64,000 nucleotides of DNA from Salipiger pentaromativorans (GTDB lineage: Bacteria > Pseudomonadota > Alphaproteobacteria > Rhodobacterales > Rhodobacteraceae). The DNA lies in the NCBI RefSeq assembly GCF_024721115.1, contig NZ_JAMDHK010000020.1, forward strand, positions 1 through 64,000, read 5' to 3'. Below, one piece after another: positions 1-64,000 of this stretch. The notes below the pieces were generated by a model, which saw only the letters and a list, made by a program, of their open reading frames with translations, did not search any database and was not told the origin of the DNA. The stretch's first letter is position 1; the number at the start of each line of letters is the position of its first letter. The translations under genes and the position numbers were made by a program.

Positions 1-15
1 GGGCTGCTTGGGCAT
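1..15 (-). CDS. 5' end of a gene cut by the window start
   Basis: An ATG on the minus strand at 15-13 opens a frame reading M-P-K-Q-P and runs off the window. It is preceded at a normal distance (7 bases) by a purine-rich AAGGAAG ribosome binding site at about 23-29. Only five codons are visible, so no function can be given. The call rests on the start codon and ribosome binding site alone. Confidence 0.35.
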
Positions 16-69
16 GATGGGGCTTCCTTCTTCGTCCCGCAAAGTCTATACCAAACCCCTCAGAGCGCG

Positions 70-323
70 AGGTTTTTCAGACCTTCCTTAACGTAACGAT
101 CGAGTCGAACAACATTCGCACGAATATCGAAATGGCGCGCGATCTGGGCCTTGTCACAATCGCGTCCCGTCATCTTTGCCGCCTGGTCGATGGCGTTGAC
201 GAACTGACAATCAGTGGCAAGATGCCGATCCGGAAAACCTCGATGATCTTCCGGAAAGGCACCTACAAGACGCGGCTTTTACAGGCGTTCTGCACCCTCG
301 CCCAACGTCGGATCGGCGCATGA
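70..323 (+). pseudogene. Possible decayed fragment of a cysteine hydrolase (isochorismatase-like)
   Basis: The 1-378 stretch holds no convincing intact gene. In the frame of 132-323 the reading can be followed upstream without a good start and gives a FLNVTIESNNIRTN-like string followed by MARDLG. This faintly resembles the region around the nucleophilic cysteine of isochorismatase-like hydrolases (FLTNVCVES..R.A.DLG), with the cysteine missing. The downstream half matches nothing I recognise. It could equally be non-coding sequence with a chance open frame. Confidence 0.15.
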
Positions 324-378
324 GATCCCGTTCGAGCGGCCCCAGACAGCGGCGGAAGGTTTCCGCCTCTTTCTGACG

Positions 379-1080
379 TCATCCCAGCAGATGCGGCGGA
401 ATGGTCGCGATGAAGTCGGAGAGGTGATCCCCGAGCAAGCGCACATGTTCGCTGGCGGCCGACATCGCCTCATCGGGATCGCCCGCGTCGATGGCGTCGA
501 TGATCCGTTTGTGTTCGCTCAGGGTCGCCCGCATCTTGCCGGGCTGAAAGGTCACTTGCCGCCGATAAGGCGACAGGCGCAGACGCAGCGCGATGGTCTG
601 ATCGGCAAGGAAATGCGTATGCCCGGCCAGATAGAGAAGGTCGTGAAATTCCTCGTTGATGGCGTAAAATGCCTCGGGGTCGTTGTCGGCAAAGGCCTTC
701 TCCAGCCGCGACTGGATTTCCAGCATCTGCTCTTTCTCCTCGCGGGAGGCGCGGCGCGCGGCGAGCCGGGCGCAAAGCCCTTCGAGCGCGGCCATCAGGT
801 CGAACATCTCGATCAGCTTGGGGATCGACAGCGTCGCGACAAAGGTGCCCTGACGCCCGCGCACCTCGACCAGCCCGCTTGCCACCAGCCCTTTGATCGC
901 CTCGCGAACCGGGGTGCGGGACACCGAAAAGCGCTTGGCGATCTCGGTTTCGTCAAGCCGTTCGCCGGGCTTCATCTCGCCGCTGACAATAAGCTGCTTG
1001 AGGTCTTCTTGCAGTTCTTCGGATCGCGTCGGCGGACGACGGCGCTCTTTCTCGGATCTGGTTTCGACGACTTGGCTCAT
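379..1080 (-). CDS. GntR-family transcriptional regulator, FCD (FadR) subfamily
   Basis: A 233-residue DNA-binding regulator. An N-terminal winged helix (about residues 18-85, with the typical ETEIAKRFSVSRTPVREAI helix pair) is followed by an all-helical FCD ligand domain (about 95-220) carrying the spaced Asp/His residues (NEEFH, SEHKR, ASEHV) that bind a metal and an organic acid in this subfamily. The ATG at 1080 is chosen over upstream starts because AGGAG lies 8 bases before it. It lies downstream of, and on the same strand as, the aldolase/monooxygenase pair. It is a candidate regulator of that pair and of the divergent operon starting at 3916, whose leader carries an 8-bp inverted repeat; this link is inferred. 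Confidence 0.9.
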   Translation of the reverse strand: MSQVVETRSEKERRRPPTRSEELQEDLKQLIVSGEMKPGERLDETEIAKRFSVSRTPVREAIKGLVASGLVEVRGRQGTFVATLSIPKLIEMFDLMAALEGLCARLAARRASREEKEQMLEIQSRLEKAFADNDPEAFYAINEEFHDLLYLAGHTHFLADQTIALRLRLSPYRRQVTFQPGKMRATLSEHKRIIDAIDAGDPDEAMSAASEHVRLLGDHLSDFIATIPPHLLG

Positions 1081-1470
1081 GTCATGGGCTCCTGCATCAG
1101 GGCGCCGTCTGGAATGAACGGGGAGGAAATCATCCGGCAATATACCCATAAGCGTGTTGAAATATACATTTCTTCTCCCATCGCATTCATCTCAGCCCGT
1201 TCCAGATTGGTCAAGTTCAGAGCCGAAAAGTGGCAACAGCCAATGCAGGCCCTCGGTCTGAGGAAAATCGCCCGCGCCGCGGGCGGTTTCCGGGATATTG
1301 GACCAACGGGTGGCAGTCGCGGGTTGCACTCCCCTCGACCGTCTTCAGCAGCCGCAGCGGGACCGAAAGCCGTGGCACACGGTCGCAGGCGCGCCCGGTG
1401 TGTGGCAAGCGGGGCCTGCCGGCCTCGGTCGCCCGGACCGGGCCGGCCTGCGTATCGGCCGAGGGCCGCG
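1081..1470. other. Gene-free gap between the GntR gene and the monooxygenase gene
   Basis: About 390 bases with no convincing gene. The part next to the GntR start is comparatively AT-rich and holds two ATATAC hexamers (about 1140 and 1165), a plausible place for the GntR promoter and autoregulation. The part near 1400-1460 is very GC-rich with overlapping GGCCGGC palindromes just past the monooxygenase stop, which could fold as a transcript end but lack a T-run. Confidence 0.4.
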
Positions 1471-2751
1471 TCACACGGGCAGTCCAAGCTTGTCGCGCAG
1501 CGTGCCCTCTGCATAGGCGGTCTTGTAGAGGCCGCGCTCCTGAAGGATCGGCAGCACCAGGTCGATAAAGTCGGTGAACCCCTCCATGAACCAGCCGGGC
1601 ATGACGTTGAACCCGTCCGCCGCGCCGCTTTCGAACCACTCTTGCAGCGTGTCGGCGACCTGCTCGGCAGAGCCGCAAAGCACCCAGTGCCCGCGCGCCG
1701 CCGCGACCAGCGAATAGAGATCGCGCAGGGTCATGTTCTCGCGCTTGGCCTTGGAGAGCATCGCCTTGGCGAAGGCGTGATAGGCATCGTTCTCGCCAAG
1801 ATCCGGGATCGGCCCGTCAAGATCGTGGCCGCTCAGATCGGTGTTGAACCGCTCCGACAGCATGCCGAGCGCGGTGTCGTCATCGACAAAGCTCATCAGG
1901 CGGCTGAGCTTGGCGCGGGCCTCTGCCTCGGTGCGCCCGACCACGGGCATCACCCCGGGCAGCACAACCAGATCGGTCTCGGCCCGGCCGTTCTTGGGCA
2001 GGCGCGCCTTGAGACCCGCATAGAATTCCGCCGCCTCGCCGCGATCCTGGGTCACGGTAAAGACCACATCGGCATGTTTCGCCGCCAGCTCCTGCCCCGC
2101 CTCGGATCCGCCGGCCTGAAGGATCAGCGGCCTTCCCTGCGGCGGGCGCGAGATGTTCACCGGCCCCTTCACCTTGAAGAACGTACCCTCGTGGTCGATG
2201 CTGTGGATCTTGCCGGTGTCGAAATAGGTGCCGCTCTCGGCATCCTTGACCAGCGCGCCGTCGTCCCACGCATCCCAGAGTTTCTTCACCACCTCGATGA
2301 ACTCCGCCGACATCTCGTAGCGGCGGGTGTGATCGGGGTGCGTGGTGCCGAAATTCGCCGCCGCCTGCGGGTTGGAGGTGGTGACCGAGTTCCAGGCCGC
2401 GCGCCCGCCCGAGATATGATCGAGCGAGGCGAAGGCGCGTGCCAGCGTCCACGGATCGCCATAGGTGGTCGAGGAGGTCGCGCCCAAGCCCACATGGATC
2501 GTGTTCATGGCCACGGCGGAGAGCATCGTCATCGGTTCGAGCCGCGAACAGTAGGAGGGGTGCGCGGAGGGGTCGGCGTTGAGATTGTCGCCCATGAAGA
2601 TCAGGTCGAACAGCCCACGCTCGGCCTCCCGGCAGATCGCGGTGATCTCGGCGATGCTCTCGAACCCGTCGACGGCGCCCGGCATCCGCCAGCCCGAGAT
2701 ATGGCTGCCGGTGCCGAGCAGGAACAGGCCGAGACGGATCTGCCGGCTCAT
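1471..2751 (-). CDS. FMN-dependent monooxygenase, NtaA/SnaA/DszA (luciferase-like) family
   Basis: A 426-residue flavin-dependent monooxygenase of the bacterial-luciferase fold. It opens with IRLGLFLLGTGSH followed by GWRMPGA. The FDLIFMGDN strand, the HPSYCSRLEP segment, the GDPWTLARAFASLDHISGGR block and the NPQAAANFG segment are typical of the NtaA/SnaA/DszA/EmoA group, which uses FMNH2 from a partner reductase to attack C-N or C-S bonds. No flavin reductase gene is next to it. Its ATG overlaps the aldolase stop (ATGA), so the two are translationally coupled with the aldolase first. The substrate is unknown; an N- or S-substituted organic molecule fits both the family and the operon across the divergent promoter. 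Confidence 0.9.
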   Translation of the reverse strand: MSRQIRLGLFLLGTGSHISGWRMPGAVDGFESIAEITAICREAERGLFDLIFMGDNLNADPSAHPSYCSRLEPMTMLSAVAMNTIHVGLGATSSTTYGDPWTLARAFASLDHISGGRAAWNSVTTSNPQAAANFGTTHPDHTRRYEMSAEFIEVVKKLWDAWDDGALVKDAESGTYFDTGKIHSIDHEGTFFKVKGPVNISRPPQGRPLILQAGGSEAGQELAAKHADVVFTVTQDRGEAAEFYAGLKARLPKNGRAETDLVVLPGVMPVVGRTEAEARAKLSRLMSFVDDDTALGMLSERFNTDLSGHDLDGPIPDLGENDAYHAFAKAMLSKAKRENMTLRDLYSLVAAARGHWVLCGSAEQVADTLQEWFESGAADGFNVMPGWFMEGFTDFIDLVLPILQERGLYKTAYAEGTLRDKLGLPV

Positions 2752-3521
2752 GCGCGATAGCCCGGATCGACGCGGTCGAGATCGCGCATCAGTGCCGGCC
2801 ATTCGCGCTCGCCGGGGATCATGATGTCGCCCTTCAGCTCCCAGAACTGCCGCGCCGCCTTTTCGCAGACATCGTGATCGGGGATCACCAGCGGAATGCC
2901 CGAGGCACAGGCGGCCTGCATCTGAAGCTGGATCTTGGCCGCGCGCTCGAAATAGTAGAGCAGCATAAAGGCCTCGCCCGCCGTGCGGCCCACGGTGAGA
3001 ATGCCGTGATTGCGCATCAGCATCACCGGATTGTCGCCCAGATTGGCGACGATGCGCTGCTGCTCGGCCTCGTCGATGGCCACGCCCTCGTAATCGTGAA
3101 AGCCCTGCCGGTTGTAGAAGCGCATGGCGAATTGGCTCAGCGGCAGCAGCCCGTCGGGCTGTCCGGACACGGCGGTGGAGGCGTCGGAATGGGTGTGCAG
3201 CACGCAATGCGCCGTCTCAGAGGATTTGTGCACGGCGGCGTGGATCACGAAGGCCGCCTTGTTCACCGTGTACCCGGTCTCTTCGATGATGTCGCCGACG
3301 GTGTTGATCTTGACCAGAGACGAGGCGGTGATCTCGGAGAAGAGCAGCCCATAGGGGTTGATGAGGAACTGGTCCTTGCTGCCCGGCACCCGCATCGAAA
3401 TGTGGTTGTAGATCAGATCGTCGAGTCCGAGCTTCGCCACCATGCGATAGGCGGCGGCGAGCGAGACGCGGGCTTCCCACTCTGCGTCGGAGTAGCGTTC
3501 GGGTTTGGGGTAATCGGTCAT
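2748..3521 (-). CDS. Class II aldolase/adducin-family protein
   Basis: A 257-residue metal-dependent aldolase-fold enzyme, first gene of the minus-strand pair. The metal site is visible as HTHSDAS (His109, His111) plus NHGIL (His172). The family (fuculose-phosphate aldolase, ribulose-phosphate 4-epimerase, various decarboxylases) cleaves or decarboxylates through an enediolate on Zn/Mn. The ATG at 3521 has AAAGGAC upstream. The stop overlaps the start of the monooxygenase. It is divergent from the SDR operon across a 394-base promoter region. The length is normal. The actual substrate cannot be read from sequence. Confidence 0.88.
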   Translation of the reverse strand: MTDYPKPERYSDAEWEARVSLAAAYRMVAKLGLDDLIYNHISMRVPGSKDQFLINPYGLLFSEITASSLVKINTVGDIIEETGYTVNKAAFVIHAAVHKSSETAHCVLHTHSDASTAVSGQPDGLLPLSQFAMRFYNRQGFHDYEGVAIDEAEQQRIVANLGDNPVMLMRNHGILTVGRTAGEAFMLLYYFERAAKIQLQMQAACASGIPLVIPDHDVCEKAARQFWELKGDIMIPGEREWPALMRDLDRVDPGYRA

Positions 3522-3915
3522 GTGGGTCCTTTCAGAAGATCGGCTCGTGATGCCGCTCATCGCGATGCCCTGCGTGACGTCCTTTTTCAGCAGGAGGAAG
3601 ATCTGGGTCGGGGGAAGCGCTGCGAGGGAGCGGTTCCGGGTGATGCCGCGACTCAGATCCCAGTTTTGAGTATCCGTAAAGACGTACTTTGTATTCTTAT
3701 AGAAGTTTTGTGGATTAAATTTGCGAGATGATGGTTTTTCAGGCGAAAACTGAGGATTCCTGCCCGTCTTGCAAGCATCAGGCGCAATTCCCCCCAAATT
3801 TCCGGAAAATTCTGCGAATGTTCTAGATTTTTCGCGCCGGGTGAAATTGGTCTATGGACAGGAAGACTTCAATCTGTATGCAAATACGAAAATAATGCAT
3901 ACAAAGGAGATTGCG
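3522..3915. promoter_or_regulatory. Divergent promoter region between aldolase and SDR operons
   Basis: No gene is seen in this 394-base stretch. Its centre (about 3650-3750) is markedly AT-rich for this genome, and the end next to the SDR gene carries a perfect inverted repeat described separately. It must contain the promoters of both the minus-strand aldolase/monooxygenase pair and the plus-strand operon; exact -35/-10 boxes could not be fixed with confidence. Confidence 0.5.
3875..3903. promoter_or_regulatory. Inverted repeat TGTATGCA-N13-TGCATACA, likely operator
   Basis: Two perfect 8-base arms (3875-3882 and 3896-3903) flank an AT-rich 13-base spacer, and the right arm touches the AAAGGAG ribosome binding site of the SDR gene. 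A repressor bound here would block transcription or translation start of the 3916-12454 operon. The dyad with TGTAT/ATACA ends is compatible with GntR/FCD regulators, so the GntR protein encoded at 379-1080 is the obvious but unproven candidate. Confidence 0.5.
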
Positions 3916-4698
3916 ATGAAACTCGACCTGTCCGGCAAGACCGCCCTGATCACGGGCGCCTCCAAGGGGATCGGCCATAGCTGCGCCCTGACCCTTGCCG
4001 AGGAGGGCTGCAACCTCCATCTCGCCGCGCGCAACGGCGAGGCGCTGGCGGCGCTCAAGGCTGAAATCGACGCCGAATTCGATGTCTCGGTGACGATTCA
4101 CCCCGCCGATCTGAGCTCTGCCGAGGCGATGATCGCGCTCGATGCCGCCGCCGGCGACTACGACATCCTGATCAACAATGCGGGCGACATTCCCGCCGGT
4201 ACGATCACCGACGTAAGCGACGAGGCGCTGCGCAGCGGCTTCGAACTCAAGGTCTTCGGCTACATCACCCTCTCGCGCCTGTTCTGGCAGAAGCGCAAGG
4301 GCAAGCCCGACAGCGTGATCATCAATGTCATCGGCAATTCGGGCGAGAACTGGGATGCCTCCTATTTCGCCGGCTCCACCGGCAACGCCTCGCTGATGTC
4401 CTTCACCAAGGCGCTCGGCGGCCGCTCGCTCGACGAGGGCATCCGCGTGGTCGGTGTGAACCCCGGCCCGGTGGACACCGACCGCATGTTCAAGATCATG
4501 AAGCGCAAGGCCATCGACATGCTCGGCGACGAAAGCCGCTGGGAAGAGCTCTACGAGAAATATCCCGGAAAACGCCCCGCAACCGCGCGCGAAGTGGCCG
4601 ACCTCTGCGCCTTCCTCGCCTCGCCCCGGGCGGGCTATATCACCGGCACCGTGGTCACCATCGACGGCGGGATCTCGGCGCGCGGCTCGGTGATCTGA
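3916..4698 (+). CDS. SDR-family oxidoreductase with altered catalytic lysine
   Basis: A 260-residue Rossmann-fold protein, first gene of the plus-strand operon. The NAD(P) motif is TGASKGIG (about residues 13-20) and the structural motif is NNAG (87-90). Ser142 and Tyr150 are placed as usual, but the Tyr-x3-Lys motif reads Y-F-A-G-S: the lysine position (154) is serine, followed by TGNASL. This variant may retain activity by another residue or act in a non-redox role. The ATG at 3916 has AAAGGAG at 3903-3909. The stop overlaps the aminotransferase start (TGATG). The family would normally oxidise or reduce a hydroxyl/carbonyl; the substrate is unknown. Confidence 0.88.
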   Translation: MKLDLSGKTALITGASKGIGHSCALTLAEEGCNLHLAARNGEALAALKAEIDAEFDVSVTIHPADLSSAEAMIALDAAAGDYDILINNAGDIPAGTITDVSDEALRSGFELKVFGYITLSRLFWQKRKGKPDSVIINVIGNSGENWDASYFAGSTGNASLMSFTKALGGRSLDEGIRVVGVNPGPVDTDRMFKIMKRKAIDMLGDESRWEELYEKYPGKRPATAREVADLCAFLASPRAGYITGTVVTIDGGISARGSVI

Positions 4699-5828
4699 TG
4701 AGCACGCTCGCTGTCCGGAACCGCTATTTCGACGACCTGTTCAACACGCCCGATCTGGCGTGGATGGGGCAGAACACCAATCACATCCCTGCTCATCCGG
4801 CGGTGACCGAGGCCATGGTCGCGTCGATCACCAAGGGCGAATACAACGCCTATGCCCCGCCGCTCGGCTTCGAGGATCTGCGCGCGGCGATTGTCGAGGA
4901 TTTCGGCGTGACGGGGCTCGAGGCGCTGGTGACCGAGGGCGGCGTGAATGCGCTGTCGCTGGTCTGCCGGGCGCGCGCCAAGCCGGGCACCACGCTGGTC
5001 ACCACCGATCCGACCTGGAAATGGCCCTGCCTCTTCGCCACCCAGCAGGGCGCCGAGGTGGTGCAGACGCCGATCTACGGCCCCGAGACCGATTACAAGC
5101 TGACGCCGGGGATGCTGCGCGAGTATATCGACGACCGCTGCGCCATCGTCTATCTGGTCGATCCGAACAACCCGCTCGGCGTGACCTACAGCGCCGAAGA
5201 GATCGCCGAATTTGCCGCCATCGCCAGGGAAAACGGCGCGCTTCTGGTGCATGACTGCACTTATCGCGATTTCGCCGAGGGGCATACGCCGGCGGTCTCG
5301 GTGGATACAGAAAACTGCATCTGCACCTTCAGCTTCTCCAAGTGGCTCGGCCTTGCCGGCATGCGGATCGGCGGGCTGCTCGCCCGCCCCGAGCTGATCG
5401 CCGAGTTTGCCGCCGTCTCGACCTCGGTGCTCGGCGGCTCGGTGGTCGCGCAGCGCGGCGCGCTGGCCGGGCTCAGGGTCAAATCCGAATGGATGGCCGA
5501 GGTGCGCCGCATCGACCGCGCCAACAAGGTCAAGATCAAGGAGGCCGCCGAGGCGCTCGGCATGTCGGTGCCGGTCTGGCCCTCGCATGGCAATTTCCTG
5601 GTGATCGAGACCGCCGCCACCGGCGTCACCCCCGAGGCCATCGTCGAGGCGGCGCGGCTCGACGGGGTGATGATCCGTCAGGGCGCCTATCACACCGAAG
5701 CCTTCGGCGACCGCTTCATCAAGGTCTCGACCACCGTGCCCGAGGCCTGGGCGGACAAGCTGGCATCCAAACTCGCGACGTATGTCGAGACGGCCAGGGG
5801 CCTGACCGACGTGCCCGCCCTGTTCTGA
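4698..5828 (+). CDS. Pyridoxal-phosphate-dependent aminotransferase, class I/II
   Basis: A 376-residue fold-type I PLP enzyme. Visible landmarks are DPNNPLG (about 155-161, the Asn that contacts PLP), HDCTY (185-189, Asp for the pyridine nitrogen and Tyr for the phenol oxygen) and SFSKWLGLAGMRIG with the Schiff-base Lys215 and phosphate-binding Arg. It should transfer an amino group between an amino acid or amine and a 2-oxo acid or aldehyde. It is translationally coupled to the SDR upstream and followed 10 bases later by the hydrolase. The order SDR-aminotransferase-hydrolase-amidohydrolase suggests removal of nitrogen from the imported compound. Confidence 0.92.
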   Translation: MSTLAVRNRYFDDLFNTPDLAWMGQNTNHIPAHPAVTEAMVASITKGEYNAYAPPLGFEDLRAAIVEDFGVTGLEALVTEGGVNALSLVCRARAKPGTTLVTTDPTWKWPCLFATQQGAEVVQTPIYGPETDYKLTPGMLREYIDDRCAIVYLVDPNNPLGVTYSAEEIAEFAAIARENGALLVHDCTYRDFAEGHTPAVSVDTENCICTFSFSKWLGLAGMRIGGLLARPELIAEFAAVSTSVLGGSVVAQRGALAGLRVKSEWMAEVRRIDRANKVKIKEAAEALGMSVPVWPSHGNFLVIETAATGVTPEAIVEAARLDGVMIRQGAYHTEAFGDRFIKVSTTVPEAWADKLASKLATYVETARGLTDVPALF

Positions 5829-5837
5829 GAGGCGCCC

Positions 5838-6716
5838 ATGTACGCGACAGCCAAGGACGGCACCAGGCTCTATTGCGAAACCGCGGGAGAGCGCGGCACG
5901 CCGATCCTCTTCATCCATGAATTCGGCGGCAACTACGACGCGTGGGAGCCGCAGATGAGCTATTTCGCGCGGCGCCACCGTTGCATCACCTATGCGGCGC
6001 GCGGCTATGCGCCGTCCGACATTCCGACCGATGTCGGGAAATATTCCCAGGCCATCGCCGTGGACGACGCGGTTGCGGTGCTGGATCACCTCGGCATCGA
6101 AAAGGCGCATATCGTCGGCCTCTCGATGGGCGGTTTCGCCACCGTGCATTTCGGCCTGACCTATCCCGAACGGGCGCTGTCGCTGACCGTGGCGGGCGCG
6201 GGCTATGGCTGCGAAAAGGAGACGGAGGCGTATTTCCGGGGCGTCTCGCTGACCGTGGCCGACAAGTTCGAGGCCGATCCCGTGGGCTTTGCCGAGATCT
6301 ACGGGCGCGGCGCCAGCCGGGTGCAGTTCGAGAACAAGGATCCGCGCGAGCATCTGAAATTCGTCGCCCGGCTCGCCCGGCACGACAGCGTGGGAGCGGC
6401 CAATACCATGCGCGGCGTGCAGGCGCGGCGCCCCTCGTTCTGGGATCTCGAAGACGGGCTCAGGGCCTGCGATCTGCCGACGCTGATCATGGTCGGCGAC
6501 GAGGACGACCATTGCCTGCAACCGGGCCTCTTTCTCAAGCGGACCATGCCCGCCTCCGGCCTGCTGGTGCTGCCCAAGACCGGGCACACGCTGAATCTCG
6601 AAGAGCCGGGCCTTTTCAACAGCCACCTCGCCGAGTTCCTCGCCATGGCCGAGGCCGGCGCCTGGGGCCGCCGCGACGCCCGCGCCGATCCCGGCCAGGT
6701 GATGCGGACCGACTGA
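5838..6716 (+). CDS. Alpha/beta-fold hydrolase
   Basis: A 292-residue hydrolase. The oxyanion-hole strand is LFIHEFGGN (about 24-32), the nucleophile elbow is GLSMGG with Ser96, an Asp sits in the MVGDEDD turn and the general-base His in PKTGHTLNLEEP near the C-terminus. Members cleave esters, lactones, amides or C-C bonds. Start at 5838 is supported by GAGGCGCCC just upstream. It lies 10 bases after the aminotransferase and 4 bases before the M20 gene, inside one operon. Precise substrate not recognisable. Confidence 0.9.
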   Translation: MYATAKDGTRLYCETAGERGTPILFIHEFGGNYDAWEPQMSYFARRHRCITYAARGYAPSDIPTDVGKYSQAIAVDDAVAVLDHLGIEKAHIVGLSMGGFATVHFGLTYPERALSLTVAGAGYGCEKETEAYFRGVSLTVADKFEADPVGFAEIYGRGASRVQFENKDPREHLKFVARLARHDSVGAANTMRGVQARRPSFWDLEDGLRACDLPTLIMVGDEDDHCLQPGLFLKRTMPASGLLVLPKTGHTLNLEEPGLFNSHLAEFLAMAEAGAWGRRDARADPGQVMRTD

Positions 6717-6719
6717 GAG

Positions 6720-8000
6720 ATGAGCCGGATGGACCTCCCCACGCCCCCCCTGCCCCGCATCGACGGCCCGCGCCTCTGGGCGCGGCTGATGGAGATGGCC
6801 GAGATCGGCGCGCGCACGGATGGCGGGGTCGACCGGCAGGCGCTTTCCGCCGAGGACCGCGCGGCGATGGCGCGGCTCATCGGCTGGGGCGAAGCGATCG
6901 GGCTGGTGCCGGGCTTCGACACGGCGGGCAATCTGTTCCTGACCCTGCCCGGTGCCGCCGAAGGCGCGCCGGTGCTGATCGGCTCGCATCTCGACAGCCA
7001 GCCGACCGGCGGGAAATTCGACGGCGCCTTCGGTGTGCTCGCCGCTTTCGAAGCGCTGGAGAGCCTGCACGATGCCGGGATCGTGCCGCCGCGCCCGATC
7101 ACCCTCGTCGCCTGGATGAACGAGGAGGGCGGACGGTTCGCGCCCGGCATGATGGGCTCCGAGGTGTTCGCCGGCGGGCGCAGCCTCGCCCAGATCCGCG
7201 CGGCGACCGACAGCGAGGGCGTGAGCGTCGGCGCGGCGCTCGACCTGCTGGCGGAGCACTTCCCGCAGATCCCCCGTATCGCCCCCGGCTTTCCGCTTCA
7301 CGCCTATATAGAGCCGCATATCGAACAGGCCGACCTGCTTGAGCGCGAGGGTCTGGTGATCGGCGCGGTGACCGGCATTCAGGGCAAGAAGACCTATGAG
7401 GTCACGCTTTCCGGACGCGAGGCGCATGCGGGCACGGAGCCCATGGCGCGCCGCGCCGATGCGGTGCAGGCCTTTGCCCGCGTCGCCCTAGCGATGCAGA
7501 ATGCGGCCCTCGCGGCCGGGCCCGAGATCCGCTTCACCATCGGCCGTGTCGAGGTGCTGCCCAACGCCCCCTCGGTCGTGCCCGCGACGGTGCGGTTCCG
7601 CATCGACCTGCGCCACCCCGAAAACGCGGTGCTCGACCGGACCGGCACCGCGCTCGAAACCGCAGCAAAGGCCGGGGCCGCGCCCTGCACCGTGGAGATC
7701 ACCCGCATGGTCGACGCCCCGGCCAACGGCTTCTCGCCGGCTCTGCGCCGGGCCATTCTCGACAGTGCCGCCACGCGCGGCTTGCCCGCCACCGAACTGC
7801 TTTCCGCCGCCGGGCATGACGCACGGCATATCGCGCCGCTTGCGCCCTCGGCGATGATCTTTATCCCATGCCGGGGCGGGCTCAGCCATCACCCGGACGA
7901 ATGGGCGGAGCCAGACCATGTGGCCGCCGGTGCGCAGGTGCTTCTCGACACCTGCCTGCACGCAGCCCGCGCCACGCCAGACACAGGAGATCTCGCATGA
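6720..8000 (+). CDS. M20-family amidohydrolase (hydantoinase/carbamoylase type)
   Basis: A 426-residue zinc hydrolase of the N-carbamoyl-amino-acid hydrolase/allantoate amidohydrolase/beta-ureidopropionase group. Metal ligands are visible in GSHLDSQPTGGKFDGAFG (His90 and the Asp101 bridge) and NEEGGRF (Glu135/136), with a later IEPHIEQ motif also typical of the group, and the GREAHAGTEPM segment of the lid domain. It would hydrolyse a carbamoyl or amide bond and release ammonia/CO2 or a small acid. The stop overlaps the cupin start (ATGA). This gene is the strongest hint that the pathway handles an amide- or ureide-containing molecule. Confidence 0.9.
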   Translation: MSRMDLPTPPLPRIDGPRLWARLMEMAEIGARTDGGVDRQALSAEDRAAMARLIGWGEAIGLVPGFDTAGNLFLTLPGAAEGAPVLIGSHLDSQPTGGKFDGAFGVLAAFEALESLHDAGIVPPRPITLVAWMNEEGGRFAPGMMGSEVFAGGRSLAQIRAATDSEGVSVGAALDLLAEHFPQIPRIAPGFPLHAYIEPHIEQADLLEREGLVIGAVTGIQGKKTYEVTLSGREAHAGTEPMARRADAVQAFARVALAMQNAALAAGPEIRFTIGRVEVLPNAPSVVPATVRFRIDLRHPENAVLDRTGTALETAAKAGAAPCTVEITRMVDAPANGFSPALRRAILDSAATRGLPATELLSAAGHDARHIAPLAPSAMIFIPCRGGLSHHPDEWAEPDHVAAGAQVLLDTCLHAARATPDTGDLA

Positions 8001-8923
8001 CGATCAACGATATGGCCGAAATGCCGGTGCAGCAGCCGCGCGCACCAAAGACCGAGGCCGAAGCGCGCGGGCGCTATTTCAACTCGGGCAACGCCTTCAA
8101 CATCAAGCTGCCGCCAGTGCCGCCGCGTATCCTGCGCGACGAGCCGGCAAAGGCGATGGCCAAGAATGCGACCGGCTGGGTGCTCTGCGATCTCTCGCAA
8201 GAGCTCGGCTGCCCCTTCCCCGCCACCACGCCGCTGATGCTGGCGCGCTATGCGACGGTGCTCGCGGGCGACAGTCTCGACACCACGCTGACCTGCACCG
8301 CCTCGATCTGGTACGTGATCGAGGGCAGCGCGACCGCCTATGTCGGCGAGGAAACGGCGGCGCTCGGCAAGGGCGATGTCTTCCTGCTGCCGGGCGGTGT
8401 CGAAAGCCGCATCGAGGCGTCGGAGACGGCGGTGTTCTGGGCGGTGGGCAACGATCCGCAGCTCGCCTTCGAAAAGGCCGCGCCGATCACCGGCGCAGAG
8501 GCCGCCACCGGCTTCGTGCATTTCCCCGCCACCGAAATCGAGCATCAGCTCGATCTGGTCTATCAGCGCGACGCCAACGACACGACCTCGGGCCACGCGC
8601 TGATCTTCTCGGCGGCGCAGACCGAGGCCAGCCGCAATATCGCGCCGACGCTGACCCTGTCGCTCAACACGCTCAAGCCGCACAGTTTCCAACCGCCGCA
8701 CAAGCACAACTCGGCGGCGCTCACCCTCGCTGTGGCGGGCGATCCGGCCTATTCGATGGTCGACGAGCAGAAATGCGACTGGAGCCCCTGGGCCACGCTG
8801 CTGACCCCGCCGGCGGCCAAGCACAGCCACCATAATGACGGCGACAGCCGCGCCGAATTCCTGATCGTCCAGGATGGCGGCTTTTATTACCACGCCCGCA
8901 CGATGGGGTTCGAGTTCTACTGA
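7997..8923 (+). CDS. Bicupin-domain protein
   Basis: A 308-residue protein with two cupin halves: one around residues 80-145 (SIWYVIEGSATAYVG, GDVFLLPGG) and a second around 215-290 (LKPHSFQPPHKHNSAALTL, PPAAKHSHHNDGD). The second half carries the HxH-rich metal site; the first appears His-poor. The double-cupin plan resembles gentisate-dioxygenase-like and quercetinase-like proteins, which bind Fe or Mn, but the specific reaction cannot be assigned. The ATG overlaps the amidohydrolase stop, tying it to the operon. The ABC ATPase gene begins soon after. Confidence 0.8.
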   Translation: MTINDMAEMPVQQPRAPKTEAEARGRYFNSGNAFNIKLPPVPPRILRDEPAKAMAKNATGWVLCDLSQELGCPFPATTPLMLARYATVLAGDSLDTTLTCTASIWYVIEGSATAYVGEETAALGKGDVFLLPGGVESRIEASETAVFWAVGNDPQLAFEKAAPITGAEAATGFVHFPATEIEHQLDLVYQRDANDTTSGHALIFSAAQTEASRNIAPTLTLSLNTLKPHSFQPPHKHNSAALTLAVAGDPAYSMVDEQKCDWSPWATLLTPPAAKHSHHNDGDSRAEFLIVQDGGFYYHARTMGFEFY

Positions 8924-9017
8924 TGCGCCAAAGCGCCGCCGCCTTCTTCCGCATGCTCGAAAGGGCCCCGACCACATGAACATGCCAATGACCCACCCTC
9001 GCACGATGGAGCCCGCC

Positions 9018-9815
<798 letters not shown>

Positions 9816-9879
9816 ACCCCGGGCCAAGCAACCGAGCCCGGCCAAACCGGGCCTCATCCCCAACAAGGAGTATACTCCC

Positions 9880-10896
9880 ATGAAAAGACGTTCTTTCCTC
9901 TCCACGCTCGGTCTCGCCGCCTCGGTCGCCATGTTTGGCGCCCCGGCGGTCCAGGCGGCCGATCTCGAAACCGTGTCGCTGCGCCTGAAATGGCTGCCGC
10001 AGGCCCAGTTCGTCGGCTTCTACATGGCCAAGGCCAAGGGCTATTACGAGGAAGAGGGCCTCGATCTGACGATCAATCCCGGCGGCCCGAACCTGCTGAC
10101 CGAAAACCTCGTGGCCACCAATGCCGATACCTTCGGCCTCTCGGGCGGCACCGACTCCGTCTTCGCGGCCATCGAGAAGGGCCTGCCGATCACATGTATC
10201 GGCATCGCGCATCAGGAAACGCCCTTCGTCTTCGTCTCCAAGGCCGACGGCCCGGTGCAGGAGATCGGCGATTTCCAGGACGCCTCGATCACCACCTGGT
10301 TCACCGGCGCGAACTATGTGCTGTTCGGCATGCTGGCGGCCAACGGTCTCGACCGGTCGACCATGAACATCCAGCCGCAACAGGTTTCGGTCACGCCCTT
10401 TGTCGACGGTCAGGTCGATGTGGTCACCGCCACCCGCTATAACGAGTTCTACACACTGATGCAGCGCGTCGGCGAAGACAATCTCAAGCGCTTCGTGCCC
10501 GAGGATTACGGCGTCTCCTTCCCGCGCGACACACTGATCGTCGGCAACGATTTCGCCGCCGCGCATCCCGATCTCGTGCAGGGCTTTGTGCGCGCCTCGG
10601 TCAAGGGCTGGCTCGATGCCTTCGCCGACAAGGAAGCGGCCATCGACCTGATCCTGAAAGAGGCGCCGACCCTCGAACGTCCGCATCAGGAATTCATGCT
10701 CGACGAGATCGAGAAGATCATGCTTGCCGGTGCCGCCGGCGAGGAGGGTCTCTTCACCATCGACATGGACGCGGTGTCGAGCGCGCATCAGATCCTGGTG
10801 GATTACGAGGTTCTGGGCGGGCCCATCGACCTCGACAGCGCCTTCGACAGCCAGTTCGTCGACGCGATCCCGTCGGCCGAGCGTCTGCCGGAATGA
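9880..10896 (+). CDS. ABC transporter substrate-binding protein, NMT1/THI5-like
   Basis: A 338-residue periplasmic binding protein. The N-terminus has a twin-arginine-like start (MKRRSFLSTLG) and a hydrophobic signal ending around APAVQAA. The mature start, LRLKWLPQAQFVGFYMAKAKG, is characteristic of NMT1/THI5-like proteins such as ThiY, which bind pyrimidine precursors, and relatives that bind other small heteroaromatic or sulfonated ligands. AAGGAG at 9865-9870 supports the ATG at 9880. The stop overlaps the next start (ATGA). An N-heterocyclic ligand would agree with the enzymes upstream, but this is inference from family. Confidence 0.9.
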   Translation: MKRRSFLSTLGLAASVAMFGAPAVQAADLETVSLRLKWLPQAQFVGFYMAKAKGYYEEEGLDLTINPGGPNLLTENLVATNADTFGLSGGTDSVFAAIEKGLPITCIGIAHQETPFVFVSKADGPVQEIGDFQDASITTWFTGANYVLFGMLAANGLDRSTMNIQPQQVSVTPFVDGQVDVVTATRYNEFYTLMQRVGEDNLKRFVPEDYGVSFPRDTLIVGNDFAAAHPDLVQGFVRASVKGWLDAFADKEAAIDLILKEAPTLERPHQEFMLDEIEKIMLAGAAGEEGLFTIDMDAVSSAHQILVDYEVLGGPIDLDSAFDSQFVDAIPSAERLPE

Positions 10897-11696
10897 CGGT
10901 TCAGGCCAATATGGCGGGCGCTTCGCCCGTGGCACGGCGCTTCGGCGCCGTGCTTCCCTTGCTGAAGGGGGTCGCGGCGCTGGCCGCCGTGCTGCTTGCG
11001 GTGGAACTCATCGTGATCCTTTTCGGCATCCGCCCCTATGTGCTGCCGCGCCCGAGCGCGGTGATCGAGGCGATCCTGCGCACCCCCGCCGCCTATCGCG
11101 ACGCGATCATCCGCACCGGGCTGGAAACGCTGATGGGCTTCGGCGCCGGCGCGCTTTTCGGGATCTGGATCGGCATCGCCTTCTCGCGGCTGCGTTTCCT
11201 GCGCGAGACCGTCTTTCCGATCTTCATCGTCTCGCAGACCATCCCGGTCATCGCCTTCGGCGCGCTGGTGGTCATGTGGTTCGGCAACACGATCCTCGCC
11301 AAAGCCGTCATCGTTTTTTATCTGACCTTCTTTCCGGTCACCGTGAACGCGCTTCTGGGCATGCGCGCGGTGGACGAAAAGCAGGTACAGCTTCTGCGCA
11401 GCTTCGGCGCCTCGGAGCGCGAGATCATGCGCAAACTGCGCTTTCCCACCGCCCTGCCCCACATCTTTGTCGCGCTGCGCATCGCCTCGGCGCTTGGCCT
11501 CGCCGGGGCCGTGGTCGGCGAATGGTTCGGCGACACCACCGGGCTCGGCGTGCTGCTGCTTCAGGGCATGTATGCCGAGAACATGGTCGCGATCTGGGCC
11601 AGCATCCTGTGCTCGGCGGTTCTGGGCGTGGCCTTCTTCAGCGCCATCGGCCTCGCCGAGAAACGCATTGTCTTCTGGGGAGGCGAAAGCACATGA
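10893..11696 (+). CDS. ABC transporter permease (first of two)
   Basis: A 267-residue inner-membrane permease of the binding-protein-dependent (BPD) type. Several hydrophobic segments are visible, plus the cytoplasmic EAA-like loop (LLRSFGASEREIMRKLRFPTALPHI) that docks on the ATPase. The ATG overlaps the binding-protein stop. Because a second, different permease follows with an ATGA overlap, the channel is probably a heterodimer rather than the homodimer usual in taurine/nitrate importers with one permease gene. Confidence 0.92.
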   Translation: MTVQANMAGASPVARRFGAVLPLLKGVAALAAVLLAVELIVILFGIRPYVLPRPSAVIEAILRTPAAYRDAIIRTGLETLMGFGAGALFGIWIGIAFSRLRFLRETVFPIFIVSQTIPVIAFGALVVMWFGNTILAKAVIVFYLTFFPVTVNALLGMRAVDEKQVQLLRSFGASEREIMRKLRFPTALPHIFVALRIASALGLAGAVVGEWFGDTTGLGVLLLQGMYAENMVAIWASILCSAVLGVAFFSAIGLAEKRIVFWGGEST

Positions 11697-12454
11697 GCGA
11701 CGATCCCATGGCCCCCTCGCAGCAGGCGCTGGCGCGCGGCATCTTTGGCGGGCTGGCCCTCTTCGCGATCTGGGAACTGGTCGCCCGGTTGTTCGAGCTG
11801 CCGAGCTACATCCTGCCCGCCGTCTCCGAGATCCTCGCCCGGCTCTGGACCGCCCGCGTCGCGCTTGGCGAGGCGGCGGCCTACACGCTGGGCGAATCCG
11901 TTGCCGGCTACCTGCTCGGCGGCGCGGTCGGCATCGGCCTGGCGCTGGCGATCACCCTCGTGCCGCCGCTGCGCAAGATCATCGTGCCCGCCGCCACGGC
12001 AGTGAACTCGGTGCCGGTGGTGGCGTTTTCGCCGCTGATCCTGCTGTGGTTCGGCATGGGCGTCAGCTCCAAGATCGTCATGGTCGCCGTGGCGGTGAGC
12101 TTCACCATGTTCGTCTCGGCACTCGCCGGCTTCGACCGGGTGGACGAGCGCTCGGTCAACCTGATGCGCAGCTTCGGCGCCAGCCGCGCCGCGATCCTGT
12201 GGAAACTGCGCCTGCCCACCGCGCTGCCGCTGATCCTGTCGGGCATGCGCCTGTCGACCGTGCGCAGCCTGATCGTCGCTATCGTGACCGAGATGCTCGG
12301 CGCCTATGGCGGGCTTGGCTGGGTGATCTATCAAGCGGTGATCGTCATCGACTTCGTGCAGGTCTGGGCCGCGATCTTTGTCGCCTCCATCGCCAGCCTC
12401 GGCTTCTTCGGAATCGTCGCGCTTCTGGAGCGCAAGCTGGTGTTCTGGCGCTAG
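11693..12454 (+). CDS. ABC transporter permease (second of two)
   Basis: A 253-residue BPD permease, last gene of the operon that starts at 3916. It has the hydrophobic segments and the EAA-like loop (LMRSFGASRAAILWKLRLPTALPLI), closely parallel to the preceding permease, so the two probably arose by duplication. ATG 11693 overlaps the preceding stop. No strong terminator follows; the next gene begins 381 bases on. Confidence 0.92.
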   Translation: MSDDPMAPSQQALARGIFGGLALFAIWELVARLFELPSYILPAVSEILARLWTARVALGEAAAYTLGESVAGYLLGGAVGIGLALAITLVPPLRKIIVPAATAVNSVPVVAFSPLILLWFGMGVSSKIVMVAVAVSFTMFVSALAGFDRVDERSVNLMRSFGASRAAILWKLRLPTALPLILSGMRLSTVRSLIVAIVTEMLGAYGGLGWVIYQAVIVIDFVQVWAAIFVASIASLGFFGIVALLERKLVFWR

Positions 12455-12835
12455 GGTGCGGACTGAGGGGCCCGGTGGGGCACCTTCCGGATGGGTCTGG
12501 GCGGCGCGCTGTCGCGTCGTGAGGCGTGAGTTGACGCCCGGCCCATCACACATCGGAACTGCGCGGGATCGCGGGCTTTGCGGAGCCGTAGCGCTCATCT
12601 CCAGCGCAATGTATGAAGTTTGACAATAGAGAATAGATTCGCATAACTTGACGATCGCCTGCCTGCGCAGGGCTTTTCAGGGAAGCGGGATTGTAGATGG
12701 CGGTGAGAACAGCATGCTGCGGGTCGAGTGCTCCGCCACAGTCGGCCCCTCCCGCGCTTGTTTGCGCGGCTGGCGGGGATCGCGGGCCATCGGGCAGGAA
12801 TGCGCCGCGGCGTCTCTCCGGAAAGGCGGGCTGAG
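12455..12835. other. Gap with a candidate promoter before the TauE gene
   Basis: This 381-base gap has no credible gene. In an AT-rich patch, TTGACA at 12620-12625 is followed 16 bases later by CATAAC at 12642-12647, a reasonable sigma-70-like promoter facing the TauE gene, although the 5' leader would then be almost 190 bases long. The remainder is GC-rich and featureless. Confidence 0.35.
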
Positions 12836-13585
12836 ATGGATATGCAGTTCTGGCTCACCGCCATTGTCGCGGTCGCTTTTTCGGGCCTCGCCAAAGGCGG
12901 GTTCGCCGGGGTCGGCATGCTGGCCACGCCGCTGCTGTCGCTGGTCGTGCCGCCGCTTCAGGCGGCCTCCATCGTGCTGCCGATCCTGGTCGCGCAGGAT
13001 CTCGTGGCATGCGTGATCTACCGCAAACAGGTGGACTGGACGATCCTGCGCCCGATGCTGCCCGGCGCCGTCGCGGGCATCGCGGTCGGCTATCTCTTTG
13101 CCGCGCGCGTGCCGGAAGGCATCCTTACGATCACCCTGGGAATTATCTCGGCGCTGTTCGCGCTGCGCGGGCTGATCCGCATGTGGCGCAAGCACGACGG
13201 GCGGATGGCGCCGCATGCCGGGCTGGCCGCGCTGGCGGGCGCCGGGGCCGGGGTCACCAGCATGATTTCTCATGCCGGGGCGCCGCCCTTCCAGATGTAT
13301 GTGCTGCCGCTGCGCCTGCCGCGCGACACGTTTGTCGGCTGCACGGTCTATTTCTTCTGCATCGTGAACCTGGTGAAGCTGCCGCCCTTCCTTCTGCTCG
13401 GGCAATACGACACGCAGGTGGTTCACATCGTGATGATCCTGCTGCCCTGGGCTTTTGTCGCCTCGCTCTGCGGCGTCTGGCTGGTGCGCCGCACCGATCC
13501 CGTCCGCTTCGAGCGGATCATCCTGATCCTGCTGGGGCTGGTCGGCCTGATGCTCATCCGCAACGGGGTGGCGGGGCTCGCCTGA
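12836..13585 (+). CDS. TauE/SafE-family anion permease (TSUP)
   Basis: A 249-residue integral membrane protein. Two homologous halves are suggested by an N-terminal block (GLAKGGFAGVGMLATPLLSL, about residues 15-34) and a second glycine-rich block later (GAGAGVTSMISHAGAPPFQMY); both are hallmarks of the sulfite/sulfonate exporter family. About seven to eight hydrophobic segments fit in its length. It likely moves sulfite, sulfonate or another organic anion out of the cell. It stands alone after the ABC operon, with AAAGGCGGG upstream. A sulfite-export role would fit desulfonation by the upstream luciferase-type monooxygenase, but that is a guess. Confidence 0.85.
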   Translation: MDMQFWLTAIVAVAFSGLAKGGFAGVGMLATPLLSLVVPPLQAASIVLPILVAQDLVACVIYRKQVDWTILRPMLPGAVAGIAVGYLFAARVPEGILTITLGIISALFALRGLIRMWRKHDGRMAPHAGLAALAGAGAGVTSMISHAGAPPFQMYVLPLRLPRDTFVGCTVYFFCIVNLVKLPPFLLLGQYDTQVVHIVMILLPWAFVASLCGVWLVRRTDPVRFERIILILLGLVGLMLIRNGVAGLA

Positions 13586-13597
13586 CCCGTAGCGGGG

Positions 13598-13625
13598 CCG
13601 TTGGCGCAGGAACCCGCGCCAACGG
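13598..13625. terminator. Hairpin between convergent TauE and DUF2783 genes
   Basis: A perfect 10-bp stem CCGTTGGCGC/GCGCCAACGG with an 8-base loop lies between two convergent genes. There is no long T-run on either side, so it is a transcript end or 3'-stability element of moderate strength. Confidence 0.5.
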
Positions 13626-13633
13626 AAGGGGTC

Positions 13634-13837
13634 TCAGCCCGAGACGGCCTCGGAGGAGGCAGCCTGAAGCGCGTCGCTCAGCACGGCGCGGCTGCCGATG
13701 TGGTTCGCCAGGATCAGGATCAGCCGCGCGTTGAGCGCGTCGCTCTCCTCCTTGGTCTTGCCCTCGTGGACTGCCAGAAGTTCGGCATAGAAATCGTCGG
13801 ACCGTTCGATGTTCGGGGTCAGGATCAGGTCGCTCAT
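13634..13837 (-). CDS. DUF2783 small protein
   Basis: A 67-residue soluble protein beginning MSDLILTPNIERSDDFYAEL, which matches my recollection of DUF2783 proteins. These are usually encoded next to FAD-dependent aromatic hydroxylases and may be a small accessory subunit; no activity has been established that I know of. The ATG overlaps the stop of the hydroxylase (13834-13837), so its synthesis is coupled to it. Confidence 0.8.
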   Translation of the reverse strand: MSDLILTPNIERSDDFYAELLAVHEGKTKEESDALNARLILILANHIGSRAVLSDALQAASSEAVSG

Positions 13838-15468
13838 GCTGCGGTCTCCTTGCCGGTGGCGCGGCGCAGCGCGGCGCGCATCTGGTCTTCGTCATACTGC
13901 GCGAAACGCGCGGCCACATGCTGGTCGGGGCGGATCAGATAGACCGCCGAGGATGCCTCGCCGAGATAGCGCTGTGCCAGCGGCCCGTCAGCCGCATCCT
14001 TGACCGACAGCTCCAGACGTTTGGCCGTGACGCCGTCTTCCGTCAGGCTTTCGGGCGCCTCGGCATCCAGCGTCAGGATGGTGAACCCGTCGCCCAGCTC
14101 GGAGAGCAGGAAGCCCTCGCCCAGCGGCGCGTCGGGGCAGCTTGCGCCGGGCCGCGTGCGCGCCGGGCCGCCGTCGAGCGCGTCGGGCGTGTTGAGCCCG
14201 GAGCCGTCATAGACGCAGGGCACCGACAGCCGCCCGGAATTCACCATCGGCCGGGCGAAGTCATACGCGCCGCTCAGCGCCAGAACCGCGTCGCGGAACA
14301 GGCGGCTGGTCTCGGATTTCGGCGTGATGAAATCGGTGGAGCGGGTCGAGTTCAGGATGTTCTCGTCGGCGCCGTGCACGCGCTCGCTGTCATAGCTGTC
14401 GAGCAGCGACTCCGGCGCCTTGCCCGACACCACGAGCCCCAGCTTCCAGCCGAGATTGTCCACGTCCTGCATGCCGGAATTCGCGCCGCGCGCGCCGAAG
14501 GGCGAGACCTGATGCGCGGAATCGCCGGCAAAGAACACCCTTCCATGGCGGAAATGCTCCATCCGCTTGCACTGGAACGTGTAGATCGAGGACCAGACCA
14601 GCTCGTAGTCCACATCGCCCAGCATTGCGTCGAGCCTGCGGCGGATGTTCTCCTCCTTCAGTTCTTCCTTGCGGTCCACGTCCCAGCCGATCTGGAAATC
14701 CACCCGCCACACATTGTCGGGCTGCTTGTGCAGCAGCGTCGAGGCGCCGGAGCCGTGCACCGGCTCGAACCAGAACCAGCGCTCGGTGGGGAAGCTGGTC
14801 TCGCCGGTCATCTTGATGTCGGCGATGAGAAAGCTGTCCTGAAAGATCCGCCCGGAGAAATCCAGCCCGAGCATCCCGCGCAGCGGCGAGCTGGCGCCGT
14901 CGCAGCCGATGAGCCAGTCGGCCTCCAGCGTGTAGGGACCGTCGGGGGTGGTGATCGAGAGCACGACGTGATCGTCCTTCACCTCGACCGCGTCGACGCG
15001 GTTCTTGCCCCGCAGCTGGATCGGCGCGCCCTGGGCCTGAAGCTCGCGCAGCCGGTCGATCATGAAATGTTCGAAATAGGGCTGCTGCAGGTTGATGAAG
15101 GCGGGATAGGCGTGACCCTCTTCCGGCAGCAGGTTGAATTCAAAGACCTTGTGGTCCTTGTGGAACACCTTGCCCAGATTCCACACCACGCCCTGGTCGA
15201 GCATCGGCTTGCCGCAGCCGTAGCGGTCGGCGATCTCGAGGCTGCGCTTGGCGAAACAGATCGCGCGGCTGCCCATGCCGATTCCCTCGTGGTCGTCGAG
15301 CACCAGAACCGGGATGCCCTGCCGCCCGAGATCGAGCGCGGTGGCCACGCCGATCGGGCCGCCGCCCATCACCACGACGGGGTGGCGGACGGGCGCGTCC
15401 AGATCCTGATCCGGCGATTTTTCATAGGGATAGACCTTATAGGCCAATGTGTAGCGGTCGTCGAACAT
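13834..15468 (-). CDS. FAD-dependent aromatic hydroxylase (PHBH/MhpA-like)
   Basis: A 544-residue class A flavoprotein monooxygenase. It has the dinucleotide motif GGGPIG (about 35-40), the CDGASS-type DG motif (IGCDGASSPLRG) and the second FAD motif FAGDSAHQVSPFGARG near residue 316. A C-terminal thioredoxin-like extension is consistent with the 540-residue length, as in MhpA-type enzymes. The family hydroxylates a phenolic ring ortho or para to the hydroxyl using NAD(P)H and O2. GGAGACGCGC precedes the ATG at 15468. It is divergent from a MarR gene across two palindromic operators. It could feed the homogentisate enzymes (for example from a hydroxyphenylacetate), but the substrate is not readable. 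Confidence 0.9.
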   Translation of the reverse strand: MFDDRYTLAYKVYPYEKSPDQDLDAPVRHPVVVMGGGPIGVATALDLGRQGIPVLVLDDHEGIGMGSRAICFAKRSLEIADRYGCGKPMLDQGVVWNLGKVFHKDHKVFEFNLLPEEGHAYPAFINLQQPYFEHFMIDRLRELQAQGAPIQLRGKNRVDAVEVKDDHVVLSITTPDGPYTLEADWLIGCDGASSPLRGMLGLDFSGRIFQDSFLIADIKMTGETSFPTERWFWFEPVHGSGASTLLHKQPDNVWRVDFQIGWDVDRKEELKEENIRRRLDAMLGDVDYELVWSSIYTFQCKRMEHFRHGRVFFAGDSAHQVSPFGARGANSGMQDVDNLGWKLGLVVSGKAPESLLDSYDSERVHGADENILNSTRSTDFITPKSETSRLFRDAVLALSGAYDFARPMVNSGRLSVPCVYDGSGLNTPDALDGGPARTRPGASCPDAPLGEGFLLSELGDGFTILTLDAEAPESLTEDGVTAKRLELSVKDAADGPLAQRYLGEASSAVYLIRPDQHVAARFAQYDEDQMRAALRRATGKETAA

Positions 15469-15562
15469 GCGCGTCTCCTCCCTTTGCTGTCTGTCCAAAC
15501 CGCCATCCCTCTGGCGGCCTACACCCGGCCTTCCGGACCCTGGCGTTGACGGCGAATAATCG

Positions 15563-15603
15563 TTGCATATGCAATGAAGTCAAGAAATTTGTTGCATATG
15601 AAA
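15563..15603. promoter_or_regulatory. Pair of MarR-type operator sites
   Basis: TTGCATATGCAA (15563-15574) is a perfect 12-base palindrome. A near copy, TTGCATATGAAA (15592-15603), starts 29 bases later, close to three helical turns, so two dimers would bind one DNA face. They sit in the promoter shared by the divergent flavin hydroxylase and MarR genes, the classic position for autorepression with release by an aromatic ligand. Similar TTGCA..TGCAA cores occur at 27434 and 38931. Confidence 0.65.
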
Positions 15604-15657
15604 TGAAAGCTGCGTCACATGACCTGAGGACAGGAGCAGGAACGGGGCCGGAAAACA

Positions 15658-16101
15658 GTGCGTTACGAATTGCCGGAGTTCGATCTGGACGCTTATGTCC
15701 CCTACCGTCTGGCGGTGGCGGCGACCCAGCTTTCCAAGGGTCTGGCCGAGCAGTACCGCCAGCGTTTCGGCATCTCGATCACCGAATGGCGGGTGCTGGT
15801 GAACGTCGGCTATTCCGACAAGACCTCGGTGCGCGACATCGAACACCGGGTCAGCCTCGACAAGTCCAAGGTCAGCCGCGCCGCAACGCGGCTGGAGGCG
15901 GCGGGTTATGTGATCAAGAGCGTGGACGAAACCGACCGGCGCCTGATCCGGCTGGAACTGACCGATGCGGGCGCCGCGCTGCTCTCCGAGATCGTGCCCT
16001 TTGCGCAGGAGTACCAGCGGCGGCTCGAAGCCGCGCTGGGGGCACGGTTCGACGCCTTTCAGGACACGCTGGCCGAGCTGATGGAGATTCGCGCGCTTTA
16101 A
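15658..16101 (+). CDS. MarR-family transcriptional regulator
   Basis: A 147-residue winged-helix dimer regulator. The central part contains ITEWRVLVNVGYSDKTSVRDIEHR and the recognition helix LDKSKVSRAATRLEAAGY, then the wing DETDRRLIRLELTDAG. The start is GTG at 15658, preceded by a GAGGACAGGAGCAGGAA purine stretch; no better ATG exists. It is divergent from the hydroxylase gene and followed by the TRAP genes at 16276, so it probably controls one or both. The duplicated palindrome in front of it is its likely binding site. Confidence 0.9.
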   Translation: MRYELPEFDLDAYVPYRLAVAATQLSKGLAEQYRQRFGISITEWRVLVNVGYSDKTSVRDIEHRVSLDKSKVSRAATRLEAAGYVIKSVDETDRRLIRLELTDAGAALLSEIVPFAQEYQRRLEAALGARFDAFQDTLAELMEIRAL

Positions 16102-16275
16102 GCCCGCGGCGGCCCGCCTCCCCTTCCCCACACCGCTTTTCGGCATTTTGTCATTGGTCATGACGACAGAGCCGGCCGCAGGGATCGCGCATGCTGAGCC
16201 CGACGCGAGGGGCGTCTGCGGGGGACCGGCCCGCTTTCGCCGTCACGGTCCGAACCGGAAAATGGAGGGGAACCC

Positions 16276-16797
16276 ATGACACGGCTTGTCGCCACACTCA
16301 GCCGCGCGGCCATCGCGCTGGCCGGTGTCGGCATCGTCTGCATGCTGGTGCTTGTCACCGCCGATGTGATCCTGCGCGCCACGGTCAATATCGCCATTCC
16401 GGGGATCGACGCCATCGTCGCATCCTATCTGATGGTGTCGACCATCTTCCTGCCGCTGGCGATGCTGCAACTGCTGGACGAGAACATCGCCGTCGATGCG
16501 CTGCGCAACAAGATGCCGGATCCGGTGAAGGACCTCTTCGACATCGTCGGGCATGTGCTGGCGGCGGTCTTCTACGCCCTTCTGGGCTGGCTCTATTTCA
16601 AGGTGGCGGTCGAGGCGGTCGAGATCCGCGAATATGTCGCGGGCACCTGGGACGTGCCGATCTGGCCCGCGCGCATCTTCATGCCGCTGGGCCTGGCGCT
16701 GGCGGCGCTGGCGGCGGCGGTAAAACTCTACCAGTCCATTCACGCGCTTTTCTTCGGCGAAAAGCCCGCCCCCCACCATTCGGCAGGATCTTTCTGA
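16276..16797 (+). CDS. TRAP transporter small permease (DctQ-like)
   Basis: A 173-residue inner-membrane protein with four hydrophobic segments (about 12-34, 50-68, 90-112 and 135-155), the size and topology of the TRAP Q subunit. The central segment ends in QLLDENIAVD, a pattern typical of the family. GGAGGGGAACCC precedes the ATG. With the large permease (16799) and binding protein (18156) it forms a sodium-driven importer for a carboxylated or otherwise acidic solute. Confidence 0.88.
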   Translation: MTRLVATLSRAAIALAGVGIVCMLVLVTADVILRATVNIAIPGIDAIVASYLMVSTIFLPLAMLQLLDENIAVDALRNKMPDPVKDLFDIVGHVLAAVFYALLGWLYFKVAVEAVEIREYVAGTWDVPIWPARIFMPLGLALAALAAAVKLYQSIHALFFGEKPAPHHSAGSF

Positions 16798-16798
16798 G

Positions 16799-18109
16799 AT
16801 GAACGAACGCGAACTCATCGGCGCGGCCAGTATCGGTGTCGTGCTGTTTCTCGTCGCCCTTGGCGTGCCCGTCGGCATCGGCATGGGCATCGTCGCCTTC
16901 GGCGGCATCTGGCTGGCGATCAGCCTCAAGGCCGGGCTGGGAATCCTCTCGGCGGTGCCCTTCGAGATGGTGGGCGACTGGAATCTCTCGGCGATCCCGA
17001 TGTTCCTGCTGATGGGCTATGTCGCGGCCTCGTCCGAGCTGACCAAGAACCTGTTCAAATCCGCCCGCATCACGCTTGGCTGGCTGCCCGGCGGGCTGGC
17101 CTCGGCCACGGTGATCTCGGCGGCGCTCTTCGCCTCTGCCAGCGGGTCGAGCGTGGCCACCGCCGCCGCCTTCTCGCGCACCGCCGTGCCCGAGATGCTC
17201 AAGGCGCGCTACGATGCCGGGCTCGCCACCGGCTCGGTCGCCGCCGCCGGCACGCTGGGCGCGCTCATCCCGCCCTCGGTGCTGATGATCGTCTTCGGCA
17301 TCACCATGTCGGAATCGATCAACAGCCTGTTCCTGGCGGGGCTGATCCCCGGCATCCTCTCGGCCATCGTCTTCCTGATCTACATCACCCTGCGCGTCAC
17401 GCTGAACCCGTCGCTGGCGCCGCGCGTCACCGAAGAGATCTCGGCAGAGGAAAAGCGCGAGGCGTTCAAGGATGTCTGGCCGCTGCCCGTCATCATCCTT
17501 TGTGTGATCGGGGGCATCTTCGCCGGGCTTTTCACGCCCACCGAGGCCGGGGCCATCGGCGCGGCGCTGACCATCGGGCTTGCGATCCTGCGCCGCTCCT
17601 TCACCATGGCGGGGTTTGCCGACGCGCTGAAGCGCACGGCGAACGGCACCGCCTCGATCTTCATCATCGTGGTGGGCGCGGCGCTGTTCCAGCGACTGCT
17701 GGGGCTGACGGGGCTCGCGAATTTCTTCTCCGAGCTCGTCGCCACGCATATCCACACGCAACTTGGCGTGATCCTCGCCATCGCCGCGCTGTACCTGGTG
17801 ATGGGCTGCTTTCTGGAACCCGTCTCGATCATGCTGCTGACCCTGCCGGTGCTGACCCCCGTGCTCCAGCATTTCGATGTCAATCTGGTGTGGTTCGCGG
17901 TCATCACCGTGAAGCTGCTCGAAATGGGCATGGTCACACCGCCGATGGGGCTGAACATCTTCGTGGTGAAAAGCGCCATGGGAGACAAGGTGCCCGTCGG
18001 CCAGATCTTTCGCGGCACGTTCGGCTTCCTTCTGTCCGATTTCGTGACGCTGGCGCTGATCATCGCCTTCCCCATCCTGTCGCTCTGGCTACCCAGCCTC
18101 GCGCAGTGA
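16799..18109 (+). CDS. TRAP transporter large permease (DctM-like)
   Basis: A 436-residue transport subunit with 11-12 predicted hydrophobic segments. Family signatures are visible: the AIPMFLLMGYVAASSELTK loop, AGTLGALIPPSVLMIVFGI in the first half, and MGMVTPPMGLNIFVVKS in the second half. It starts 1 base after the small-subunit stop. It forms the Na+-coupled transport channel with the Q subunit. Confidence 0.93.
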   Translation: MNERELIGAASIGVVLFLVALGVPVGIGMGIVAFGGIWLAISLKAGLGILSAVPFEMVGDWNLSAIPMFLLMGYVAASSELTKNLFKSARITLGWLPGGLASATVISAALFASASGSSVATAAAFSRTAVPEMLKARYDAGLATGSVAAAGTLGALIPPSVLMIVFGITMSESINSLFLAGLIPGILSAIVFLIYITLRVTLNPSLAPRVTEEISAEEKREAFKDVWPLPVIILCVIGGIFAGLFTPTEAGAIGAALTIGLAILRRSFTMAGFADALKRTANGTASIFIIVVGAALFQRLLGLTGLANFFSELVATHIHTQLGVILAIAALYLVMGCFLEPVSIMLLTLPVLTPVLQHFDVNLVWFAVITVKLLEMGMVTPPMGLNIFVVKSAMGDKVPVGQIFRGTFGFLLSDFVTLALIIAFPILSLWLPSLAQ

Positions 18110-18155
18110 TCCCGATACATCCCAACGACCTCATCATTCATCACCGGAGGAGCAC

Positions 18156-19259
18156 ATGAATACCAAGGTCTCTTACACCTCTCTCGCGGCGGCGCTGGCC
18201 GTCACGCTCGCGGCGGGCGCCGCCAGTGCCGACACCTATCAGGCCAGCATCTACCTGCCGTCCAACTACCCGCAGGCCGTGAACGCCTATGCCGGCATGT
18301 TCGACCGGGTGCGCGAGGCCACCGGCGGCAACATGGATTTCGAGATCCATTACGGCGGCTCGCTGCTGCCCGCCAAGACCACGATCAACGGTCTGCGCGA
18401 CGGCGTGGCGGATGTGGGCTTTGTCTACCCCTCCTACACCCCCGCCGAACTGCCGATCCAGGCGTTCCTGAACAGCGCGAGCTTCCTTGCCGACGACTCG
18501 CTGGCGGTGGCGCTGGCCTATTCCGAGATCAACTTCACCAACCCCGCCGCGCTGGCGGAATGGGACCGGTTCGACGCGGTGTTCACCGGCGCCTTCTCGA
18601 CCCCGGTCTACAACATGATGTGCAACACCCCGCTCACCACGCCCGCAGAGGCGCAGGGCAAGCGCATGCGCACCGCCGGCGCGGCCTTTACGGGCCTGTC
18701 GGATTCGCTCGGCGCCACGGCGGTTTCGGTGCCGATCGGCGATGCCTATAGCGGCATGCAGCGCGGCTCGCTCGACTGCATCCTCGCCGACCCGACCAAC
18801 CTGATGACCGCCTCCTTCAACGAGGTGGTGACCGACATCACCGTCGTGCCGCTGGGCGTCGTGACCGGCGCCAACTGGGTGTTCAACAAGGATAGCTGGG
18901 AAGGTTTCTCGGACGAGGAGCGCGCGCTGCTGAAGGACGAGATGGCGCTGGGGCTCGCCAAGACCCAGCTCGAATTCGACCGCTCGGTGGGCGAGAGCTT
19001 CGACGACGCCAAATCGCGCGGCATCGTGCTGCACGAGGCGGGGCCGGAGCTGGCGACGCATATCGACGGGTTCAAGGCCGAGTTCATCGCGGGGCTTGTG
19101 GACGGCGCGGAAAACATCGAAGACGCCCAGGCGATCTTTGACGAATACGCCCGGCTTCAGACCGAGTGGAGCGAACGGCTCGCCACGGTGGACCGCAGCG
19201 ATGCCGAGGCCGTCGCGGTGCTGATCCGCGAGCATCTCATGAGCAAGCTCGGCCAGTAA
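18156..19259 (+). CDS. TRAP transporter substrate-binding protein (DctP-like)
   Basis: A 367-residue periplasmic receptor. A signal peptide (charged MNTKVSYTS, hydrophobic core, cleavage near GAASADT) precedes the DctP fold; YGGSLLPAKTTINGLRDGVADVGFVYPSY is the characteristic early block, and the middle segment (GKRMRTAGAAFTGLSDSLGATAVSVPI) would contain the ligand-carboxylate-binding Arg. CGGAGGAGC lies upstream. Here the order is Q-M-P, with the receptor last, unlike the TRAP set at 35.6 kb. Ligand unknown; the surrounding genes suggest an aromatic or alicyclic acid. Confidence 0.92.
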   Translation: MNTKVSYTSLAAALAVTLAAGAASADTYQASIYLPSNYPQAVNAYAGMFDRVREATGGNMDFEIHYGGSLLPAKTTINGLRDGVADVGFVYPSYTPAELPIQAFLNSASFLADDSLAVALAYSEINFTNPAALAEWDRFDAVFTGAFSTPVYNMMCNTPLTTPAEAQGKRMRTAGAAFTGLSDSLGATAVSVPIGDAYSGMQRGSLDCILADPTNLMTASFNEVVTDITVVPLGVVTGANWVFNKDSWEGFSDEERALLKDEMALGLAKTQLEFDRSVGESFDDAKSRGIVLHEAGPELATHIDGFKAEFIAGLVDGAENIEDAQAIFDEYARLQTEWSERLATVDRSDAEAVAVLIREHLMSKLGQ

Positions 19260-19303
19260 GGCGCCGGGCGGGGTCCGGCGTCGGGCCCCCGGAAACACAG
19301 GGA

Positions 19304-19341
19304 GGCCCCCGCCCGCCGCATCAGGACGGCAGGCGGGGGCC
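19304..19341 (+). other. Hairpin between TRAP receptor gene and SDR gene
   Basis: A perfect 10-bp stem GGCCCCCGCC/GGCGGGGGCC follows the receptor gene and has no T-run. It could protect the 3' end of the receptor message or reduce read-through into the SDR, as is common after highly expressed binding-protein genes. Confidence 0.45.
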
Positions 19342-19379
19342 GCCGCCGTTCAATACCATCCGTTTCAGGAGACTTGAGA

Positions 19380-20180
19380 ATGACAGAACCTTCACACCCG
19401 ATCCCCAGCTTCGATCTTGCGCCCTTCAAGGGGCTGCTGGCCTCGGATGTCGCGGTGGTGACCGGCGCGGCGATGGGCAACGGCGCGGCCATCGCGCGCG
19501 GCCTGGCGCTTTGCGGTGCGCGGGTCGTGGCCGCCGACCGCGACGCCGAGGCGCTCGCCCCCACCGTCGAGGCGCTGCGCGCCGAGGGCGGCAACGTGGT
19601 GGGGATGACCGCCGATGTGGCCGATGCCGCTGGCTGTCAGGCGCTGGCGGAGCGGGTCGCAAGCGAGGTCGGCAATACCTCGATCCTGATCAACAACGCC
19701 GGCATCGTCCGCCGCGTCGGCACCGGCGAAGACGGGTTCATCGCCTCCGTCGAAAGCCAGCTTTCGGTGAACGCGGTCGGCTCGGTTCAGATGGTCAGCG
19801 CCTTCCTGCCGCAGCTCAAGGCGACGCGCGGCCGGGTGATCAACCTCGGTTCCATCGCCAGCTTCCGCTCGACCACGGGCGGCGTCGGCTATGGCATGTC
19901 GAAAGGCGCCGTGCTGCTGATGACCCAGACCCTCGCGGCAGAGCTGGCGCCCTTCGGTATCCGGGTGAACGGCATCGCGCCCGGCGTGATCGCCACGCCG
20001 ATGACCCTGCCCACGCGCTCGAACCCCGAGACGGTGAAACGCTATTACGAGCACATCCCCTTCGGCCGCTTCGGCGAGCCCGAGGAGCTGGTGGGTCCGG
20101 CGCTGTTCCTCAGCTCGCCGCAATCCTCCTACATCACCGGGGTGATGCTGCCGGTGGATGGCGGGTTCCTGTCGATGTGA
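19380..20180 (+). CDS. SDR-family oxidoreductase (GNGxAIA type)
   Basis: A 266-residue classical short-chain dehydrogenase. Cofactor motif TGAAMGNGAAIA (about 28-39), NNAG (105-108), catalytic Ser158, Tyr171 and Lys175 (YGMSK) all present. The ATG at 19380 is preferred over a TTG at 19374 because CAGGAG lies 8 bases before it. It shares the unusual GNG turn and overall layout with the SDRs at 45295 and 47537, and the three are likely paralogues. It follows the TRAP genes and probably oxidises a hydroxyl group of the imported compound or a derivative. Confidence 0.92.
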   Translation: MTEPSHPIPSFDLAPFKGLLASDVAVVTGAAMGNGAAIARGLALCGARVVAADRDAEALAPTVEALRAEGGNVVGMTADVADAAGCQALAERVASEVGNTSILINNAGIVRRVGTGEDGFIASVESQLSVNAVGSVQMVSAFLPQLKATRGRVINLGSIASFRSTTGGVGYGMSKGAVLLMTQTLAAELAPFGIRVNGIAPGVIATPMTLPTRSNPETVKRYYEHIPFGRFGEPEELVGPALFLSSPQSSYITGVMLPVDGGFLSM

Positions 20181-20206
20181 GACCGGACAACAAACCGGAC
20201 ACGGCA

Positions 20207-20234
20207 AAGGCGGCTCCTCGGAGCCGCCTTTTTT
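20207..20234 (+). terminator. Rho-independent terminator
   Basis: AAGGCGGCTC/GAGCCGCCTT stem with a CTCG loop followed by a T-run. It closes the TRAP-SDR operon, and being flanked by the end of the convergent EthD gene it could work in both directions. Confidence 0.85.
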
Positions 20235-20248
20235 GCGGGCTGGGCCCG

Positions 20249-20899
20249 TCAGACGATGCGCAGCGCGTCGATGGTAAGCGCGGTGGCGGCACCCGCGCGG
20301 TCGGCTTCGAACAACAGCCGCAGGGGCGAGCGCAGGCAGGACATCAGCGCCCCGGTGGCGTCGGCGTTGCGCGCCCAGATCGTCACCAGCGTGTTGGGCG
20401 GCTCCGGCTCCGACCAGAGGGACCGGCGGGTAAAACCCGGCGTCATCCGTTCCACCCGCAGCGCCAGCGGACGGTCGGCGGGGCAAAGCTCCGCCACCAT
20501 GGCGCGCAGCCCGGCCTCGAGCCGGCCGGGCGCGCTGCTGCGGGCCAGGATCATGTATTTGCTCTCGGCCCCCTGCGGTTCGCCGCTTTCGGCGGCGCCC
20601 ACGGCCAGCGCGGTGAGGCCCGAGACGAAATTCGGCTCGTCCTCGATCAGCGCGCGCGAGGTTTCGGAGGCGGTGCTCGCCGCCACCGCCGCCTGCGAGG
20701 CGAACCACAGCTCGACGACGCCATCGACCTGAAACGAGGCGCCGGTCTGCCAGCAGATCCGGTCCACACGGTTCTGCGTGTACCGCTCCAGCCCGCAAAA
20801 GCCGGTGGCGATGTCCGCATGCACATCCGCCCAGTGGTTGCGGAAGGCCGTTTCCGAAATATCGTCCCGCCGCCGCAGGAGCGTGATGCGCTTGAACAC
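20249..20899 (-). CDS. EthD-domain protein (two ferredoxin-like halves)
   Basis: A 216-residue protein. The first half starts FKRITLLRRRDDISETAFRNHWADVHADIA, the EthD pattern (xxxLLxRxxxxSxxxFxxHWxxxHa). The second half (about 110-216) is a more diverged domain ending in TIDALRIV. EthD-like dimeric alpha+beta barrels act in isomerisation, dehydration or unknown steps of ring and ether catabolism. The start is GTG at 20899 with GGAGGGACGAGA upstream. It precedes the flavin dehydrogenase stop by 67 bases on the other side, so the two form a minus-strand operon with the dehydrogenase first. Less similar to the other three EthD proteins in the window than they are to each other. Confidence 0.78.
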   Translation of the reverse strand: MFKRITLLRRRDDISETAFRNHWADVHADIATGFCGLERYTQNRVDRICWQTGASFQVDGVVELWFASQAAVAASTASETSRALIEDEPNFVSGLTALAVGAAESGEPQGAESKYMILARSSAPGRLEAGLRAMVAELCPADRPLALRVERMTPGFTRRSLWSEPEPPNTLVTIWARNADATGALMSCLRSPLRLLFEADRAGAATALTIDALRIV

Positions 20900-20966
20900 T
20901 CTCGTCCCTCCCGCAAACGCCGGCCACGGGCGGGCCGGCGGTTCCTCCCCCAAGGCGACGCCGCGC

Positions 20967-22652
20967 TCAGGCGGCGTCGGAGATGCCCGCCAGATGCCGC
21001 CCGGCGATGAAGCCGAAGGTCATGGCCGGGCCCAGCGTGATGCCGCCACCGGAGTAATTGCCGCCGAAGAGGCTCGCTGCGTCATTGCCCACCGCATAGA
21101 GGCCGGGGATCACGTCGCCGCCCTCGGTCAGCACCCGCGCCGAGGCATCGGTGCGGTGGCCGACAAAGCTGCCGAGATCGCCGAGCACCACGCGGATCGC
21201 GTAGAACGGGCCGGTCTCGATGGGTTTGACGCAAGGATTCGGCTTGTTGTCCGGGTCGCCCAGATAGCGGTTATAGGCGGTGCTGCCGCGCCCGAATTCC
21301 GGGTCGTCCCCCGTCTCGCGGGCGTTGCGGTTGAAATCCGTCACCGTCTTTTCCAGCCCCGCCGGGTCGATGCCCGCCGCCTGCGCCAGCTCGCGCAGCG
21401 TCTTGCCGCGCTTGAGATAGCCCGAGCGCAGCGCCGGGCCGAGCGGGATCGGATAGGGCTTTACAAAGCCCAGGCCGTAATAGCGCAGCGTCGGATGGTC
21501 GATGATCAGCCAGGATTCCGCCGGGCCGTTGCCGTCATGGGCGGCGATCAGACCCTCGCCGTAATCGTGATAGGAATTGGCCTCGTTGACGAAGCGCTTG
21601 CCGCTTTTCAGCACGGCGATCACACCCGGTTTGCCGCGGTCGACGAAATGCGGGAAGGTGCCCTGCGTGCCGTCCTTGCGCGGCACCAGCGAGATCGGCA
21701 CCCAGGCTGCCGGGTGCTTGTACCCCTCCGAAATCGCCGCGTTCAGCCCGGCGGTGGCGCGCATCGCGTCGCCGGTGTTGGTGGGCGATGCGGGCGAGAA
21801 ATGCCCCTCGCCGGTGGGCGCGTGACGATAGAGCTTCTTGCGCATGCCCATGTCGAAGGGGAAACCGCCGGTGGCCAGCACCACGCCCTTGCGCGCCTTC
21901 AGCGTCTTGCCGCCGGTGACGATGCCGGTGACGCGCCCGTCCTCGACCACGAGGTCGTCGAGCGGCGTGCCGGTGCGGATCTCCACCCCCCGGTCGAAGG
22001 CGGATTTCGCCAGCCGCGCCACCAGCGCCGTGCCGTTGGTCAGCCGCTGGGTCTTGCCGTAGCGGATCTTTTCATAGCCGTAGCGCGCCAGCAGCGCCCC
22101 CACATAGCCAAAGGATTTGACCGAACGGGTGGCCTCGAAGAAATGCTTCAGCTCGCGGTTCGAGCCGACCATCATCCCCATGAAGGTCGCCTCGGGGATC
22201 GGCGGCGCCAGCCGGTCGGCGTTCTTTCCCAGGGTCTTGAGGTTCACCGGATCGGCGTTCAGCGAGCGCCCGCCATCGAGACCGCCGGGTTGGCCGGGGT
22301 GGTAGTCGGGGAAATAGCTGCCCAGCGTGAACTGTACCTCGGTGTTGCGGTCGAACCAGTCGAGCATCTTGGGGCCGTTCTCGATGAACGCATCGACCCG
22401 CGCCGCGTCGAACTGGTTGCCGGCCTCGGTCTCGATATAGGTGCGGGCCTTTTCGGCGGAATCCTGAATGCCCTCGCGTTTTGCCTGGGCGTTGTTCGGA
22501 ATCCAGATCCAGCCGCCCGAGCGCGCGGTGGTGCCGCCGTAGGTGTCGGCCTTTTCGATGACCAGCACCGAAAGTCCCTGATCGGCGGCGGTGATGGCGG
22601 CGGAGAGCCCGCCGGCGCCGGACCCGGCAACGATGACGTCGTACTGTTCCAT
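20967..22652 (-). CDS. FAD-binding dehydrogenase (3-ketosteroid-delta1-dehydrogenase/fumarate-reductase-like)
   Basis: A 561-residue flavoprotein. The N-terminus DVIVAGSGAGGLSAA is the ADP-binding motif, followed by GGTTARSGGWIWIPNN, the hallmark of KstD-like 'FAD-dependent oxidoreductases', and a C-terminal GNDAASLFGGNYSGGGITLGPA block that closes the FAD site. Such enzymes desaturate the bond next to a carbonyl in cyclic ketones or reduce it in reverse. The ATG at 22652 has only a weak GAGAAG upstream. A close paralogue lies at 43574-45283. First gene of a minus-strand pair with the EthD gene, divergent from the AraC regulator. Confidence 0.9.
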   Translation of the reverse strand: MEQYDVIVAGSGAGGLSAAITAADQGLSVLVIEKADTYGGTTARSGGWIWIPNNAQAKREGIQDSAEKARTYIETEAGNQFDAARVDAFIENGPKMLDWFDRNTEVQFTLGSYFPDYHPGQPGGLDGGRSLNADPVNLKTLGKNADRLAPPIPEATFMGMMVGSNRELKHFFEATRSVKSFGYVGALLARYGYEKIRYGKTQRLTNGTALVARLAKSAFDRGVEIRTGTPLDDLVVEDGRVTGIVTGGKTLKARKGVVLATGGFPFDMGMRKKLYRHAPTGEGHFSPASPTNTGDAMRATAGLNAAISEGYKHPAAWVPISLVPRKDGTQGTFPHFVDRGKPGVIAVLKSGKRFVNEANSYHDYGEGLIAAHDGNGPAESWLIIDHPTLRYYGLGFVKPYPIPLGPALRSGYLKRGKTLRELAQAAGIDPAGLEKTVTDFNRNARETGDDPEFGRGSTAYNRYLGDPDNKPNPCVKPIETGPFYAIRVVLGDLGSFVGHRTDASARVLTEGGDVIPGLYAVGNDAASLFGGNYSGGGITLGPAMTFGFIAGRHLAGISDAA

Positions 22653-22830
22653 GCTTTTCGGCTTCTCGTATTGATCAAACGTGGGAGGCGGAGGCACGGG
22701 CCCCCGGCAGATGCCCCATCCTGCGCCGCACGGGCCTGCGGGTCTGTCGCATCCGCCAAGGACAGGCGCGGGACAGGCCCCGCGGGCGCCGGATCTCAAG
22801 CGGTCGTGACCGGCTCAAAAATCGTTGCAC

Positions 22831-22861
22831 TTGACACGAAGTGGCCCCTCACACGATTATC
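22831..22861 (+). promoter_or_regulatory. Candidate promoter of the AraC-family gene
   Basis: TTGACA at 22831-22836 is followed 18 bases later by GATTAT at 22855-22860, a plausible sigma-70 pair just upstream of the regulator start. Confidence 0.4.
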
Positions 22862-22887
22862 ATGCACCGGGAGGACAGGTTTATCCG

Positions 22888-23850
22888 ATGATTCACGAAG
22901 GGCTTCACAAGGGCGCAGCGCCCGGCGGCACCGCGCCGAAGGTCAACTATGTGCGCATGGAGAATGTCGACACCTGGCACGACACGCTCTGCGCGACCTT
23001 TTCGCGGACCGAGTACATGCCCGGAGAAGCCTCCGCGTTTCGCGGCGAGCTGAGTTCGGTCAAACACGGCGATGCCCGCATGTCGCGGATCCAGGCCTCG
23101 GCGGGCTGGTTCTCGCGCAAGCCCAGCGTGATCCGCAGCGACCGGTTCGACGGTTTCATGATCCTTCTGTCGCTGCGCGGCGACCTGCGGCTGTCGCAGG
23201 GCGACCGGCGGCTTCAGGCGCGCCATGGCGAGGCGCTGGTCTATCGCCACGGCACGCCCTTCGAGCTGGAGATTCCCTATAACTACCTCGCCGTGTCGCT
23301 TTGGGTGACGCCCGAGGTGATGGAGGCCCACTGCCCCGCCATCGCGCGCAACGCGCCGGTGGCGCTGACCGGCGACACGGTCAACGGGCGGCTGGCGCTG
23401 GCCATGGTGCAGGAGCTTTGCGCCAGCGCGGTCACCCGCGAGATCGGCGGCGTGCCGCAGCTCGTGGGGGCGACGCTCGACGTGATCTCGACCACGGCAC
23501 TCCGGCCCGAAGTGCCGGAGCTGCGGCGCAATCTCGCCCTCATCGAAAAGCTCTCGGATTACGTCTCGCGCAATATCGACGACACCGAGCTCAATCTCGA
23601 CCGGCTGGTCGAGGCCAGCGGCGTGTCGGCGCGCACCCTGAACCGGACCTTTGCCGAGGACGGCACCACGCCGATGCGCTGGGTCTGGGACCGGCGGCTG
23701 CGCATGGCGCATGACGCGCTCAGCCACCAGCGGGTGCGCAACGTGACCGAGGCGGCCTTCAGCTTCGGCTTCAAGGACGTGTCGCATTTCAGCCGGGCGT
23801 TCTCGCGCAAGTTCGGCACGACCCCGCGCACACTGCTCTTGCGGAACTGA
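22888..23850 (+). CDS. AraC-family transcriptional regulator
   Basis: A 320-residue regulator. An N-terminal AraC-binding-like sensor (about 20-200, SDRFDGFMILLSLRGDL, ARHGEALVYRHGTPFELE) is followed by a C-terminal double helix-turn-helix (about 220-318) with LNLDRLVEASGVSARTLNRTF and AAFSFGFKDVSHFSRAFSRKFGTTPR. The sensor resembles that of regulators of aromatic and alkane catabolism. The ATG at 22888 is used; earlier in-frame starts are TTG without a ribosome binding site. A nine-codon ORF overlaps its start. It is divergent from the flavin dehydrogenase gene, its likely target. Confidence 0.9.
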   Translation: MIHEGLHKGAAPGGTAPKVNYVRMENVDTWHDTLCATFSRTEYMPGEASAFRGELSSVKHGDARMSRIQASAGWFSRKPSVIRSDRFDGFMILLSLRGDLRLSQGDRRLQARHGEALVYRHGTPFELEIPYNYLAVSLWVTPEVMEAHCPAIARNAPVALTGDTVNGRLALAMVQELCASAVTREIGGVPQLVGATLDVISTTALRPEVPELRRNLALIEKLSDYVSRNIDDTELNLDRLVEASGVSARTLNRTFAEDGTTPMRWVWDRRLRMAHDALSHQRVRNVTEAAFSFGFKDVSHFSRAFSRKFGTTPRTLLLRN

Positions 23851-23859
23851 GCCCCCGCC

Positions 23860-24681
23860 TCAGGAGGCGGCGGCCAGCTTATGTGCCGCCGGGGACTGGA
23901 TCAGCATTGTCGAAAGCTGGTTGATCGAGTTGACGTTGAGCCGCGCATAGGCCCGGCGCCGGTAGGTCAGCACGCTGGTCTGCTTGATCCCCAGATCGAG
24001 CGCGATGCCCTCGGCGGTGACCCCGAGGATCGAGCGCGCGCAAACCGCGATCTCACGCCCGGTCAACTCGGGGAAGGCGCGGCCCACGCGCTCTTCCATC
24101 GCCTCGGCGCTGACACGGGTGCAGCGTTTGTCCTCTCCGACCAGGCGGAAATGCAGGCTGATGAGCGGCAGCAACAGGCTGCCCAGATCGCAAAGCGCCG
24201 CCACGCGCTCGGCATCGAAACCGGGCTCGCCCGCAGCGGTGAACAGGCTCAGCAGCAGCACGCGGCCCTCGTCCTTGCGGGCGAGCGTCAGTTTCTCGCT
24301 CAGCCCCGGACGGGTGTAGCAGGCGCTGCGGTAGCGGGGGTTGCGGATGTCCTCGGCCCTGACCCGGAGCGAATAGACCCCGTCCGGCGCATCGGGCGTG
24401 AGAACGCTGAAAATCGGATCGTCGGCAAAGAACTGCGACCCATAGGCCCGCGCCCGTTCATGCGAGCGCGCGTCGCGGCTATGCGATTGCAGGATGTCGG
24501 GCCGCCCTTCGCTGAGCGCGCTTTGCACCACGAGCAGTTCGCTGATCCCGAAGCGCTCCATCAGAAGGGTCTCGACACGGGGGCAGAACGCGTCCGAGCC
24601 CACCGCCTCCACAAGCCCGGCCATGCCACCGAGCGGATTGATCGCTTCGGCACCCGCAAGGTCGATGCGCGTATAGATCAT
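23860..24681 (-). CDS. LuxR-type HTH transcriptional regulator
   Basis: A 273-residue protein. The C-terminal part (FPELTGREIAVCARSILG, then EGIALDLGIKQTSVLTYRRRAYARL) is the GerE/LuxR winged motif in which one helix reads DNA; the N-terminal ~190 residues form an unrecognised sensor domain rather than a receiver domain. It is convergent with the AraC gene (9 bases between stops). A role in the nearby catabolic operons is only suggested by position. Confidence 0.85.
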   Translation of the reverse strand: MIYTRIDLAGAEAINPLGGMAGLVEAVGSDAFCPRVETLLMERFGISELLVVQSALSEGRPDILQSHSRDARSHERARAYGSQFFADDPIFSVLTPDAPDGVYSLRVRAEDIRNPRYRSACYTRPGLSEKLTLARKDEGRVLLLSLFTAAGEPGFDAERVAALCDLGSLLLPLISLHFRLVGEDKRCTRVSAEAMEERVGRAFPELTGREIAVCARSILGVTAEGIALDLGIKQTSVLTYRRRAYARLNVNSINQLSTMLIQSPAAHKLAAAS

Positions 24682-24826
24682 GGTCCGGTCTCCCCCCTTG
24701 TCGCTTCCGGCCGCGGCAGGGCCGCGGTTTCAGGGAGGTTAACGGTCAGGCGGAAACCGCGCTTGCACGGGCTTGCCAGAGCTCTTGTCCGAAATTGCCA
24801 GCCCGGTTTGCACGCGCGGGCCAGGC

Positions 24827-25642
24827 TCAGCGGGCGGGAAGATAGCCCAGTTCGGCAGAGAGCCCGCGCGTGGTTTCCAGCAGCGCAGGGATGAATTCGC
24901 TCTCCGCGCGGTCTTCGAGATAGAAGTCCTGGCCGATGATGGTGATCCCGAGAATGATCTCGCCGGCGCTGTCGAAGACCGGCGCCGAATAGGCCGAGAG
25001 GCCGGGAACCGGGGGCTGCTCGACCGTGGCATAGCCCGCCTCGCGGATCTGCTCGATCTCCTTGCGCGAGATGAAGCGCGGCACCCCGACCCGGCCAGAT
25101 CCGGGCTTTTCGCGCTTTTCGCGGGCGATGGCGTCCTTCACCGTCACCTCGGGAAGAAAACCCGCGAACATCCGCCCGCTGGCGGTGCTGCTCATGGAAT
25201 AGACCGTGCCCGGCCGCGTGTTCATATTGAGCTGGCTGCCGCTTTCCTGCACCTGCACGACGGTCGGGCCGAAACTGCCCCAGACCACCAGCGCCACGTT
25301 CAGCGCCGTGCGTTCGGAGAGGTCGATCACCGCCTGCGCGGCCATGCGCATCGGGTCGGTGGTACGCAGCCGCGCAATCCCCAGATCGAGCGCGAAACGG
25401 CCCAGCCGGTAGCGCCCCGTGTCGGCATCCTGCTCGACGATCCCGATATTGCGGTAGCTCACCAGATAGGCGTGCGCCTGCGCCGGGGCAAAGCCCGCGA
25501 CCTGCGCCAGATCCTTGAGCATCATCGGCTCGACCTCTTCGGCCAGCGCCGCAAGCAGGCGGGCGCCGATCTCGATCGACTGGACGCCGCGCCCCTCGGA
25601 TTTCGTGGCGGGCTTTTTCACGGCGGCGGGTTTTGCGGTCAT
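24827..25642 (-). CDS. IclR-family transcriptional regulator (second of tandem pair)
   Basis: A 271-residue regulator with an N-terminal winged helix (about 18-80, EVEPMMLKDLAQVAGFAPAQAHAYL) and a C-terminal IclR effector domain (about 95-265, DSAGEIILGITIIG). A lysine/alanine-rich leader (MTAKPAAVKKPATK) precedes the domain. It lies four bases downstream of a homologous gene, so the two are co-transcribed and probably arose by duplication. IclR proteins often control aromatic-acid pathways; the homogentisate genes are 2 kb away. Confidence 0.9.
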   Translation of the reverse strand: MTAKPAAVKKPATKSEGRGVQSIEIGARLLAALAEEVEPMMLKDLAQVAGFAPAQAHAYLVSYRNIGIVEQDADTGRYRLGRFALDLGIARLRTTDPMRMAAQAVIDLSERTALNVALVVWGSFGPTVVQVQESGSQLNMNTRPGTVYSMSSTASGRMFAGFLPEVTVKDAIAREKREKPGSGRVGVPRFISRKEIEQIREAGYATVEQPPVPGLSAYSAPVFDSAGEIILGITIIGQDFYLEDRAESEFIPALLETTRGLSAELGYLPAR

Positions 25643-25646
25643 CGGC

Positions 25647-26453
25647 TCACGCCTCCTTCTGTGCGGCGCCGGAGGAGAGCGGCGCGCCCCGGCCCGCCGA
25701 CAGGCCCTCGGTCACGGCCAGCAGCCGCCGGACCGCCACCGCACCGGGATCGACCGCGAGATCCTCGATAGGGCCGATCAAGGTGGCGACGAATTGCAGC
25801 GTGCCCGTATTGTCAAAGATCGGCGCGGCCACGGCGTTGGTGTCGGGAATCGGCACCGCCTCGGCGATCGCATAGCCGCAGCTGCGCGTGGCCTCGAGCT
25901 GGGTCTCGGAATCCTCGCGGGTCAGCAGGCCGCCGATCCCGCCGCGCCGCCCCGCCTGGCTGAACTCCTGCGCGGCCATCGCGCCCACCGCCTCATTCTC
26001 GCTGAACGCGGCAAACACCCGGCCCGTCGCCGTGCCGGTGACCGAAAACAGGGTGCCCGGACGCAGGTTCAGCGCCGCGCGTGTCGAGCCGGCGCAGATC
26101 TGCACGATGGTCGGGCCCGACACGCCCCAGACGCTCAGCAGCGACATGATGCCCAGATCTTCGGCCAGCAGCCGCAGCTCGCGGATCGCGGCCACCGCCA
26201 GCGGCGTGCCGTTCAGCCAGCCGATCCCCAGCCGCAACGCGAAAGGGCCGGTGCGGTAGAGGCCCGAGGTCGCATCCTGATGCACAAGGCCGACGCTGCG
26301 CAGGCTGGTCAGATAGGCGTGGCATTGCGCCGGGGCGAGCTCGGCGGCCTGCGCCAGCTCCTTGAGCATCATCGGCTTGCTCGTTGCCACCAGCGCCCGC
26401 AGGATCCTGCCGCTCACTTCGATGGACTGAATTCCGCGGGCTCCGGCGCGCAT
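25647..26453 (-). CDS. IclR-family transcriptional regulator (first of tandem pair)
   Basis: A 268-residue IclR protein with the same plan as its downstream neighbour: winged helix (MMLKELAQAAELAPAQCHAYL, about 28-48), then the effector domain (LLSVWGVSGPTIVQI, IFDNTGTLQFVATLIG). The HTH segments of the two are clearly alike, while the effector domains diverge, so they may bind different ligands yet similar operators, or form heteromers. Confidence 0.9.
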   Translation of the reverse strand: MRAGARGIQSIEVSGRILRALVATSKPMMLKELAQAAELAPAQCHAYLTSLRSVGLVHQDATSGLYRTGPFALRLGIGWLNGTPLAVAAIRELRLLAEDLGIMSLLSVWGVSGPTIVQICAGSTRAALNLRPGTLFSVTGTATGRVFAAFSENEAVGAMAAQEFSQAGRRGGIGGLLTREDSETQLEATRSCGYAIAEAVPIPDTNAVAAPIFDNTGTLQFVATLIGPIEDLAVDPGAVAVRRLLAVTEGLSAGRGAPLSSGAAQKEA

Positions 26454-26767
26454 CGGGTCTGATCCTGTTGTCCTGTCATCCTCACCACGGTTCCGCCGCC
26501 GGGCAAACGCCGGGACAGACCGCGATCTGACCCAATGTCATAGCCATCCGGGCCCTTGCGGGGAACCCCTCGCAGATCGCGCGCCACGCAGTCGTTGCAA
26601 GGCAAGGACCGCTGGGGCTCCGGCCGCGATGGCCCCACCCCAAGCAGAAGACCGATGCGGCGGTCCACACCCATATGCGCCCGGAAAGACGCGGCAGACC
26701 CAACCTGACAGATGATTCGCTAAATTCAAAATACTTTATATATGGCGAATCGCGCGCAACTCGCGGC
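26454..26767. other. Gap upstream of the IclR pair with an AT-rich inverted repeat
   Basis: A 314-base gap with no credible gene. GATTCGC (26714-26720) and GCGAATC (26745-26751) form perfect 7-base arms around an unusually AT-rich 24-base spacer containing TATATA. It may be an operator bracketing a promoter that fires leftward into the IclR pair, which would give a leader of about 260 bases. Confidence 0.4.
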
Positions 26768-27241
26768 TCAGCCTTTTTCCGCACCGCCGGTTACGCTGCG
26801 CAACCGCTGAAGCAGATCCCTGAGCTGGGTCTCGGCCTCGGGGCCGAGCCTGTCGCGCAGCGCCTGATCGAAGGCTAGCGCCGCCTGACCCAGCACGCGA
26901 TAGGTCTCGGCGCCCTCGGCGCTCAGCGACAGGATTTCCGCGCGCTTGTCCTCGGGGCTGATCTCCCGGCTGAGCATCCCGCGCTCCTCCAGCGCGGCGA
27001 CGGCGCGGCTGACGCGGCTCTTTTCCTCATGCGCGATGGCGCAAATATCGCTTGCGGTCAGCCCGCCATACCGCCCGACGATGGCCAGCACCCGCCACTG
27101 CGTGCGCGTCATGCCATAGGCGGCGCGGTAATGCGCCTGAAAGGATTTTCCGATGACCTCGGCGGTCTGGTTCAGGATGAACGGCAGAAAGGCCTCGAGA
27201 TCGAATTCCGCCCCGGTCTCCGGCGTGCCACGTTCCGTCAT
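26768..27241 (-). CDS. MarR-family transcriptional regulator
   Basis: A 157-residue regulator beginning with an acidic [24 protein letters not shown] segment, much like the MarR protein at 15658. The winged helix reads [23 protein letters not shown], recognition helix [18 protein letters not shown], wing [16 protein letters not shown]. It is divergent from hmgA, and an imperfect TTGCA..GCAA dyad lies in front of hmgA, so it is the likely repressor of homogentisate degradation, comparable in position to HmgR-type control in other bacteria. Confidence 0.9.
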
Positions 27242-27433
27242 GATTCAGATCCGCCTTCCCTCTCCGGCGGCGCTGCCGGGCGTGTCGGAGCATGTCACCG
27301 GGGCACGGGAGGATGCAACAGCCAGAATGCCGAGCGGCGCGGTAACTGTCCGAAAAACCCGCCGAATATGCCCGAAACCCCCGCAGAACAGGCTGGGAAA
27401 AGATTTATCTATGTCGAATAATTTTGGAAGTCA

Positions 27434-27447
27434 GTTGCATTGGCAAC
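27434..27447. promoter_or_regulatory. MarR-type operator dyad upstream of hmgA
   Basis: GTTGC-ATTG-GCAAC forms perfect 5-base arms in an AT-rich patch 54 bases before the hmgA start, within the region shared with the divergent MarR gene. The half-site matches the TTGCA element at 15563 and 38931. Confidence 0.5.
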
Positions 27448-27500
27448 CAAATTATGGTTCTTCTGGCCCCGGAAACGCACCCCATCGGAGGAGTCTCGCC

Positions 27501-28871
27501 ATGAGCACGCATGACCTGCCTAACGGCATGATCCGTTCCGCCAGCACCACCGGCACGACCGACGGCTACATGCCGGGTTTCGGCAATGATTTCGAAACCG
27601 AGGCCCTGCCCGGCGCGCTGCCGCAGGGGATGAACAGCCCTCAGAAATGCGCCTACGGGCTTTACGGCGAACAGCTTTCGGGCACCGCCTTCACCGCGCC
27701 GAGCCACCAGAACGAACGCACCTGGTGCTATCGCATCCGCCCCTCGGTCAAGCATTCGCATCGCTACGAAAAGATCTCGCTGCCCTATTGGCAGAGCGCG
27801 CCCAACGTCGATCCGGACGTGGTGAGCCTCGGCCAGTACCGCTGGGATCCGGTGCCGCACAGCGACAAGCCGCTCACCTGGCTGACCGGCATGCACACCA
27901 TGACCACCGCCGGCGACGTCTATACGCAGGTCGGCATGGCCAGCCATATCTACCTGGTCACCCAGTCGATGGTGGACGAATATTTCTACTCCGCCGACAG
28001 CGAATTGCTGATCGTGCCGCAGGAGGGCCGTCTGCGCTTCTGCACCGAGCTGGGGGTGATCGACCTCGAACCCAAAGAGATCGCCATCATCCCGCGCGGC
28101 CTCGTCTACCGGGTCGAGCTGCTCGACGGTCCGGCGCGCGGCTTCGTCTGCGAGAACTACGGCCAGAAATTCGAGCTGCCGGGTCGTGGCCCCATCGGTG
28201 CGAACTGCATGGCCAACCGCCGCGATTTCAAGACGCCGGTGGCCGCGTTCGAGGACCGCGACGCGCCTTCGACCGTGACGATCAAGTGGCAGGGCCAGTT
28301 CCACGTCACCCATATCGACCATTCGCCGCTGGATGTGGTCGCCTGGCACGGCAATTACGCGCCGGTGAAATACGACCTGCGCACCTATTGCCCGATCGGC
28401 GCGATCCTCTTCGACCACCCCGATCCCTCGATCTTCACCGTGCTGACCGCCCCCTCGGGCGTGCCGGGCACCGCGAACATCGACTTCGTGCTGTTCCGCG
28501 AGCGCTGGATGACGATGGAAAACACCTTCCGTCCGCCCTGGTACCACAAGAACGTCATGTCCGAGCTTATGGGCAACATCTATGGCGAATACGACGCCAA
28601 GCCGAACGGCTTCGCCCCCGGCGGCATGTCGCTGCACAATATGATGCTGCCGCACGGGCCGGACAACGAAGCGTTCGAAAAGGCGACCTTCGCCGAGCTG
28701 GAGCCGAACAAGCTCGACAACACCATGTCCTTCATGTTCGAGACCCGCTTCCCGCAGCACCTGACCAAATTCGCCGCCAAGGAGGCGCCGCTGCAGGACG
28801 ATTACATCGACTGCTGGGACAGCCTGAAGAAACGCTTCGACGGCACGCCCGAAGGCAACTGGAACAAGTGA
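27501..28871 (+). CDS. hmgA: Homogentisate 1,2-dioxygenase
   Basis: A 456-residue iron(II) dioxygenase that opens homogentisate to 4-maleylacetoacetate, the central ring-cleavage step of tyrosine/phenylacetate-type catabolism. The N-terminal signature [19 protein letters not shown] is unmistakable. The iron ligands are visible as His349 and Glu355 (WYHKNVMSE) and His385 (LPHGPD), corresponding to the His-Glu-His triad of characterised enzymes. GGAGGAG at 27487-27493 supports the ATG at 27501. It heads the cluster with fah, an MBL-fold gene and maiA. No 4-hydroxyphenylpyruvate dioxygenase is in the window, so homogentisate must come from another route or another locus. Confidence 0.98.
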
Positions 28872-28916
28872 CCTTCCCTGGCAGGGCCTGCTCCCGCCCT
28901 GTCTCTCCCGCGTTGC

Positions 28917-28938
28917 GGCCCGATCCAACGATCGGGCC
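28917..28938 (+). other. Hairpin between hmgA and fah
   Basis: Perfect 9-bp stem GGCCCGATC/GATCGGGCC with a CAAC loop and no T-run, in the 126-base gap between the two genes. It may stabilise or partly separate the two messages. Confidence 0.45.
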
Positions 28939-28997
28939 GTGACCGCCTGAGCCCTCAGGCGAAACGCCAGACGAAACACCGTCGAAACGGACAAGAT

Positions 28998-30254
28998 ATG
29001 ACTCTCAAGAAAAGCTGGGTCGAAAGCGCCAATAGCGCCGAGACCGACTTCCCCCTCAACAACCTGCCCTATGGCGTCTTCGCGACCGAAGGCACCGCGC
29101 CGCGCTGCGGCGTCGCCATCGGCGACATGGTGCTGGATGCCGCCGCCGCCGAGGCCGCCGGGCTGATCGCGCTCGAGGGCGGGCCGCTGCTGCAATCGGG
29201 TGCCTGGAACCCGGTGATGGGCGCCGGTGCCGCCGTCTGGAAGGACCTGCGCCGCCAGCTCGTCACGCTGCTCTCCGAAGGCGCCGCCGAGGCCGAGGCG
29301 CTGCGCCCGATGCTGGTGCCGCTGGCCGGGGCGACGCTCTGCATGCCCTTCGCGGTGACCGAATACACCGATTTCTACGCCTCCAAGAACCACGCCTTCA
29401 ACGTCGGCACCATGTTCCGGGGCCCGGAAAACGCGCTGCCGCCGAACTGGCTGTCGATCCCCATCGGCTATAATGGCCGCGCCTCCTCGGTGGTGGTGTC
29501 GGGCAGCGACGTGCGCCGCCCCTGGGGCCAGCTCAAGGCGCCCGACGCCGAGCTGCCGATCTTCGCCCCCTGCAAACGCTTCGATCTGGAACTGGAGATG
29601 GGCGCCATCGTCGGCACGCCCTCGTCCGGTCCGGTCAGCGTGGCCGAGGCCGATGACATGATCTTCGGCTATGTGCTGCTGAACGACTGGTCGGCGCGCG
29701 ACATCCAGGCCTGGGAATACCAGCCTCTGGGGCCGTTCCAGGCCAAGGCGACGGCGACCACCATCAGCCCCTGGATCGTCACCAAGGCCGCGCTGGAACC
29801 GTTCCGCGCGCCCACGCCACCGCGCGAGCGCGAGCTGCTGCCCTATCTCGCCGAGCCGGGGCCGATGCTCTACGACATCGACCTCAGCGTGACGCTGACG
29901 CCGGCGGGCGGGGTCGAAAACACCATCTCGCGCACCAACTACACCAATATGTACTATTCCGCCGCGCAGCAGCTTTGCCACCACACGACCTCGGGCTGTT
30001 CGATGCGGGTGGGCGATCTGCTCGGCTCGGGCACGATCTCGGGCACCGAAAAGGACACGCGCGGCTCGCTGCTGGAACTGAGCTGGGGCGGCAAGGAACC
30101 GATCACGCTGGACAGCGGCGAGACCCGCAGCTTCCTCGAAGACGGCGACACGCTGACGCTGTACGGCGCGGCGCAGGGCGATGGCTATCGAGTCGGTTTC
30201 GGCGCCTGCGCAGGCACGCTTCTGCCAGCGCTCGACGATCCGTTCGCACGCTAA
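28998..30254 (+). CDS. fahA: Fumarylacetoacetase
   Basis: A 418-residue C-C hydrolase that splits fumarylacetoacetate into fumarate and acetoacetate, the last step of the homogentisate route. The small N-terminal SH3-like part begins ESANSAETDFPLNNLPYGVF, and the catalytic domain holds KNHAFNVGTMFRGPENALPPNW, GYNGRASSVVVSG, the acidic metal ligands in FDLELEMG and NDWSARDIQAWEY, and GTISGTEKDTRGSLLELSWGG near the end. The length matches the long (human-type) FAH form. The ribosome binding site is weak (GGACAAG). Confidence 0.97.
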   Translation: MTLKKSWVESANSAETDFPLNNLPYGVFATEGTAPRCGVAIGDMVLDAAAAEAAGLIALEGGPLLQSGAWNPVMGAGAAVWKDLRRQLVTLLSEGAAEAEALRPMLVPLAGATLCMPFAVTEYTDFYASKNHAFNVGTMFRGPENALPPNWLSIPIGYNGRASSVVVSGSDVRRPWGQLKAPDAELPIFAPCKRFDLELEMGAIVGTPSSGPVSVAEADDMIFGYVLLNDWSARDIQAWEYQPLGPFQAKATATTISPWIVTKAALEPFRAPTPPRERELLPYLAEPGPMLYDIDLSVTLTPAGGVENTISRTNYTNMYYSAAQQLCHHTTSGCSMRVGDLLGSGTISGTEKDTRGSLLELSWGGKEPITLDSGETRSFLEDGDTLTLYGAAQGDGYRVGFGACAGTLLPALDDPFAR

Positions 30255-30345
30255 ACGAAACACCGGCGCGCGACACAGCGCTGCGCGCGCGCCCCGCATT
30301 TCAGGAGACCGGCCAGAGGCGCCGGGACAGGGAAGGAAGACCATC

Positions 30346-31296
30346 ATGGCAAAGGCATTCGCGTCGCAAGGCGACATGGAAGACAAGGTGATCAGCTTCA
30401 CCGAGGTGGGTGAGGGGCTGTATGCCTTCACCGCCGAGGGCGATCCCAACACCGGCGTGATCATCGGCGACGAAAGCGTGATGATCGTCGAGGCGCAGGC
30501 CACCCCGCGTCTGGCGCGCATGGTGATCGAAAAGGTCCGCTCGGTGACCGACAAGCCGATCAGCCACGTCGTGCTGACCCATTACCACGCCGTGCGCGTG
30601 CTGGGCGCCAGCGCCTATGGCGCGGGCGAAATCATCATGTCCGACGTGGCCGCCGCGATGGTGGAAGAGCGCGGGCAAGAGGACTGGGACAGCGAATTCG
30701 GCCGCTTCCCCCGGCTGTTCCAGGGCCATGAGGAAATCCCCGGCCTGACCCGCCCGACCACCACCTTCAGCGACAGCATGACCGTCTATCTCGGCAAGCG
30801 CCGGGTCGATATCATGAAGCTGGGCCGCGCCCACACCGCCGGGGACTCGGTGATCTGGGTGCCGGATCAGGAAGTCATGTTCACCGGCGACATCGTGGAA
30901 TACCACTCGGCCTGCTATTGCGGCGACGCGCATTTTGGCGACTGGCCGGAGACGCTGGCCAATATCGCAGCCTTCGAGCCCAAGAGCATCGCGCCGGGCC
31001 GGGGCGACGCTCTGGTCGGCGAGGAGATGGTGGCCAAGGCGCTGGACGCAACGGCGGATTTCGTGAAATCCACCTATGCGCCGGTGGCCAAGGTCGTGGC
31101 CCGCGGCGGCTCGCTGAAAGAGGCCTGGGACGCGGTGCGCGCCGAATGCGACCCGAAATTCGCCGATTACGCGATCTACGAGCACTGCCTGCCGTTCAAC
31201 GTCGCCCGCGCCTATGACGAGGCGCGCGGCATCGACACGCCGCGCATCTGGACCGCCGAGCGCGACCAGCAGATGTGGGCCGACCTGCAAGGCTGA
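30346..31296 (+). CDS. MBL-fold metallohydrolase with degenerate zinc motif
   Basis: A 316-residue metallo-beta-lactamase-fold protein placed between fah and maiA. The core motif that should read HxHxDH is H79-Y-H81-A-V83-R84, so the Asp and third His are absent. The later GRAHTAGDS and FTGD motifs are kept, but the usual terminal GHG is PGRGD. One zinc site is therefore probably lost or the fold has another role. I recall relatives with the same THYHAVRVLGASAYG string next to ring-cleavage genes, so this looks like a conserved variant rather than decay. GGAAGGA supports the ATG at 30346. It might hydrolyse a thioester or lactone side product; unproven. Confidence 0.85.
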   Translation: MAKAFASQGDMEDKVISFTEVGEGLYAFTAEGDPNTGVIIGDESVMIVEAQATPRLARMVIEKVRSVTDKPISHVVLTHYHAVRVLGASAYGAGEIIMSDVAAAMVEERGQEDWDSEFGRFPRLFQGHEEIPGLTRPTTTFSDSMTVYLGKRRVDIMKLGRAHTAGDSVIWVPDQEVMFTGDIVEYHSACYCGDAHFGDWPETLANIAAFEPKSIAPGRGDALVGEEMVAKALDATADFVKSTYAPVAKVVARGGSLKEAWDAVRAECDPKFADYAIYEHCLPFNVARAYDEARGIDTPRIWTAERDQQMWADLQG

Positions 31297-31413
31297 CCGC
31301 CGCGCACGGGCGGCGCCCCGGCCAGCCGGTCCGGGCTTGTCCCGCCATACAGCAAACCACAGCGCCGCCCGGCTCTCTCCGGGCGGCGTCTCTGCATCCG
31401 GAGGAGAGACCCC

Positions 31414-32043
31414 ATGTCCGAGACGGTTCTTTACGACTACTGGCGCTCCAGCGCGAGCTGGCGTGTGCGCATCGCGCTCAACCTCGCGGGGATCGCCTAT
31501 CGCGCGGTGCCGGTGGATCTGGTCGCCGGCGACCAGCGCAGCGACGCGCATCTGGCGCGCAATCCGCAGGGGCTTGTCCCCGTGCTCGAAATCGACGGGC
31601 TGCGGCTGACGCAATCCATGGCGATCCTCGATTATCTCGAAGACACCGGGCGGCTGTCGCTGCGCCCGAAAGATCCGGTCGCGGCGGTGCGGATGCGCGC
31701 GGTGCTGCAATCCATCGCCTGCGACATTCACCCGGTCTGCAACCTGCGCGTCGCCGCCCATGCCACCAGGCTCAGCGGGCGCGACGAAACCCGCGCCGAG
31801 TGGATGCGCCATTTCATCCGCCCCGGTCTGGTGGCGGTCGAGGCGCTGCTTTCCGAGGACGGCCCCTATTGCATGGGCGCGGATCTGACCCAGGCCGATC
31901 TGGCGCTGATTCCGCAGCTTTACAACGCCGAACGCTGGGGGGCGCAGACCGACGACCTGCCGAAGATCCGGCGCGTTGCCGCCGCCTGCGCCGAAATCGA
32001 GGCGTTCCGCGCCGCCGAGCCCGACGCGGTCAAACCCGCCTGA
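31414..32043 (+). CDS. maiA: Maleylacetoacetate isomerase (zeta-class GST)
   Basis: A 209-residue glutathione-dependent cis-trans isomerase converting maleylacetoacetate to fumarylacetoacetate. The zeta-class active-site motif is YDYWRSSASWRVRIAL (about 7-22, with SSAS holding glutathione), then NPQGLVPVLE and TQSMAILDYLE (glutathione gamma-glutamyl contact). The C-terminal helical domain contains IHPVCNLRV. GAGGAGAG precedes the ATG. It completes the hmgA-fah-maiA lower pathway. Confidence 0.96.
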   Translation: MSETVLYDYWRSSASWRVRIALNLAGIAYRAVPVDLVAGDQRSDAHLARNPQGLVPVLEIDGLRLTQSMAILDYLEDTGRLSLRPKDPVAAVRMRAVLQSIACDIHPVCNLRVAAHATRLSGRDETRAEWMRHFIRPGLVAVEALLSEDGPYCMGADLTQADLALIPQLYNAERWGAQTDDLPKIRRVAAACAEIEAFRAAEPDAVKPA

Positions 32044-32064
32044 GCGGGAGCCGGGCTGGCGCCC

Positions 32065-32982
32065 TCAGGGGCGCCGCCGCAGCCTGCCGGTCTGCATCGA
32101 CAAAAGAATGCCCGTCGCGCCGAGACAGATCGCGGCGGTTTGCAGACCGGTGGGGATGTCGCCAATCAGCGGGATCGCCAGCACCAGCGCGGTGGGCGGC
32201 ACCAGCGCCATGAACAGCGTCGCCCGCGCCGCGCCCAGATGCGACACCGTGCTGGCGAAGGTGGCAAAGGCCAGCGCCCCGCCCAGCAGCCCCTGATAGA
32301 CGCTTTGCTCCACCCATTTGCCGGTTGCCAGCGCCGGCGGCTCGAACAGCGCAAGATAGAGCGGCGCCATGATGAGCCCCGACAAGACGGTGATCATCGC
32401 CGCGGTCTGCAAGGGCGGCATCTTCCACCGGCCCAGCAGATAGGTATAGCCGCCATACATCCCCCCCGAGGCCGCAAAGGCCAGATCGCCCAGCAGGATG
32501 TTCTGACCCTCCGCTGCGGCCCCGGTCTCGGTCGAGGCTTCGAGCCCGATCAGCGTGAGCCCGGCGAGCATGACGCAGATGCCGAGGATCCGCTGCCGGG
32601 TCGGGCGCTCGCCGTCGAGCTTCCACAGCAGCAGGTTCGCGACACTGATCGACATGCAGGGTCCGATCACGATGCCATGGCTGAGCGGGCCGTACTGAAA
32701 CCCGGTCGTGAGCAGCAGATAGAAGGCCGGGCCCGCGAGAAACAGCACCGATATAAGCTGCCAGGGCGCCGTCGGGACGATCCGCCCTCGGAACAGCAGG
32801 ATCGGCAGCATGACAAGCCCGCCCACGCTGAACCGCAGCACCATCAGATCGACCGCGCGGAATCCGTCGAGCGTGCCGATCTTGGAGCCCACGTTGAAGG
32901 CGCTCCAGATCAGCACCGTCAGACATCCGTAGAAGAGTCCGATCAGGTTTGGCCGCGTTTGCTGCGGATCGAGTGAAGACAT
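32065..32982 (-). CDS. EamA/DMT-family transporter
   Basis: A 305-residue membrane protein with about ten hydrophobic segments in two repeated EamA halves, each beginning with a short PEx-less helix (FYGCLTVLIWSAFNVGSKIG; later GDLAFAASGGMYGGYTYLLG). Such proteins export metabolites or amino acids. It converges with maiA (21 bases between stops). The ATG at 32982 is chosen by family length although no clear ribosome binding site precedes it; an upstream ATG at 33063 would add 27 residues. Confidence 0.82.
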   Translation of the reverse strand: MSSLDPQQTRPNLIGLFYGCLTVLIWSAFNVGSKIGTLDGFRAVDLMVLRFSVGGLVMLPILLFRGRIVPTAPWQLISVLFLAGPAFYLLLTTGFQYGPLSHGIVIGPCMSISVANLLLWKLDGERPTRQRILGICVMLAGLTLIGLEASTETGAAAEGQNILLGDLAFAASGGMYGGYTYLLGRWKMPPLQTAAMITVLSGLIMAPLYLALFEPPALATGKWVEQSVYQGLLGGALAFATFASTVSHLGAARATLFMALVPPTALVLAIPLIGDIPTGLQTAAICLGATGILLSMQTGRLRRRP

Positions 32983-33330
32983 GGCTACCGGTTGCTTGAG
33001 AGAGGCTCCGGCGCTGCGGACTGCAAACCCTGCCGGAGCCTTGGAAAAGGTCCCTATCCGCATAACAGCTTGCCCGGTGCAGACCAAGAAATTTTTGAAA
33101 TAGACAAGTTGATTCGCGATCATCCCGCGCGCGTCGACCCCAAGGAGATCACCGGAAAACAAAGATTTTCCTGTGATCGGACCCCCCTGCCCGCGCCGCC
33201 GGTCCGGCAGATCATGAGATTTGCTTTTAAATAATTTATTTGCCATTAATGAATCTCGAATCGCGACCGACCGCGCCGGCGTCCGCCCCGAACCGGGCCC
33301 GCACAGGCGCGAAACAGGAGGAGGCCGCCC
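32983..33330. other. Divergent promoter region with an AT-rich island
   Basis: A 348-base gap between the divergent EamA and flavoenzyme genes with no credible gene. Around 33213-33260 the sequence is strongly AT-rich. GAGATT (33216-33221) and AATCTC (33252-33257) are inverted arms around it, a possible operator/promoter for the plus-strand operon. Confidence 0.4.
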
Positions 33331-34506
33331 GTGTCAGACCGCCAGACCGGAGGCGCCGGAACCGGCGCCCCGGCAAAACTGCTGCAACCGCTCACCCTGC
33401 GGGATGTGACCCTTCGCAACCGGATGGTCATCTCGCCCATGTGCCAGCACTCCGCCGTCGATGGCTTTGTGCAGGACTGGCACATCGTGCATTACGGCAA
33501 GTTCGCCCTCGGCGGCGCCGCGCTGGTGCTGACCGAAAGCACCGCCGTCACCAGCGACAGCCGGGTCGGCATCGCCGATCTGGGGATCTGGTCCGACGAC
33601 CATATTCCGGGCCTGCGCCGACTCGCCGATTTCGCCCACCAGCACGGAGCCCGCTTCGGCATCCAGCTTGCCCATGCCGGGCGCAAGGCGTTTTCGGAAC
33701 CGCTCTGGGAAGGTGGCCGCGCGCTGACGCCCGAGGCGCTGGACGCGACCGGCCTCACCTGGCGCCGGGTCGGCCCCAGCCCCATCGCCGCCAGTTCCGA
33801 GTGGTCCACACCCGAAGAGCTGACCCGCGCGGAAATCCACGACATCCGCGACGCCTTTGTACAGGCCGCACGGCGCGCCGACGCCGCCGGGGCGGATGTG
33901 GTCGAGCTGCATTACGGCCACGGCTATCTGCTCGCCAGCTTCCTCTCCCCGCGCTCGAACCAGCGCAGCGACGAATATGGCGGCTCGCTGGAAAACCGCA
34001 TGCGCTTTGCGGTCGAAACGGCCGAGGCGGTGCGCGCGGTCTGGCCCGAGGGCAAGCCGCTCTTTGCCCGGCTCTCCTGCCTCGACGGCACCGAGGGAAG
34101 CTGGGACATGGACGATACCGTGGCACTGGCCCTGGCGCTGAAGGCGGTGGGTGTGGATGTGATCGACTGCTCCTCGGGCGGGCTCACCGAAGAGACGCGG
34201 CGCAGCAACGTACCGCGCGGCATCGGTTTTCAGGTGCCCTTTGCCGAGGAGGTCCGGCGCCGGGCCGACATCTGTACGCAAGCGGTGGGCATCATCCTGA
34301 CCCCCGAGCAGGCGGAAGAGATCGTCGCCAGCGGCAAGGCCGATCTGGTGGCGCTGGGACGCGAGGCGCTGCGCACGCCCTATTGGCCGGCGGAAGCGAC
34401 CCGCGCGCTGGGACAGGAGGATTTCAGCGCCTGGCCGATGCAGCACCGCGACTGGCTTTCCCGGCGGCAGACGGTTCTGAACCGGCTGCTAAGCGAAGAA
34501 AACTGA
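33331..34506 (+). CDS. Old Yellow Enzyme-family NADH:flavin oxidoreductase
   Basis: A 391-residue FMN beta/alpha-barrel enzyme. Landmarks: LRNRMVISPMCQHSA with the FMN-contacting segment, FGIQLAHAGRKA, the VELHYGHGYLLASFLSPRSNQRSDEYGG block and VALGREALRTPYW at the end. Family members reduce activated C=C bonds (enoates, dienoyl-CoA, nitro groups). The start is GTG at 33331 preceded by AGGAGGAG. It is followed by the EthD gene 15 bases later and then the TRAP set. It could reduce an unsaturated ring intermediate. Confidence 0.93.
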   Translation: MSDRQTGGAGTGAPAKLLQPLTLRDVTLRNRMVISPMCQHSAVDGFVQDWHIVHYGKFALGGAALVLTESTAVTSDSRVGIADLGIWSDDHIPGLRRLADFAHQHGARFGIQLAHAGRKAFSEPLWEGGRALTPEALDATGLTWRRVGPSPIAASSEWSTPEELTRAEIHDIRDAFVQAARRADAAGADVVELHYGHGYLLASFLSPRSNQRSDEYGGSLENRMRFAVETAEAVRAVWPEGKPLFARLSCLDGTEGSWDMDDTVALALALKAVGVDVIDCSSGGLTEETRRSNVPRGIGFQVPFAEEVRRRADICTQAVGIILTPEQAEEIVASGKADLVALGREALRTPYWPAEATRALGQEDFSAWPMQHRDWLSRRQTVLNRLLSEEN

Positions 34507-34521
34507 AGGAGGAGACAGAAG

Positions 34522-35217
34522 ATGATCACACGATTTGGTCTGCTGACCAAGAAACAGGGCCTGACCCCCGAGGAATTCAACGCCCACTGGTTCCGCACCC
34601 ACGGCCCGATGGCGGCCAAGTTCCCCGGGCTGCGCGGCTACTGGCAGCATGCGGTGACCGACAAGGAGCAGTTCGGCATCAGCCACGCGCGCGGGCAGGA
34701 CTGGGATCTGGACGGGTTCTCGGAGCTGCATTTCGACGACATGGACGCCATGATCGAAGCCGTCAGCGGCGAGATCTTCGCGCCGACGCTGGTGGACGAG
34801 ACCGAGTTCCTCGAAGACGTGAAGCTGGTGGCCTGTGAAAAGCACAAGGTCGTTCCGATGGAGTTCGACAACGGCCCCTATCTCAAGCGCATGACGCTGC
34901 TCAAACGCCTGCCCGGCGTCAGCCCCGAGCAGTTCCGCAAGGAATGGCTGGAAACCCACGCCGATTTCGTGCGCCGCTGGCCGAATGTGCTGGGCTATCA
35001 CCAGAACCTCGTGATCGACCGCTATCACGGCTCGCGCACCGAAAGCGCCAGCTATGACGCGGTGCCGGTGGACGGGATCGTCGAGTTCTGGTTCCGCGAC
35101 AAGGACACGGCAGCCGAGCTTTACGCCAGCGACATCGTCACCGAGACGCAGGAACACGCCAAGGTGTTTCTCGACACGATCACCCCGTATTTCGTCGAGA
35201 CGCGCACCATCGTCTGA
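34522..35217 (+). CDS. Double EthD-domain protein
   Basis: A 231-residue protein made of two EthD-like halves: MITRFGLLTKKQGLTPEEFNAHW..HGP (about 1-100) and LKRMTLLKRLPGVSPEQFRKEWLETH (about 115-231). Each half is a ferredoxin-like dimeric alpha+beta barrel, so one chain forms the barrel pair. The YHQNLVIDRYH and VDGIVEFWF segments recur almost unchanged in the protein at 50561-51244, a clear paralogue. AAGGAGGAGACAG precedes the ATG. Function unknown; position after the flavoenzyme suggests a ring or lactone rearrangement. Confidence 0.85.
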   Translation: MITRFGLLTKKQGLTPEEFNAHWFRTHGPMAAKFPGLRGYWQHAVTDKEQFGISHARGQDWDLDGFSELHFDDMDAMIEAVSGEIFAPTLVDETEFLEDVKLVACEKHKVVPMEFDNGPYLKRMTLLKRLPGVSPEQFRKEWLETHADFVRRWPNVLGYHQNLVIDRYHGSRTESASYDAVPVDGIVEFWFRDKDTAAELYASDIVTETQEHAKVFLDTITPYFVETRTIV

Positions 35218-35572
35218 CCCTTTTCGGGCAAGCCGGGCCGCTTTCCCCCGCCGCGATCTCGCGGCGGTCCGGGAAAGGTCTGCCCGGCCCCCCGCCTGCC
35301 CTGCCGACACAAACTGTGCCGACGGGGCGGCGCGTTCCAGGTTGACAAATATTAGTCAATCGTGAATCATTTCGCGAATAACGACGAACTTGCGGAGGCT
35401 CCGCGAGGATGGGAACCGAAGGCCATCGCGCCCATGCGGCGGCCGGGTCGGGCGGAGACGCCCCGCCGGAGGAGGCAAGGCGATCGCGGTGATCGCACTG
35501 CCGGAACAGCTCGCGAAGAGCGCACAAGAACCCGGAGGGCGCGGCCCGCCGGACCAAGGAGGAGGATATTCA
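35218..35572. promoter_or_regulatory. Promoter region of the second TRAP operon
   Basis: This 355-base gap has no credible gene. GCCGCGATCTCGCGGC near 35250 can form a hairpin just past the EthD gene. TTGAC-AAATATTA-GTCAA at 35342-35359 is an almost perfect palindrome that also supplies a TTGACA -35 element, so a repressor could overlap the promoter. Confidence 0.45.
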
Positions 35573-36640
35573 ATGACACTCAAGACTGGCATTCGCCTGG
35601 CCACGATGGCGTCCGTGATCGCCCTGACCGCCGCAAGCGCGGCCCAGGCCCAGGACACCCGCAAGCTGCGGCTGCACTCGGCCTTCCCGACCACCACGCC
35701 GGTGATCGGCGACATCGTTCCGTGGATCGCGGACCGGGTCGAGAAACTGACCGGCGGCTCGCTGGAAGTGGACGTGTTCGAGCCGGGCGCGCTGGTGCCC
35801 AGCACCGATTACTTCGATGCGGTGTCGCAGGGCGCCGTGGACATGGCCTTCGGCACGCCCGGCTATGGTGCGGGGCTCGAACCCGCGATGACGATCTTCA
35901 CCGCCGTGCCCTTTGGCCCGCAGGCGACCGAATTCATGGCCTGGATGCGCTACGGCGGCGGTCAGGAACTGCATGACGAGATCCTCGCCGATCTGAATCT
36001 CAAGGGCTTCGTCTGCACCCTGGGTGCACCCGAAACCGCCGGCTGGATGAAGAAGGACATCAACACCGTCGAGGATCTGGCCGGGCTCAAGCTGCGCTAT
36101 TTCGGCCTTGGCGGGCGCGTGCTCGACAAGCTCGGCGCCTCGATCCAGCTCATCCCCGGCTCCGAGGTCTATGCGGCGCTGGAGCGCGGCGTGATTGACG
36201 GCGGCGAATACGCCAGCCCCTCGGTCGATGTGTCCGCCGGTCTCGATCAGGTGGCGAATTTCGCCTACTTCCCCGGCTGGCACCAGCAGGTCTCGGTCGA
36301 CTCCCTGATCATCAACCTCGACACCTGGAACGCGCTCAGCGAACAGCAGCAGCTCGCCATCGAGACGACCTGCGGCGAAGCCACCCTGCGCACGCTGGCA
36401 CGCGGCGCCGCCGATCAGCCCGCCGCCATCACCAAGCTGGAAGGCGAAGAGGGGCTTGAGATCAAGATGTGGTCCGACGAGATCCTCGACGCGCTGCGCG
36501 GCGCCTGGGACGAGGTCGCGGCCGAGGAAAGCGCCAAGAACACCAAGTTCGCCAAGGTGATGGAGTCCTACACAGCGTTCCGCGACGGCTATGCGAGCTG
36601 GCAGCAGCTTGGCTACCTGAAGCCCGTCGGCGACGAGTAA
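35573..36640 (+). CDS. TRAP transporter substrate-binding protein (DctP-like)
   Basis: A 355-residue periplasmic receptor with a signal peptide (MTLKTGIRLATMASVIAL, cleavage near AQAQDT). The mature part has the LRLHSAFPTTTPVIGDIVPW start, FEPGALVPSTDYFDAVSQGAVDMAFG and the GLKLRYFGLGGRVLDKLGA block with the expected carboxylate-binding Arg, close in design to the receptor at 53377. AAGGAGGAGG precedes the ATG at 35573. First gene of a P-Q-M TRAP operon. Confidence 0.93.
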   Translation: MTLKTGIRLATMASVIALTAASAAQAQDTRKLRLHSAFPTTTPVIGDIVPWIADRVEKLTGGSLEVDVFEPGALVPSTDYFDAVSQGAVDMAFGTPGYGAGLEPAMTIFTAVPFGPQATEFMAWMRYGGGQELHDEILADLNLKGFVCTLGAPETAGWMKKDINTVEDLAGLKLRYFGLGGRVLDKLGASIQLIPGSEVYAALERGVIDGGEYASPSVDVSAGLDQVANFAYFPGWHQQVSVDSLIINLDTWNALSEQQQLAIETTCGEATLRTLARGAADQPAAITKLEGEEGLEIKMWSDEILDALRGAWDEVAAEESAKNTKFAKVMESYTAFRDGYASWQQLGYLKPVGDE

Positions 36641-36662
36641 TCCCGCCGGACGGACGGGTTTT

Positions 36663-36690
36663 GCCGCAGAGCCCCGCCGGGCTCTGCGGC
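36663..36690 (+). other. Strong hairpin between TRAP receptor and permease genes
   Basis: A perfect 12-bp stem GCCGCAGAGCCC/GGGCTCTGCGGC with a CGCC loop and no T-run. In operons with a leading binding-protein gene, such elements typically keep receptor mRNA abundant relative to the permeases. Confidence 0.6.
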
Positions 36691-36764
36691 GCCATAACAA
36701 GACACCGGCAGGTGCAACACCGAAACACTGGTCTGCACGCCCGGCGCGGCAGTGGGGAGGGGAA

Positions 36765-37310
36765 ATGAACGTTTTGCTGAAGGTAAGCGAGGCCATCGAC
36801 GCCTTGCTGAACGGCCTGTCAAAGCTGGCCGCCTATGCCCTGCTGGGGCTGATCGTCGTCGTGGTCTTCGACGTGCTGACACGGCGCTTCTTCCAGATGG
36901 GCTCGACCCAGCTTCAGGAAGCCGAGTGGCATCTGCACACGATCCTCATCATGCTGTTCCTGGGCACGACCTTTGTCCACAACCGCCATGTGCGGATCGA
37001 CCTGATCCACGCGACCCTGAGCCCGCGCGGCAAGGCGCTGGTCGAGATCTTCGGTGTGCTCTTCCTGGTGCTGCCGTTCTGCGCGGTCACCGGCTATTTC
37101 GCGACCAAATTCGCCTACACCTCCTTCATCCGCAACGAGGTGTCGCAATCCATCGACGGGCTGCCCTTCCGCTGGGCGATCAAGTCGATGCTGCCGCTCG
37201 GGCTGTATCTGCTGGCGCTGGCCGGGATCAGCCGAGGCTGCCGTGCCATCGCGGCGCTGTCCGACCCGCACCGGGCGGACCTCGAGTCTACTGAAAGGGG
37301 CGGGCTGTGA
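36765..37310 (+). CDS. TRAP transporter small permease (DctQ-like)
   Basis: A 181-residue membrane protein with four hydrophobic segments and the family LQEAEWHLHTILIMLFLGTTF block (about 48-65 region), plus NRHVRIDLIH. GGGGAGGGGAA precedes the ATG at 36765. Its stop overlaps the GTG start of the large permease (GTGA). Confidence 0.9.
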   Translation: MNVLLKVSEAIDALLNGLSKLAAYALLGLIVVVVFDVLTRRFFQMGSTQLQEAEWHLHTILIMLFLGTTFVHNRHVRIDLIHATLSPRGKALVEIFGVLFLVLPFCAVTGYFATKFAYTSFIRNEVSQSIDGLPFRWAIKSMLPLGLYLLALAGISRGCRAIAALSDPHRADLESTERGGL

Positions 37311-38776
37311 CGCTGTTCGTCGAGTATCTGCCGTTCTTCATGTTCGGCACCATGGCCGTTCTGCTGTTCACCGGCTTTCCCGTGGCCTTTGTGCTGGGCG
37401 GGGTCGGCGTGGCCTATGCGCTGATCGGCATCGCCCTGGGCGAGCTGATCCCGATCCAGCTTTATTCCATCACCCAGCGGATGTGGGCCGGCGCCGCCGA
37501 GAACCTGACGCTGACCACCGTGCCGCTGTTTGTCTTCATGGGGCTGGTGCTGGAAAAGGCGGGCGTCGCCAAGGACATGCTCAACAGCCTCAACCGCGCG
37601 CTGGAGCGGGTGCCGGGCGGGCTGGCACTGTCGGTGACGCTGCTGGGGATCATCCTCGCCGCCGCGACCGGCATCGTCGGCGCCTCGGTGGTGATGCTCA
37701 GCCTGCTGGCGCTGCCGGTGATGCTGGACAAGCGCTATTCGGTGGGGCTCGCCACCGGCACCATCGCCGCCTCGGGGACGCTGGGCATTCTCATCCCGCC
37801 GTCGATCATGCTGGTGATCATCGCCGACCTTCTGTCGCGCTCGGTGGGCACCATGTTCATGGCCGCCTTCGGCCCCGGCCTCATGCTGGGCATTCTCTAT
37901 CTGCTTTATATCCTCGTGCTGAGCATTCTGTCGCCCAAGGCTGCCCCGCCCGCGCGGCGCGGCCCCTCGGAGACCGGCTGGGGGCAGCTCATCGTCACGC
38001 TTGCGGTCGGCCTGGTGCCTGCCTTCCTGCTGATCTTCTGCGTGCTGGGCTCGATCATCTTCGGCTGGGCCACGCCGACGGAATCCGCGGGCATCGGCGC
38101 GGCGGGGTCGCTGCTGCTGGCCTTCGTGGTGCGGCCGGGCATCTATGCCCTGCTCAGCTTTACCCGCTTCGCCATCGACGGCGCCGCCGCGAACGCGGTG
38201 AAAGGCGGCCTGCTGGCGCGCTTTGCCGCCGAGAACCGCGGCTGGTGGGGCACCACCCTGCTTGCCACCCGCGAATCCGCGCTGACCACCGGCATGATCT
38301 TCATGATCGTGGTCGCGGCCACCGCCTTTGCCCTCACCTTCCGGCTGCTGGGCGGCGAGCATCTGGTGACCGACATCGTCACCGCGATGGAGCTGACGCC
38401 CTGGCATCTGCTGATCATCGTGCTGGCGCTGGTGTTCCTGCTGGGGTTCTTCTTCGACTGGATCGAGATCACGCTGATCGTGCTGCCGGTGTTTTCGCCG
38501 ATCATCCTGAACCTCGATTTCGGCGATCACGTCGCCCGTGCGGATCTGCCCTACTGGTTCGCGATCATGCTGGCGATCAACCTGCAAACCTCGTTCATGA
38601 CGCCGCCGATGGGCCCCTCGCTGTTCTATCTCAAGGCCGTGGCGCCGCCGCAGGTGCGGCTGGGTCAGGTCTATAAGGGCATCATCCCCTTCGTCCTGTT
38701 GCAGCTCTTCGCGCTGGCGCTGGTGATGATGTTCCCGCAGATCGCGCTGTGGATTCCCCACGCCATGCTGCGCTAA
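37307..38776 (+). CDS. TRAP transporter large permease (DctM-like)
   Basis: A 489-residue transport subunit, longer than usual (about 430) because of an inserted loop between the halves (about residues 205-330, includes FTRFAIDGAAANAV). Signatures: VPLFVFMGLVLEKAG, SGTLGILIPPSIMLVIIAD, and FMTPPMGPSLFYLKA. It starts with GTG overlapping the previous stop. A relatively polar cytoplasmic insertion of this kind is seen in a TRAP subgroup that takes up mannitol/chloroaromatic-type acids, but I cannot assign the solute. Confidence 0.92.
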   Translation: MTLFVEYLPFFMFGTMAVLLFTGFPVAFVLGGVGVAYALIGIALGELIPIQLYSITQRMWAGAAENLTLTTVPLFVFMGLVLEKAGVAKDMLNSLNRALERVPGGLALSVTLLGIILAAATGIVGASVVMLSLLALPVMLDKRYSVGLATGTIAASGTLGILIPPSIMLVIIADLLSRSVGTMFMAAFGPGLMLGILYLLYILVLSILSPKAAPPARRGPSETGWGQLIVTLAVGLVPAFLLIFCVLGSIIFGWATPTESAGIGAAGSLLLAFVVRPGIYALLSFTRFAIDGAAANAVKGGLLARFAAENRGWWGTTLLATRESALTTGMIFMIVVAATAFALTFRLLGGEHLVTDIVTAMELTPWHLLIIVLALVFLLGFFFDWIEITLIVLPVFSPIILNLDFGDHVARADLPYWFAIMLAINLQTSFMTPPMGPSLFYLKAVAPPQVRLGQVYKGIIPFVLLQLFALALVMMFPQIALWIPHAMLR

Positions 38777-38799
38777 CGCGCACAGACAAAGACATGCGC

Positions 38800-38836
38800 C
38801 GGGGCGCCGCCGTCCGACACGGGCAGCGGCGCCCCG
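38800..38836 (+). terminator. Hairpin ending the second TRAP operon
   Basis: An 11-bp perfect stem CGGGGCGCCGC/GCGGCGCCCCG with a 15-base loop just after the large permease stop, followed by TTGCGTTT. A plausible terminator. Confidence 0.55.
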
Positions 38837-38930
38837 TTGCGTTTCGGACAGGCCGCAGAACCACGCCATGCAGGGGATTTGTCATGGCCGAATTGATTTG
38901 GATCAAGTTACCGGATGCGCGATTCCGATA

Positions 38931-38950
38931 TTAGTTGCAAATGCAACTAA
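38931..38950. promoter_or_regulatory. 20-base palindromic operator before the VOC gene
   Basis: TTAGTTGCA-AA-TGCAACTAA has 9-base perfect arms and sits 14 bases before the VOC start, partly upstream of its GGAG. The TTGCA..TGCAA core equals that at the MarR-regulated hydroxylase locus (15563) and resembles the hmgA site (27434). A MarR-type regulator is the natural candidate. Confidence 0.65.
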
Positions 38951-38963
38951 TGGAGCCGAACAG

Positions 38964-39506
38964 ATGAAGATCGAACGCATTCACCACGTCGCCTACCGCT
39001 GCAAGGACGCCAAGGAGACGGTCGAGTTCTACACCAAGATGCTGAACATGGATTTCGTGCTGGCCATCGCCGAGGACCAGGTTCCCTCGACCCACGAGCC
39101 CGATCCCTACATGCATCTCTTCCTCGATGCGGGCGACGGCAATATCCTCGCCTTCTTCGAGCTACCGACCAAGCCCGAGATGGGCCGGGACGAGAACACC
39201 CCGCCCTGGGTCCAGCACATCGCCTTCCAGGTAAAGGACCGCGACGCACTGCTGGAATACCGCGACCATCTGGAGAAGAACGGTGTCGAGGTGCTGGGCG
39301 TGACCGACCACACGATCTTTCACTCGATCTATTTCTTCGATCCCAACGGCCATCGCGTCGAACTGGCGGCGCCGGACCCGGATCAGGACAAGAACCTCGC
39401 CCGGCTCGATGCGGTCAAATGGGACATGCTCGAGGAATGGAGCCGCACCAAGCGCGCGCCGAAACACGCCGACTGGCTGCATGCCAAGGAATTCGAAGAA
39501 AGCTGA
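38964..39506 (+). CDS. VOC-family (glyoxalase/extradiol-dioxygenase fold) protein
   Basis: A 180-residue single-module VOC protein. It starts MKIERIHHVAYRCKDAKETVEFYTKML with His8 as the first predicted metal ligand; a central HIAFQVKD block provides the second module half, and IYFFDPNGHRVELAAP carries the terminal Glu. Such proteins bind Fe, Mn or Zn and act as dioxygenases, lyases or isomerases. It is too short for 4-hydroxyphenylpyruvate dioxygenase. GGAG precedes the ATG at 38964 under a strong palindromic operator, so it is likely substrate-induced. A terminator-like hairpin separates it from the hydroxylase genes. Confidence 0.85.
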   Translation: MKIERIHHVAYRCKDAKETVEFYTKMLNMDFVLAIAEDQVPSTHEPDPYMHLFLDAGDGNILAFFELPTKPEMGRDENTPPWVQHIAFQVKDRDALLEYRDHLEKNGVEVLGVTDHTIFHSIYFFDPNGHRVELAAPDPDQDKNLARLDAVKWDMLEEWSRTKRAPKHADWLHAKEFEES

Positions 39507-39557
39507 CCCGCAACGCTGGGCTCTCTCTCGCAATTCGGTTCGGACATTGCAAAACCC

Positions 39558-39583
39558 CGGGGCGCACGGCATCGTGCGCCCCG
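39558..39583 (+). terminator. Terminator-like hairpin between VOC and CoxM-like genes
   Basis: CGGGGCGCACG/CGTGCGCCCCG, an 11-bp perfect stem with a 4-base loop, followed by ACGCCTTTTT. It should end most VOC transcripts, leaving only 57 bases for a separate promoter of the molybdoenzyme genes or allowing partial read-through. Confidence 0.7.
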
Positions 39584-39640
39584 ACGCCTTTTTGATCCCT
39601 CGCACTTCCGGCGACCGGACCGAATACCAATGGAGAGCCC

Positions 39641-40507
39641 ATGCGATACCACACCCCCTCAACTTTCGAAGATGCCGCGCGGCTTGCGGCAGAGGCATCG
39701 GGCATCACGCGGTTTCTGGCCGGCGGAACCGACGTTCTTGTCCAGATGCGCGCCGGCGCGGTCATCCCCGACGATCTGATCGACCTCAAGAAAATCCCCG
39801 GCGTCAGCGAGATCGCCCAGACCGAAGAAGGCGGCTGGCGCATCGGCATCGCGGTGCCGGGCGCGCGCCTCGGGGCACATGCGGGCCTCTGCGCCGACTG
39901 GCCCGGCGTGGTCGAGGGCATGGAGCTGGTCGGCTCCACCCAGGTCCAGGGCCGCGCCACGCTGACCGGCAACCTGTGCAACGGCTCTCCGGCCGCGGAT
40001 TCGGTCCCCGGTCTGGTCGCCGCCGGCGCCACCGTCGAAATCTCCGGCCCCTCGGGCCTGCGCAGCGCGCCGGTCGAGGACATCCCGGCCGGCCCGGGCA
40101 AGACCACCCTGCAACCGGGCGAGGTCATCTCCGCCATCCTGCTGCCGCCGCGCGGCACAGCCGGCGGCGACGCCTATCAGCGCTTTATCCCGCGCACCGA
40201 GATGGACATCGCGGTCGTCGGCTGCGCCATCAGCCTGACCCTCGACGGCAACAGCATCGCCTCGGCGCGGGTGGCGCTGGGGGCCGTGGCGCCCACGGTT
40301 CTGCTGGTGCCCGAAGCGGCGGCGGCGATCACCGGCACCACGCTTGACGACGATGCGCTCGCGGCGCTCACCACGGCGGTCGAAGCCGCCTGCACCCCCA
40401 TCAGCGACAAGCGCGGCACCGCCGAGTTCCGCACCGAAGTGGCCGGCGTTCTGGCCCGCCGCGTTGCCAAGATCGCCTATGCACGCGCGAAAGGAGCCGA
40501 GGCATGA
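39641..40507 (+). CDS. Molybdenum hydroxylase FAD subunit (CoxM-like)
   Basis: A 288-residue medium subunit. The FAD-binding motifs are visible: ITRFLAGGTDVLVQMRAG near the N-terminus and the second loop STQVQGRATLTGNLCNGSPAADSVPGLVAAGA (about 105-130). It passes electrons from the iron-sulfur subunit to NAD+, quinone or O2. GGAGAG precedes the ATG; its stop overlaps the next gene (ATGA). Confidence 0.93.
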   Translation: MRYHTPSTFEDAARLAAEASGITRFLAGGTDVLVQMRAGAVIPDDLIDLKKIPGVSEIAQTEEGGWRIGIAVPGARLGAHAGLCADWPGVVEGMELVGSTQVQGRATLTGNLCNGSPAADSVPGLVAAGATVEISGPSGLRSAPVEDIPAGPGKTTLQPGEVISAILLPPRGTAGGDAYQRFIPRTEMDIAVVGCAISLTLDGNSIASARVALGAVAPTVLLVPEAAAAITGTTLDDDALAALTTAVEAACTPISDKRGTAEFRTEVAGVLARRVAKIAYARAKGAEA

Positions 40508-40986
40508 GCAAGATCCACGTCACCACCACCGTCAATGGCGATCAGGTCGAATTTCTCGCCGATCCGCGCGAAAGCCTGCTCGACTGTCTGCGCGACCGTC
40601 TCGGCCTGACCGGCTCGAAAGAGGGCTGCGGCACCGGCGATTGCGGCGCCTGTTCCGTGCGGCTGGACGGCACGCTCGTCTGTTCCTGCCTGGTGCTGGG
40701 GGTCGAGGCCGAGGGCAAGACCGTCGAGACCATCGAGGGCATGGCCAACGGCAACGAGCTGCACCCGCTCCAGCGCAAGTTCGTGGAACATGCGGCGCTG
40801 CAATGCGGCTTCTGCACACCGGGCATCCTCGTCGCCGCCAAGGCGCTGCTGGAGCAGAACGACAATCCCACCGAAACCGAAATCCGGTACTGGCTGGCGG
40901 GCAACCTCTGCCGCTGCACCGGCTATGACAAGATCGTCCGCGCCGTGATGGATGCGGCGGCGGAACTGCGCGGGGAGGCTGCGTGA
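40504..40986 (+). CDS. Molybdenum hydroxylase [2Fe-2S] subunit (CoxS-like)
   Basis: A 160-residue small subunit with two 2Fe-2S clusters. The ferredoxin-type cluster uses Cys42, Cys47, Cys50 and Cys62 (GCGTGDCGACS..LVCSC), and the second uses Cys101/Cys104 and Cys136/Cys138 (CGFCTPG, LCRCTGY). It relays electrons from the molybdenum centre to FAD. Overlaps both neighbours, consistent with an equimolar heterotrimer. Confidence 0.96.
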   Translation: MSKIHVTTTVNGDQVEFLADPRESLLDCLRDRLGLTGSKEGCGTGDCGACSVRLDGTLVCSCLVLGVEAEGKTVETIEGMANGNELHPLQRKFVEHAALQCGFCTPGILVAAKALLEQNDNPTETEIRYWLAGNLCRCTGYDKIVRAVMDAAAELRGEAA

Positions 40987-43232
40987 TGGCGAAGGACGAA
41001 TTTACCGAATTCAAGCTGGTCGGCACGCGCCCCGACCGTCCCGACGGGCTCGACAAGGTCACCGGCCGGGCGCGGTACGGCGCCGACATGTCGATGCCGG
41101 GCATGCTCTGGGCCGCGGTCGTGCGCTCGCCGCACGCCCATGCCCGTATCCTCCGGATCGACACATCCAAGGCCGAGGCGCTCGAGGGCGTCAAGGCCGT
41201 GGTCACCCGTGCCGATTTCCCCGAGGGGCTGACCGGCGAGGAATGGAACCTTCAGGAAAACACCATCGCCGGAGACAAGGCGCTCTATGACGGCCACGCC
41301 GTGGCCGCCGTCGCTGCGACCTCGGCGCTGCTGGCGCAGGATGCCGCGCGGCTGATCGAGGTGGATTACGAGGTGCTGCCGCATGTGATCGACGTCGATG
41401 ACGCGATCAAGCCCGACGCCCCGGCGATCCGTCCGGGCGCCGCCGATGCCACCGTGCCCGAGGGCATGCCCGCCAATGTGGTGCGCTATATCGACTTCGG
41501 CCATGGCGATGTCGATGCCGGCTTTGCCGAGGCCGATCTGGTGATGGAGCGTTCCTACAAGACCGAGGCCACCCACCAGGGCTATATCGAGCCGCATGCC
41601 TGCGTCGGCCAGCTTGGCGCCGACGGCAAGGGCGAGATGTGGGTTTGCACGCAGGGCCAATGGTACATCCGCAAGATGTGCGCCGATGTGCTGGGACTGG
41701 AAACCGCGCAGCTCCGCGTGACCCCCTCCGAGATCGGCGGCGGCTTCGGCGGCAAGACCACCATCTTCATGGAACCGTTGTCGCTGGCGCTCTCGCGCAA
41801 GGCGGGCGGGCGCCCGGTCAAGCTGGTGATGACCCGCTCCGAGGTGCTGCGTGCCACCGGGCCGACCGCCTCCGCCTCGATGGATGTCAAGATCGGCATG
41901 ACGAAGGACGGCACGATCACCGCCGCCCGGGCCGAGTTCCGCATGCAGGGCGGCGCCTTCCCCGGCGCGCCGGTGGACATGGCACTCTATTGCGCCTTTG
42001 CGCCCTACAAGCTGAAGAACGTCCATCACATCGGTTATGACGTGCTGGCCAACCGTCCGAAATGCGCCGCCTACCGCGCGCCGGGCTCGCCCATGGGCGC
42101 CTTCGCGGTGGAAAGCCTTGTCGATGAGATGTCCCGCGAACTGGGCCTCGATCCGCTCGACGTGCGCCTGACCAACGGCGTGCGCGAAGGCGACCGGGCA
42201 AGCTATGGCCCGACCTTCGGCTCCATCGGGCTGATCGAAACGCTCGAGGCCACCAAGGCGCACCCGAACCTTCTGGTGCCGCTCGGGCCGAACCAGGGCC
42301 GCGGCATCGCGGCGGGCTACTGGTTCAACCACAGCGGCGAAACCTCGGTCTCGATGGCGATCTCCGAGGACGGCAGCGCGCAGGTCTCGGTCGGCACGCC
42401 CGACATCGGCGGCAGCCGCGCCTCCATCGCGCTGATGGTCGCCGAGACGCTGGGCATTCCCTACGAGGATGTCCGGGTCAACGTGGTCGAGACCGGCTCG
42501 CTGGGGGTGAACGAACCGACCCATGGCAGCCGCGCCACCTTTGCCAGCGGCAAGGCCGCCGTGGTGGCGACCGGCCAGGCCATCAAGGAAATGTGCCGCC
42601 GCGCCGCCGCCGAATGGGGCATCGACGAGGACGCCGTGGAATGGGTGAACGGCGCGGCGCAGCCCGCCGGACCCAATGCCGGGAAATTCCCGCCGCTGAC
42701 CATCCGGGAAATCGCCGGCAAGATGGGCGAGACCGGCGGTCCGATCTCGGGCCACCATGAAGGTCTGCCCGAAGGCGTCGGCGCCAGCTTCGGCTGCCAT
42801 GTCGTGGATGTCGAGGTCGATCCCGAAACCGGCCACACCACCATCCTGCGCTATCTCGTGGTGCAGGACGCGGGCCGCGCGATCCATCCTTCCTATGTGG
42901 AAGGCCAGTATCAGGGCGGCGCGGTGCAGGGCATCGGCTGGGCGCTGAACGAGGAGTATATCTATGGCGAGGACGGGCGGCTGCAAAACGCCATCTTCCT
43001 CGATTACCGCGTGCCGGTCGCCTCGGATCTGCCGATGATCGACACGGTCATCGTCGAGGTGCCGAACCCGGGCCACCCGTTCGGGGTGCGCGGTGTGGGC
43101 GAAACCGGGATCACCCCGCCGCTGCCCGCCATCGCGAACGCCATCCAGGACGCCACCGGCCTGCGCATGACGCATCTGCCGATGACCCCGCCCAAGGTGC
43201 TGGCCGCGCTCAAGGCCGCCGGTCGGGGCTGA
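40986..43232 (+). CDS. Molybdenum hydroxylase large subunit (CoxL/XdhB-like)
   Basis: A 748-residue molybdopterin subunit. It shows TGRARYGADMSMPGMLWAAVVRSPHAHARI at the N-terminal domain, TPSEIGGGFGGKT for the cofactor and AYRAPGSPMGAFAVE in the substrate domain; the catalytic base is Glu706 in GVGETG. The VAYRxxFR/CSFR cluster motif of CO dehydrogenases is absent, so this is a hydroxylase of aromatic, N-heterocyclic or aldehyde substrates. ATG 40986 has GGGAGG 7 bases upstream; GTG 40983 is an alternative. A MoaD-like gene follows four bases later. Confidence 0.94.
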   Translation: MAKDEFTEFKLVGTRPDRPDGLDKVTGRARYGADMSMPGMLWAAVVRSPHAHARILRIDTSKAEALEGVKAVVTRADFPEGLTGEEWNLQENTIAGDKALYDGHAVAAVAATSALLAQDAARLIEVDYEVLPHVIDVDDAIKPDAPAIRPGAADATVPEGMPANVVRYIDFGHGDVDAGFAEADLVMERSYKTEATHQGYIEPHACVGQLGADGKGEMWVCTQGQWYIRKMCADVLGLETAQLRVTPSEIGGGFGGKTTIFMEPLSLALSRKAGGRPVKLVMTRSEVLRATGPTASASMDVKIGMTKDGTITAARAEFRMQGGAFPGAPVDMALYCAFAPYKLKNVHHIGYDVLANRPKCAAYRAPGSPMGAFAVESLVDEMSRELGLDPLDVRLTNGVREGDRASYGPTFGSIGLIETLEATKAHPNLLVPLGPNQGRGIAAGYWFNHSGETSVSMAISEDGSAQVSVGTPDIGGSRASIALMVAETLGIPYEDVRVNVVETGSLGVNEPTHGSRATFASGKAAVVATGQAIKEMCRRAAAEWGIDEDAVEWVNGAAQPAGPNAGKFPPLTIREIAGKMGETGGPISGHHEGLPEGVGASFGCHVVDVEVDPETGHTTILRYLVVQDAGRAIHPSYVEGQYQGGAVQGIGWALNEEYIYGEDGRLQNAIFLDYRVPVASDLPMIDTVIVEVPNPGHPFGVRGVGETGITPPLPAIANAIQDATGLRMTHLPMTPPKVLAALKAAGRG

Positions 43233-43236
43233 GCCC

Positions 43237-43479
43237 GTGGTCGCGGTCAACCTCTGGTCCAGCCTCACCCGCTTCACCGACGGGGCGCGGGTGGTCGAGC
43301 TGGAGGCGGCGACCGCCGGGCAGGTTCTGGACGGGCTGAAAGCGGCTTATCCCGGGCTCGCCCCGATCGTCGATGCCGGCGTGTCGGTGGTGATCGACGG
43401 CGAGATGGCCACCGGGCGGCACAGCCCGATAGGCCCCGAAAGCGAGGTCGTTCTCATGCAGCGGCTCAAGGGCGGCTGA
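43237..43479 (+). CDS. MoaD/ThiS-family sulfur-carrier protein
   Basis: An 80-residue beta-grasp protein starting with GTG and ending in the Gly-Gly tail (QRLKGG) that is activated as a thiocarboxylate in molybdopterin synthesis. It is four bases after the large hydroxylase subunit, so it is made with it. A private MoaD-like protein could raise cofactor supply when the hydroxylase is induced, or serve a specialised sulfur transfer. Confidence 0.85.
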   Translation: MVAVNLWSSLTRFTDGARVVELEAATAGQVLDGLKAAYPGLAPIVDAGVSVVIDGEMATGRHSPIGPESEVVLMQRLKGG

Positions 43480-43517
43480 TCGCCGCCCCGACCGCCCGGG
43501 CACCCTTTGCCACAAGA

Positions 43518-43545
43518 AAGGCCCCGCAGCATGCTGCGGGGCCTT
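43518..43545 (+). terminator. Hairpin between convergent hydroxylase and flavoprotein operons
   Basis: AAGGCCCCGCAGC/GCTGCGGGGCCTT, a 13-bp stem with a 2-base centre, between convergent genes; its A/T ends make it usable from either strand. Confidence 0.7.
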
Positions 43546-43573
43546 CGCCTGTATATCCCCTGCCCCGGAGAGA

Positions 43574-45283
43574 TCAGGAATTGGCCCCCGCCATATGCCG
43601 GGCGGCGATATAGCCAAAGGTCAGCGCCGGGCCGAGCGTGATACCGCCGCCGGGATAGTTACCGCCCATGATCGAGGCCGCGTCGTTGCCCGCCGAGTAC
43701 AGCCCGCCGATGGGCGCACCCTCGCCGTTCAGCACCTGGGCATATTCATTGGTCTTCAGCCCCGCGAAGGTGCCGAGATCGCCGACATAGAGCCGCACCG
43801 CATAGAACGGCCCCTTCCTCACCGGGGCCACGCAGGGGTTTGGCTTGTGCTGCGGATCGCCCAACGAACGGTTGTAGGCCGTCGAGCCCTTGCCGAACTC
43901 GGGATCCTCACCCTTGACCGCGTGCTTGTTGAACTCCGCCACGGTCTGTTCCATCTGCACCGGATCGGCGCCGATCTGACGGGCCAGATCCGCGATGGTC
44001 TTGCCCTGGATCAGATAGCCCGCCTTGATCAGCGGCTTGTAGGGCACCGGCGAGGGTTTGGCAAAGCCCAGCCCATATTTGCGGAAGGTCCGGTGATCGG
44101 CGATGAACCAGGCAGCAAGCTCGGCATCGGGGCCGCCCTCTTCCTGGCAGCGCTTGACCATGGCCTGGCAGAAATCGTGATAGCTCTGCGCCTCGTTGAC
44201 GAACCGCTTGCCCGAACGGGTCACCGCGATCACGCCGGGTTTCGAGCGATCGACGAAATGCGGGAAGGTGCCCAGCAGCCCGTTGCCCATCGGCGGGCGC
44301 GACACCGGCACCCAGGCAGCGGAATTCGGCAGATCGGTCTTGACCGTCGCACCGACCGCCTCGCCCAGACGCAACCCGTCGCCGGTGTTGCCCGGCGGCG
44401 CCGGCGAGACATGCTCGTGTCCGCTGGGCGCATGCGGCATCAGCGCCTTGCGCCGCACCGCATCCTGCGGGAAGCCCCCGGCGGCCAGTACCACGCCTTT
44501 GCGCGCATGCACCTCGACCGGCCCGTCGGGGCGGTTCACGATGGCCCCGGTGACCCGGCCGCTGTCGTCGCGGATCAGCGATGTCACCGGCGAGGAGGTC
44601 CAGATCGGCACACCCTTGTCAAAGCAGGATTTCGCCAGCCGTGCGATCAGCGCATTGCCGTTCATCAGGCGCATGGACCGCCCGTGGAAGGTCACGTCCC
44701 GGACGAATTTCGCCACCAGCCCGGTGACGAACAGCGCCGAGATCGGCGAGCGCGTGACATTGAAGAAATGCAGCAGCTCCTTGCCGGACCCGATCATCAT
44801 GCCCAGCACGGTGATCTCGCGCAGCGGCGGACGCAGCCGCTTGATCTCCTTCCCCAGCTCACGCCCGTCGAAGGGCCGCGCCACGATGGAGCGGCCGCCG
44901 TCGAGCCCGCCGGGCGCGGTCGGGTGATAATCCGAAAAGGTCGGCCCCAGATCGAATTGCAGCGCGGTCTGGCTTTCGAAGAAATCCACCGCCTTGGGAC
45001 CGGCCTCCAGAAACGCCTCGACCTTGGCGGAATCGTAATGTTCCTTGGTCTCGTGCTTGAGATAGGTCCGCGCCTTCTCGACGCTGTCCTCGACCCCGGC
45101 ACGCTTGCCGGGGGCGTTGTTCGGAATCCAGCTCCAGCCGCCCGACCGCGCGGTGGTGCCGCCGAAGACGGCTTCCTTTTCGGCGACGATCACCTTGAGG
45201 CCCCGGTGCACCGCCGAGACCGCCGAAGCAAGCCCCCCGGCACCCGAGCCGACCACCAGTACGTCCACGTCTTCCCGTTTCAT
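43574..45283 (-). CDS. FAD-binding dehydrogenase (KstD-like), second copy
   Basis: A 569-residue flavoprotein closely parallel to the one at 20967-22652: DVLVVGSGAGGLASA (ADP motif), GGTTARSGGWSWIPNN, and a C-terminal AGNDAASIMGGNYPGGGITL block. It should desaturate a ring next to a carbonyl or run in reverse. The ATG at 45283 has GAGG nine bases upstream; an in-frame ATG at 45298 overlaps the SDR stop and would add five residues. It is the second gene of the SDR-flavoprotein operon on the minus strand. Confidence 0.9.
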   Translation of the reverse strand: MKREDVDVLVVGSGAGGLASAVSAVHRGLKVIVAEKEAVFGGTTARSGGWSWIPNNAPGKRAGVEDSVEKARTYLKHETKEHYDSAKVEAFLEAGPKAVDFFESQTALQFDLGPTFSDYHPTAPGGLDGGRSIVARPFDGRELGKEIKRLRPPLREITVLGMMIGSGKELLHFFNVTRSPISALFVTGLVAKFVRDVTFHGRSMRLMNGNALIARLAKSCFDKGVPIWTSSPVTSLIRDDSGRVTGAIVNRPDGPVEVHARKGVVLAAGGFPQDAVRRKALMPHAPSGHEHVSPAPPGNTGDGLRLGEAVGATVKTDLPNSAAWVPVSRPPMGNGLLGTFPHFVDRSKPGVIAVTRSGKRFVNEAQSYHDFCQAMVKRCQEEGGPDAELAAWFIADHRTFRKYGLGFAKPSPVPYKPLIKAGYLIQGKTIADLARQIGADPVQMEQTVAEFNKHAVKGEDPEFGKGSTAYNRSLGDPQHKPNPCVAPVRKGPFYAVRLYVGDLGTFAGLKTNEYAQVLNGEGAPIGGLYSAGNDAASIMGGNYPGGGITLGPALTFGYIAARHMAGANS

Positions 45284-45294
45284 CTCTTGCATCC

Positions 45295-46050
45295 TCATGC
45301 GGTCAGGTATCCGCCATCGACCGGCAGCAGCACGCCGGTCACATAGCTCGACGCCTCGGAGGCCAGGAACAGCACCGGGCCGATCAGCTCGGAAGGCTGG
45401 CCGGGCCGCCGCATCGGCGTATGCGCCATGAACCGCCCGATGGCGTCGGGGTTTTCGCGGGTGGCGGCGGTCATCGGCGTCTCGATCACCCCCGGCGCGA
45501 TGGCATTCACGCGGATGCCGTGTTCCGACAGGTCATGCACCAGCGCGCGGGTCATCTGAAGCACCGCGCCCTTGGAGGCCGCATAGGCCACCAGGCCGGG
45601 GCCGCCGGAGACCGACATGATCGAGCCGAGATTGACGATCCGGCCCTTGCTCTCCTTGAGCTGCGGCAGGAAGGCGCGCACCATGTTCATGCAGCCGGTG
45701 GCGTTCACCTGCATCACCATGTCCCAGTCGGCCTCGAAGCTCTCGGTCTCCGGCGCGGTGCGCCGGATGATCCCGGCATTGTTCACCAGAATTGCGGTGT
45801 CGGCACCGAACTGCGCCCGGACCTCTTCGGCGACCGCCCCGCAAGAGGCCCGGTCGGCCACGTCGAGCACCAGAGCGATGGCCTCGCCGCCCGCCGCCAC
45901 GATCTCGCGGGCGACCTCGGCCACCGCGTCTTTCTGAATGTCGCAAACCGCGACGCGCGCGCCCTGTTCGGCCAGCCCGAAGGCGATGGCCTTGCCATTG
46001 CCCTGCGCGGCGCCGGTCACCACCGCCACCTGCCCCTTGATCCCTAGCAT
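45295..46050 (-). CDS. SDR-family oxidoreductase (GNGxAIA type)
   Basis: A 251-residue classical SDR with TGAAQGNGKAIA (about 12-23), NNAG (90-93), and the catalytic Ser143, Tyr156, Lys160 (YAASK). GGGAGGAACC precedes the ATG at 46050. First gene of a pair with the flavin dehydrogenase. Paralogue of the SDRs at 19380 and 47537. An alcohol-to-ketone step followed by ring desaturation would explain this SDR-flavoprotein pairing. Confidence 0.93.
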   Translation of the reverse strand: MLGIKGQVAVVTGAAQGNGKAIAFGLAEQGARVAVCDIQKDAVAEVAREIVAAGGEAIALVLDVADRASCGAVAEEVRAQFGADTAILVNNAGIIRRTAPETESFEADWDMVMQVNATGCMNMVRAFLPQLKESKGRIVNLGSIMSVSGGPGLVAYAASKGAVLQMTRALVHDLSEHGIRVNAIAPGVIETPMTAATRENPDAIGRFMAHTPMRRPGQPSELIGPVLFLASEASSYVTGVLLPVDGGYLTA

Positions 46051-46507
46051 GGTTCCTCCCTTTCCGGCCCGACACCCGATCCTCGGGCGCCTGCCGCTCA
46101 GTAATTCGGTAATTGCGAAGCGATTTGATCTTAACAAATCGTGACGCGATGCCAAGCGGAAACTTCCACAGCCTCTCCCGACCCTTCTTTCCAGGAACCT
46201 CCCGCAGCGGCCGTCACCGCCCGCAGGCGCGCCCTTCACCATGGGAAAACCCATTCCCCATTGCGAAATCCCATCACCGGGATCCGCGTCCTGACGGTGC
46301 GGCACAGCGGCCAGACCCTCCCCCCGAAGAGATCCGCCGCCGCGCGTGACACACCGCACAGCCCCGCCAAACGCGCTACCTTGCACGACAGAATCACTGT
46401 GGGCCCGCTTTCGCACTTGCACTATTAGCTTCAATGGTATTATTTGATAGCTAGTATGCGCAAATTCGGATGCCAACGGCCCTGTTGGTAAAGAGAAGAG
46501 GATCAGA
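46051..46507. promoter_or_regulatory. Divergent control region between SDR and LysR operons
   Basis: A 457-base gene-free region. GATTTG-N7-CAAATC at 46122-46140 contains a T-N11-A LysR-type box (TTTG..CAAA) about 72 bases before the SDR start. At 46426-46453, next to the LysR gene, TAGCT-TCAA and TTGA-TAGCTA form a near-perfect inverted repeat in an AT-rich stretch. These are the two best candidate LysR sites; between them nothing recognisable was seen. Confidence 0.5.
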
Positions 46508-47512
46508 ATGGCTTCCGAGACCGAAAACAGACGGGCACAGCATTCCAGCAGTCCGCTGACACCGCGCGTATGTGAAATGCTGGTCGCGCTGGAGCGGCAC
46601 CGAAACATGGGCGAGACGGCGACCGAACTGGGCGTGCTGCAATCGGTCCTGTCGCGGCAACTCGCCGGGATCGAGAAAAGCCTGGGCGTCAGCCTCTTCG
46701 CCCGCACCACCCGGTCGATGGAACCGACCAACGAGGGCCTGGTGCTGGTCCGGCAGGCGGCGCAGATCCTTGCCAGCCTCGACCGGGTGACCGAAGAGCT
46801 GGACGCCATCGGGCGCGGCAGCACCGGGCTGATCCGCCTCGGCATCGCCTCGGTGGCCGCCGCCGTTCTGGCGCCGCAGGCCATCGCGGTGTTCCAGAAG
46901 GCAAACCCCGGTGTCACCTTCTCGATCCGCGACGACACCAGCGACCGGCTGATCAACGATCTGACGATGGGGCATCTCGATGCCGCCATCCTGCGCCTGC
47001 CCGCCGAGGGGCATTTCCAGCTCGACGCGACCGAGCTCTACGACGAACCCATCCGCATCGTCGCACGCGGCGGCCATCCGCTGGCCGATGTCGCCGATCT
47101 GAGCCTGGCGCATCTGGCAAAATATCAATGGATCCTGCCGACCGCGGAGTTTACCGCCCGCAAGCAGATCGAGGCGCAATTCTACAAGGACGGGCTGCGG
47201 TTCGAGGCCGGTGTCCTGGAAACCCTGTCGGTGCCGCTGATCATCGGCCTTGTCAGCGCGACGGATGCGGTGACGCCGCTGGCCGACAGCCTCGCCCGGC
47301 GCTGCGAGATCACCGAGGGGTTCACCACCCTGGCCATCGACTGCCCGCTGACGCTCGAACCCGTCAGCATGGTCTGGCGCAAGGAGAGCTATCTCTCCCC
47401 TGCCCTTACCAACTTTATGAAAACACTTGAGAAAACGGCGAAGCTCATCAGCCGCTCGCCGGAAACCGTTGTGCGCAATTCGACGGCTGGGCAGCTTCGA
47501 AGGCACGGCTAG
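46508..47512 (+). CDS. LysR-family transcriptional regulator
   Basis: A 334-residue regulator. The N-terminal winged helix (about 18-78) has TATELGVLQSVLSRQLAGIEKSLGVSLFARTTRSMEPTNEG, a typical LysR reading head, followed by a two-lobed inducer-binding domain (about 105-310). The C-terminal end (TAGQLRRHG) is a short polar tail. It leads an operon with SDR (24 bases later), EthD and GST genes and is divergent from SDR/flavoprotein genes, so it may control both sides. Confidence 0.92.
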   Translation: MASETENRRAQHSSSPLTPRVCEMLVALERHRNMGETATELGVLQSVLSRQLAGIEKSLGVSLFARTTRSMEPTNEGLVLVRQAAQILASLDRVTEELDAIGRGSTGLIRLGIASVAAAVLAPQAIAVFQKANPGVTFSIRDDTSDRLINDLTMGHLDAAILRLPAEGHFQLDATELYDEPIRIVARGGHPLADVADLSLAHLAKYQWILPTAEFTARKQIEAQFYKDGLRFEAGVLETLSVPLIIGLVSATDAVTPLADSLARRCEITEGFTTLAIDCPLTLEPVSMVWRKESYLSPALTNFMKTLEKTAKLISRSPETVVRNSTAGQLRRHG

Positions 47513-47536
47513 ACCATTCATCGGGAGGAGAAACAT

Positions 47537-48283
47537 ATGTCAGAGAGGAAATGCGCCGCGGTGACGGGCGCCGGGCACGGCAACGGGCGCGCCATCGCGC
47601 TGGGTCTGGCGCGGGCGGGCTGGGCCGTCGCGGTTCTGGATGTCGATGCCGAAGCTGCGGAAGAGAGCGCGGCGGATATTCGCGCCGAGGGGCGCGACGC
47701 GCGCGCCTATCGCTGCGACGTTTCCGATCTGGCCGCCTGCGAACAGGTGGCCCGGGCGATTGCCGCCGATCTCGGCGAGATCGCGGCCTTGGTGAACAAT
47801 GCCGGCATCGTGCGGCGCGGCGGGATCGCCGACGAGGCTCTTTACGACAGCCTCGACGCCACCTTCGCGGTCAATGTCACCGGCATGATCAACACCACCC
47901 GCGCCTTCCTGCCCGCGCTGCGCAGCACCAGGGGCTCCATCGTCAACATCGCTTCGGTGGCCTCCTTCATCGCCACCCCGAACAACGTGGCCTACAACGC
48001 CTCGAAAGGCGCGGTGAAGCAATTCACCCAGGGGCTCGCGCTGGATCTGGCCCCCGAGGGCATCCGCGCCAATGCCATCGCCCCTGGGATCATCGAGACA
48101 CGGATGACCCAGGACACGCGCAAGGACGCGGACAAGCTCGGCTATTTCCTGCAACGCGTGCCGATGCGCCGCGTCGGCAAGCCCGAAGAGCTGGTCGGCG
48201 CCATCGAATACCTGGTCTCGGATGCGGCAAGCTACGTGACCGGGGCCACCCTGCCGATCGACGGCGGGTTCCTGGCCGGCTGA
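47537..48283 (+). CDS. SDR-family oxidoreductase (GNGxAIA type)
   Basis: A 248-residue classical SDR: TGAGHGNGRAIA (about 10-21), NNAG (87-90), catalytic Ser140, Tyr153, Lys157 (YNASK). GGGAGGAGAAAC precedes the ATG. Third member of the paralogous set (19380, 45295). It sits directly behind its presumed LysR regulator and before the EthD gene. Confidence 0.93.
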   Translation: MSERKCAAVTGAGHGNGRAIALGLARAGWAVAVLDVDAEAAEESAADIRAEGRDARAYRCDVSDLAACEQVARAIAADLGEIAALVNNAGIVRRGGIADEALYDSLDATFAVNVTGMINTTRAFLPALRSTRGSIVNIASVASFIATPNNVAYNASKGAVKQFTQGLALDLAPEGIRANAIAPGIIETRMTQDTRKDADKLGYFLQRVPMRRVGKPEELVGAIEYLVSDAASYVTGATLPIDGGFLAG

Positions 48284-48335
48284 ACCGGCCACGGCCCCTC
48301 TGGGGCAAGACAGTCACACATTGGGAGGACCAACC

Positions 48336-49019
48336 ATGATTCAGCGTCTTAGCTGTCTCCAGCGGCGTGCCGACATCTCGCGCCCGCAGTTTTCGCAACA
48401 TTGGCGCGACATCCACGCGCCGCTGGCCGCCAAGGTGCCGGGGCTTCTGCGCTATCAGCAGAACCATGTGATCGACACCAGCCAGATGGTCAAACACACG
48501 CGCGGCGGCTCCGAAGTGGACGGGTTCGCGCAGCTCTGGTTCGCCGATGAAGCGGCGATGAAGGAGGCCAGCAGCACCCCGGAATACCGCGCGGCCTTTG
48601 GCGATCTGCCCGAATTCACCGGCGCCATGTCGCAATATGCGGTCGAAACCAATCCGGTGATGGAGAAATCCCTGACCGGCAAGGGCGTCAAGCGCATGAC
48701 CCTGCTCTACGGCAAGGAGGGCATGAGCGAAAAGGACTTCCGCTTTCACTGGTTCGACGAACACGCGGCGATGGTGATGGAATTCCCCGGGCTGCGCGGC
48801 TATCTCCAGCACCTGATCGTCGCCAACCTGCCGCTGCCCGCGGGTCCGGTGACAGACGCCGGCATTCACTGCACCGGCATCCTGGAAATGTGGTTCGACG
48901 ACAAGGAGTCGATGGAGGCGGCCTTTGCCTCGCCGCAGGCGAAATCCACCGTCGCGCATGGCGACGTCTTCCTGCGCGCGGCGACCACCTACATGGTCGA
49001 GGAAATCGAAGTGATCTGA
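48336..49019 (+). CDS. Double EthD-domain protein
   Basis: A 227-residue protein with two EthD-type halves, MIQRLSCLQRRADISRPQFSQHWRDIHAP (about 1-105) and VKRMTLLYGKEGMSEKDFRFHWFDEH (about 112-227). GGGAGGACCAACC precedes the ATG at 48336. More distant from the 34522 and 50561 copies than those are from each other. It follows the SDR within the LysR operon. Confidence 0.82.
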   Translation: MIQRLSCLQRRADISRPQFSQHWRDIHAPLAAKVPGLLRYQQNHVIDTSQMVKHTRGGSEVDGFAQLWFADEAAMKEASSTPEYRAAFGDLPEFTGAMSQYAVETNPVMEKSLTGKGVKRMTLLYGKEGMSEKDFRFHWFDEHAAMVMEFPGLRGYLQHLIVANLPLPAGPVTDAGIHCTGILEMWFDDKESMEAAFASPQAKSTVAHGDVFLRAATTYMVEEIEVI

Positions 49020-49115
49020 CCCCGGATCACCCTTTTCACCAACTTCCGAGGCCCCGGCCTCACCCCCTTCACCCGCGGGTGCCGCCCAAAGGCACCCGCC
49101 AGCGGAGCTTTTGCC

Positions 49116-49820
49116 ATGACCCAGAAGACCCTCGGCGATTTCCCCATCGCCCAACGCTGGGCGCCACGCACCCCCGGCGCGATCCAGCTCTATTCCTTTC
49201 CCACGCCCAACGGCGTCAAGGTGTCCGCCATGCTCGAGGAATGCGGGCTGCCCTATGACGCGCATACCGTGAAGCTCTCGGAAGCGGGGTCGCCCGAATT
49301 CAAGACCCTCAATATCAACGGCAAGATCCCGGCGATCATCGACCCGGACGGGCCCGGCGGCGGCGCCTTCGGCCTGTGGGAATCCGGCGCGATCCTGATC
49401 TATCTGGCCGAAAAGACAGGCCGCTTCCTGCCCGACGATCTCGCGCAGCGCTACGAGACGATCCAGTGGGTCATGTTCCAGATGGCGGGCATCGGGCCGA
49501 TGTTCGGCCAATACGCCTTCTTCCTGCGCGGCGGCGGCGCCGAGATGACAGACCCTCTCCCCCGCGAGCGCTATTTCAACGAGACGGTGCGCCTGCTCAA
49601 CGTGCTGGAAAGGCGCCTGGCGGATCGCCCCAACATCATGGGCGAAGACTTCACCATCGCCGATCTGGCGAATTTCCCCTGGGTGCGCACCGCGCGGGAT
49701 TATTTCAACGAAGACGACGCGCTCGGCCTGAGCAAGCTGCCCCATGTGATGGGCTGGCTCGACCGCTGCCTCGCGCGCCCCACCGTCCAGCGCAGCCTGA
49801 ACCAGCCGCCCCGCGAATAA
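49116..49820 (+). CDS. Glutathione S-transferase (YfcG/Ure2p-like)
   Basis: A 234-residue GST. The thioredoxin-like half shows IQLYSFPTPNGVKVSAMLEECGLPYD (about 23-48), FKTLNINGKIPAIIDPDGPGGG and the glutathione gamma-glutamyl contact WESGAILIYLAEKTG. The helical half ends with a typical FTIADLANFPWV N-capping box. The PTPNG motif indicates an Asn-based YfcG/nu-class enzyme active in disulfide reductase or peroxide chemistry. Last gene of the LysR operon; convergent with the next GST. Confidence 0.9.
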   Translation: MTQKTLGDFPIAQRWAPRTPGAIQLYSFPTPNGVKVSAMLEECGLPYDAHTVKLSEAGSPEFKTLNINGKIPAIIDPDGPGGGAFGLWESGAILIYLAEKTGRFLPDDLAQRYETIQWVMFQMAGIGPMFGQYAFFLRGGGAEMTDPLPRERYFNETVRLLNVLERRLADRPNIMGEDFTIADLANFPWVRTARDYFNEDDALGLSKLPHVMGWLDRCLARPTVQRSLNQPPRE

Positions 49821-49859
49821 CCGGGGCGACACCCGTAGCGCCGCCCCTGCCGGGCCGCG

Positions 49860-50471
49860 CTACGGGGCGACCGGAAAGGCCCGTGCCGATGGCCGGGCCT
49901 CGAAGGCCGCATGCCATTCCGCCAGCGCCGGCGCTCGCTGCCGCCAGGCAAGCTCGGGAAAGCGCAGGTCGTAGAAGGTCAGCACCGTGCCCGCCGCAAT
50001 CGCCCCGAGCCCAAGCGGCGCCGGGCGCAGCTCGGGCAGGGTCTCGTCGAGCCATCGCAGACCCGCATCGACCTTGACCGCGAACCCGTCCATCCAGTCC
50101 CGACTGCGCAACGGCTCCGGGCGCAGGATCTCGAAACGCCACTGGACCGTGACCTCCGCCAGCCCGTTCGCCACCGCGTGACGTTTCAGCTCGTCACGCC
50201 GCGCCCGGCCGCTCCGGGGCACCAGATGCCCGCCGCCGGCCAGATCGTCGAGATAGTCGCAGATGGCGGTGGAATCGATCAGCATCTCGCCGTCGTCGGT
50301 TTCCAGCGCCGGAATGCGCAGCAGCGGATTGACCGCGCTGAACGCGGGGCTTGGCGCGTCGATGCGCACCATCGTGGGCACCAGTTCGATGCGCTCGCTC
50401 AACCCCAGCTCATGCGCCGCGATCATCACCTTGCGCAGAAACGGCGATGTGATCATGCCATAGATCTTCAT
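49860..50471 (-). CDS. Glutathione S-transferase-family protein
   Basis: A 203-residue GST-fold protein: MKIYGMITSPFLRKVMIAAHELGL with the active-site Ser/Pro region, NPLLRIPALETDDGEMLIDSTAICDYLDDL for glutathione binding. The typical C-terminal helical domain follows. A GGAGGGAG stretch precedes the ATG at 50471. It ends the minus-strand set TRAP-EthD-GST and mirrors the GST that ends the plus-strand set. Might conjugate or isomerise a pathway intermediate. Confidence 0.88.
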   Translation of the reverse strand: MKIYGMITSPFLRKVMIAAHELGLSERIELVPTMVRIDAPSPAFSAVNPLLRIPALETDDGEMLIDSTAICDYLDDLAGGGHLVPRSGRARRDELKRHAVANGLAEVTVQWRFEILRPEPLRSRDWMDGFAVKVDAGLRWLDETLPELRPAPLGLGAIAAGTVLTFYDLRFPELAWRQRAPALAEWHAAFEARPSARAFPVAP

Positions 50472-50560
50472 GTCGGCAGGCTCCCTCCAAGGATGGCGGA
50501 GCACGGCCGCGCCCCGCACGGGTTTGCCCGGCCCGCCGGGGCCGGGCATGGGCACAGGCG

Positions 50561-51244
50561 TCAGACAATGCGCCGCGTGCGCACCAGAAACGGGGTGATC
50601 TCGCTCAGGAAATCGCGGGCATGGGCCAGCGTCTCGGCGACGATTTCGGTCGCATGGGTCTCGGCGGCCTTTTCCTCGCTCGGGAACCAGATCTGCACGA
50701 TCCCGTCCACCGGCACCTCGTCATAGGTCGCGCTTTGCGCGGTGGTCGTATGAAACCGGTCGATGACGAGATTCTGGTTGTAACCCAGAACGTTCGGCCA
50801 TTTGTGCATCATCTCGGCATGCACCTCGAGCCATTCGCGGCGGAAAGCCTCGTCGCTCATCCCCGGCTTGCGCTTGATCAGCGACATGCGGCTGACAACC
50901 GGCCCCTCGGGAAGCTGCGCGGGGATCACCGCGTGCTGCTCGCAGACCACCAGATGCATATCCTCGAGAAACAGCGACAGGTCGTCCTTGGCCTCTTCGC
51001 CCGAAGCCGTGGCAAAGGCCGCCCGCATGCTCTCCAGATCGTCGAAATGCAGCTCCGAAAGCCCGTCGAGTTCCCAGGGGCCGAGGATCGCGTGATCGCC
51101 GCGCTCGACAACCGTGTGATGGAAATAGGCTTTCAGATTGGGCAGCGCGGTGGCAAGCGGGCCATGCACGTCGCGCCAATAGGCATCGAACGCCTCGGGG
51201 GTCATCTTGGGGCTGCGCTTGAGCAGGCCGAAACGGGTGATCAT
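50561..51244 (-). CDS. Double EthD-domain protein
   Basis: A 227-residue two-half EthD protein: MITRFGLLKRSPKMTPEAFDAYWRDVHGP (1-105) and VSRMSLIKRKPGMSDEAFRREWLEVH (about 112-227). WPNVLGYNQNLVIDRFH, YDEVPVDGIVQIWF and the terminal RIV repeat those of the 34522 protein nearly word for word, so these two are recent paralogues. AAAGGAG precedes the ATG. It lies between the TRAP set and the GST. Confidence 0.86.
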   Translation of the reverse strand: MITRFGLLKRSPKMTPEAFDAYWRDVHGPLATALPNLKAYFHHTVVERGDHAILGPWELDGLSELHFDDLESMRAAFATASGEEAKDDLSLFLEDMHLVVCEQHAVIPAQLPEGPVVSRMSLIKRKPGMSDEAFRREWLEVHAEMMHKWPNVLGYNQNLVIDRFHTTTAQSATYDEVPVDGIVQIWFPSEEKAAETHATEIVAETLAHARDFLSEITPFLVRTRRIV

Positions 51245-51344
51245 GGTAGGTCTCCTTTGGGTTGGCAGGGACCGGCAGGCAAGGCTCTCCCGCGGCGCGA
51301 AACGCGCCGTCGCAACAGCCTTTGTGCCGGTGGGTGGGAAAGGC

Positions 51345-51374
51345 GGGCGGGGCGGGCGCATGGCCGCCCCGCCC
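51345..51374 (-). terminator. GC-rich hairpin just past the third TRAP operon
   Basis: An 11-bp perfect stem (GGGCGGGGCGG on the plus strand at 51345-51355 with CCGCCCCGCCC at 51364-51374) starts 6 bases after the large-permease stop. No T-run, so it may separate rather than terminate between the TRAP and EthD genes. Confidence 0.5.
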
Positions 51375-51380
51375 CGGCGG

Positions 51381-52718
51381 CTAGCGCAGCGCCGCGGGCA
51401 GATGCAGCACGATCTGCGGCAGCGCGACCACCAGGATCAGCGCGATCACCTGGATCGCCACGAAGGGCAGGATGCCCCGGTAAATCGTGCCGATGGGAAT
51501 GCTCGTATCCACCCCGCGCAGGTAGAACAGCGCGTAGCCGAAGGGCGGGGTCAGGAACGAGGTTTGCAGGTTCACCGCAAGCGCGATGGCGAACCACAGC
51601 GTGACATCGCTGGCCGGCAGGCCGAAATCGAGCCGCGCGACAATGGGCATCACGATGGGGATGACCACCAGCGTGATCTCGATCCAGTCGAGGAAGAACC
51701 CCAGCACAAAGATCAGCGCCATCACCACCGCCAGCGTCACATAGGGGCTGACATCGCCGAAATGGAACAGATCGGCGATCATCGCATCGCCGCCCAGCTT
51801 GCGGAACACCAGGCTGAACACCGTGGCGCCGATCATCACGAAGGACACCATGCCGGTGGTCTTGGTGGTCTCGAACACCGCCCGGCGCAGCGTCGCAAAG
51901 GACAGCTTGCCCGAGACGAAAGCCAGCAGCGTCGCGCCAAAGGCCCCGATGGCGGCGGATTCGGTCGGTGTCGCGACCCCGGCGATGATGGTGCCCAGCA
52001 CCGACAGGATCAGCAGCATCGGCGCCACCAGATCCAGCAGCAGCGACAGCACCGCTTTCCACGCCGGCACCGGATCGGCCTGCGGCGGCGGCGGCATCCG
52101 CTTGGGCGAGAAGATCGCCACCAGGATGATATAGAGGAAATACATCCCCGCCAGCAGCAGCCCGGGATAGACCGCGCCCATGAACAGATCACCGATCGGC
52201 ACCCGAAGCTGGTCGCCCAGGATGATCAGCATGATCGAGGGCGGGATGAGAATGCCCAGCGTGCCCGAGGCCGCCACGATGCCGGTGGCCATGCGCATGT
52301 CGTAGCCGGCCTTTTTCATCGCCGGCAGCGACATCATCCCCATCAGCACCACCGAGGCGCCGATGATCCCGGTTGAGGCGGCCATCACCACGCCGATCAC
52401 CGCAACCGCAAAGGCATAGCCTCCGGGCAGCCGCCCCGCCAGCGCCGCCAGTGACCGCATCAGCCGCTCGGCGATGCCCGAGCTTTCCAGCATCAGCCCC
52501 ATGTAGATGAACAGCGGGATCGCGGCGAGCAGCCAGTTGGTCAGCGTCCCCGAATAGATCCGCTGCACCCCCATGGAGAGGAACACCATGGGCACGTCGG
52601 CGAAGACCGCGAAAAGGATGCCGACCCCCGCAAGCGAGAACCCGACGGGGTAGCCGCTGAACAGCAGCAGGATCAGCGCGACGAGCATCCCGCCGGGCCA
52701 GAGAAAATCAGCTATCAT
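51381..52718 (-). CDS. TRAP transporter large permease (DctM-like)
   Basis: A 445-residue transport subunit with about 12 hydrophobic segments. Signatures IPLFIYMGLMLESSG, ASGTLGILIPPSIMLIILGD and FLTPPFGYALFYLRG are all present. It overlaps the small subunit gene by 11 bases. With 52708-53304 and 53377-54411 it forms the third TRAP importer (order P-Q-M on the minus strand), resembling the set at 35.6-38.8 kb. Confidence 0.93.
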   Translation of the reverse strand: MIADFLWPGGMLVALILLLFSGYPVGFSLAGVGILFAVFADVPMVFLSMGVQRIYSGTLTNWLLAAIPLFIYMGLMLESSGIAERLMRSLAALAGRLPGGYAFAVAVIGVVMAASTGIIGASVVLMGMMSLPAMKKAGYDMRMATGIVAASGTLGILIPPSIMLIILGDQLRVPIGDLFMGAVYPGLLLAGMYFLYIILVAIFSPKRMPPPPQADPVPAWKAVLSLLLDLVAPMLLILSVLGTIIAGVATPTESAAIGAFGATLLAFVSGKLSFATLRRAVFETTKTTGMVSFVMIGATVFSLVFRKLGGDAMIADLFHFGDVSPYVTLAVVMALIFVLGFFLDWIEITLVVIPIVMPIVARLDFGLPASDVTLWFAIALAVNLQTSFLTPPFGYALFYLRGVDTSIPIGTIYRGILPFVAIQVIALILVVALPQIVLHLPAALR

Positions 52719-53304
52719 GATGTGTTTCGATCTCGTGGAACGTGTTTTGGCGCAGTTCGCGCAGCGTGGTGATCATGCGGACGATGCCGGCGAGGCCCAG
52801 CAGTGCGAAAGACACCGGCACTGCCCCCTTGATCAGCCAATGCGCCTCGAGCCCGCCCTGGGTCGATCCCTCGCCCGTGCGCCAGGCGATCCCGGCAAAG
52901 CGGCTGCCGTACCAGATGCAGAGCGCGCAGAGCGGCAGCAGCAGGAACAGGTCTCCGAACAGCGAGATCAGCGCCCGCGCCCGCGGCGAGAAATGCAGCG
53001 CAAGGAAATCGACGGTGACGTGGCGGTCTTCGAAAAACGCCCAGACGCCGCCGAACAGCACGATCAGCGCAAAGGAATACCATTGCAGGTCGAGCAGGCT
53101 GTTGACCGTGAGTGCCGAGCCGAGGATCGGCAGCTCGCCCTCCCAGTCGATGAGGGTCGACCAGCCCATGATTGCGGCGATCACCGACAGAAGGATGGTC
53201 AGCACAAGCGGCAGGATCAGCCAGGATGCGATCTTGCCGGGCAGGCACAGCAGGCTGCGGGCAAGCGCGAGGATACGAAGTGTCATGGAGTCAGATGGCG
53301 CCAT
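52708..53304 (-). CDS. TRAP transporter small permease (DctQ-like)
   Basis: A 198-residue membrane protein with four hydrophobic segments; LLDLQWYSFALIVLFGGVWAFFEDRHVTVDFLA is the typical central block of the Q subunit. GGGAGGGGCCGGA precedes the ATG at 53304. Long N-terminal part for the family. Overlaps the large subunit gene. Confidence 0.9.
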   Translation of the reverse strand: MAPSDSMTLRILALARSLLCLPGKIASWLILPLVLTILLSVIAAIMGWSTLIDWEGELPILGSALTVNSLLDLQWYSFALIVLFGGVWAFFEDRHVTVDFLALHFSPRARALISLFGDLFLLLPLCALCIWYGSRFAGIAWRTGEGSTQGGLEAHWLIKGAVPVSFALLGLAGIVRMITTLRELRQNTFHEIETHHDS

Positions 53305-53376
53305 TCCGGCCCCTCCCTGATGGATGGTGCAGAGACGTGTGGGCGGGCGCCGTCTCGGGCGCCCGCCGGCGCGGCG

Positions 53377-54411
53377 TCAGTCCTTGCGCGGCGGGATCGC
53401 CTGCAACTCGGCCCATTCGCCGACCGTATCGACATAATTGCGGATCGACGCCAGCGCCTCGGCGAAAAGCGGGTCCTTGGCGGCCTCCTCCTCGAGCACC
53501 TCGTCCGAGGCCACGCGCAGATCCTGCAACACCTCGTCGGGGAACCGGCGAATCTCCACCCCGGCCTCGCGAATCTGGGCGATGGCCCCGGCCTGCGCAT
53601 TCACCATATCCGCCAGATTGAACGCGATATTCGCCAGGCAGGCTTCTTCCAGGATCGTCTGGTTCTTCTCGCCCATGCGGTTCCAGACATCGCCGTTCAC
53701 GATGATGGAATTCCAGGTCGCGACCTGATGCCAGCCGGGGAAGTAGTAATATTTGGCCACATCCTGGAACCCCATCCCGACATCGAGCTGCGGCGTGCCG
53801 AACTCGGTGGCATCCAGCCGCCCGGTTTCAAGCCCGAGATAGATCTCGCCCGGCGGAATCGCCTGGGTGTTGGCGCCGAGCTTGGCCAGAACCTTGCCGC
53901 CCAGCCCGGCAAAGCGGATGTTCATCCCCCTGAAGTCTTCGACCGTGTTGATTTCCTTGTTGAACCAGCCCCCGGCCTCCGAAATCGGCACATGGCAGGG
54001 CAGGTAATGCACATTGAACGGGTCATAGGCTTTCTGGATGATCTCCTTGCCGCCGCCGTAGAACATCCAGGCCAGCGTCACATCCGGCGACGGGCCGAAG
54101 GGCATCGCCGCGATGATCGAGGCGACGGGGATCTGCGAGGCCCAGTAACCGGCCCAGTCATAGCCCATGTCGAGCGCGCCGGAGCTGACCGCGCCGAACA
54201 GCTCGTAGGGCGGCACGAAGGCGCCCGGCTCATGCACCTCGACCCGGATGTCGCCGCCCGACATCAGCGACACGCGCTCGGCCCAATGCACCGGGCTCGG
54301 CCCGATGGAGGGCGCCTGAAGGTTGACGAATGTCTGTAGCGTGTAAGTCTCGGCATGCGCGGCGGCGGCCGACAATACGGCTGCGGCCGCGAAAGCGGCA
54401 AAATGGTTCAT
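53377..54411 (-). CDS. TRAP transporter substrate-binding protein (DctP-like)
   Basis: A 344-residue receptor with an alanine-rich signal peptide (cleavage near AAAHAET). YTLQTFVNLQAPSIGPSPVHW, HEPGAFVPPYELFGAVSSGALDMGYD and MNIRFAGLGGKVLAKLGA (with the ligand Arg) match the receptor at 35573 in plan. GGGAGGACATCAGG precedes the ATG. First gene of the third TRAP operon; a TGATAGC repeat lies in its promoter region. Confidence 0.92.
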   Translation of the reverse strand: MNHFAAFAAAAVLSAAAAHAETYTLQTFVNLQAPSIGPSPVHWAERVSLMSGGDIRVEVHEPGAFVPPYELFGAVSSGALDMGYDWAGYWASQIPVASIIAAMPFGPSPDVTLAWMFYGGGKEIIQKAYDPFNVHYLPCHVPISEAGGWFNKEINTVEDFRGMNIRFAGLGGKVLAKLGANTQAIPPGEIYLGLETGRLDATEFGTPQLDVGMGFQDVAKYYYFPGWHQVATWNSIIVNGDVWNRMGEKNQTILEEACLANIAFNLADMVNAQAGAIAQIREAGVEIRRFPDEVLQDLRVASDEVLEEEAAKDPLFAEALASIRNYVDTVGEWAELQAIPPRKD

Positions 54412-54760
54412 CCTGATGTCCTCCCTGGGGTTGGAGGTTCGGGCCCTCCCGCCCTCCTCCGGTCCATTGTGATCGCTCTCGGCATCAACTGATAGCCTGA
54501 AAGCAATATATTGATAGCATCAGTGAACATAGCTGGCAAGTGGCGGCATGCACCGAATGCGCCCCCCGGTCAGAAAAACCGCCCCTCCGCAAACCCGCGC
54601 GACCAAAACCGAAAAGGGCAGAGACGCCACGCGCCCTGCCCCTCTCGATTTCGATTTCCCAAAGAAACGCCCCCCGCATCCCGGCGCCGGACGGCGCCAC
54701 CGCATCAGAGGGGCAAGATTGGCGCGCGACCACCCCGCAGGGGCGGCCGCGCGACGGCGT
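54412..54760. promoter_or_regulatory. Promoter region of the third TRAP operon
   Basis: A 349-base gap. TGATAGC occurs twice in direct orientation, at 54490-54496 and 54512-54518 (22 bases, two helical turns apart), in an AT-rich setting (AATATATTGATAGC). The same TTGATAGC string is found before the LysR gene at 46444, so both may be LysR sites. The left part of the gap holds the terminator of the molybdoenzyme operon. Confidence 0.45.
54612..54641 (-). terminator. Rho-independent terminator of the periplasmic oxidation operon
   Basis: On the minus strand GGGCAG (54641-54636) and CTGCCC (54621-54616) form a stem followed by TTTT (54615-54612). It is about 120 bases past the molybdenum-subunit stop. 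Confidence 0.5.
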
Positions 54761-56941
54761 TCAGGCGAAGGTCACGCCGTTCTCCGCCATCGGCAGCACC
54801 GTCACCAGCCTGCCCCCCGGCAGCGCCGCGATGGCATTGGCCAACGCCGGGCCCGCGGGCGGAACCGCCGGTTCGCCCACCCCGGTGGGCGCCGCCGCCG
54901 AAGGCACGATGACCACCTCGATGGCCTTGATGTCGGAGATGCGCAGCGGCTCGTAATCGGGGAAGTTCACCTGCTGCACCTCCCCGCCCTCGAAGGTCAC
55001 CGCATTGCGCATCACCGCGCCAAGCCCGTAGCCGATGCCGCTTTCCATCTGCGCCTTCACCACATCCGGGTTGACCGCCAGGCCGCAATCCACGGCACAG
55101 ACCACCCGCTCGATCTGGATCCGCCCGTCGCTCTGCGAGATCTCGACCACCTCGGCGACATAGGTCTCGAAGGACTTGTGCGCCGCGATCCCGCGCGCGC
55201 GCCCCTCGGGCAACGGGTCGTCCCAGCCGGCGGCCTCGGCCGCCGCCCGCAACACCCCGGCCATGCGCCTCTGATCCGGGGCGTCGCCGGTCAGATGCTT
55301 CAGCCGGAACGCCAGCGGATCCTCTCCGGCGGCGCGCGCCGCCTGATCCATCATCGTCTCCATCACATAGCCGGTGTGGTTATGCCCGACCGAACGCCAC
55401 CACAGCACCGTGCTGAGCGGCGCGCTGTCGGTGAGCCCGACAAACATCCCGCCGATGCGATACGGCGTGTCCCGCGTGCCCTCGACCGAGGTCGGATCGA
55501 CCCCGCCTTCCTGCACCATGCCGCCTTCAAAGGGCGTGCCCTTGATGATCGACTCGCCCGCGACGCGGTGATCCCAGCCGGCAATGGCCCCGCTCTCGTC
55601 GAGACCGATACGCACCTTATGCGCCACCGCCGGGCGATAATAACCGCCGCGCACATCGTCCTCGCGCGAGAACACCAGCTTTACCGGGCGGGACCGGTCG
55701 GTCAGCGCAAAGGCTTGCGCCGCCTCCACGGGATAATCCGCATCGGTGTTCGACCGGCGCCCAAAGGAGCCGCCGGCGAACATCGTGTTGATGCGCACCT
55801 TGCCCGGCTCGAGCCCCAGCGCCCCCGCCACCATCGCCTGCACCAGCGTCTGGAACTGGCAGCCATCGTGCAGGATCACCCCGCCATCCGCCGTCGGTTC
55901 GATGGTGCAGTTGACCGGCTCCATGGGCGCATGGGCAAGGTTCGGAAAGAAGAACTCCGCCTCCACCTGCCTCGGCGCGCCCGCCACCGCAGCGGCGATC
56001 TCGGTCATGGGCCGGTCGGCCCGCGCCTCATAGGCGGGTGCCGCGCTCACCATCGCCGACAGCTCGGCGCGCAGATCGGCCTGACTGCGCGCCTCGGCGC
56101 CGGACAGGTCCCACTCGGCGGCGATCGCTTCGCGCGCCTGGAACGCCGCCCAGGTATGCTCGGCAAAGACGACAACCCCGCCGACGCCCTCTTTCGCCTC
56201 GATGAAGCCCGGCACGGCAGCGGCCGCCGCCGCATCGAACCCGGTCAGCACCGCGCCCTTGCGCGGCGGGCGCAGGATCACCGCCACCATCTGGTTCGGC
56301 AGGTGAACGTCCATGCCATATTGCGCGCTGCCGTCGATCTTGGCGGGCGTGTCGGTCCGGCGCAGGTCCGGGTTGCCGATCAGCCGGAACTGCGCCGGAT
56401 CCTTCAGCGGCGGATCCTCCGGCAGCACCATCGCGCTGGCGGTCTCGACAAACGCGCCCATGCCCTCCGACCGGCCATGCCCGGAAATCGTGCCGTTCTC
56501 GAGCGTCAGCTCCGCCACCGGCACCGCCCAGTCCTGCGCGGCCGCCTGCAACAGAACCGCGCGCGCAGCGGCCCCCGCCTTGCGGTATTGCAGGAAGGAA
56601 TTGGACAGCGCGGTCGACCCGCCGGTAAGCTGCACGCCAAAGAGCGTATTGGCGTAATGTTCATTGTCCGCCGGCGCGAACTCCACCCGGATGCCCGACA
56701 GATCGCTGCCCAGCTCCTCGGCCACCAGCGTCGGCAGCCCGGTCGCGGGCCCCTGCCCCATCTCCAGATGTTTGACGAGCACCGTCACGCGGCCCGTCGT
56801 GTCGATGCGCACGAAAGGCGTGAAATCGCGCGTCTTGGCCTGCACCCCGAACGCCAGCGCGCCTCGAGCATCGACCCCGATCACCAGCCCCGACGCGGCG
56901 GCGCCGGCAAGAAACCCTCTGCGGGAGGTTTTGACACTCAT
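54761..56941 (-). CDS. Molybdopterin subunit of a periplasmic aldehyde/heterocycle dehydrogenase (IorB-like)
   Basis: A 726-residue IorB-type large subunit. The N-terminus carries a Tat signal (SRRGFLAGAAASGL, about 6-19), so the folded enzyme is exported with its cofactor. Landmarks: LEMGQGPATGLPTLVAEELG, GGSFGRRSNTDADYP for the cofactor, and GVGEPAVPP with catalytic Glu690. Unlike the CoxL-type enzyme at 40986, this group has no FAD subunit and gives electrons to c-type cytochromes. Starts one base after the iron-sulfur subunit stop. With the upstream alcohol dehydrogenase and cytochrome, an aldehyde dehydrogenase role is the best inference (compare AldFGH of acetic acid bacteria). Confidence 0.92.
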   Translation of the reverse strand: MSVKTSRRGFLAGAAASGLVIGVDARGALAFGVQAKTRDFTPFVRIDTTGRVTVLVKHLEMGQGPATGLPTLVAEELGSDLSGIRVEFAPADNEHYANTLFGVQLTGGSTALSNSFLQYRKAGAAARAVLLQAAAQDWAVPVAELTLENGTISGHGRSEGMGAFVETASAMVLPEDPPLKDPAQFRLIGNPDLRRTDTPAKIDGSAQYGMDVHLPNQMVAVILRPPRKGAVLTGFDAAAAAAVPGFIEAKEGVGGVVVFAEHTWAAFQAREAIAAEWDLSGAEARSQADLRAELSAMVSAAPAYEARADRPMTEIAAAVAGAPRQVEAEFFFPNLAHAPMEPVNCTIEPTADGGVILHDGCQFQTLVQAMVAGALGLEPGKVRINTMFAGGSFGRRSNTDADYPVEAAQAFALTDRSRPVKLVFSREDDVRGGYYRPAVAHKVRIGLDESGAIAGWDHRVAGESIIKGTPFEGGMVQEGGVDPTSVEGTRDTPYRIGGMFVGLTDSAPLSTVLWWRSVGHNHTGYVMETMMDQAARAAGEDPLAFRLKHLTGDAPDQRRMAGVLRAAAEAAGWDDPLPEGRARGIAAHKSFETYVAEVVEISQSDGRIQIERVVCAVDCGLAVNPDVVKAQMESGIGYGLGAVMRNAVTFEGGEVQQVNFPDYEPLRISDIKAIEVVIVPSAAAPTGVGEPAVPPAGPALANAIAALPGGRLVTVLPMAENGVTFA

Positions 56942-56942
56942 C

Positions 56943-57404
56943 TCACGCCTCCAGAATTTCGGCGGCGCGCAGGATGGCGCCGCGTATACGCTGATAGGTC
57001 GCGCAGCGGCAGGCATTGCCCCACATCTGCGCGTCGATCTCTTCCACCGAGGGCGACCGGGTTTCGGTCAGCAGCCCCACGGCCTGCATGATCTGGCCGG
57101 ACTGGCAATAGCCGCATTGCACGACATCCAGCTCGCGCCAGGCCTGCCGCACGGCTTCGGCCACCTCGCCGCCGACCTGCTCGATGGTGGTCACCTCGCT
57201 GTCGCCGACATCCTCGATCATGGTCTGGCACGACCGCACCGGCATGCCGTCCAGATGCACGGTGCAGGCACCGCAGGCGGCAACGCCGCAGCCGAATTTC
57301 GTGCCCGTCAGCCGAAGCGTGTCGCGCAGCACCCACAGCAGCGGGGTGCCGGGCGCGGCCTCGACCTCCGACATGGTTCCATTGATCTTGAGCTTGATAG
57401 ACAT
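56943..57404 (-). CDS. [2Fe-2S] subunit (IorA-like)
   Basis: A 153-residue two-cluster subunit: Cys39, Cys44, Cys47, Cys59 in GCGVAACGACTVHLDG..RSC, then CGYCQSGQIM and NACRCATY for the second cluster. No signal peptide, consistent with export together with the Tat-signal-bearing partner. GGAGGAGCCCTGAAC precedes the ATG. It shuttles electrons from molybdenum to cytochrome c. Confidence 0.95.
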   Translation of the reverse strand: MSIKLKINGTMSEVEAAPGTPLLWVLRDTLRLTGTKFGCGVAACGACTVHLDGMPVRSCQTMIEDVGDSEVTTIEQVGGEVAEAVRQAWRELDVVQCGYCQSGQIMQAVGLLTETRSPSVEEIDAQMWGNACRCATYQRIRGAILRAAEILEA

Positions 57405-57479
57405 GTTCAGGGCTCCTCCTCCCCAGATCTTGCGTATCGGTGAAAATCGCCGGGCCCCGCCCGGGCCCGGCGGCAGCGC

Positions 57480-58745
57480 TCAGTTGAGCCGTGCGATTGC
57501 GGCCATGGTCAGGGTCGCGGGGCCCAGCGGCGGCCGCGGCGGCACATGGTGAACGCCGCTTTGCGCCGCGAAGGCCGCCACCTGTCCGCTCTCGAGCAGC
57601 CCGGTCAGCGCGGCATCGGCCGCCTGACGCAGCGCATCCTGGCGCGCCAGCACCGCAAAGCCGAGATTGATGCCCAGCGGATGCCGCCAGCTTCCCAGCC
57701 GCAGCCCCGTCACCGAGTTCTGCCGCCGATGGAAATCATAGGCCCCGACCTCGATCAGCGCGGCATCGGCAAGCCCGGTCTCCATCCGCCACAGAAAGCC
57801 GGCGCCCGGCGGCTCGGCCTGGGCATCGGCGCGAAGGTCCGGCGGCGCGCTCATCCGCACCACGAGCTGCGCGAGCGTGTTGCCCTGATACGCGAGCCGC
57901 AGCCCGCCGAGATCGCCCAGCCCGGCCGGATCCCGCTCGCCCGCCGAGGGCGCCAGAACCAGCCCCATCTCGGCCCGCCGGTAAGGCGCGGTCACCGCGA
58001 TGGGCTCAAGCGCGATCCGGTTGCGCCGATACCACTGATCCGGCTGGCCGAGCCATTCCGGCATCTGCCCGAAAGGCACAGACGGTGCGCCGACCGCGCT
58101 TTCCAGCAGCGGATGCGCCGGCACCAGATCGCACAGGCCGTAGCTCATCAGCGCCGCGGCCTCGGCGCGCGGATCGGTGCCGCCTTCCGCCTCGTACCAT
58201 GCGGCGGCAAACCGCAGGTTCAGCGCCTCCGCCAGCGCCCGCGACACCAGATAGTCGAGCCCGACACCGCCATCGTGCCGCCAGCCCGACATCGCTCCGC
58301 CATTGCGCGCCAGACAGACCGTCAGCACCCCCGGCGCCACCGTCTCCAGCGCTGCGGCGCCCTCCTCTTCCGGCACCGCCTCGTCTCCGGCCAGCGCCGC
58401 GCGCGCCGCCTCCGGCATGTCGCGGCTGCCGGCCTGGGTGGTGACATAGGCCCAGAGCGCCTCGATGTCGCCGGGCCGCAGCACATCGCCCCAGCTCGGC
58501 ATCCGCCCCTTGCCATCGGTGACCGACGACCGGAACCGCCCGAACTCCTCGGCCGGGAACTTGCGCAGATCGAACGAGGAATTGCCCGAATTCCGCATCT
58601 GCGCCCCGTGGCAGCGCGAACACATCCGCGAATAGCGCGACTTGCCCTTCGCAACCAGCTCATCGACGGACAGATCCTGCGCCATGGCCGGCGCTCCGAA
58701 AAGCGCCAGCAGGGCGGCCAGCCCAAGCAGAAGACCCCGGACCAT
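57480..58745 (-). CDS. Cytochrome c fused to XoxJ/MxaJ-like periplasmic binding domain
   Basis: A 421-residue exported fusion. After a signal peptide (cleavage near APAMAQ) comes a small class I cytochrome c: Cys42-x2-Cys45-His46 (CSRCH), a haem Met82 in GRMPSWG and LWAYV at the end (about 24-125). A linker (about 126-137) leads to a substrate-binding-protein-like domain (about 138-410) starting VLTVCLARNGGAMSGW, the pattern of quinoprotein-dehydrogenase-associated (XoxJ/MxaJ) proteins. The haem half should accept electrons from the adjacent PQQ enzyme and the J half is thought to bind or mature it. The ATG overlaps the dehydrogenase stop (TGATG). XoxG and XoxJ are usually separate genes. Confidence 0.88.
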   Translation of the reverse strand: MVRGLLLGLAALLALFGAPAMAQDLSVDELVAKGKSRYSRMCSRCHGAQMRNSGNSSFDLRKFPAEEFGRFRSSVTDGKGRMPSWGDVLRPGDIEALWAYVTTQAGSRDMPEAARAALAGDEAVPEEEGAAALETVAPGVLTVCLARNGGAMSGWRHDGGVGLDYLVSRALAEALNLRFAAAWYEAEGGTDPRAEAAALMSYGLCDLVPAHPLLESAVGAPSVPFGQMPEWLGQPDQWYRRNRIALEPIAVTAPYRRAEMGLVLAPSAGERDPAGLGDLGGLRLAYQGNTLAQLVVRMSAPPDLRADAQAEPPGAGFLWRMETGLADAALIEVGAYDFHRRQNSVTGLRLGSWRHPLGINLGFAVLARQDALRQAADAALTGLLESGQVAAFAAQSGVHHVPPRPPLGPATLTMAAIARLN

Positions 58746-60424
58746 CAGCGCGCCTCGGGCAGGGCAAAGGTCCAGATATTCGCGCCCGCGGGCACGTTCG
58801 ACAGCCGCTCGTCGCCGGAATAGAGCTCATAGGCCGCACCGCCGCCATTGCCGACGGTCACATATTGCCGCCCGTCCTTCTCCCAGGTGATCGGCTGACC
58901 GTTCACCGCCGAGCCGGTCTGATAGGACCACAGGGTTTCCCCCGTCGCGGCATCCAGCGCGGCAAACTCCCCGGTGGTCTCGCCGGTAAAGACCAGCCCT
59001 CCGGCGGTGCTCAGCAGACCGCTCCAACGCGGCGTTTCGGCGGGCTTGATCCAGGCCACTTCGCCCGTCATCGGGTCGATCGCGACGGTATCGCCGTTAT
59101 GGCCGTCCTCGGGCAGATGAAAGGCCATCTCCACCCCGAGATACATGGTGCCCGCGATATATTCGGGCTCCACCGGCTTGGAGGTCATCGGAAAGATCAG
59201 CGTGTTGATATAGACCAGATTGTCCTGCGGGTTGTAGGACATCGGCGCATAGTTCTTGCCGCCAAGGCTGCCCGGCGCGTAATCGGCCTCTTCACCGGCG
59301 ACCACCTTGTCATAGACATCCGTCACGATGGGCCGCCCGGTCTCCAGGTCGATGCCGGTGGCCCAGGTCACCTGCCCGTCCCCGGTCTGGAACGGGTTCG
59401 CCGCCAGCAGCGTCCCGTCGGTGCGGTCGAGCACATAGAGAAAGCCGTTCTTGTTGGCGTGCATCAGCACCTTCTGCCCGTCGATGTCGGCCAGAACCAT
59501 CTCGTTCATCGCGTCGTAATCGAACGGATCGTGCGGCGAGAACTGGTAATGCCACTTGATCGCCCCGGTCTTGGGATCGAGCGCCAGAACCGAGGAGGTA
59601 TAGAGGTTGTCGCCCGGACGCACCGAGGCGTTATAGGGCGTCGCGTTGCCCGTCCCGATATACAGCGTGTGCAGCTCCGGGTCGAAGGATCCGGTGATCC
59701 AGCCGCCGCCGCCGCCGTGTTTCCAGGCGTCGCCGCCGCCCTCCCAGGTTTCGTGGCCCGGCTCGCCCGGCCCCGGAATCGTGTAGGTGCGCCACAGCCG
59801 CTCACCGGTCTTGGCATCATAGCCGTCGATATAGCCGCGAATGCCGTAATCGCCCCCCGCCACCGGCAGGATCACCACGCCATCGGCAATCTGGGGCGCC
59901 GCAGTGAAGTTGTAACCGAGCTTGTAATCCTCGGATTTCGCTCGCCAAATCTCGTCTCCGGTGGCCAGATCCAGCGCCACCACATGGGCGTCGGGCGTGC
60001 CCCGGAACAGCATGCCCTCATAGATCGCCGCCCCCCGGTTATGCACACCGCAGCACAGAACCCGCGTCGCCTCGGTCGGATAATAGGTGAAGCTCTTCCA
60101 GAGCTGCCGCCCGGTGACCGCGTCGATGGCCACCGTCGCATCATGGGTCGTCACATAGAGGATGCCGTCATGCAGCAGCGGAAAGGTCTCGTTCGAGAAC
60201 TCGTTGGCCAGGCTCAGGGTCCAGGCCGGCGCCAGCGCCGCGACCGTCTCGGTATTGATCTGGTCGAGCGTGCTGTAACGCTGCTGCCCATAGCCCATGC
60301 CATAGGTCAGGATCTGGTCCGTGGTCGCCGCATCCCGCGCGAGATCGTCGGCGCTCTGGGCGCAGACCGGCCCCGCGAGGGCCGCCAGCGTCACGGCAAC
60401 GGCCAGTCGCTTGAATGGTTGCAT
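58745..60424 (-). CDS. PQQ-dependent alcohol dehydrogenase, lanthanide-type signature
   Basis: A 559-residue eight-bladed propeller quinoprotein of the methanol/ethanol family with a signal peptide (cleavage near PVCAQS). The vicinal disulfide next to PQQ is Cys124-Cys125 (VLCCGV). The catalytic Asp302 lies in SPHDPFDYD, and the residue two further is Asp304, the extra Asp that coordinates lanthanide in XoxF/ExaF/PedH enzymes and is Ala or Ser in calcium forms. No fused haem domain (length fits type I). GGGAGGAATTC precedes the ATG. Followed by the cytochrome-J fusion, its likely acceptor. The alcohol substrate is not evident; XoxF size is close to 600, so this is a shorter relative. Confidence 0.93.
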   Translation of the reverse strand: MQPFKRLAVAVTLAALAGPVCAQSADDLARDAATTDQILTYGMGYGQQRYSTLDQINTETVAALAPAWTLSLANEFSNETFPLLHDGILYVTTHDATVAIDAVTGRQLWKSFTYYPTEATRVLCCGVHNRGAAIYEGMLFRGTPDAHVVALDLATGDEIWRAKSEDYKLGYNFTAAPQIADGVVILPVAGGDYGIRGYIDGYDAKTGERLWRTYTIPGPGEPGHETWEGGGDAWKHGGGGGWITGSFDPELHTLYIGTGNATPYNASVRPGDNLYTSSVLALDPKTGAIKWHYQFSPHDPFDYDAMNEMVLADIDGQKVLMHANKNGFLYVLDRTDGTLLAANPFQTGDGQVTWATGIDLETGRPIVTDVYDKVVAGEEADYAPGSLGGKNYAPMSYNPQDNLVYINTLIFPMTSKPVEPEYIAGTMYLGVEMAFHLPEDGHNGDTVAIDPMTGEVAWIKPAETPRWSGLLSTAGGLVFTGETTGEFAALDAATGETLWSYQTGSAVNGQPITWEKDGRQYVTVGNGGGAAYELYSGDERLSNVPAGANIWTFALPEAR

Positions 60425-60469
60425 GAATTCCTCCCATGTCAGTCGGAGCTTTGGCTAGGCCGCTCCTGG

Positions 60470-60559
60470 TCAATGGACCGCCTCGGCATCGGGCACGGGA
60501 AAGCCGGCTGCCTTCGGATCGAAGGCATGCGCTGTCACCACGAATGTCGTATCCGTCAC
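60470..60559 (-). CDS. Putative 29-residue small protein upstream of the PQQ dehydrogenase
   Basis: A GTG-initiated ORF of 29 codons (MTDTTFVVTAHAFD then PKAAGFPVPDAEAVH) with an excellent GGAGGAG ribosome binding site 6 bases upstream, ending 45 bases before the dehydrogenase start. It lacks the Glu-x3-Tyr of the PQQ precursor PqqA, so it is not PqqA. It may be a leader peptide that couples translation, or a small accessory protein; I do not recognise it. Confidence 0.45.
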   Translation of the reverse strand: MTDTTFVVTAHAFDPKAAGFPVPDAEAVH

Positions 60560-60806
60560 GCCGTCTCCTCCAGACCGCGGCTTCTGCCGCCTGCGTGACA
60601 CGCCTCCGCTGGCTCAATCGCTTGCGCCGGACTTTTCTCCTCCCGAACGACGACGGCTCCGGTCGTTCACTCGCTTGATTCTTATCATTTGAGCAATGTC
60701 TTGTTAGCAGTCACGCAAATATCAGGCAAGACGCTTGTTCACTCGCCCGCGCGCGTCGCGGTCAGCCCCCTGCCCCGCCCTCTCGCGCCCAACGCCGGCC
60801 CCGAGC

Positions 60807-60822
60807 CTTTACATCTGTAAAG
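60807..60822. repeat. parS-like palindrome, copy 1
   Basis: CTTTACA-TC-TGTAAAG, 7-base perfect arms, about 150 bases before parA. It shares its TTTACA..TGTAAA core with a 16-base palindrome inside parB, and its 16-base layout matches the centromere sites of alphaproteobacterial repABC-type plasmids (GTTNNNN..NNNNAAC). Confidence 0.6.
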
Positions 60823-60894
60823 CGCGCCGCGGATCGGCTTGGGCAAGCCCCGTGACGGAGCCGAAATCAGACCCTGTTCCGGCAAAAAACCTTG

Positions 60895-60930
60895 ACTTGA
60901 GGTGGCAAATCACGGCCACTGACCTCAAGT
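60895..60930. promoter_or_regulatory. Inverted repeat upstream of parA (likely autoregulatory operator)
   Basis: ACTTGAGGT (60895-60903) and ACCTCAAGT (60922-60930) are perfect 9-base arms separated by 18 bases, 40 bases before the parA start. TTGACT overlaps the left arm as a possible -35 box. ParA proteins with an N-terminal HTH usually repress their own promoter through such dyads. Confidence 0.5.
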
Positions 60931-60970
60931 GGCGCGAAAAAGCCCACATTTCAAATTTTGAGGCAACCAG

Positions 60971-62155
60971 ATGATTCCAGTGACACCCATCGCGGCAGAG
61001 CGCCCCTCGGCGCTGGCGACCGACATTTCCGAGCGGCTGAACACCGCGATCCGCGAACATCTCCTTTCGGCCTTCGCCCCCGACAACACCAAGACGCTGC
61101 GCCGCTTCTCCGCCCCCGAAGCGGCCGAGCTGCTGGGCGTCTCCGGCCAGTTCATGCGCAAGATGCACGCCGAAGGCACCCTCCCCGAACCCGGCGAAAG
61201 CCGTGGCGGGCGGCGCTATTACACCGCGCAGGAACTCTGGGATGCGCGCGGCATCCTCGAACAATCCTCCCGCAAGAAGGGCCGCTACGTCCCCCGCCGC
61301 AGCGACGGCGAAAAGCTCCAGGTCTGGCAGCTCATGAACTTCAAGGGCGGCTCCAGCAAAAGCACCACCTGCGTTCACCTCGCCCATTTCTTCGCGCTCC
61401 GGGGCTATCGCGTGCTGGTCGTCGATCTCGACCCGCAGGGCTCGCTGACCTCGATGTGCGGCATCAGCCCCGAAATTGAATTCGACGGGCTCACCGTCTA
61501 TGACGCCATCCGCTACGACAATCCCGTCGCCATGTCCGAGGTCGTCGTCCCCACCTATTTCCCCGGCCTCTCCATCGCGCCCTCCCGGCTCATGCTGTCC
61601 GAGTTCGAGACGGAATCCGCCGTGCATTCCAACCCCGACCAGCCGTTCTTCCTGCGCATCCGCAACGCGCTGTCGCAGGTCGCCGACTCCTTCGATCTCG
61701 TCCTGATGGACAGCCCGCCGCAGCTTGGCTTCCTGACGATCTCCGGCATGGCGGCGGCAAGCTCGCTGATCGTTCCGCTCACCCCCTCCATGCTCGACGT
61801 CTCCTCGACCGCGCAGTTCCTCGAACTCGCCGGCGCCTATATGGGGGTGATCGAAGACGCGGGCGCGACGCTGCAATACGATCACTTCAAGTTCCTCATC
61901 ACCCGCGACGAGCCCACCGACGTGCCGTCGCAGCAGCTCACCTCCTTCATGCGCGCGCTGTTCCAGGACCGGGTGATGTCGGCTACCGCGCTCAAAAGCA
62001 CCGCCGTCAGCGACGCCACGATGCTCAAACAATCCATCTACGAGGTCATCCGCTCCGAGATGACCCGCGCGACCTACGATCGCGCCAAAAGCTCCATGGA
62101 CGCGGTCGGCAGCGAGGTCGAGCGCATGATTCACCAATCTTGGGGACGTTCATAA
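60971..62155 (+). CDS. parA: Plasmid partitioning ATPase ParA/RepA
   Basis: A 394-residue type Ia ParA. The N-terminal region (about 45-92: RRFSAPEAAELLGVSGQFMRKMHAEGTLP, then GRRYYTAQELWDAR) is a MerR-like DNA-binding domain, followed by the deviant Walker A KGGSSKST (125-132), VVDLDPQGSLTSM (Walker A') and LMDSPPQLGFL (Walker B). It positions plasmid copies by ATP-driven gradients on the nucleoid and represses its own operon. It matches RepA of repABC plasmids and the ParA of related alphaproteobacterial replicons. Stop overlaps the parB start (TAATG). Confidence 0.95.
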   Translation: MIPVTPIAAERPSALATDISERLNTAIREHLLSAFAPDNTKTLRRFSAPEAAELLGVSGQFMRKMHAEGTLPEPGESRGGRRYYTAQELWDARGILEQSSRKKGRYVPRRSDGEKLQVWQLMNFKGGSSKSTTCVHLAHFFALRGYRVLVVDLDPQGSLTSMCGISPEIEFDGLTVYDAIRYDNPVAMSEVVVPTYFPGLSIAPSRLMLSEFETESAVHSNPDQPFFLRIRNALSQVADSFDLVLMDSPPQLGFLTISGMAAASSLIVPLTPSMLDVSSTAQFLELAGAYMGVIEDAGATLQYDHFKFLITRDEPTDVPSQQLTSFMRALFQDRVMSATALKSTAVSDATMLKQSIYEVIRSEMTRATYDRAKSSMDAVGSEVERMIHQSWGRS

Positions 62156-63120
62156 TGGCCAGGAAATCGCTCCGGGATATGTCCGGCATCGCCAGCACCA
62201 TCGCCCGCTCCGGCGCCTCCGCCGCCGAGAAACCGCCCCGCCCCAACGCCCCTGCCCTGGGTGCGCTGCAAGGCTCGCTTGCCGCGATCCGCGAAATCGA
62301 CCCCGCGCTGATCGACGATTGGGGGCCCGCCGACCGGCTCGACGAGTTTACAACTGTAAACCCCGAGGACGAGGGCGAGAGCTTCGACGCGCTGCGCAAC
62401 AGCATCCGCGACGGCGGCCAGCAGGTGCCCATCCTGGTCCGGAAATCCGCGACCGAAGGGCGCTACGAGGCGATCTACGGGCGCCGCCGGCTCCGCGCCT
62501 GCCGCGAGCTGGGCGTCAAGGTGCGCGCCAATGTGCAAGACATCGACGACGCCACCGCGCTGCTGGCCAAGGGGCTCGAAAACGCCGCCCGGCGCAATCT
62601 GTCCTTCTACGAAAAGGCCCGCTTTGCCCAGGCCATCCAGGCCGCCGGCCATGACAGCGCCACCGCGCGGCAGGCGCTCAGCCTCTCTGCCCCCGGCCTT
62701 TCGCATCTGACCAAGGTCACCCAGAACGTCCCGCGCGCGGTGGGCGATGCCATCGGCGCCGCGCCGAAATCCGGGCGGCCGAAATGGACCGCGCTGGCCG
62801 AGCTCTTCATCGCGCGGAAACTCACCGAGCAAGCCGCGCTCGACATCCTCGCATCCGCGCCGGCCACAGGCTCCGACCAGCGCCTCGACGCGCTCTTGCG
62901 CGCAGCCGCAACCCGCGACAGCGCAGCCGAGAGCGACGCCACAGAAACCATCCTGCTCGACGGGATCACGCTCAAATCGAGCCGCGGCGCGCTGGCGCTA
63001 TCGGTCCGCAAAAGCGGCGCAAACGCGGATTTCGCCGCCTGGCTCGACGCCAATCTCGCCGAGCTCATCCGGAACGCCCATGCCAGCTTTACGGCGGACA
63101 AGACCCCGGAAGACCGCTGA
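62155..63120 (+). CDS. parB: Plasmid partitioning protein ParB/RepB
   Basis: A 321-residue centromere-binding protein. N-terminal MARKSLRDMSGIAS is the ParA-stimulating tail; the ParB/Srx nuclease-like (CTP-binding) domain lies about 65-140 with GQQVPILVRKS and GRRRLRACRELG (box II); the HTH that reads parS follows (about 160-215, FAQAIQAAGHDSATARQALSLS). It loads at parS and spreads or slides along DNA. A parS-like palindrome lies inside its own coding sequence. repC is not downstream. Confidence 0.93.
   Translation: MARKSLRDMSGIASTIARSGASAAEKPPRPNAPALGALQGSLAAIREIDPALIDDWGPADRLDEFTTVNPEDEGESFDALRNSIRDGGQQVPILVRKSATEGRYEAIYGRRRLRACRELGVKVRANVQDIDDATALLAKGLENAARRNLSFYEKARFAQAIQAAGHDSATARQALSLSAPGLSHLTKVTQNVPRAVGDAIGAAPKSGRPKWTALAELFIARKLTEQAALDILASAPATGSDQRLDALLRAAATRDSAAESDATETILLDGITLKSSRGALALSVRKSGANADFAAWLDANLAELIRNAHASFTADKTPEDR
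62346..62361. repeat. parS-like palindrome, copy 2 (inside parB)
   Basis: GTTTACA-AC-TGTAAAC, 7-base perfect arms, fits the GTT-N10-AAC frame of repABC-type parS exactly and repeats the core of copy 1 at 60807. It occurs within the parB coding sequence without disturbing the frame. Confidence 0.6.
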
Positions 63121-63177
63121 CCGGGGCAGGGCGCCCAAGCGCCCATTGGGCCGGAACAGAGACGACCGGAGCGGGTG

Positions 63178-63840
63178 TCAGGCCTTGTAGGCGGCCATGA
63201 ACACCCGCACCGCTTCCGATGCGACCCGCAGGAGCTCCGCCTCGCTCGGCACATCGCTGCGGCGGCCGAACAGCCGGGCGCGCCAGCTCCCGGTGGTCGA
63301 GAGATCGACGAATTGCGACGCGGCCAGCTCGGGATCGGTCACCGCAAGATTTCCCGCCTCGGTCTCCTGCCGCAGAAATTCCTGCAAGCGGGTCAGGAAC
63401 TGCCGCGCCCCCGCATCGTAGAACCGCACGCCCAGTTCGGGCATGCGGTCGACCACGCTGATCACGATGCGCTGCGCCCGGATCACATCCTCGGAACTAA
63501 GCTGCATCCCCAGCCCCCGGGCATAGGCCAGCAGCCGCTCTTCGACGCTGCCCGCCACGGCAAGCTGCTCTTCGATCCCCTGAAACAGCGCCCCGCGCTT
63601 GTCCTCGACCAGTGCGACGAACAGGTCTTCCTTATTCTCGAAATAGACATAAAGCGTGCCCTTAGAGACACCAGCGGCCTTGCAGATGCTGTTCATCGAC
63701 GCCGCATCGAACCCCTGATCGACAAACACCCGCCAGGCGCCCTCCAGGATCTGGCGGCGCTTCTCCGGATCCGCTCCCGCGGCGTGCCGGCGTTTCTGCG
63801 TGCAGGTCTCGACCTGCCCCAAGGATGTGCTCTCTGTCAT
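63178..63840 (-). CDS. TetR-family transcriptional regulator
   Basis: A 220-residue repressor. The N-terminal HTH (about 25-70) reads ILEGAWRVFVDQGFDAASMNSICKAAGVSKGTLYVYFENKEDLFVALV, a standard TetR head; the helical ligand pocket follows. The ATG at 63840 is used; the GGGAG before it is very close (2 bases), so a TTG at 63849 is possible. It is divergent from a gene at the window end, with two identical 20-base palindromes between them; it likely represses an efflux or enzyme operon starting there. Confidence 0.9.
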   Translation of the reverse strand: MTESTSLGQVETCTQKRRHAAGADPEKRRQILEGAWRVFVDQGFDAASMNSICKAAGVSKGTLYVYFENKEDLFVALVEDKRGALFQGIEEQLAVAGSVEERLLAYARGLGMQLSSEDVIRAQRIVISVVDRMPELGVRFYDAGARQFLTRLQEFLRQETEAGNLAVTDPELAASQFVDLSTTGSWRARLFGRRSDVPSEAELLRVASEAVRVFMAAYKA

Positions 63841-63853
63841 GTCTCCCAATATA

Positions 63854-63930
63854 ATCGAACCGCCCGGTTCGATGAAGCCTTGATTTCACCCCGTGCCCGC
63901 CCTAAGTCTCATCGAACCGGGCGGTTCGAT
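63854..63930. promoter_or_regulatory. Twin 20-base operator palindromes between TetR and the next gene
   Basis: ATCGAACCG-CC-CGGTTCGAT at 63854-63873 and the reverse complement of the same sequence at 63911-63930 have 9-base perfect arms and start 57 bases apart. The first lies just upstream of the TetR start, within its probable -10 area (TATATT), and the second faces the plus-strand gene. This is the textbook layout for a TetR repressor controlling itself and a divergent neighbour. Confidence 0.8.
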
Positions 63931-63966
63931 CCGCCGACTCGTTGCCCCTGTTCCAAAGGCTCCGCC

Positions 63967-64000
63967 ATGTCCCGCCACGACCGTATCGAAGCCACGCCCC
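63967..64000 (+). CDS. 5' end of a gene cut by the window end
   Basis: An ATG at 63967 with AAAGG seven bases upstream opens a frame reading MSRHDRIEATP before the window stops. It sits just past the TetR operator, so it is the probable target; TetR neighbours are often efflux pump subunits, but eleven residues cannot decide. Confidence 0.5.
   Translation, partial: MSRHDRIEATP

Follow-up and report, generated by a model that had tools for sequence, protein, structure and literature searches.

The window, a 64,000 nt stretch of a contig from Salipiger pentaromativorans, carries on its minus strand a gene of 421 codons whose product combines a class-I cytochrome c with a domain of the periplasmic binding protein (PBP) fold (Table 1). 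This fusion gene follows a gene for a PQQ alcohol dehydrogenase so closely that the TGA of the dehydrogenase and the ATG of the fusion have one base in common (TGATG). On the same strand, 75 bases past the end of the fusion gene, lies the ATG for the 2Fe-2S subunit of a xanthine-dehydrogenase-family oxidoreductase, and genes for a molybdopterin subunit and a TRAP transporter come next. Genes for ParA and a RepB-type ParB are located beside the operon (positions 60971-63120, plus strand), and the same 76 kb contig holds a Rep3 initiator gene and a second ParA-like gene (L093:10338-13485). As the contig looks like a plasmid on account of these replication and partition genes, the operon is probably plasmid-borne. 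The genome has one copy of the fusion, and its xox cluster encodes XoxG and XoxJ as separate genes. Two more PQQ alcohol dehydrogenases are encoded in this genome, on contig C35 within the xox cluster and on contig C33 (L091, G000:C33:198000-217000).

Table 1. The fusion gene, its parts and its neighbours in the window.
Feature	Position	Strand	Basis or remark
Fusion gene, cytochrome c and J-like PBP domain, 421 aa	57480..58745	minus	no internal stop
Signal peptide, residues 1-22, MVRGLLLGLAALLALFGAPAMA	58680..58745	minus	read from sequence
Class-I cytochrome c domain, residues 29-106	58428..58661	minus	Pfam PF13442; matches to c6 and PedF below cut-off
Haem attachment CSRCH, residues 42-46	58608..58622	minus	Cys, Cys, His invariant in 11/11 domains
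Met82, probable axial haem ligand	58500..58502	minus	invariant in 11/11 domains, then invariant Pro
Linker, about residues 107-137	58335..58427	minus	pLDDT <50 at 121-134
J-like PBP domain, about residues 138-421	57483..58334	minus	profile matches and structure model
Cys144, first of cysteine pair shared with XoxJ	58314..58316	minus	alignment of family, XoxJ and other PBPs
Cys205, second of cysteine pair shared with XoxJ	58131..58133	minus	alignment of family, XoxJ and other PBPs
PQQ alcohol dehydrogenase, PedH-like, 559 aa	58745..60424	minus	TIGR03075 and 6zcv
D302-Y-D304, lanthanide-type D-x-D motif	59513..59521	minus	aligned with D-F-D (6zcv) and D-F-S (1flg)
Asp192 in place of relatives' Glu	59849..59851	minus	dehydrogenase alignment
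2Fe-2S subunit, xanthine-dehydrogenase-family oxidoreductase	56943..57404	minus	Pfam Fer2, Fer2_2
Molybdopterin subunit	54761..56941	minus	Pfam MoCoBD_1, MoCoBD_2; start codon chosen by us
TRAP transporter DctM, DctQ, DctP	51381..54411	minus	Pfam

The fusion is real, and a single polypeptide carries both domains. Several features read from the DNA at the outset were confirmed, namely one signal peptide (no further strongly hydrophobic segment precedes the PBP domain), a haem site formed by Cys42, Cys45 and His46 with Met82 as its probable axial ligand, and both domains in one uninterrupted frame. The binding-protein domain, put at about 270 residues, is present as claimed but is slightly longer than that. 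An AlphaFold2 model built on an alignment of 22 rows has a mean pLDDT of 83.8 and a pTM of 0.69, with a helix at residues 2-15 and low confidence at 17-21 in the signal peptide region. In blocks of 10 residues from position 141, pLDDT in the PBP half is mostly 82-97, with one block at 77 and the last two at 74 and 56. The gap between the two domain matches is 13-56 aa in six other single-haem fusions.

Relatives of this protein exist in which the two parts are separate, often overlapping genes, and two neighbouring genes could have been joined here by a sequencing or assembly error such as an indel at the junction. We find this explanation hardly credible. The same fusion is present in 7 of the 21 loci found by a profile scan (see below), and the linkers in these seven other records differ, which argues against a frameshift artefact. 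GC content at codon position 3 also stays at 0.78-0.90 in one frame along the whole open reading frame, junction included. Finally, a signal-like hydrophobic stretch distinguishes separate from fused PBPs, as the best 15-residue hydropathy reaches 1.65-2.64 in 15 of 16 separate PBP genes (the exception, L067, has -0.46), whereas none of the eight fused proteins attains that range ahead of the PBP (1.34 in the window, 0.23-0.97 in the seven others).

Pfam Cytochrome_CBB3 (PF13442) matches residues 31-101 of the window protein (E 1.5e-12), and the CxxCH and distal Met are those of a class-I cytochrome c. The best NCBIfam matches of this half are cytochrome c6 and then PedF, both far below cut-off; for the PedF cytochrome c550 model (TIGR04494) the window reaches 26.4 and 30.1 of 122 bits. 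The cytochrome cL model (TIGR03872) yields 13.2 of 147.8 bits (E 0.073) and covers residues 27-50 only. When scored with one cytochrome profile of the fusion family, 10 XoxG proteins of related genomes have 11.1-22.6 bits and 26 other cytochromes of such genomes have 26.7-52.5 bits, a comparison biased in favour of the latter, since they had been collected by a search with the window protein. A PedF-like N-terminal motif is carried by 21 of these 26, which score 35.1-47.9 bits, and one of the 26 that was checked, L012, is PedF at 192.8 bits. By sequence comparison, the cytochrome half is a small c6/PedF-like cytochrome and not XoxG or cytochrome cL, contrary to the XoxG identity first suggested for it. 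A plain XoxG-XoxJ fusion is rejected by these family-profile scores and by the failure of the cL, XoxJ and MxaJ models to recognize the protein.

Taken alone, the PBP half hits nothing in Pfam or NCBIfam at limits up to E 10, and three of the four members of our first PBP family alignment match SBP_bac_3 at E <=10 (best E 2.6e-5). The curated XoxJ and MxaJ models (TIGR03871 and TIGR03870) find neither the whole window protein up to E 1 nor its PBP half up to E 10, and their best values among three other members scanned are E 0.018 and 0.011 respectively. On these grounds the PBP half is from a subfamily outside the XoxJ/MxaJ models. The fold is nevertheless that of XoxJ and MxaJ, as judged by the structure model, the fold search and profile matches. 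The AlphaFold2 model of this half matches solved PBPs (best E 2.8e-12, with high rmsd), and the 50 Foldseek matches listed, among which XoxJ and MxaJ are absent, are mostly amino-acid-binding PBPs or MltF.

Two characteristics are shared with XoxJ. A cysteine pair in the first lobe (Cys144 and Cys205) is present in all 24 family rows and all 11 XoxJ sequences but in none of the nine other PBPs of the genome, three of which have a Cys one residue before the Cys144 position. The PBP is encoded in the position of XoxJ and MxaJ, behind the genes for a PQQ dehydrogenase and its cytochrome, in 22 of 24 places. The PBP family profile also reaches XoxJ 6onp (E 3.2e-5) and 5sv6, presumably MxaJ (E 4.7e-6), both in the first lobe, and amino-acid-binding PBPs give the best matches in the fold search and, for the second lobe, in the profile search. 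In a comparison that drew its amino-acid PBPs from the nine PBPs of the window's own genome (five in the profile, all nine singly), profiles place the family equally near amino-acid PBPs (hhalign 98.5, E 2.7e-15) and XoxJ (98.2, E 4.3e-14). Scored as a single sequence, the window domain gives E 0.043 for amino-acid PBPs and 0.2 for XoxJ, neither of them significant, while 20 and 21 of the 24 family rows, respectively, are significant.

In trees, the PBP family and XoxJ are two separate groups. In an unrooted tree with five amino-acid PBPs, a branch with 98/86 support has both on the same side. When the genome's full set of nine PBPs is used, L086 falls between the family and XoxJ (97/88), and the test does not reject a topology that keeps the two on the same side (p-AU 0.32). 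L086 is a family-3 PBP encoded about 5.6 kb from the C33 dehydrogenase, and it ranks first among the nine against the new PBP profile. The trees are no proof that the family is the sister of XoxJ, as the supporting tree is unrooted and L086 intervenes when all nine are present. Because the two form separate groups and the trees give no decision on nearest kin, we use the name J-like rather than XoxJ. The fold, the cysteine pair and the gene position speak for the original assignment to the XoxJ/MxaJ kind, whereas membership in the curated families does not hold. A further PBP type was observed in three genomes of the family (L042, L043 and L046), with a conserved N-terminal EPEFxDxPYxxxQWxYGRRxDESQLRxCVD and a weak match to the XoxJ model.

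As had been proposed, the dehydrogenase upstream is not of the methanol type. It passes TIGR03075 with 601.9 bits (cut-off 480.05), and its best solved relative is 6zcv, a quinoprotein ethanol dehydrogenase (E 1.1e-119). At the Asp192 site, which we take to hold a metal ligand, 6zcv and 19 of the 20 rows that cover the site have Glu, and the window alone has Asp. Of the 20 rows that have residues at the vicinal cysteine pair, 19 show the pair; the remaining one, L075, is a partial sequence. All 22 dehydrogenase rows carry the D-x-D motif, which an ocean survey treats as a mark of lanthanide binding; the same source gives the name PedH to 6ZCW, the sister entry of 6zcv (PMC11996626). By its motifs and nearest relatives, the enzyme is PedH-like and probably lanthanide-dependent. 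The dehydrogenase and PBP of the window were flagged for their long branches, and its cytochrome branch is fairly long (0.79, median 0.26). Given these branches and the Asp in place of a metal-ligand Glu, the window copy may have drifted and may not be typical of its family.

Scanning genome contigs with a profile recovered 21 loci from 136 pattern stretches, which together with the window and two further loci (L003 and L056) make up the 24 places considered here. Cytochrome and PBP are in one frame in eight places, the window included, and apart in 16, a ratio that is no frequency because the scan used two patterns. Among the 21 loci, 14 have the two genes side by side and seven have them fused, six of these alphaproteobacterial and one from a Granulosicoccus metagenome-assembled genome (MAG, L062). 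The six are from an uncultured Roseobacter (L060), a Rhizobiaceae MAG (L061), a strain of Zhengella mangrovi (L063), two Rhodobacteraceae MAGs (L064 and L066) and a Phyllobacteriaceae MAG (L065). Thus, the fusion is no unique case, although it had seemed unusual when first noticed. The order dehydrogenase, cytochrome, PBP on one strand holds in 22 of the 24 places; the dehydrogenase is missing from the stretches of L068 and L071, the latter on a contig that begins at the cytochrome. Adjacent genes of the window, and of many loci with separate parts, have overlapping or directly abutting start and stop codons. One fusion (L066:5317-6864) has two tandem haem domains ahead of the PBP, and the cytochrome tree joins the two as sisters (99/98). 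In L067 the cytochrome and PBP lie in different frames (L067:2353-2425), and this locus may be a frame-changed fusion, by a real change or an assembly error, because its PBP is without a start codon and a signal-like stretch.

Neighbouring genes tell more about this family. Scans with one member per group found relatives of PqqB, PqqC, PqqD and PqqE in L064, L066, L067 and L068, relatives of TIGR03863 and TIGR03866 in L058, L059, L064 and L066, and relatives of TIGR03861 in L058, L059 and L064. As genes for PQQ synthesis and ped-type genes are thus neighbours of several loci, the family is tied to PQQ-dependent alcohol oxidation. In five loci of the Minwuia/Kordiimonadales type (L069 to L073; e.g. 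L073:6118-7362) a further protein is encoded after the PBP gene. It has two CxxCH motifs in the copies read, and the one scanned weakly resembles di-haem enzymes of the MbnH/MauG type.

Relatives that include the PBP occur in at least 4 of 196, 7 of 385 and 8 of 398 genomes in samples drawn at the level of order, class and phylum, all lower bounds with at most 9, 6 and 4 candidates, respectively, scored per genome. In the order sample at least 34 genomes have some match, which in 30 of them is to the cytochrome part. The family was found in none of 83 stretches from a single-protein scan of genome contigs and in none of 127 stretches of viral contigs. A plasmid search by protein returned no match. 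The same search by DNA returned 118 records of 60-80% identity, all of which cover less than 80% of the query; of the 20 listed, 15 have a PQQ dehydrogenase or PQQ-binding protein as the matching feature.

To trace the history of the fusion, we used a tree of dehydrogenase, cytochrome and PBP together (24 rows, 955 columns), in which eight fused and four separate forms group at 100/100. The separate forms L003, L057, L058 and L059 are nested beside the fused L060 (99/98). Holding the fused forms as one clade is rejected by this tree (p-AU 1.95e-5, or 6.3e-50 if L067 is counted as fused) and by the single-gene trees of the PBP (0.011) and the cytochrome (0.038); the tree of the dehydrogenase by itself is compatible with one clade (0.09). 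The window is a long branch in these trees. A single origin of the fusion without reversal was therefore discarded on the evidence of the three-gene, PBP and cytochrome trees. As read from the trees, the fusion either was reversed once or arose repeatedly, and two changes, one fusion and one split, would suffice. Repeated fusion may be mechanically easier, since the separate genes often abut or overlap and a split PBP must gain a signal peptide.

Our search of the open-access literature found only one printed precedent for such a fusion, cytochrome cGJ (XoxG:J) of Methylacidiphilum, which is described as a cytochrome c and a J-type PBP in one polypeptide with a lanthanide PQQ dehydrogenase as partner (PMC8498564; PMC6688271). 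The window protein resembles it in uniting these two parts in one chain. By the published description, the Methylacidiphilum operon is xoxF-J-G:J, with a truncated J in the fusion and a full-length xoxJ retained besides (PMC6688271). In contrast, the J-like half is full length in the window, no second J gene was found beside the fusion, and the stretches of the seven other fusions hold no second PBP matching the family profile. The cytochrome here is c6/PedF-like and the dehydrogenase PedH-like, which are further differences from cGJ. The initial annotation had considered either an independent or a transferred fusion. We regard independent fusion as likely because the full-length J-like part and the lack of a second J gene beside it depart from the Methylacidiphilum description. 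Transfer from Verrucomicrobia is unlikely, to judge from the relatives found, which are alphaproteobacterial with three exceptions: the fused form of the Granulosicoccus MAG and separate forms in a Comamonadaceae MAG and in one genome of another class. The fusion is common to a family, and its origin is probably independent.

The ped cluster of Pseudomonas is similar in placing a small c550-type cytochrome (PedF) and a PBP (PedG) beside PQQ alcohol dehydrogenases, as described (PMC12997753), and relatives of other ped genes occur in some loci of the fusion family. In that cluster the two are separate genes; the window protein also misses the PedF cut-off, and the likeness to PedG is one of description. 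XoxJ and MxaJ are matched in fold, cysteine pair and place after dehydrogenase and cytochrome, but the window lies outside TIGR03871 and TIGR03870 and the family forms its own group in trees.

On balance, we favour the view that the protein is a secreted electron-transfer partner of the upstream dehydrogenase and that its J-like half binds that enzyme. The fusion would be exported and would then receive its haem. Its cytochrome half would accept electrons from the reduced PQQ of the PedH-like, probably lanthanide-dependent dehydrogenase and pass them to the respiratory chain. The J-like half would not feed an ABC importer but would bind the dehydrogenase, as XoxJ and MxaJ may do, either holding the apo-enzyme during loading of metal and PQQ or docking the finished enzyme, and the covalent link would keep the electron acceptor at the docking site. 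We infer the electron flow, the contact between PBP and dehydrogenase and the choice of metal; the roles of the two halves are carried over from XoxG and XoxJ. In Methylorubrum grown with lanthanum, loss of xoxG or xoxJ is reported to equal loss of XoxF (PMC7391723). The role of XoxJ-type proteins is debated in one account, with regulation, maturation and docking all proposed and binding of a partly folded apo-enzyme suggested for XoxJ and MxaJ (PMC12997753).

The PBP half might instead be a ligand sensor or solute-binding domain, in which a small molecule such as an amino-acid-like compound or a metal chelate gates docking of the cytochrome. We judge this distinctly unlikely. It would fit the amino-acid-binding PBPs that head the fold search and the second-lobe profile matches, but no ABC importer component is among the eight neighbouring proteins scanned, and an Arg of all five amino-acid PBPs from the genome is a Tyr in the window and absent from all 11 XoxJ sequences, at a site where the alignment is uncertain and 10 of 24 family rows have Arg.

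The proximity and shared strand of the downstream molybdenum oxidoreductase raise another alternative, that the fusion is chiefly the acceptor for this enzyme in periplasmic aldehyde oxidation, or is shared between it and the alcohol dehydrogenase. The large subunit bears what we read by eye as a twin-arginine-like export signal (SRRGFL). Distant relatives of it (47.6 and 46.8 bits) also occur near the PBP gene in 2 of the 21 profile-scan loci, L073 (L073:8814-11129) and L071 (L071:3187-5565), where cytochrome and PBP are a separate pair. The stretches of the other 19 loci contain no relative of either subunit, however, the small subunit has none in any of the 21, and the constant partner of the family is the alcohol dehydrogenase. 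We therefore think this alternative improbable. That alcohol and aldehyde oxidation are both periplasmic in the window, with the molybdenum enzyme catalysing the aldehyde step, is speculative, because only distant large-subunit relatives are found near 2 of the 21 loci.

Returning to the dehydrogenase as the partner, we also entertain, with considerable doubt, a bolder picture of a tethered module. Here a chaperone domain for lanthanide and PQQ loading, belonging to PBPs that the XoxJ/MxaJ models do not cover, would be permanently joined to the electron acceptor of the same enzyme. It would have been fused and split repeatedly, with the haem domain once doubled, and in the window might serve the periplasmic molybdenum aldehyde oxidoreductase as well as the lanthanide alcohol dehydrogenase.

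The fusion to a cytochrome suggests that the target of the J-like part is likewise the dehydrogenase and not an importer. As the parts are joined in some relatives and apart in others, the role of this helper is open to test, and the same pair in separate, one-haem fused and two-haem fused forms provides a natural series for asking how tethering affects electron transfer and metal loading. The fusion family adds a partner type to the set of probable lanthanide enzymes.
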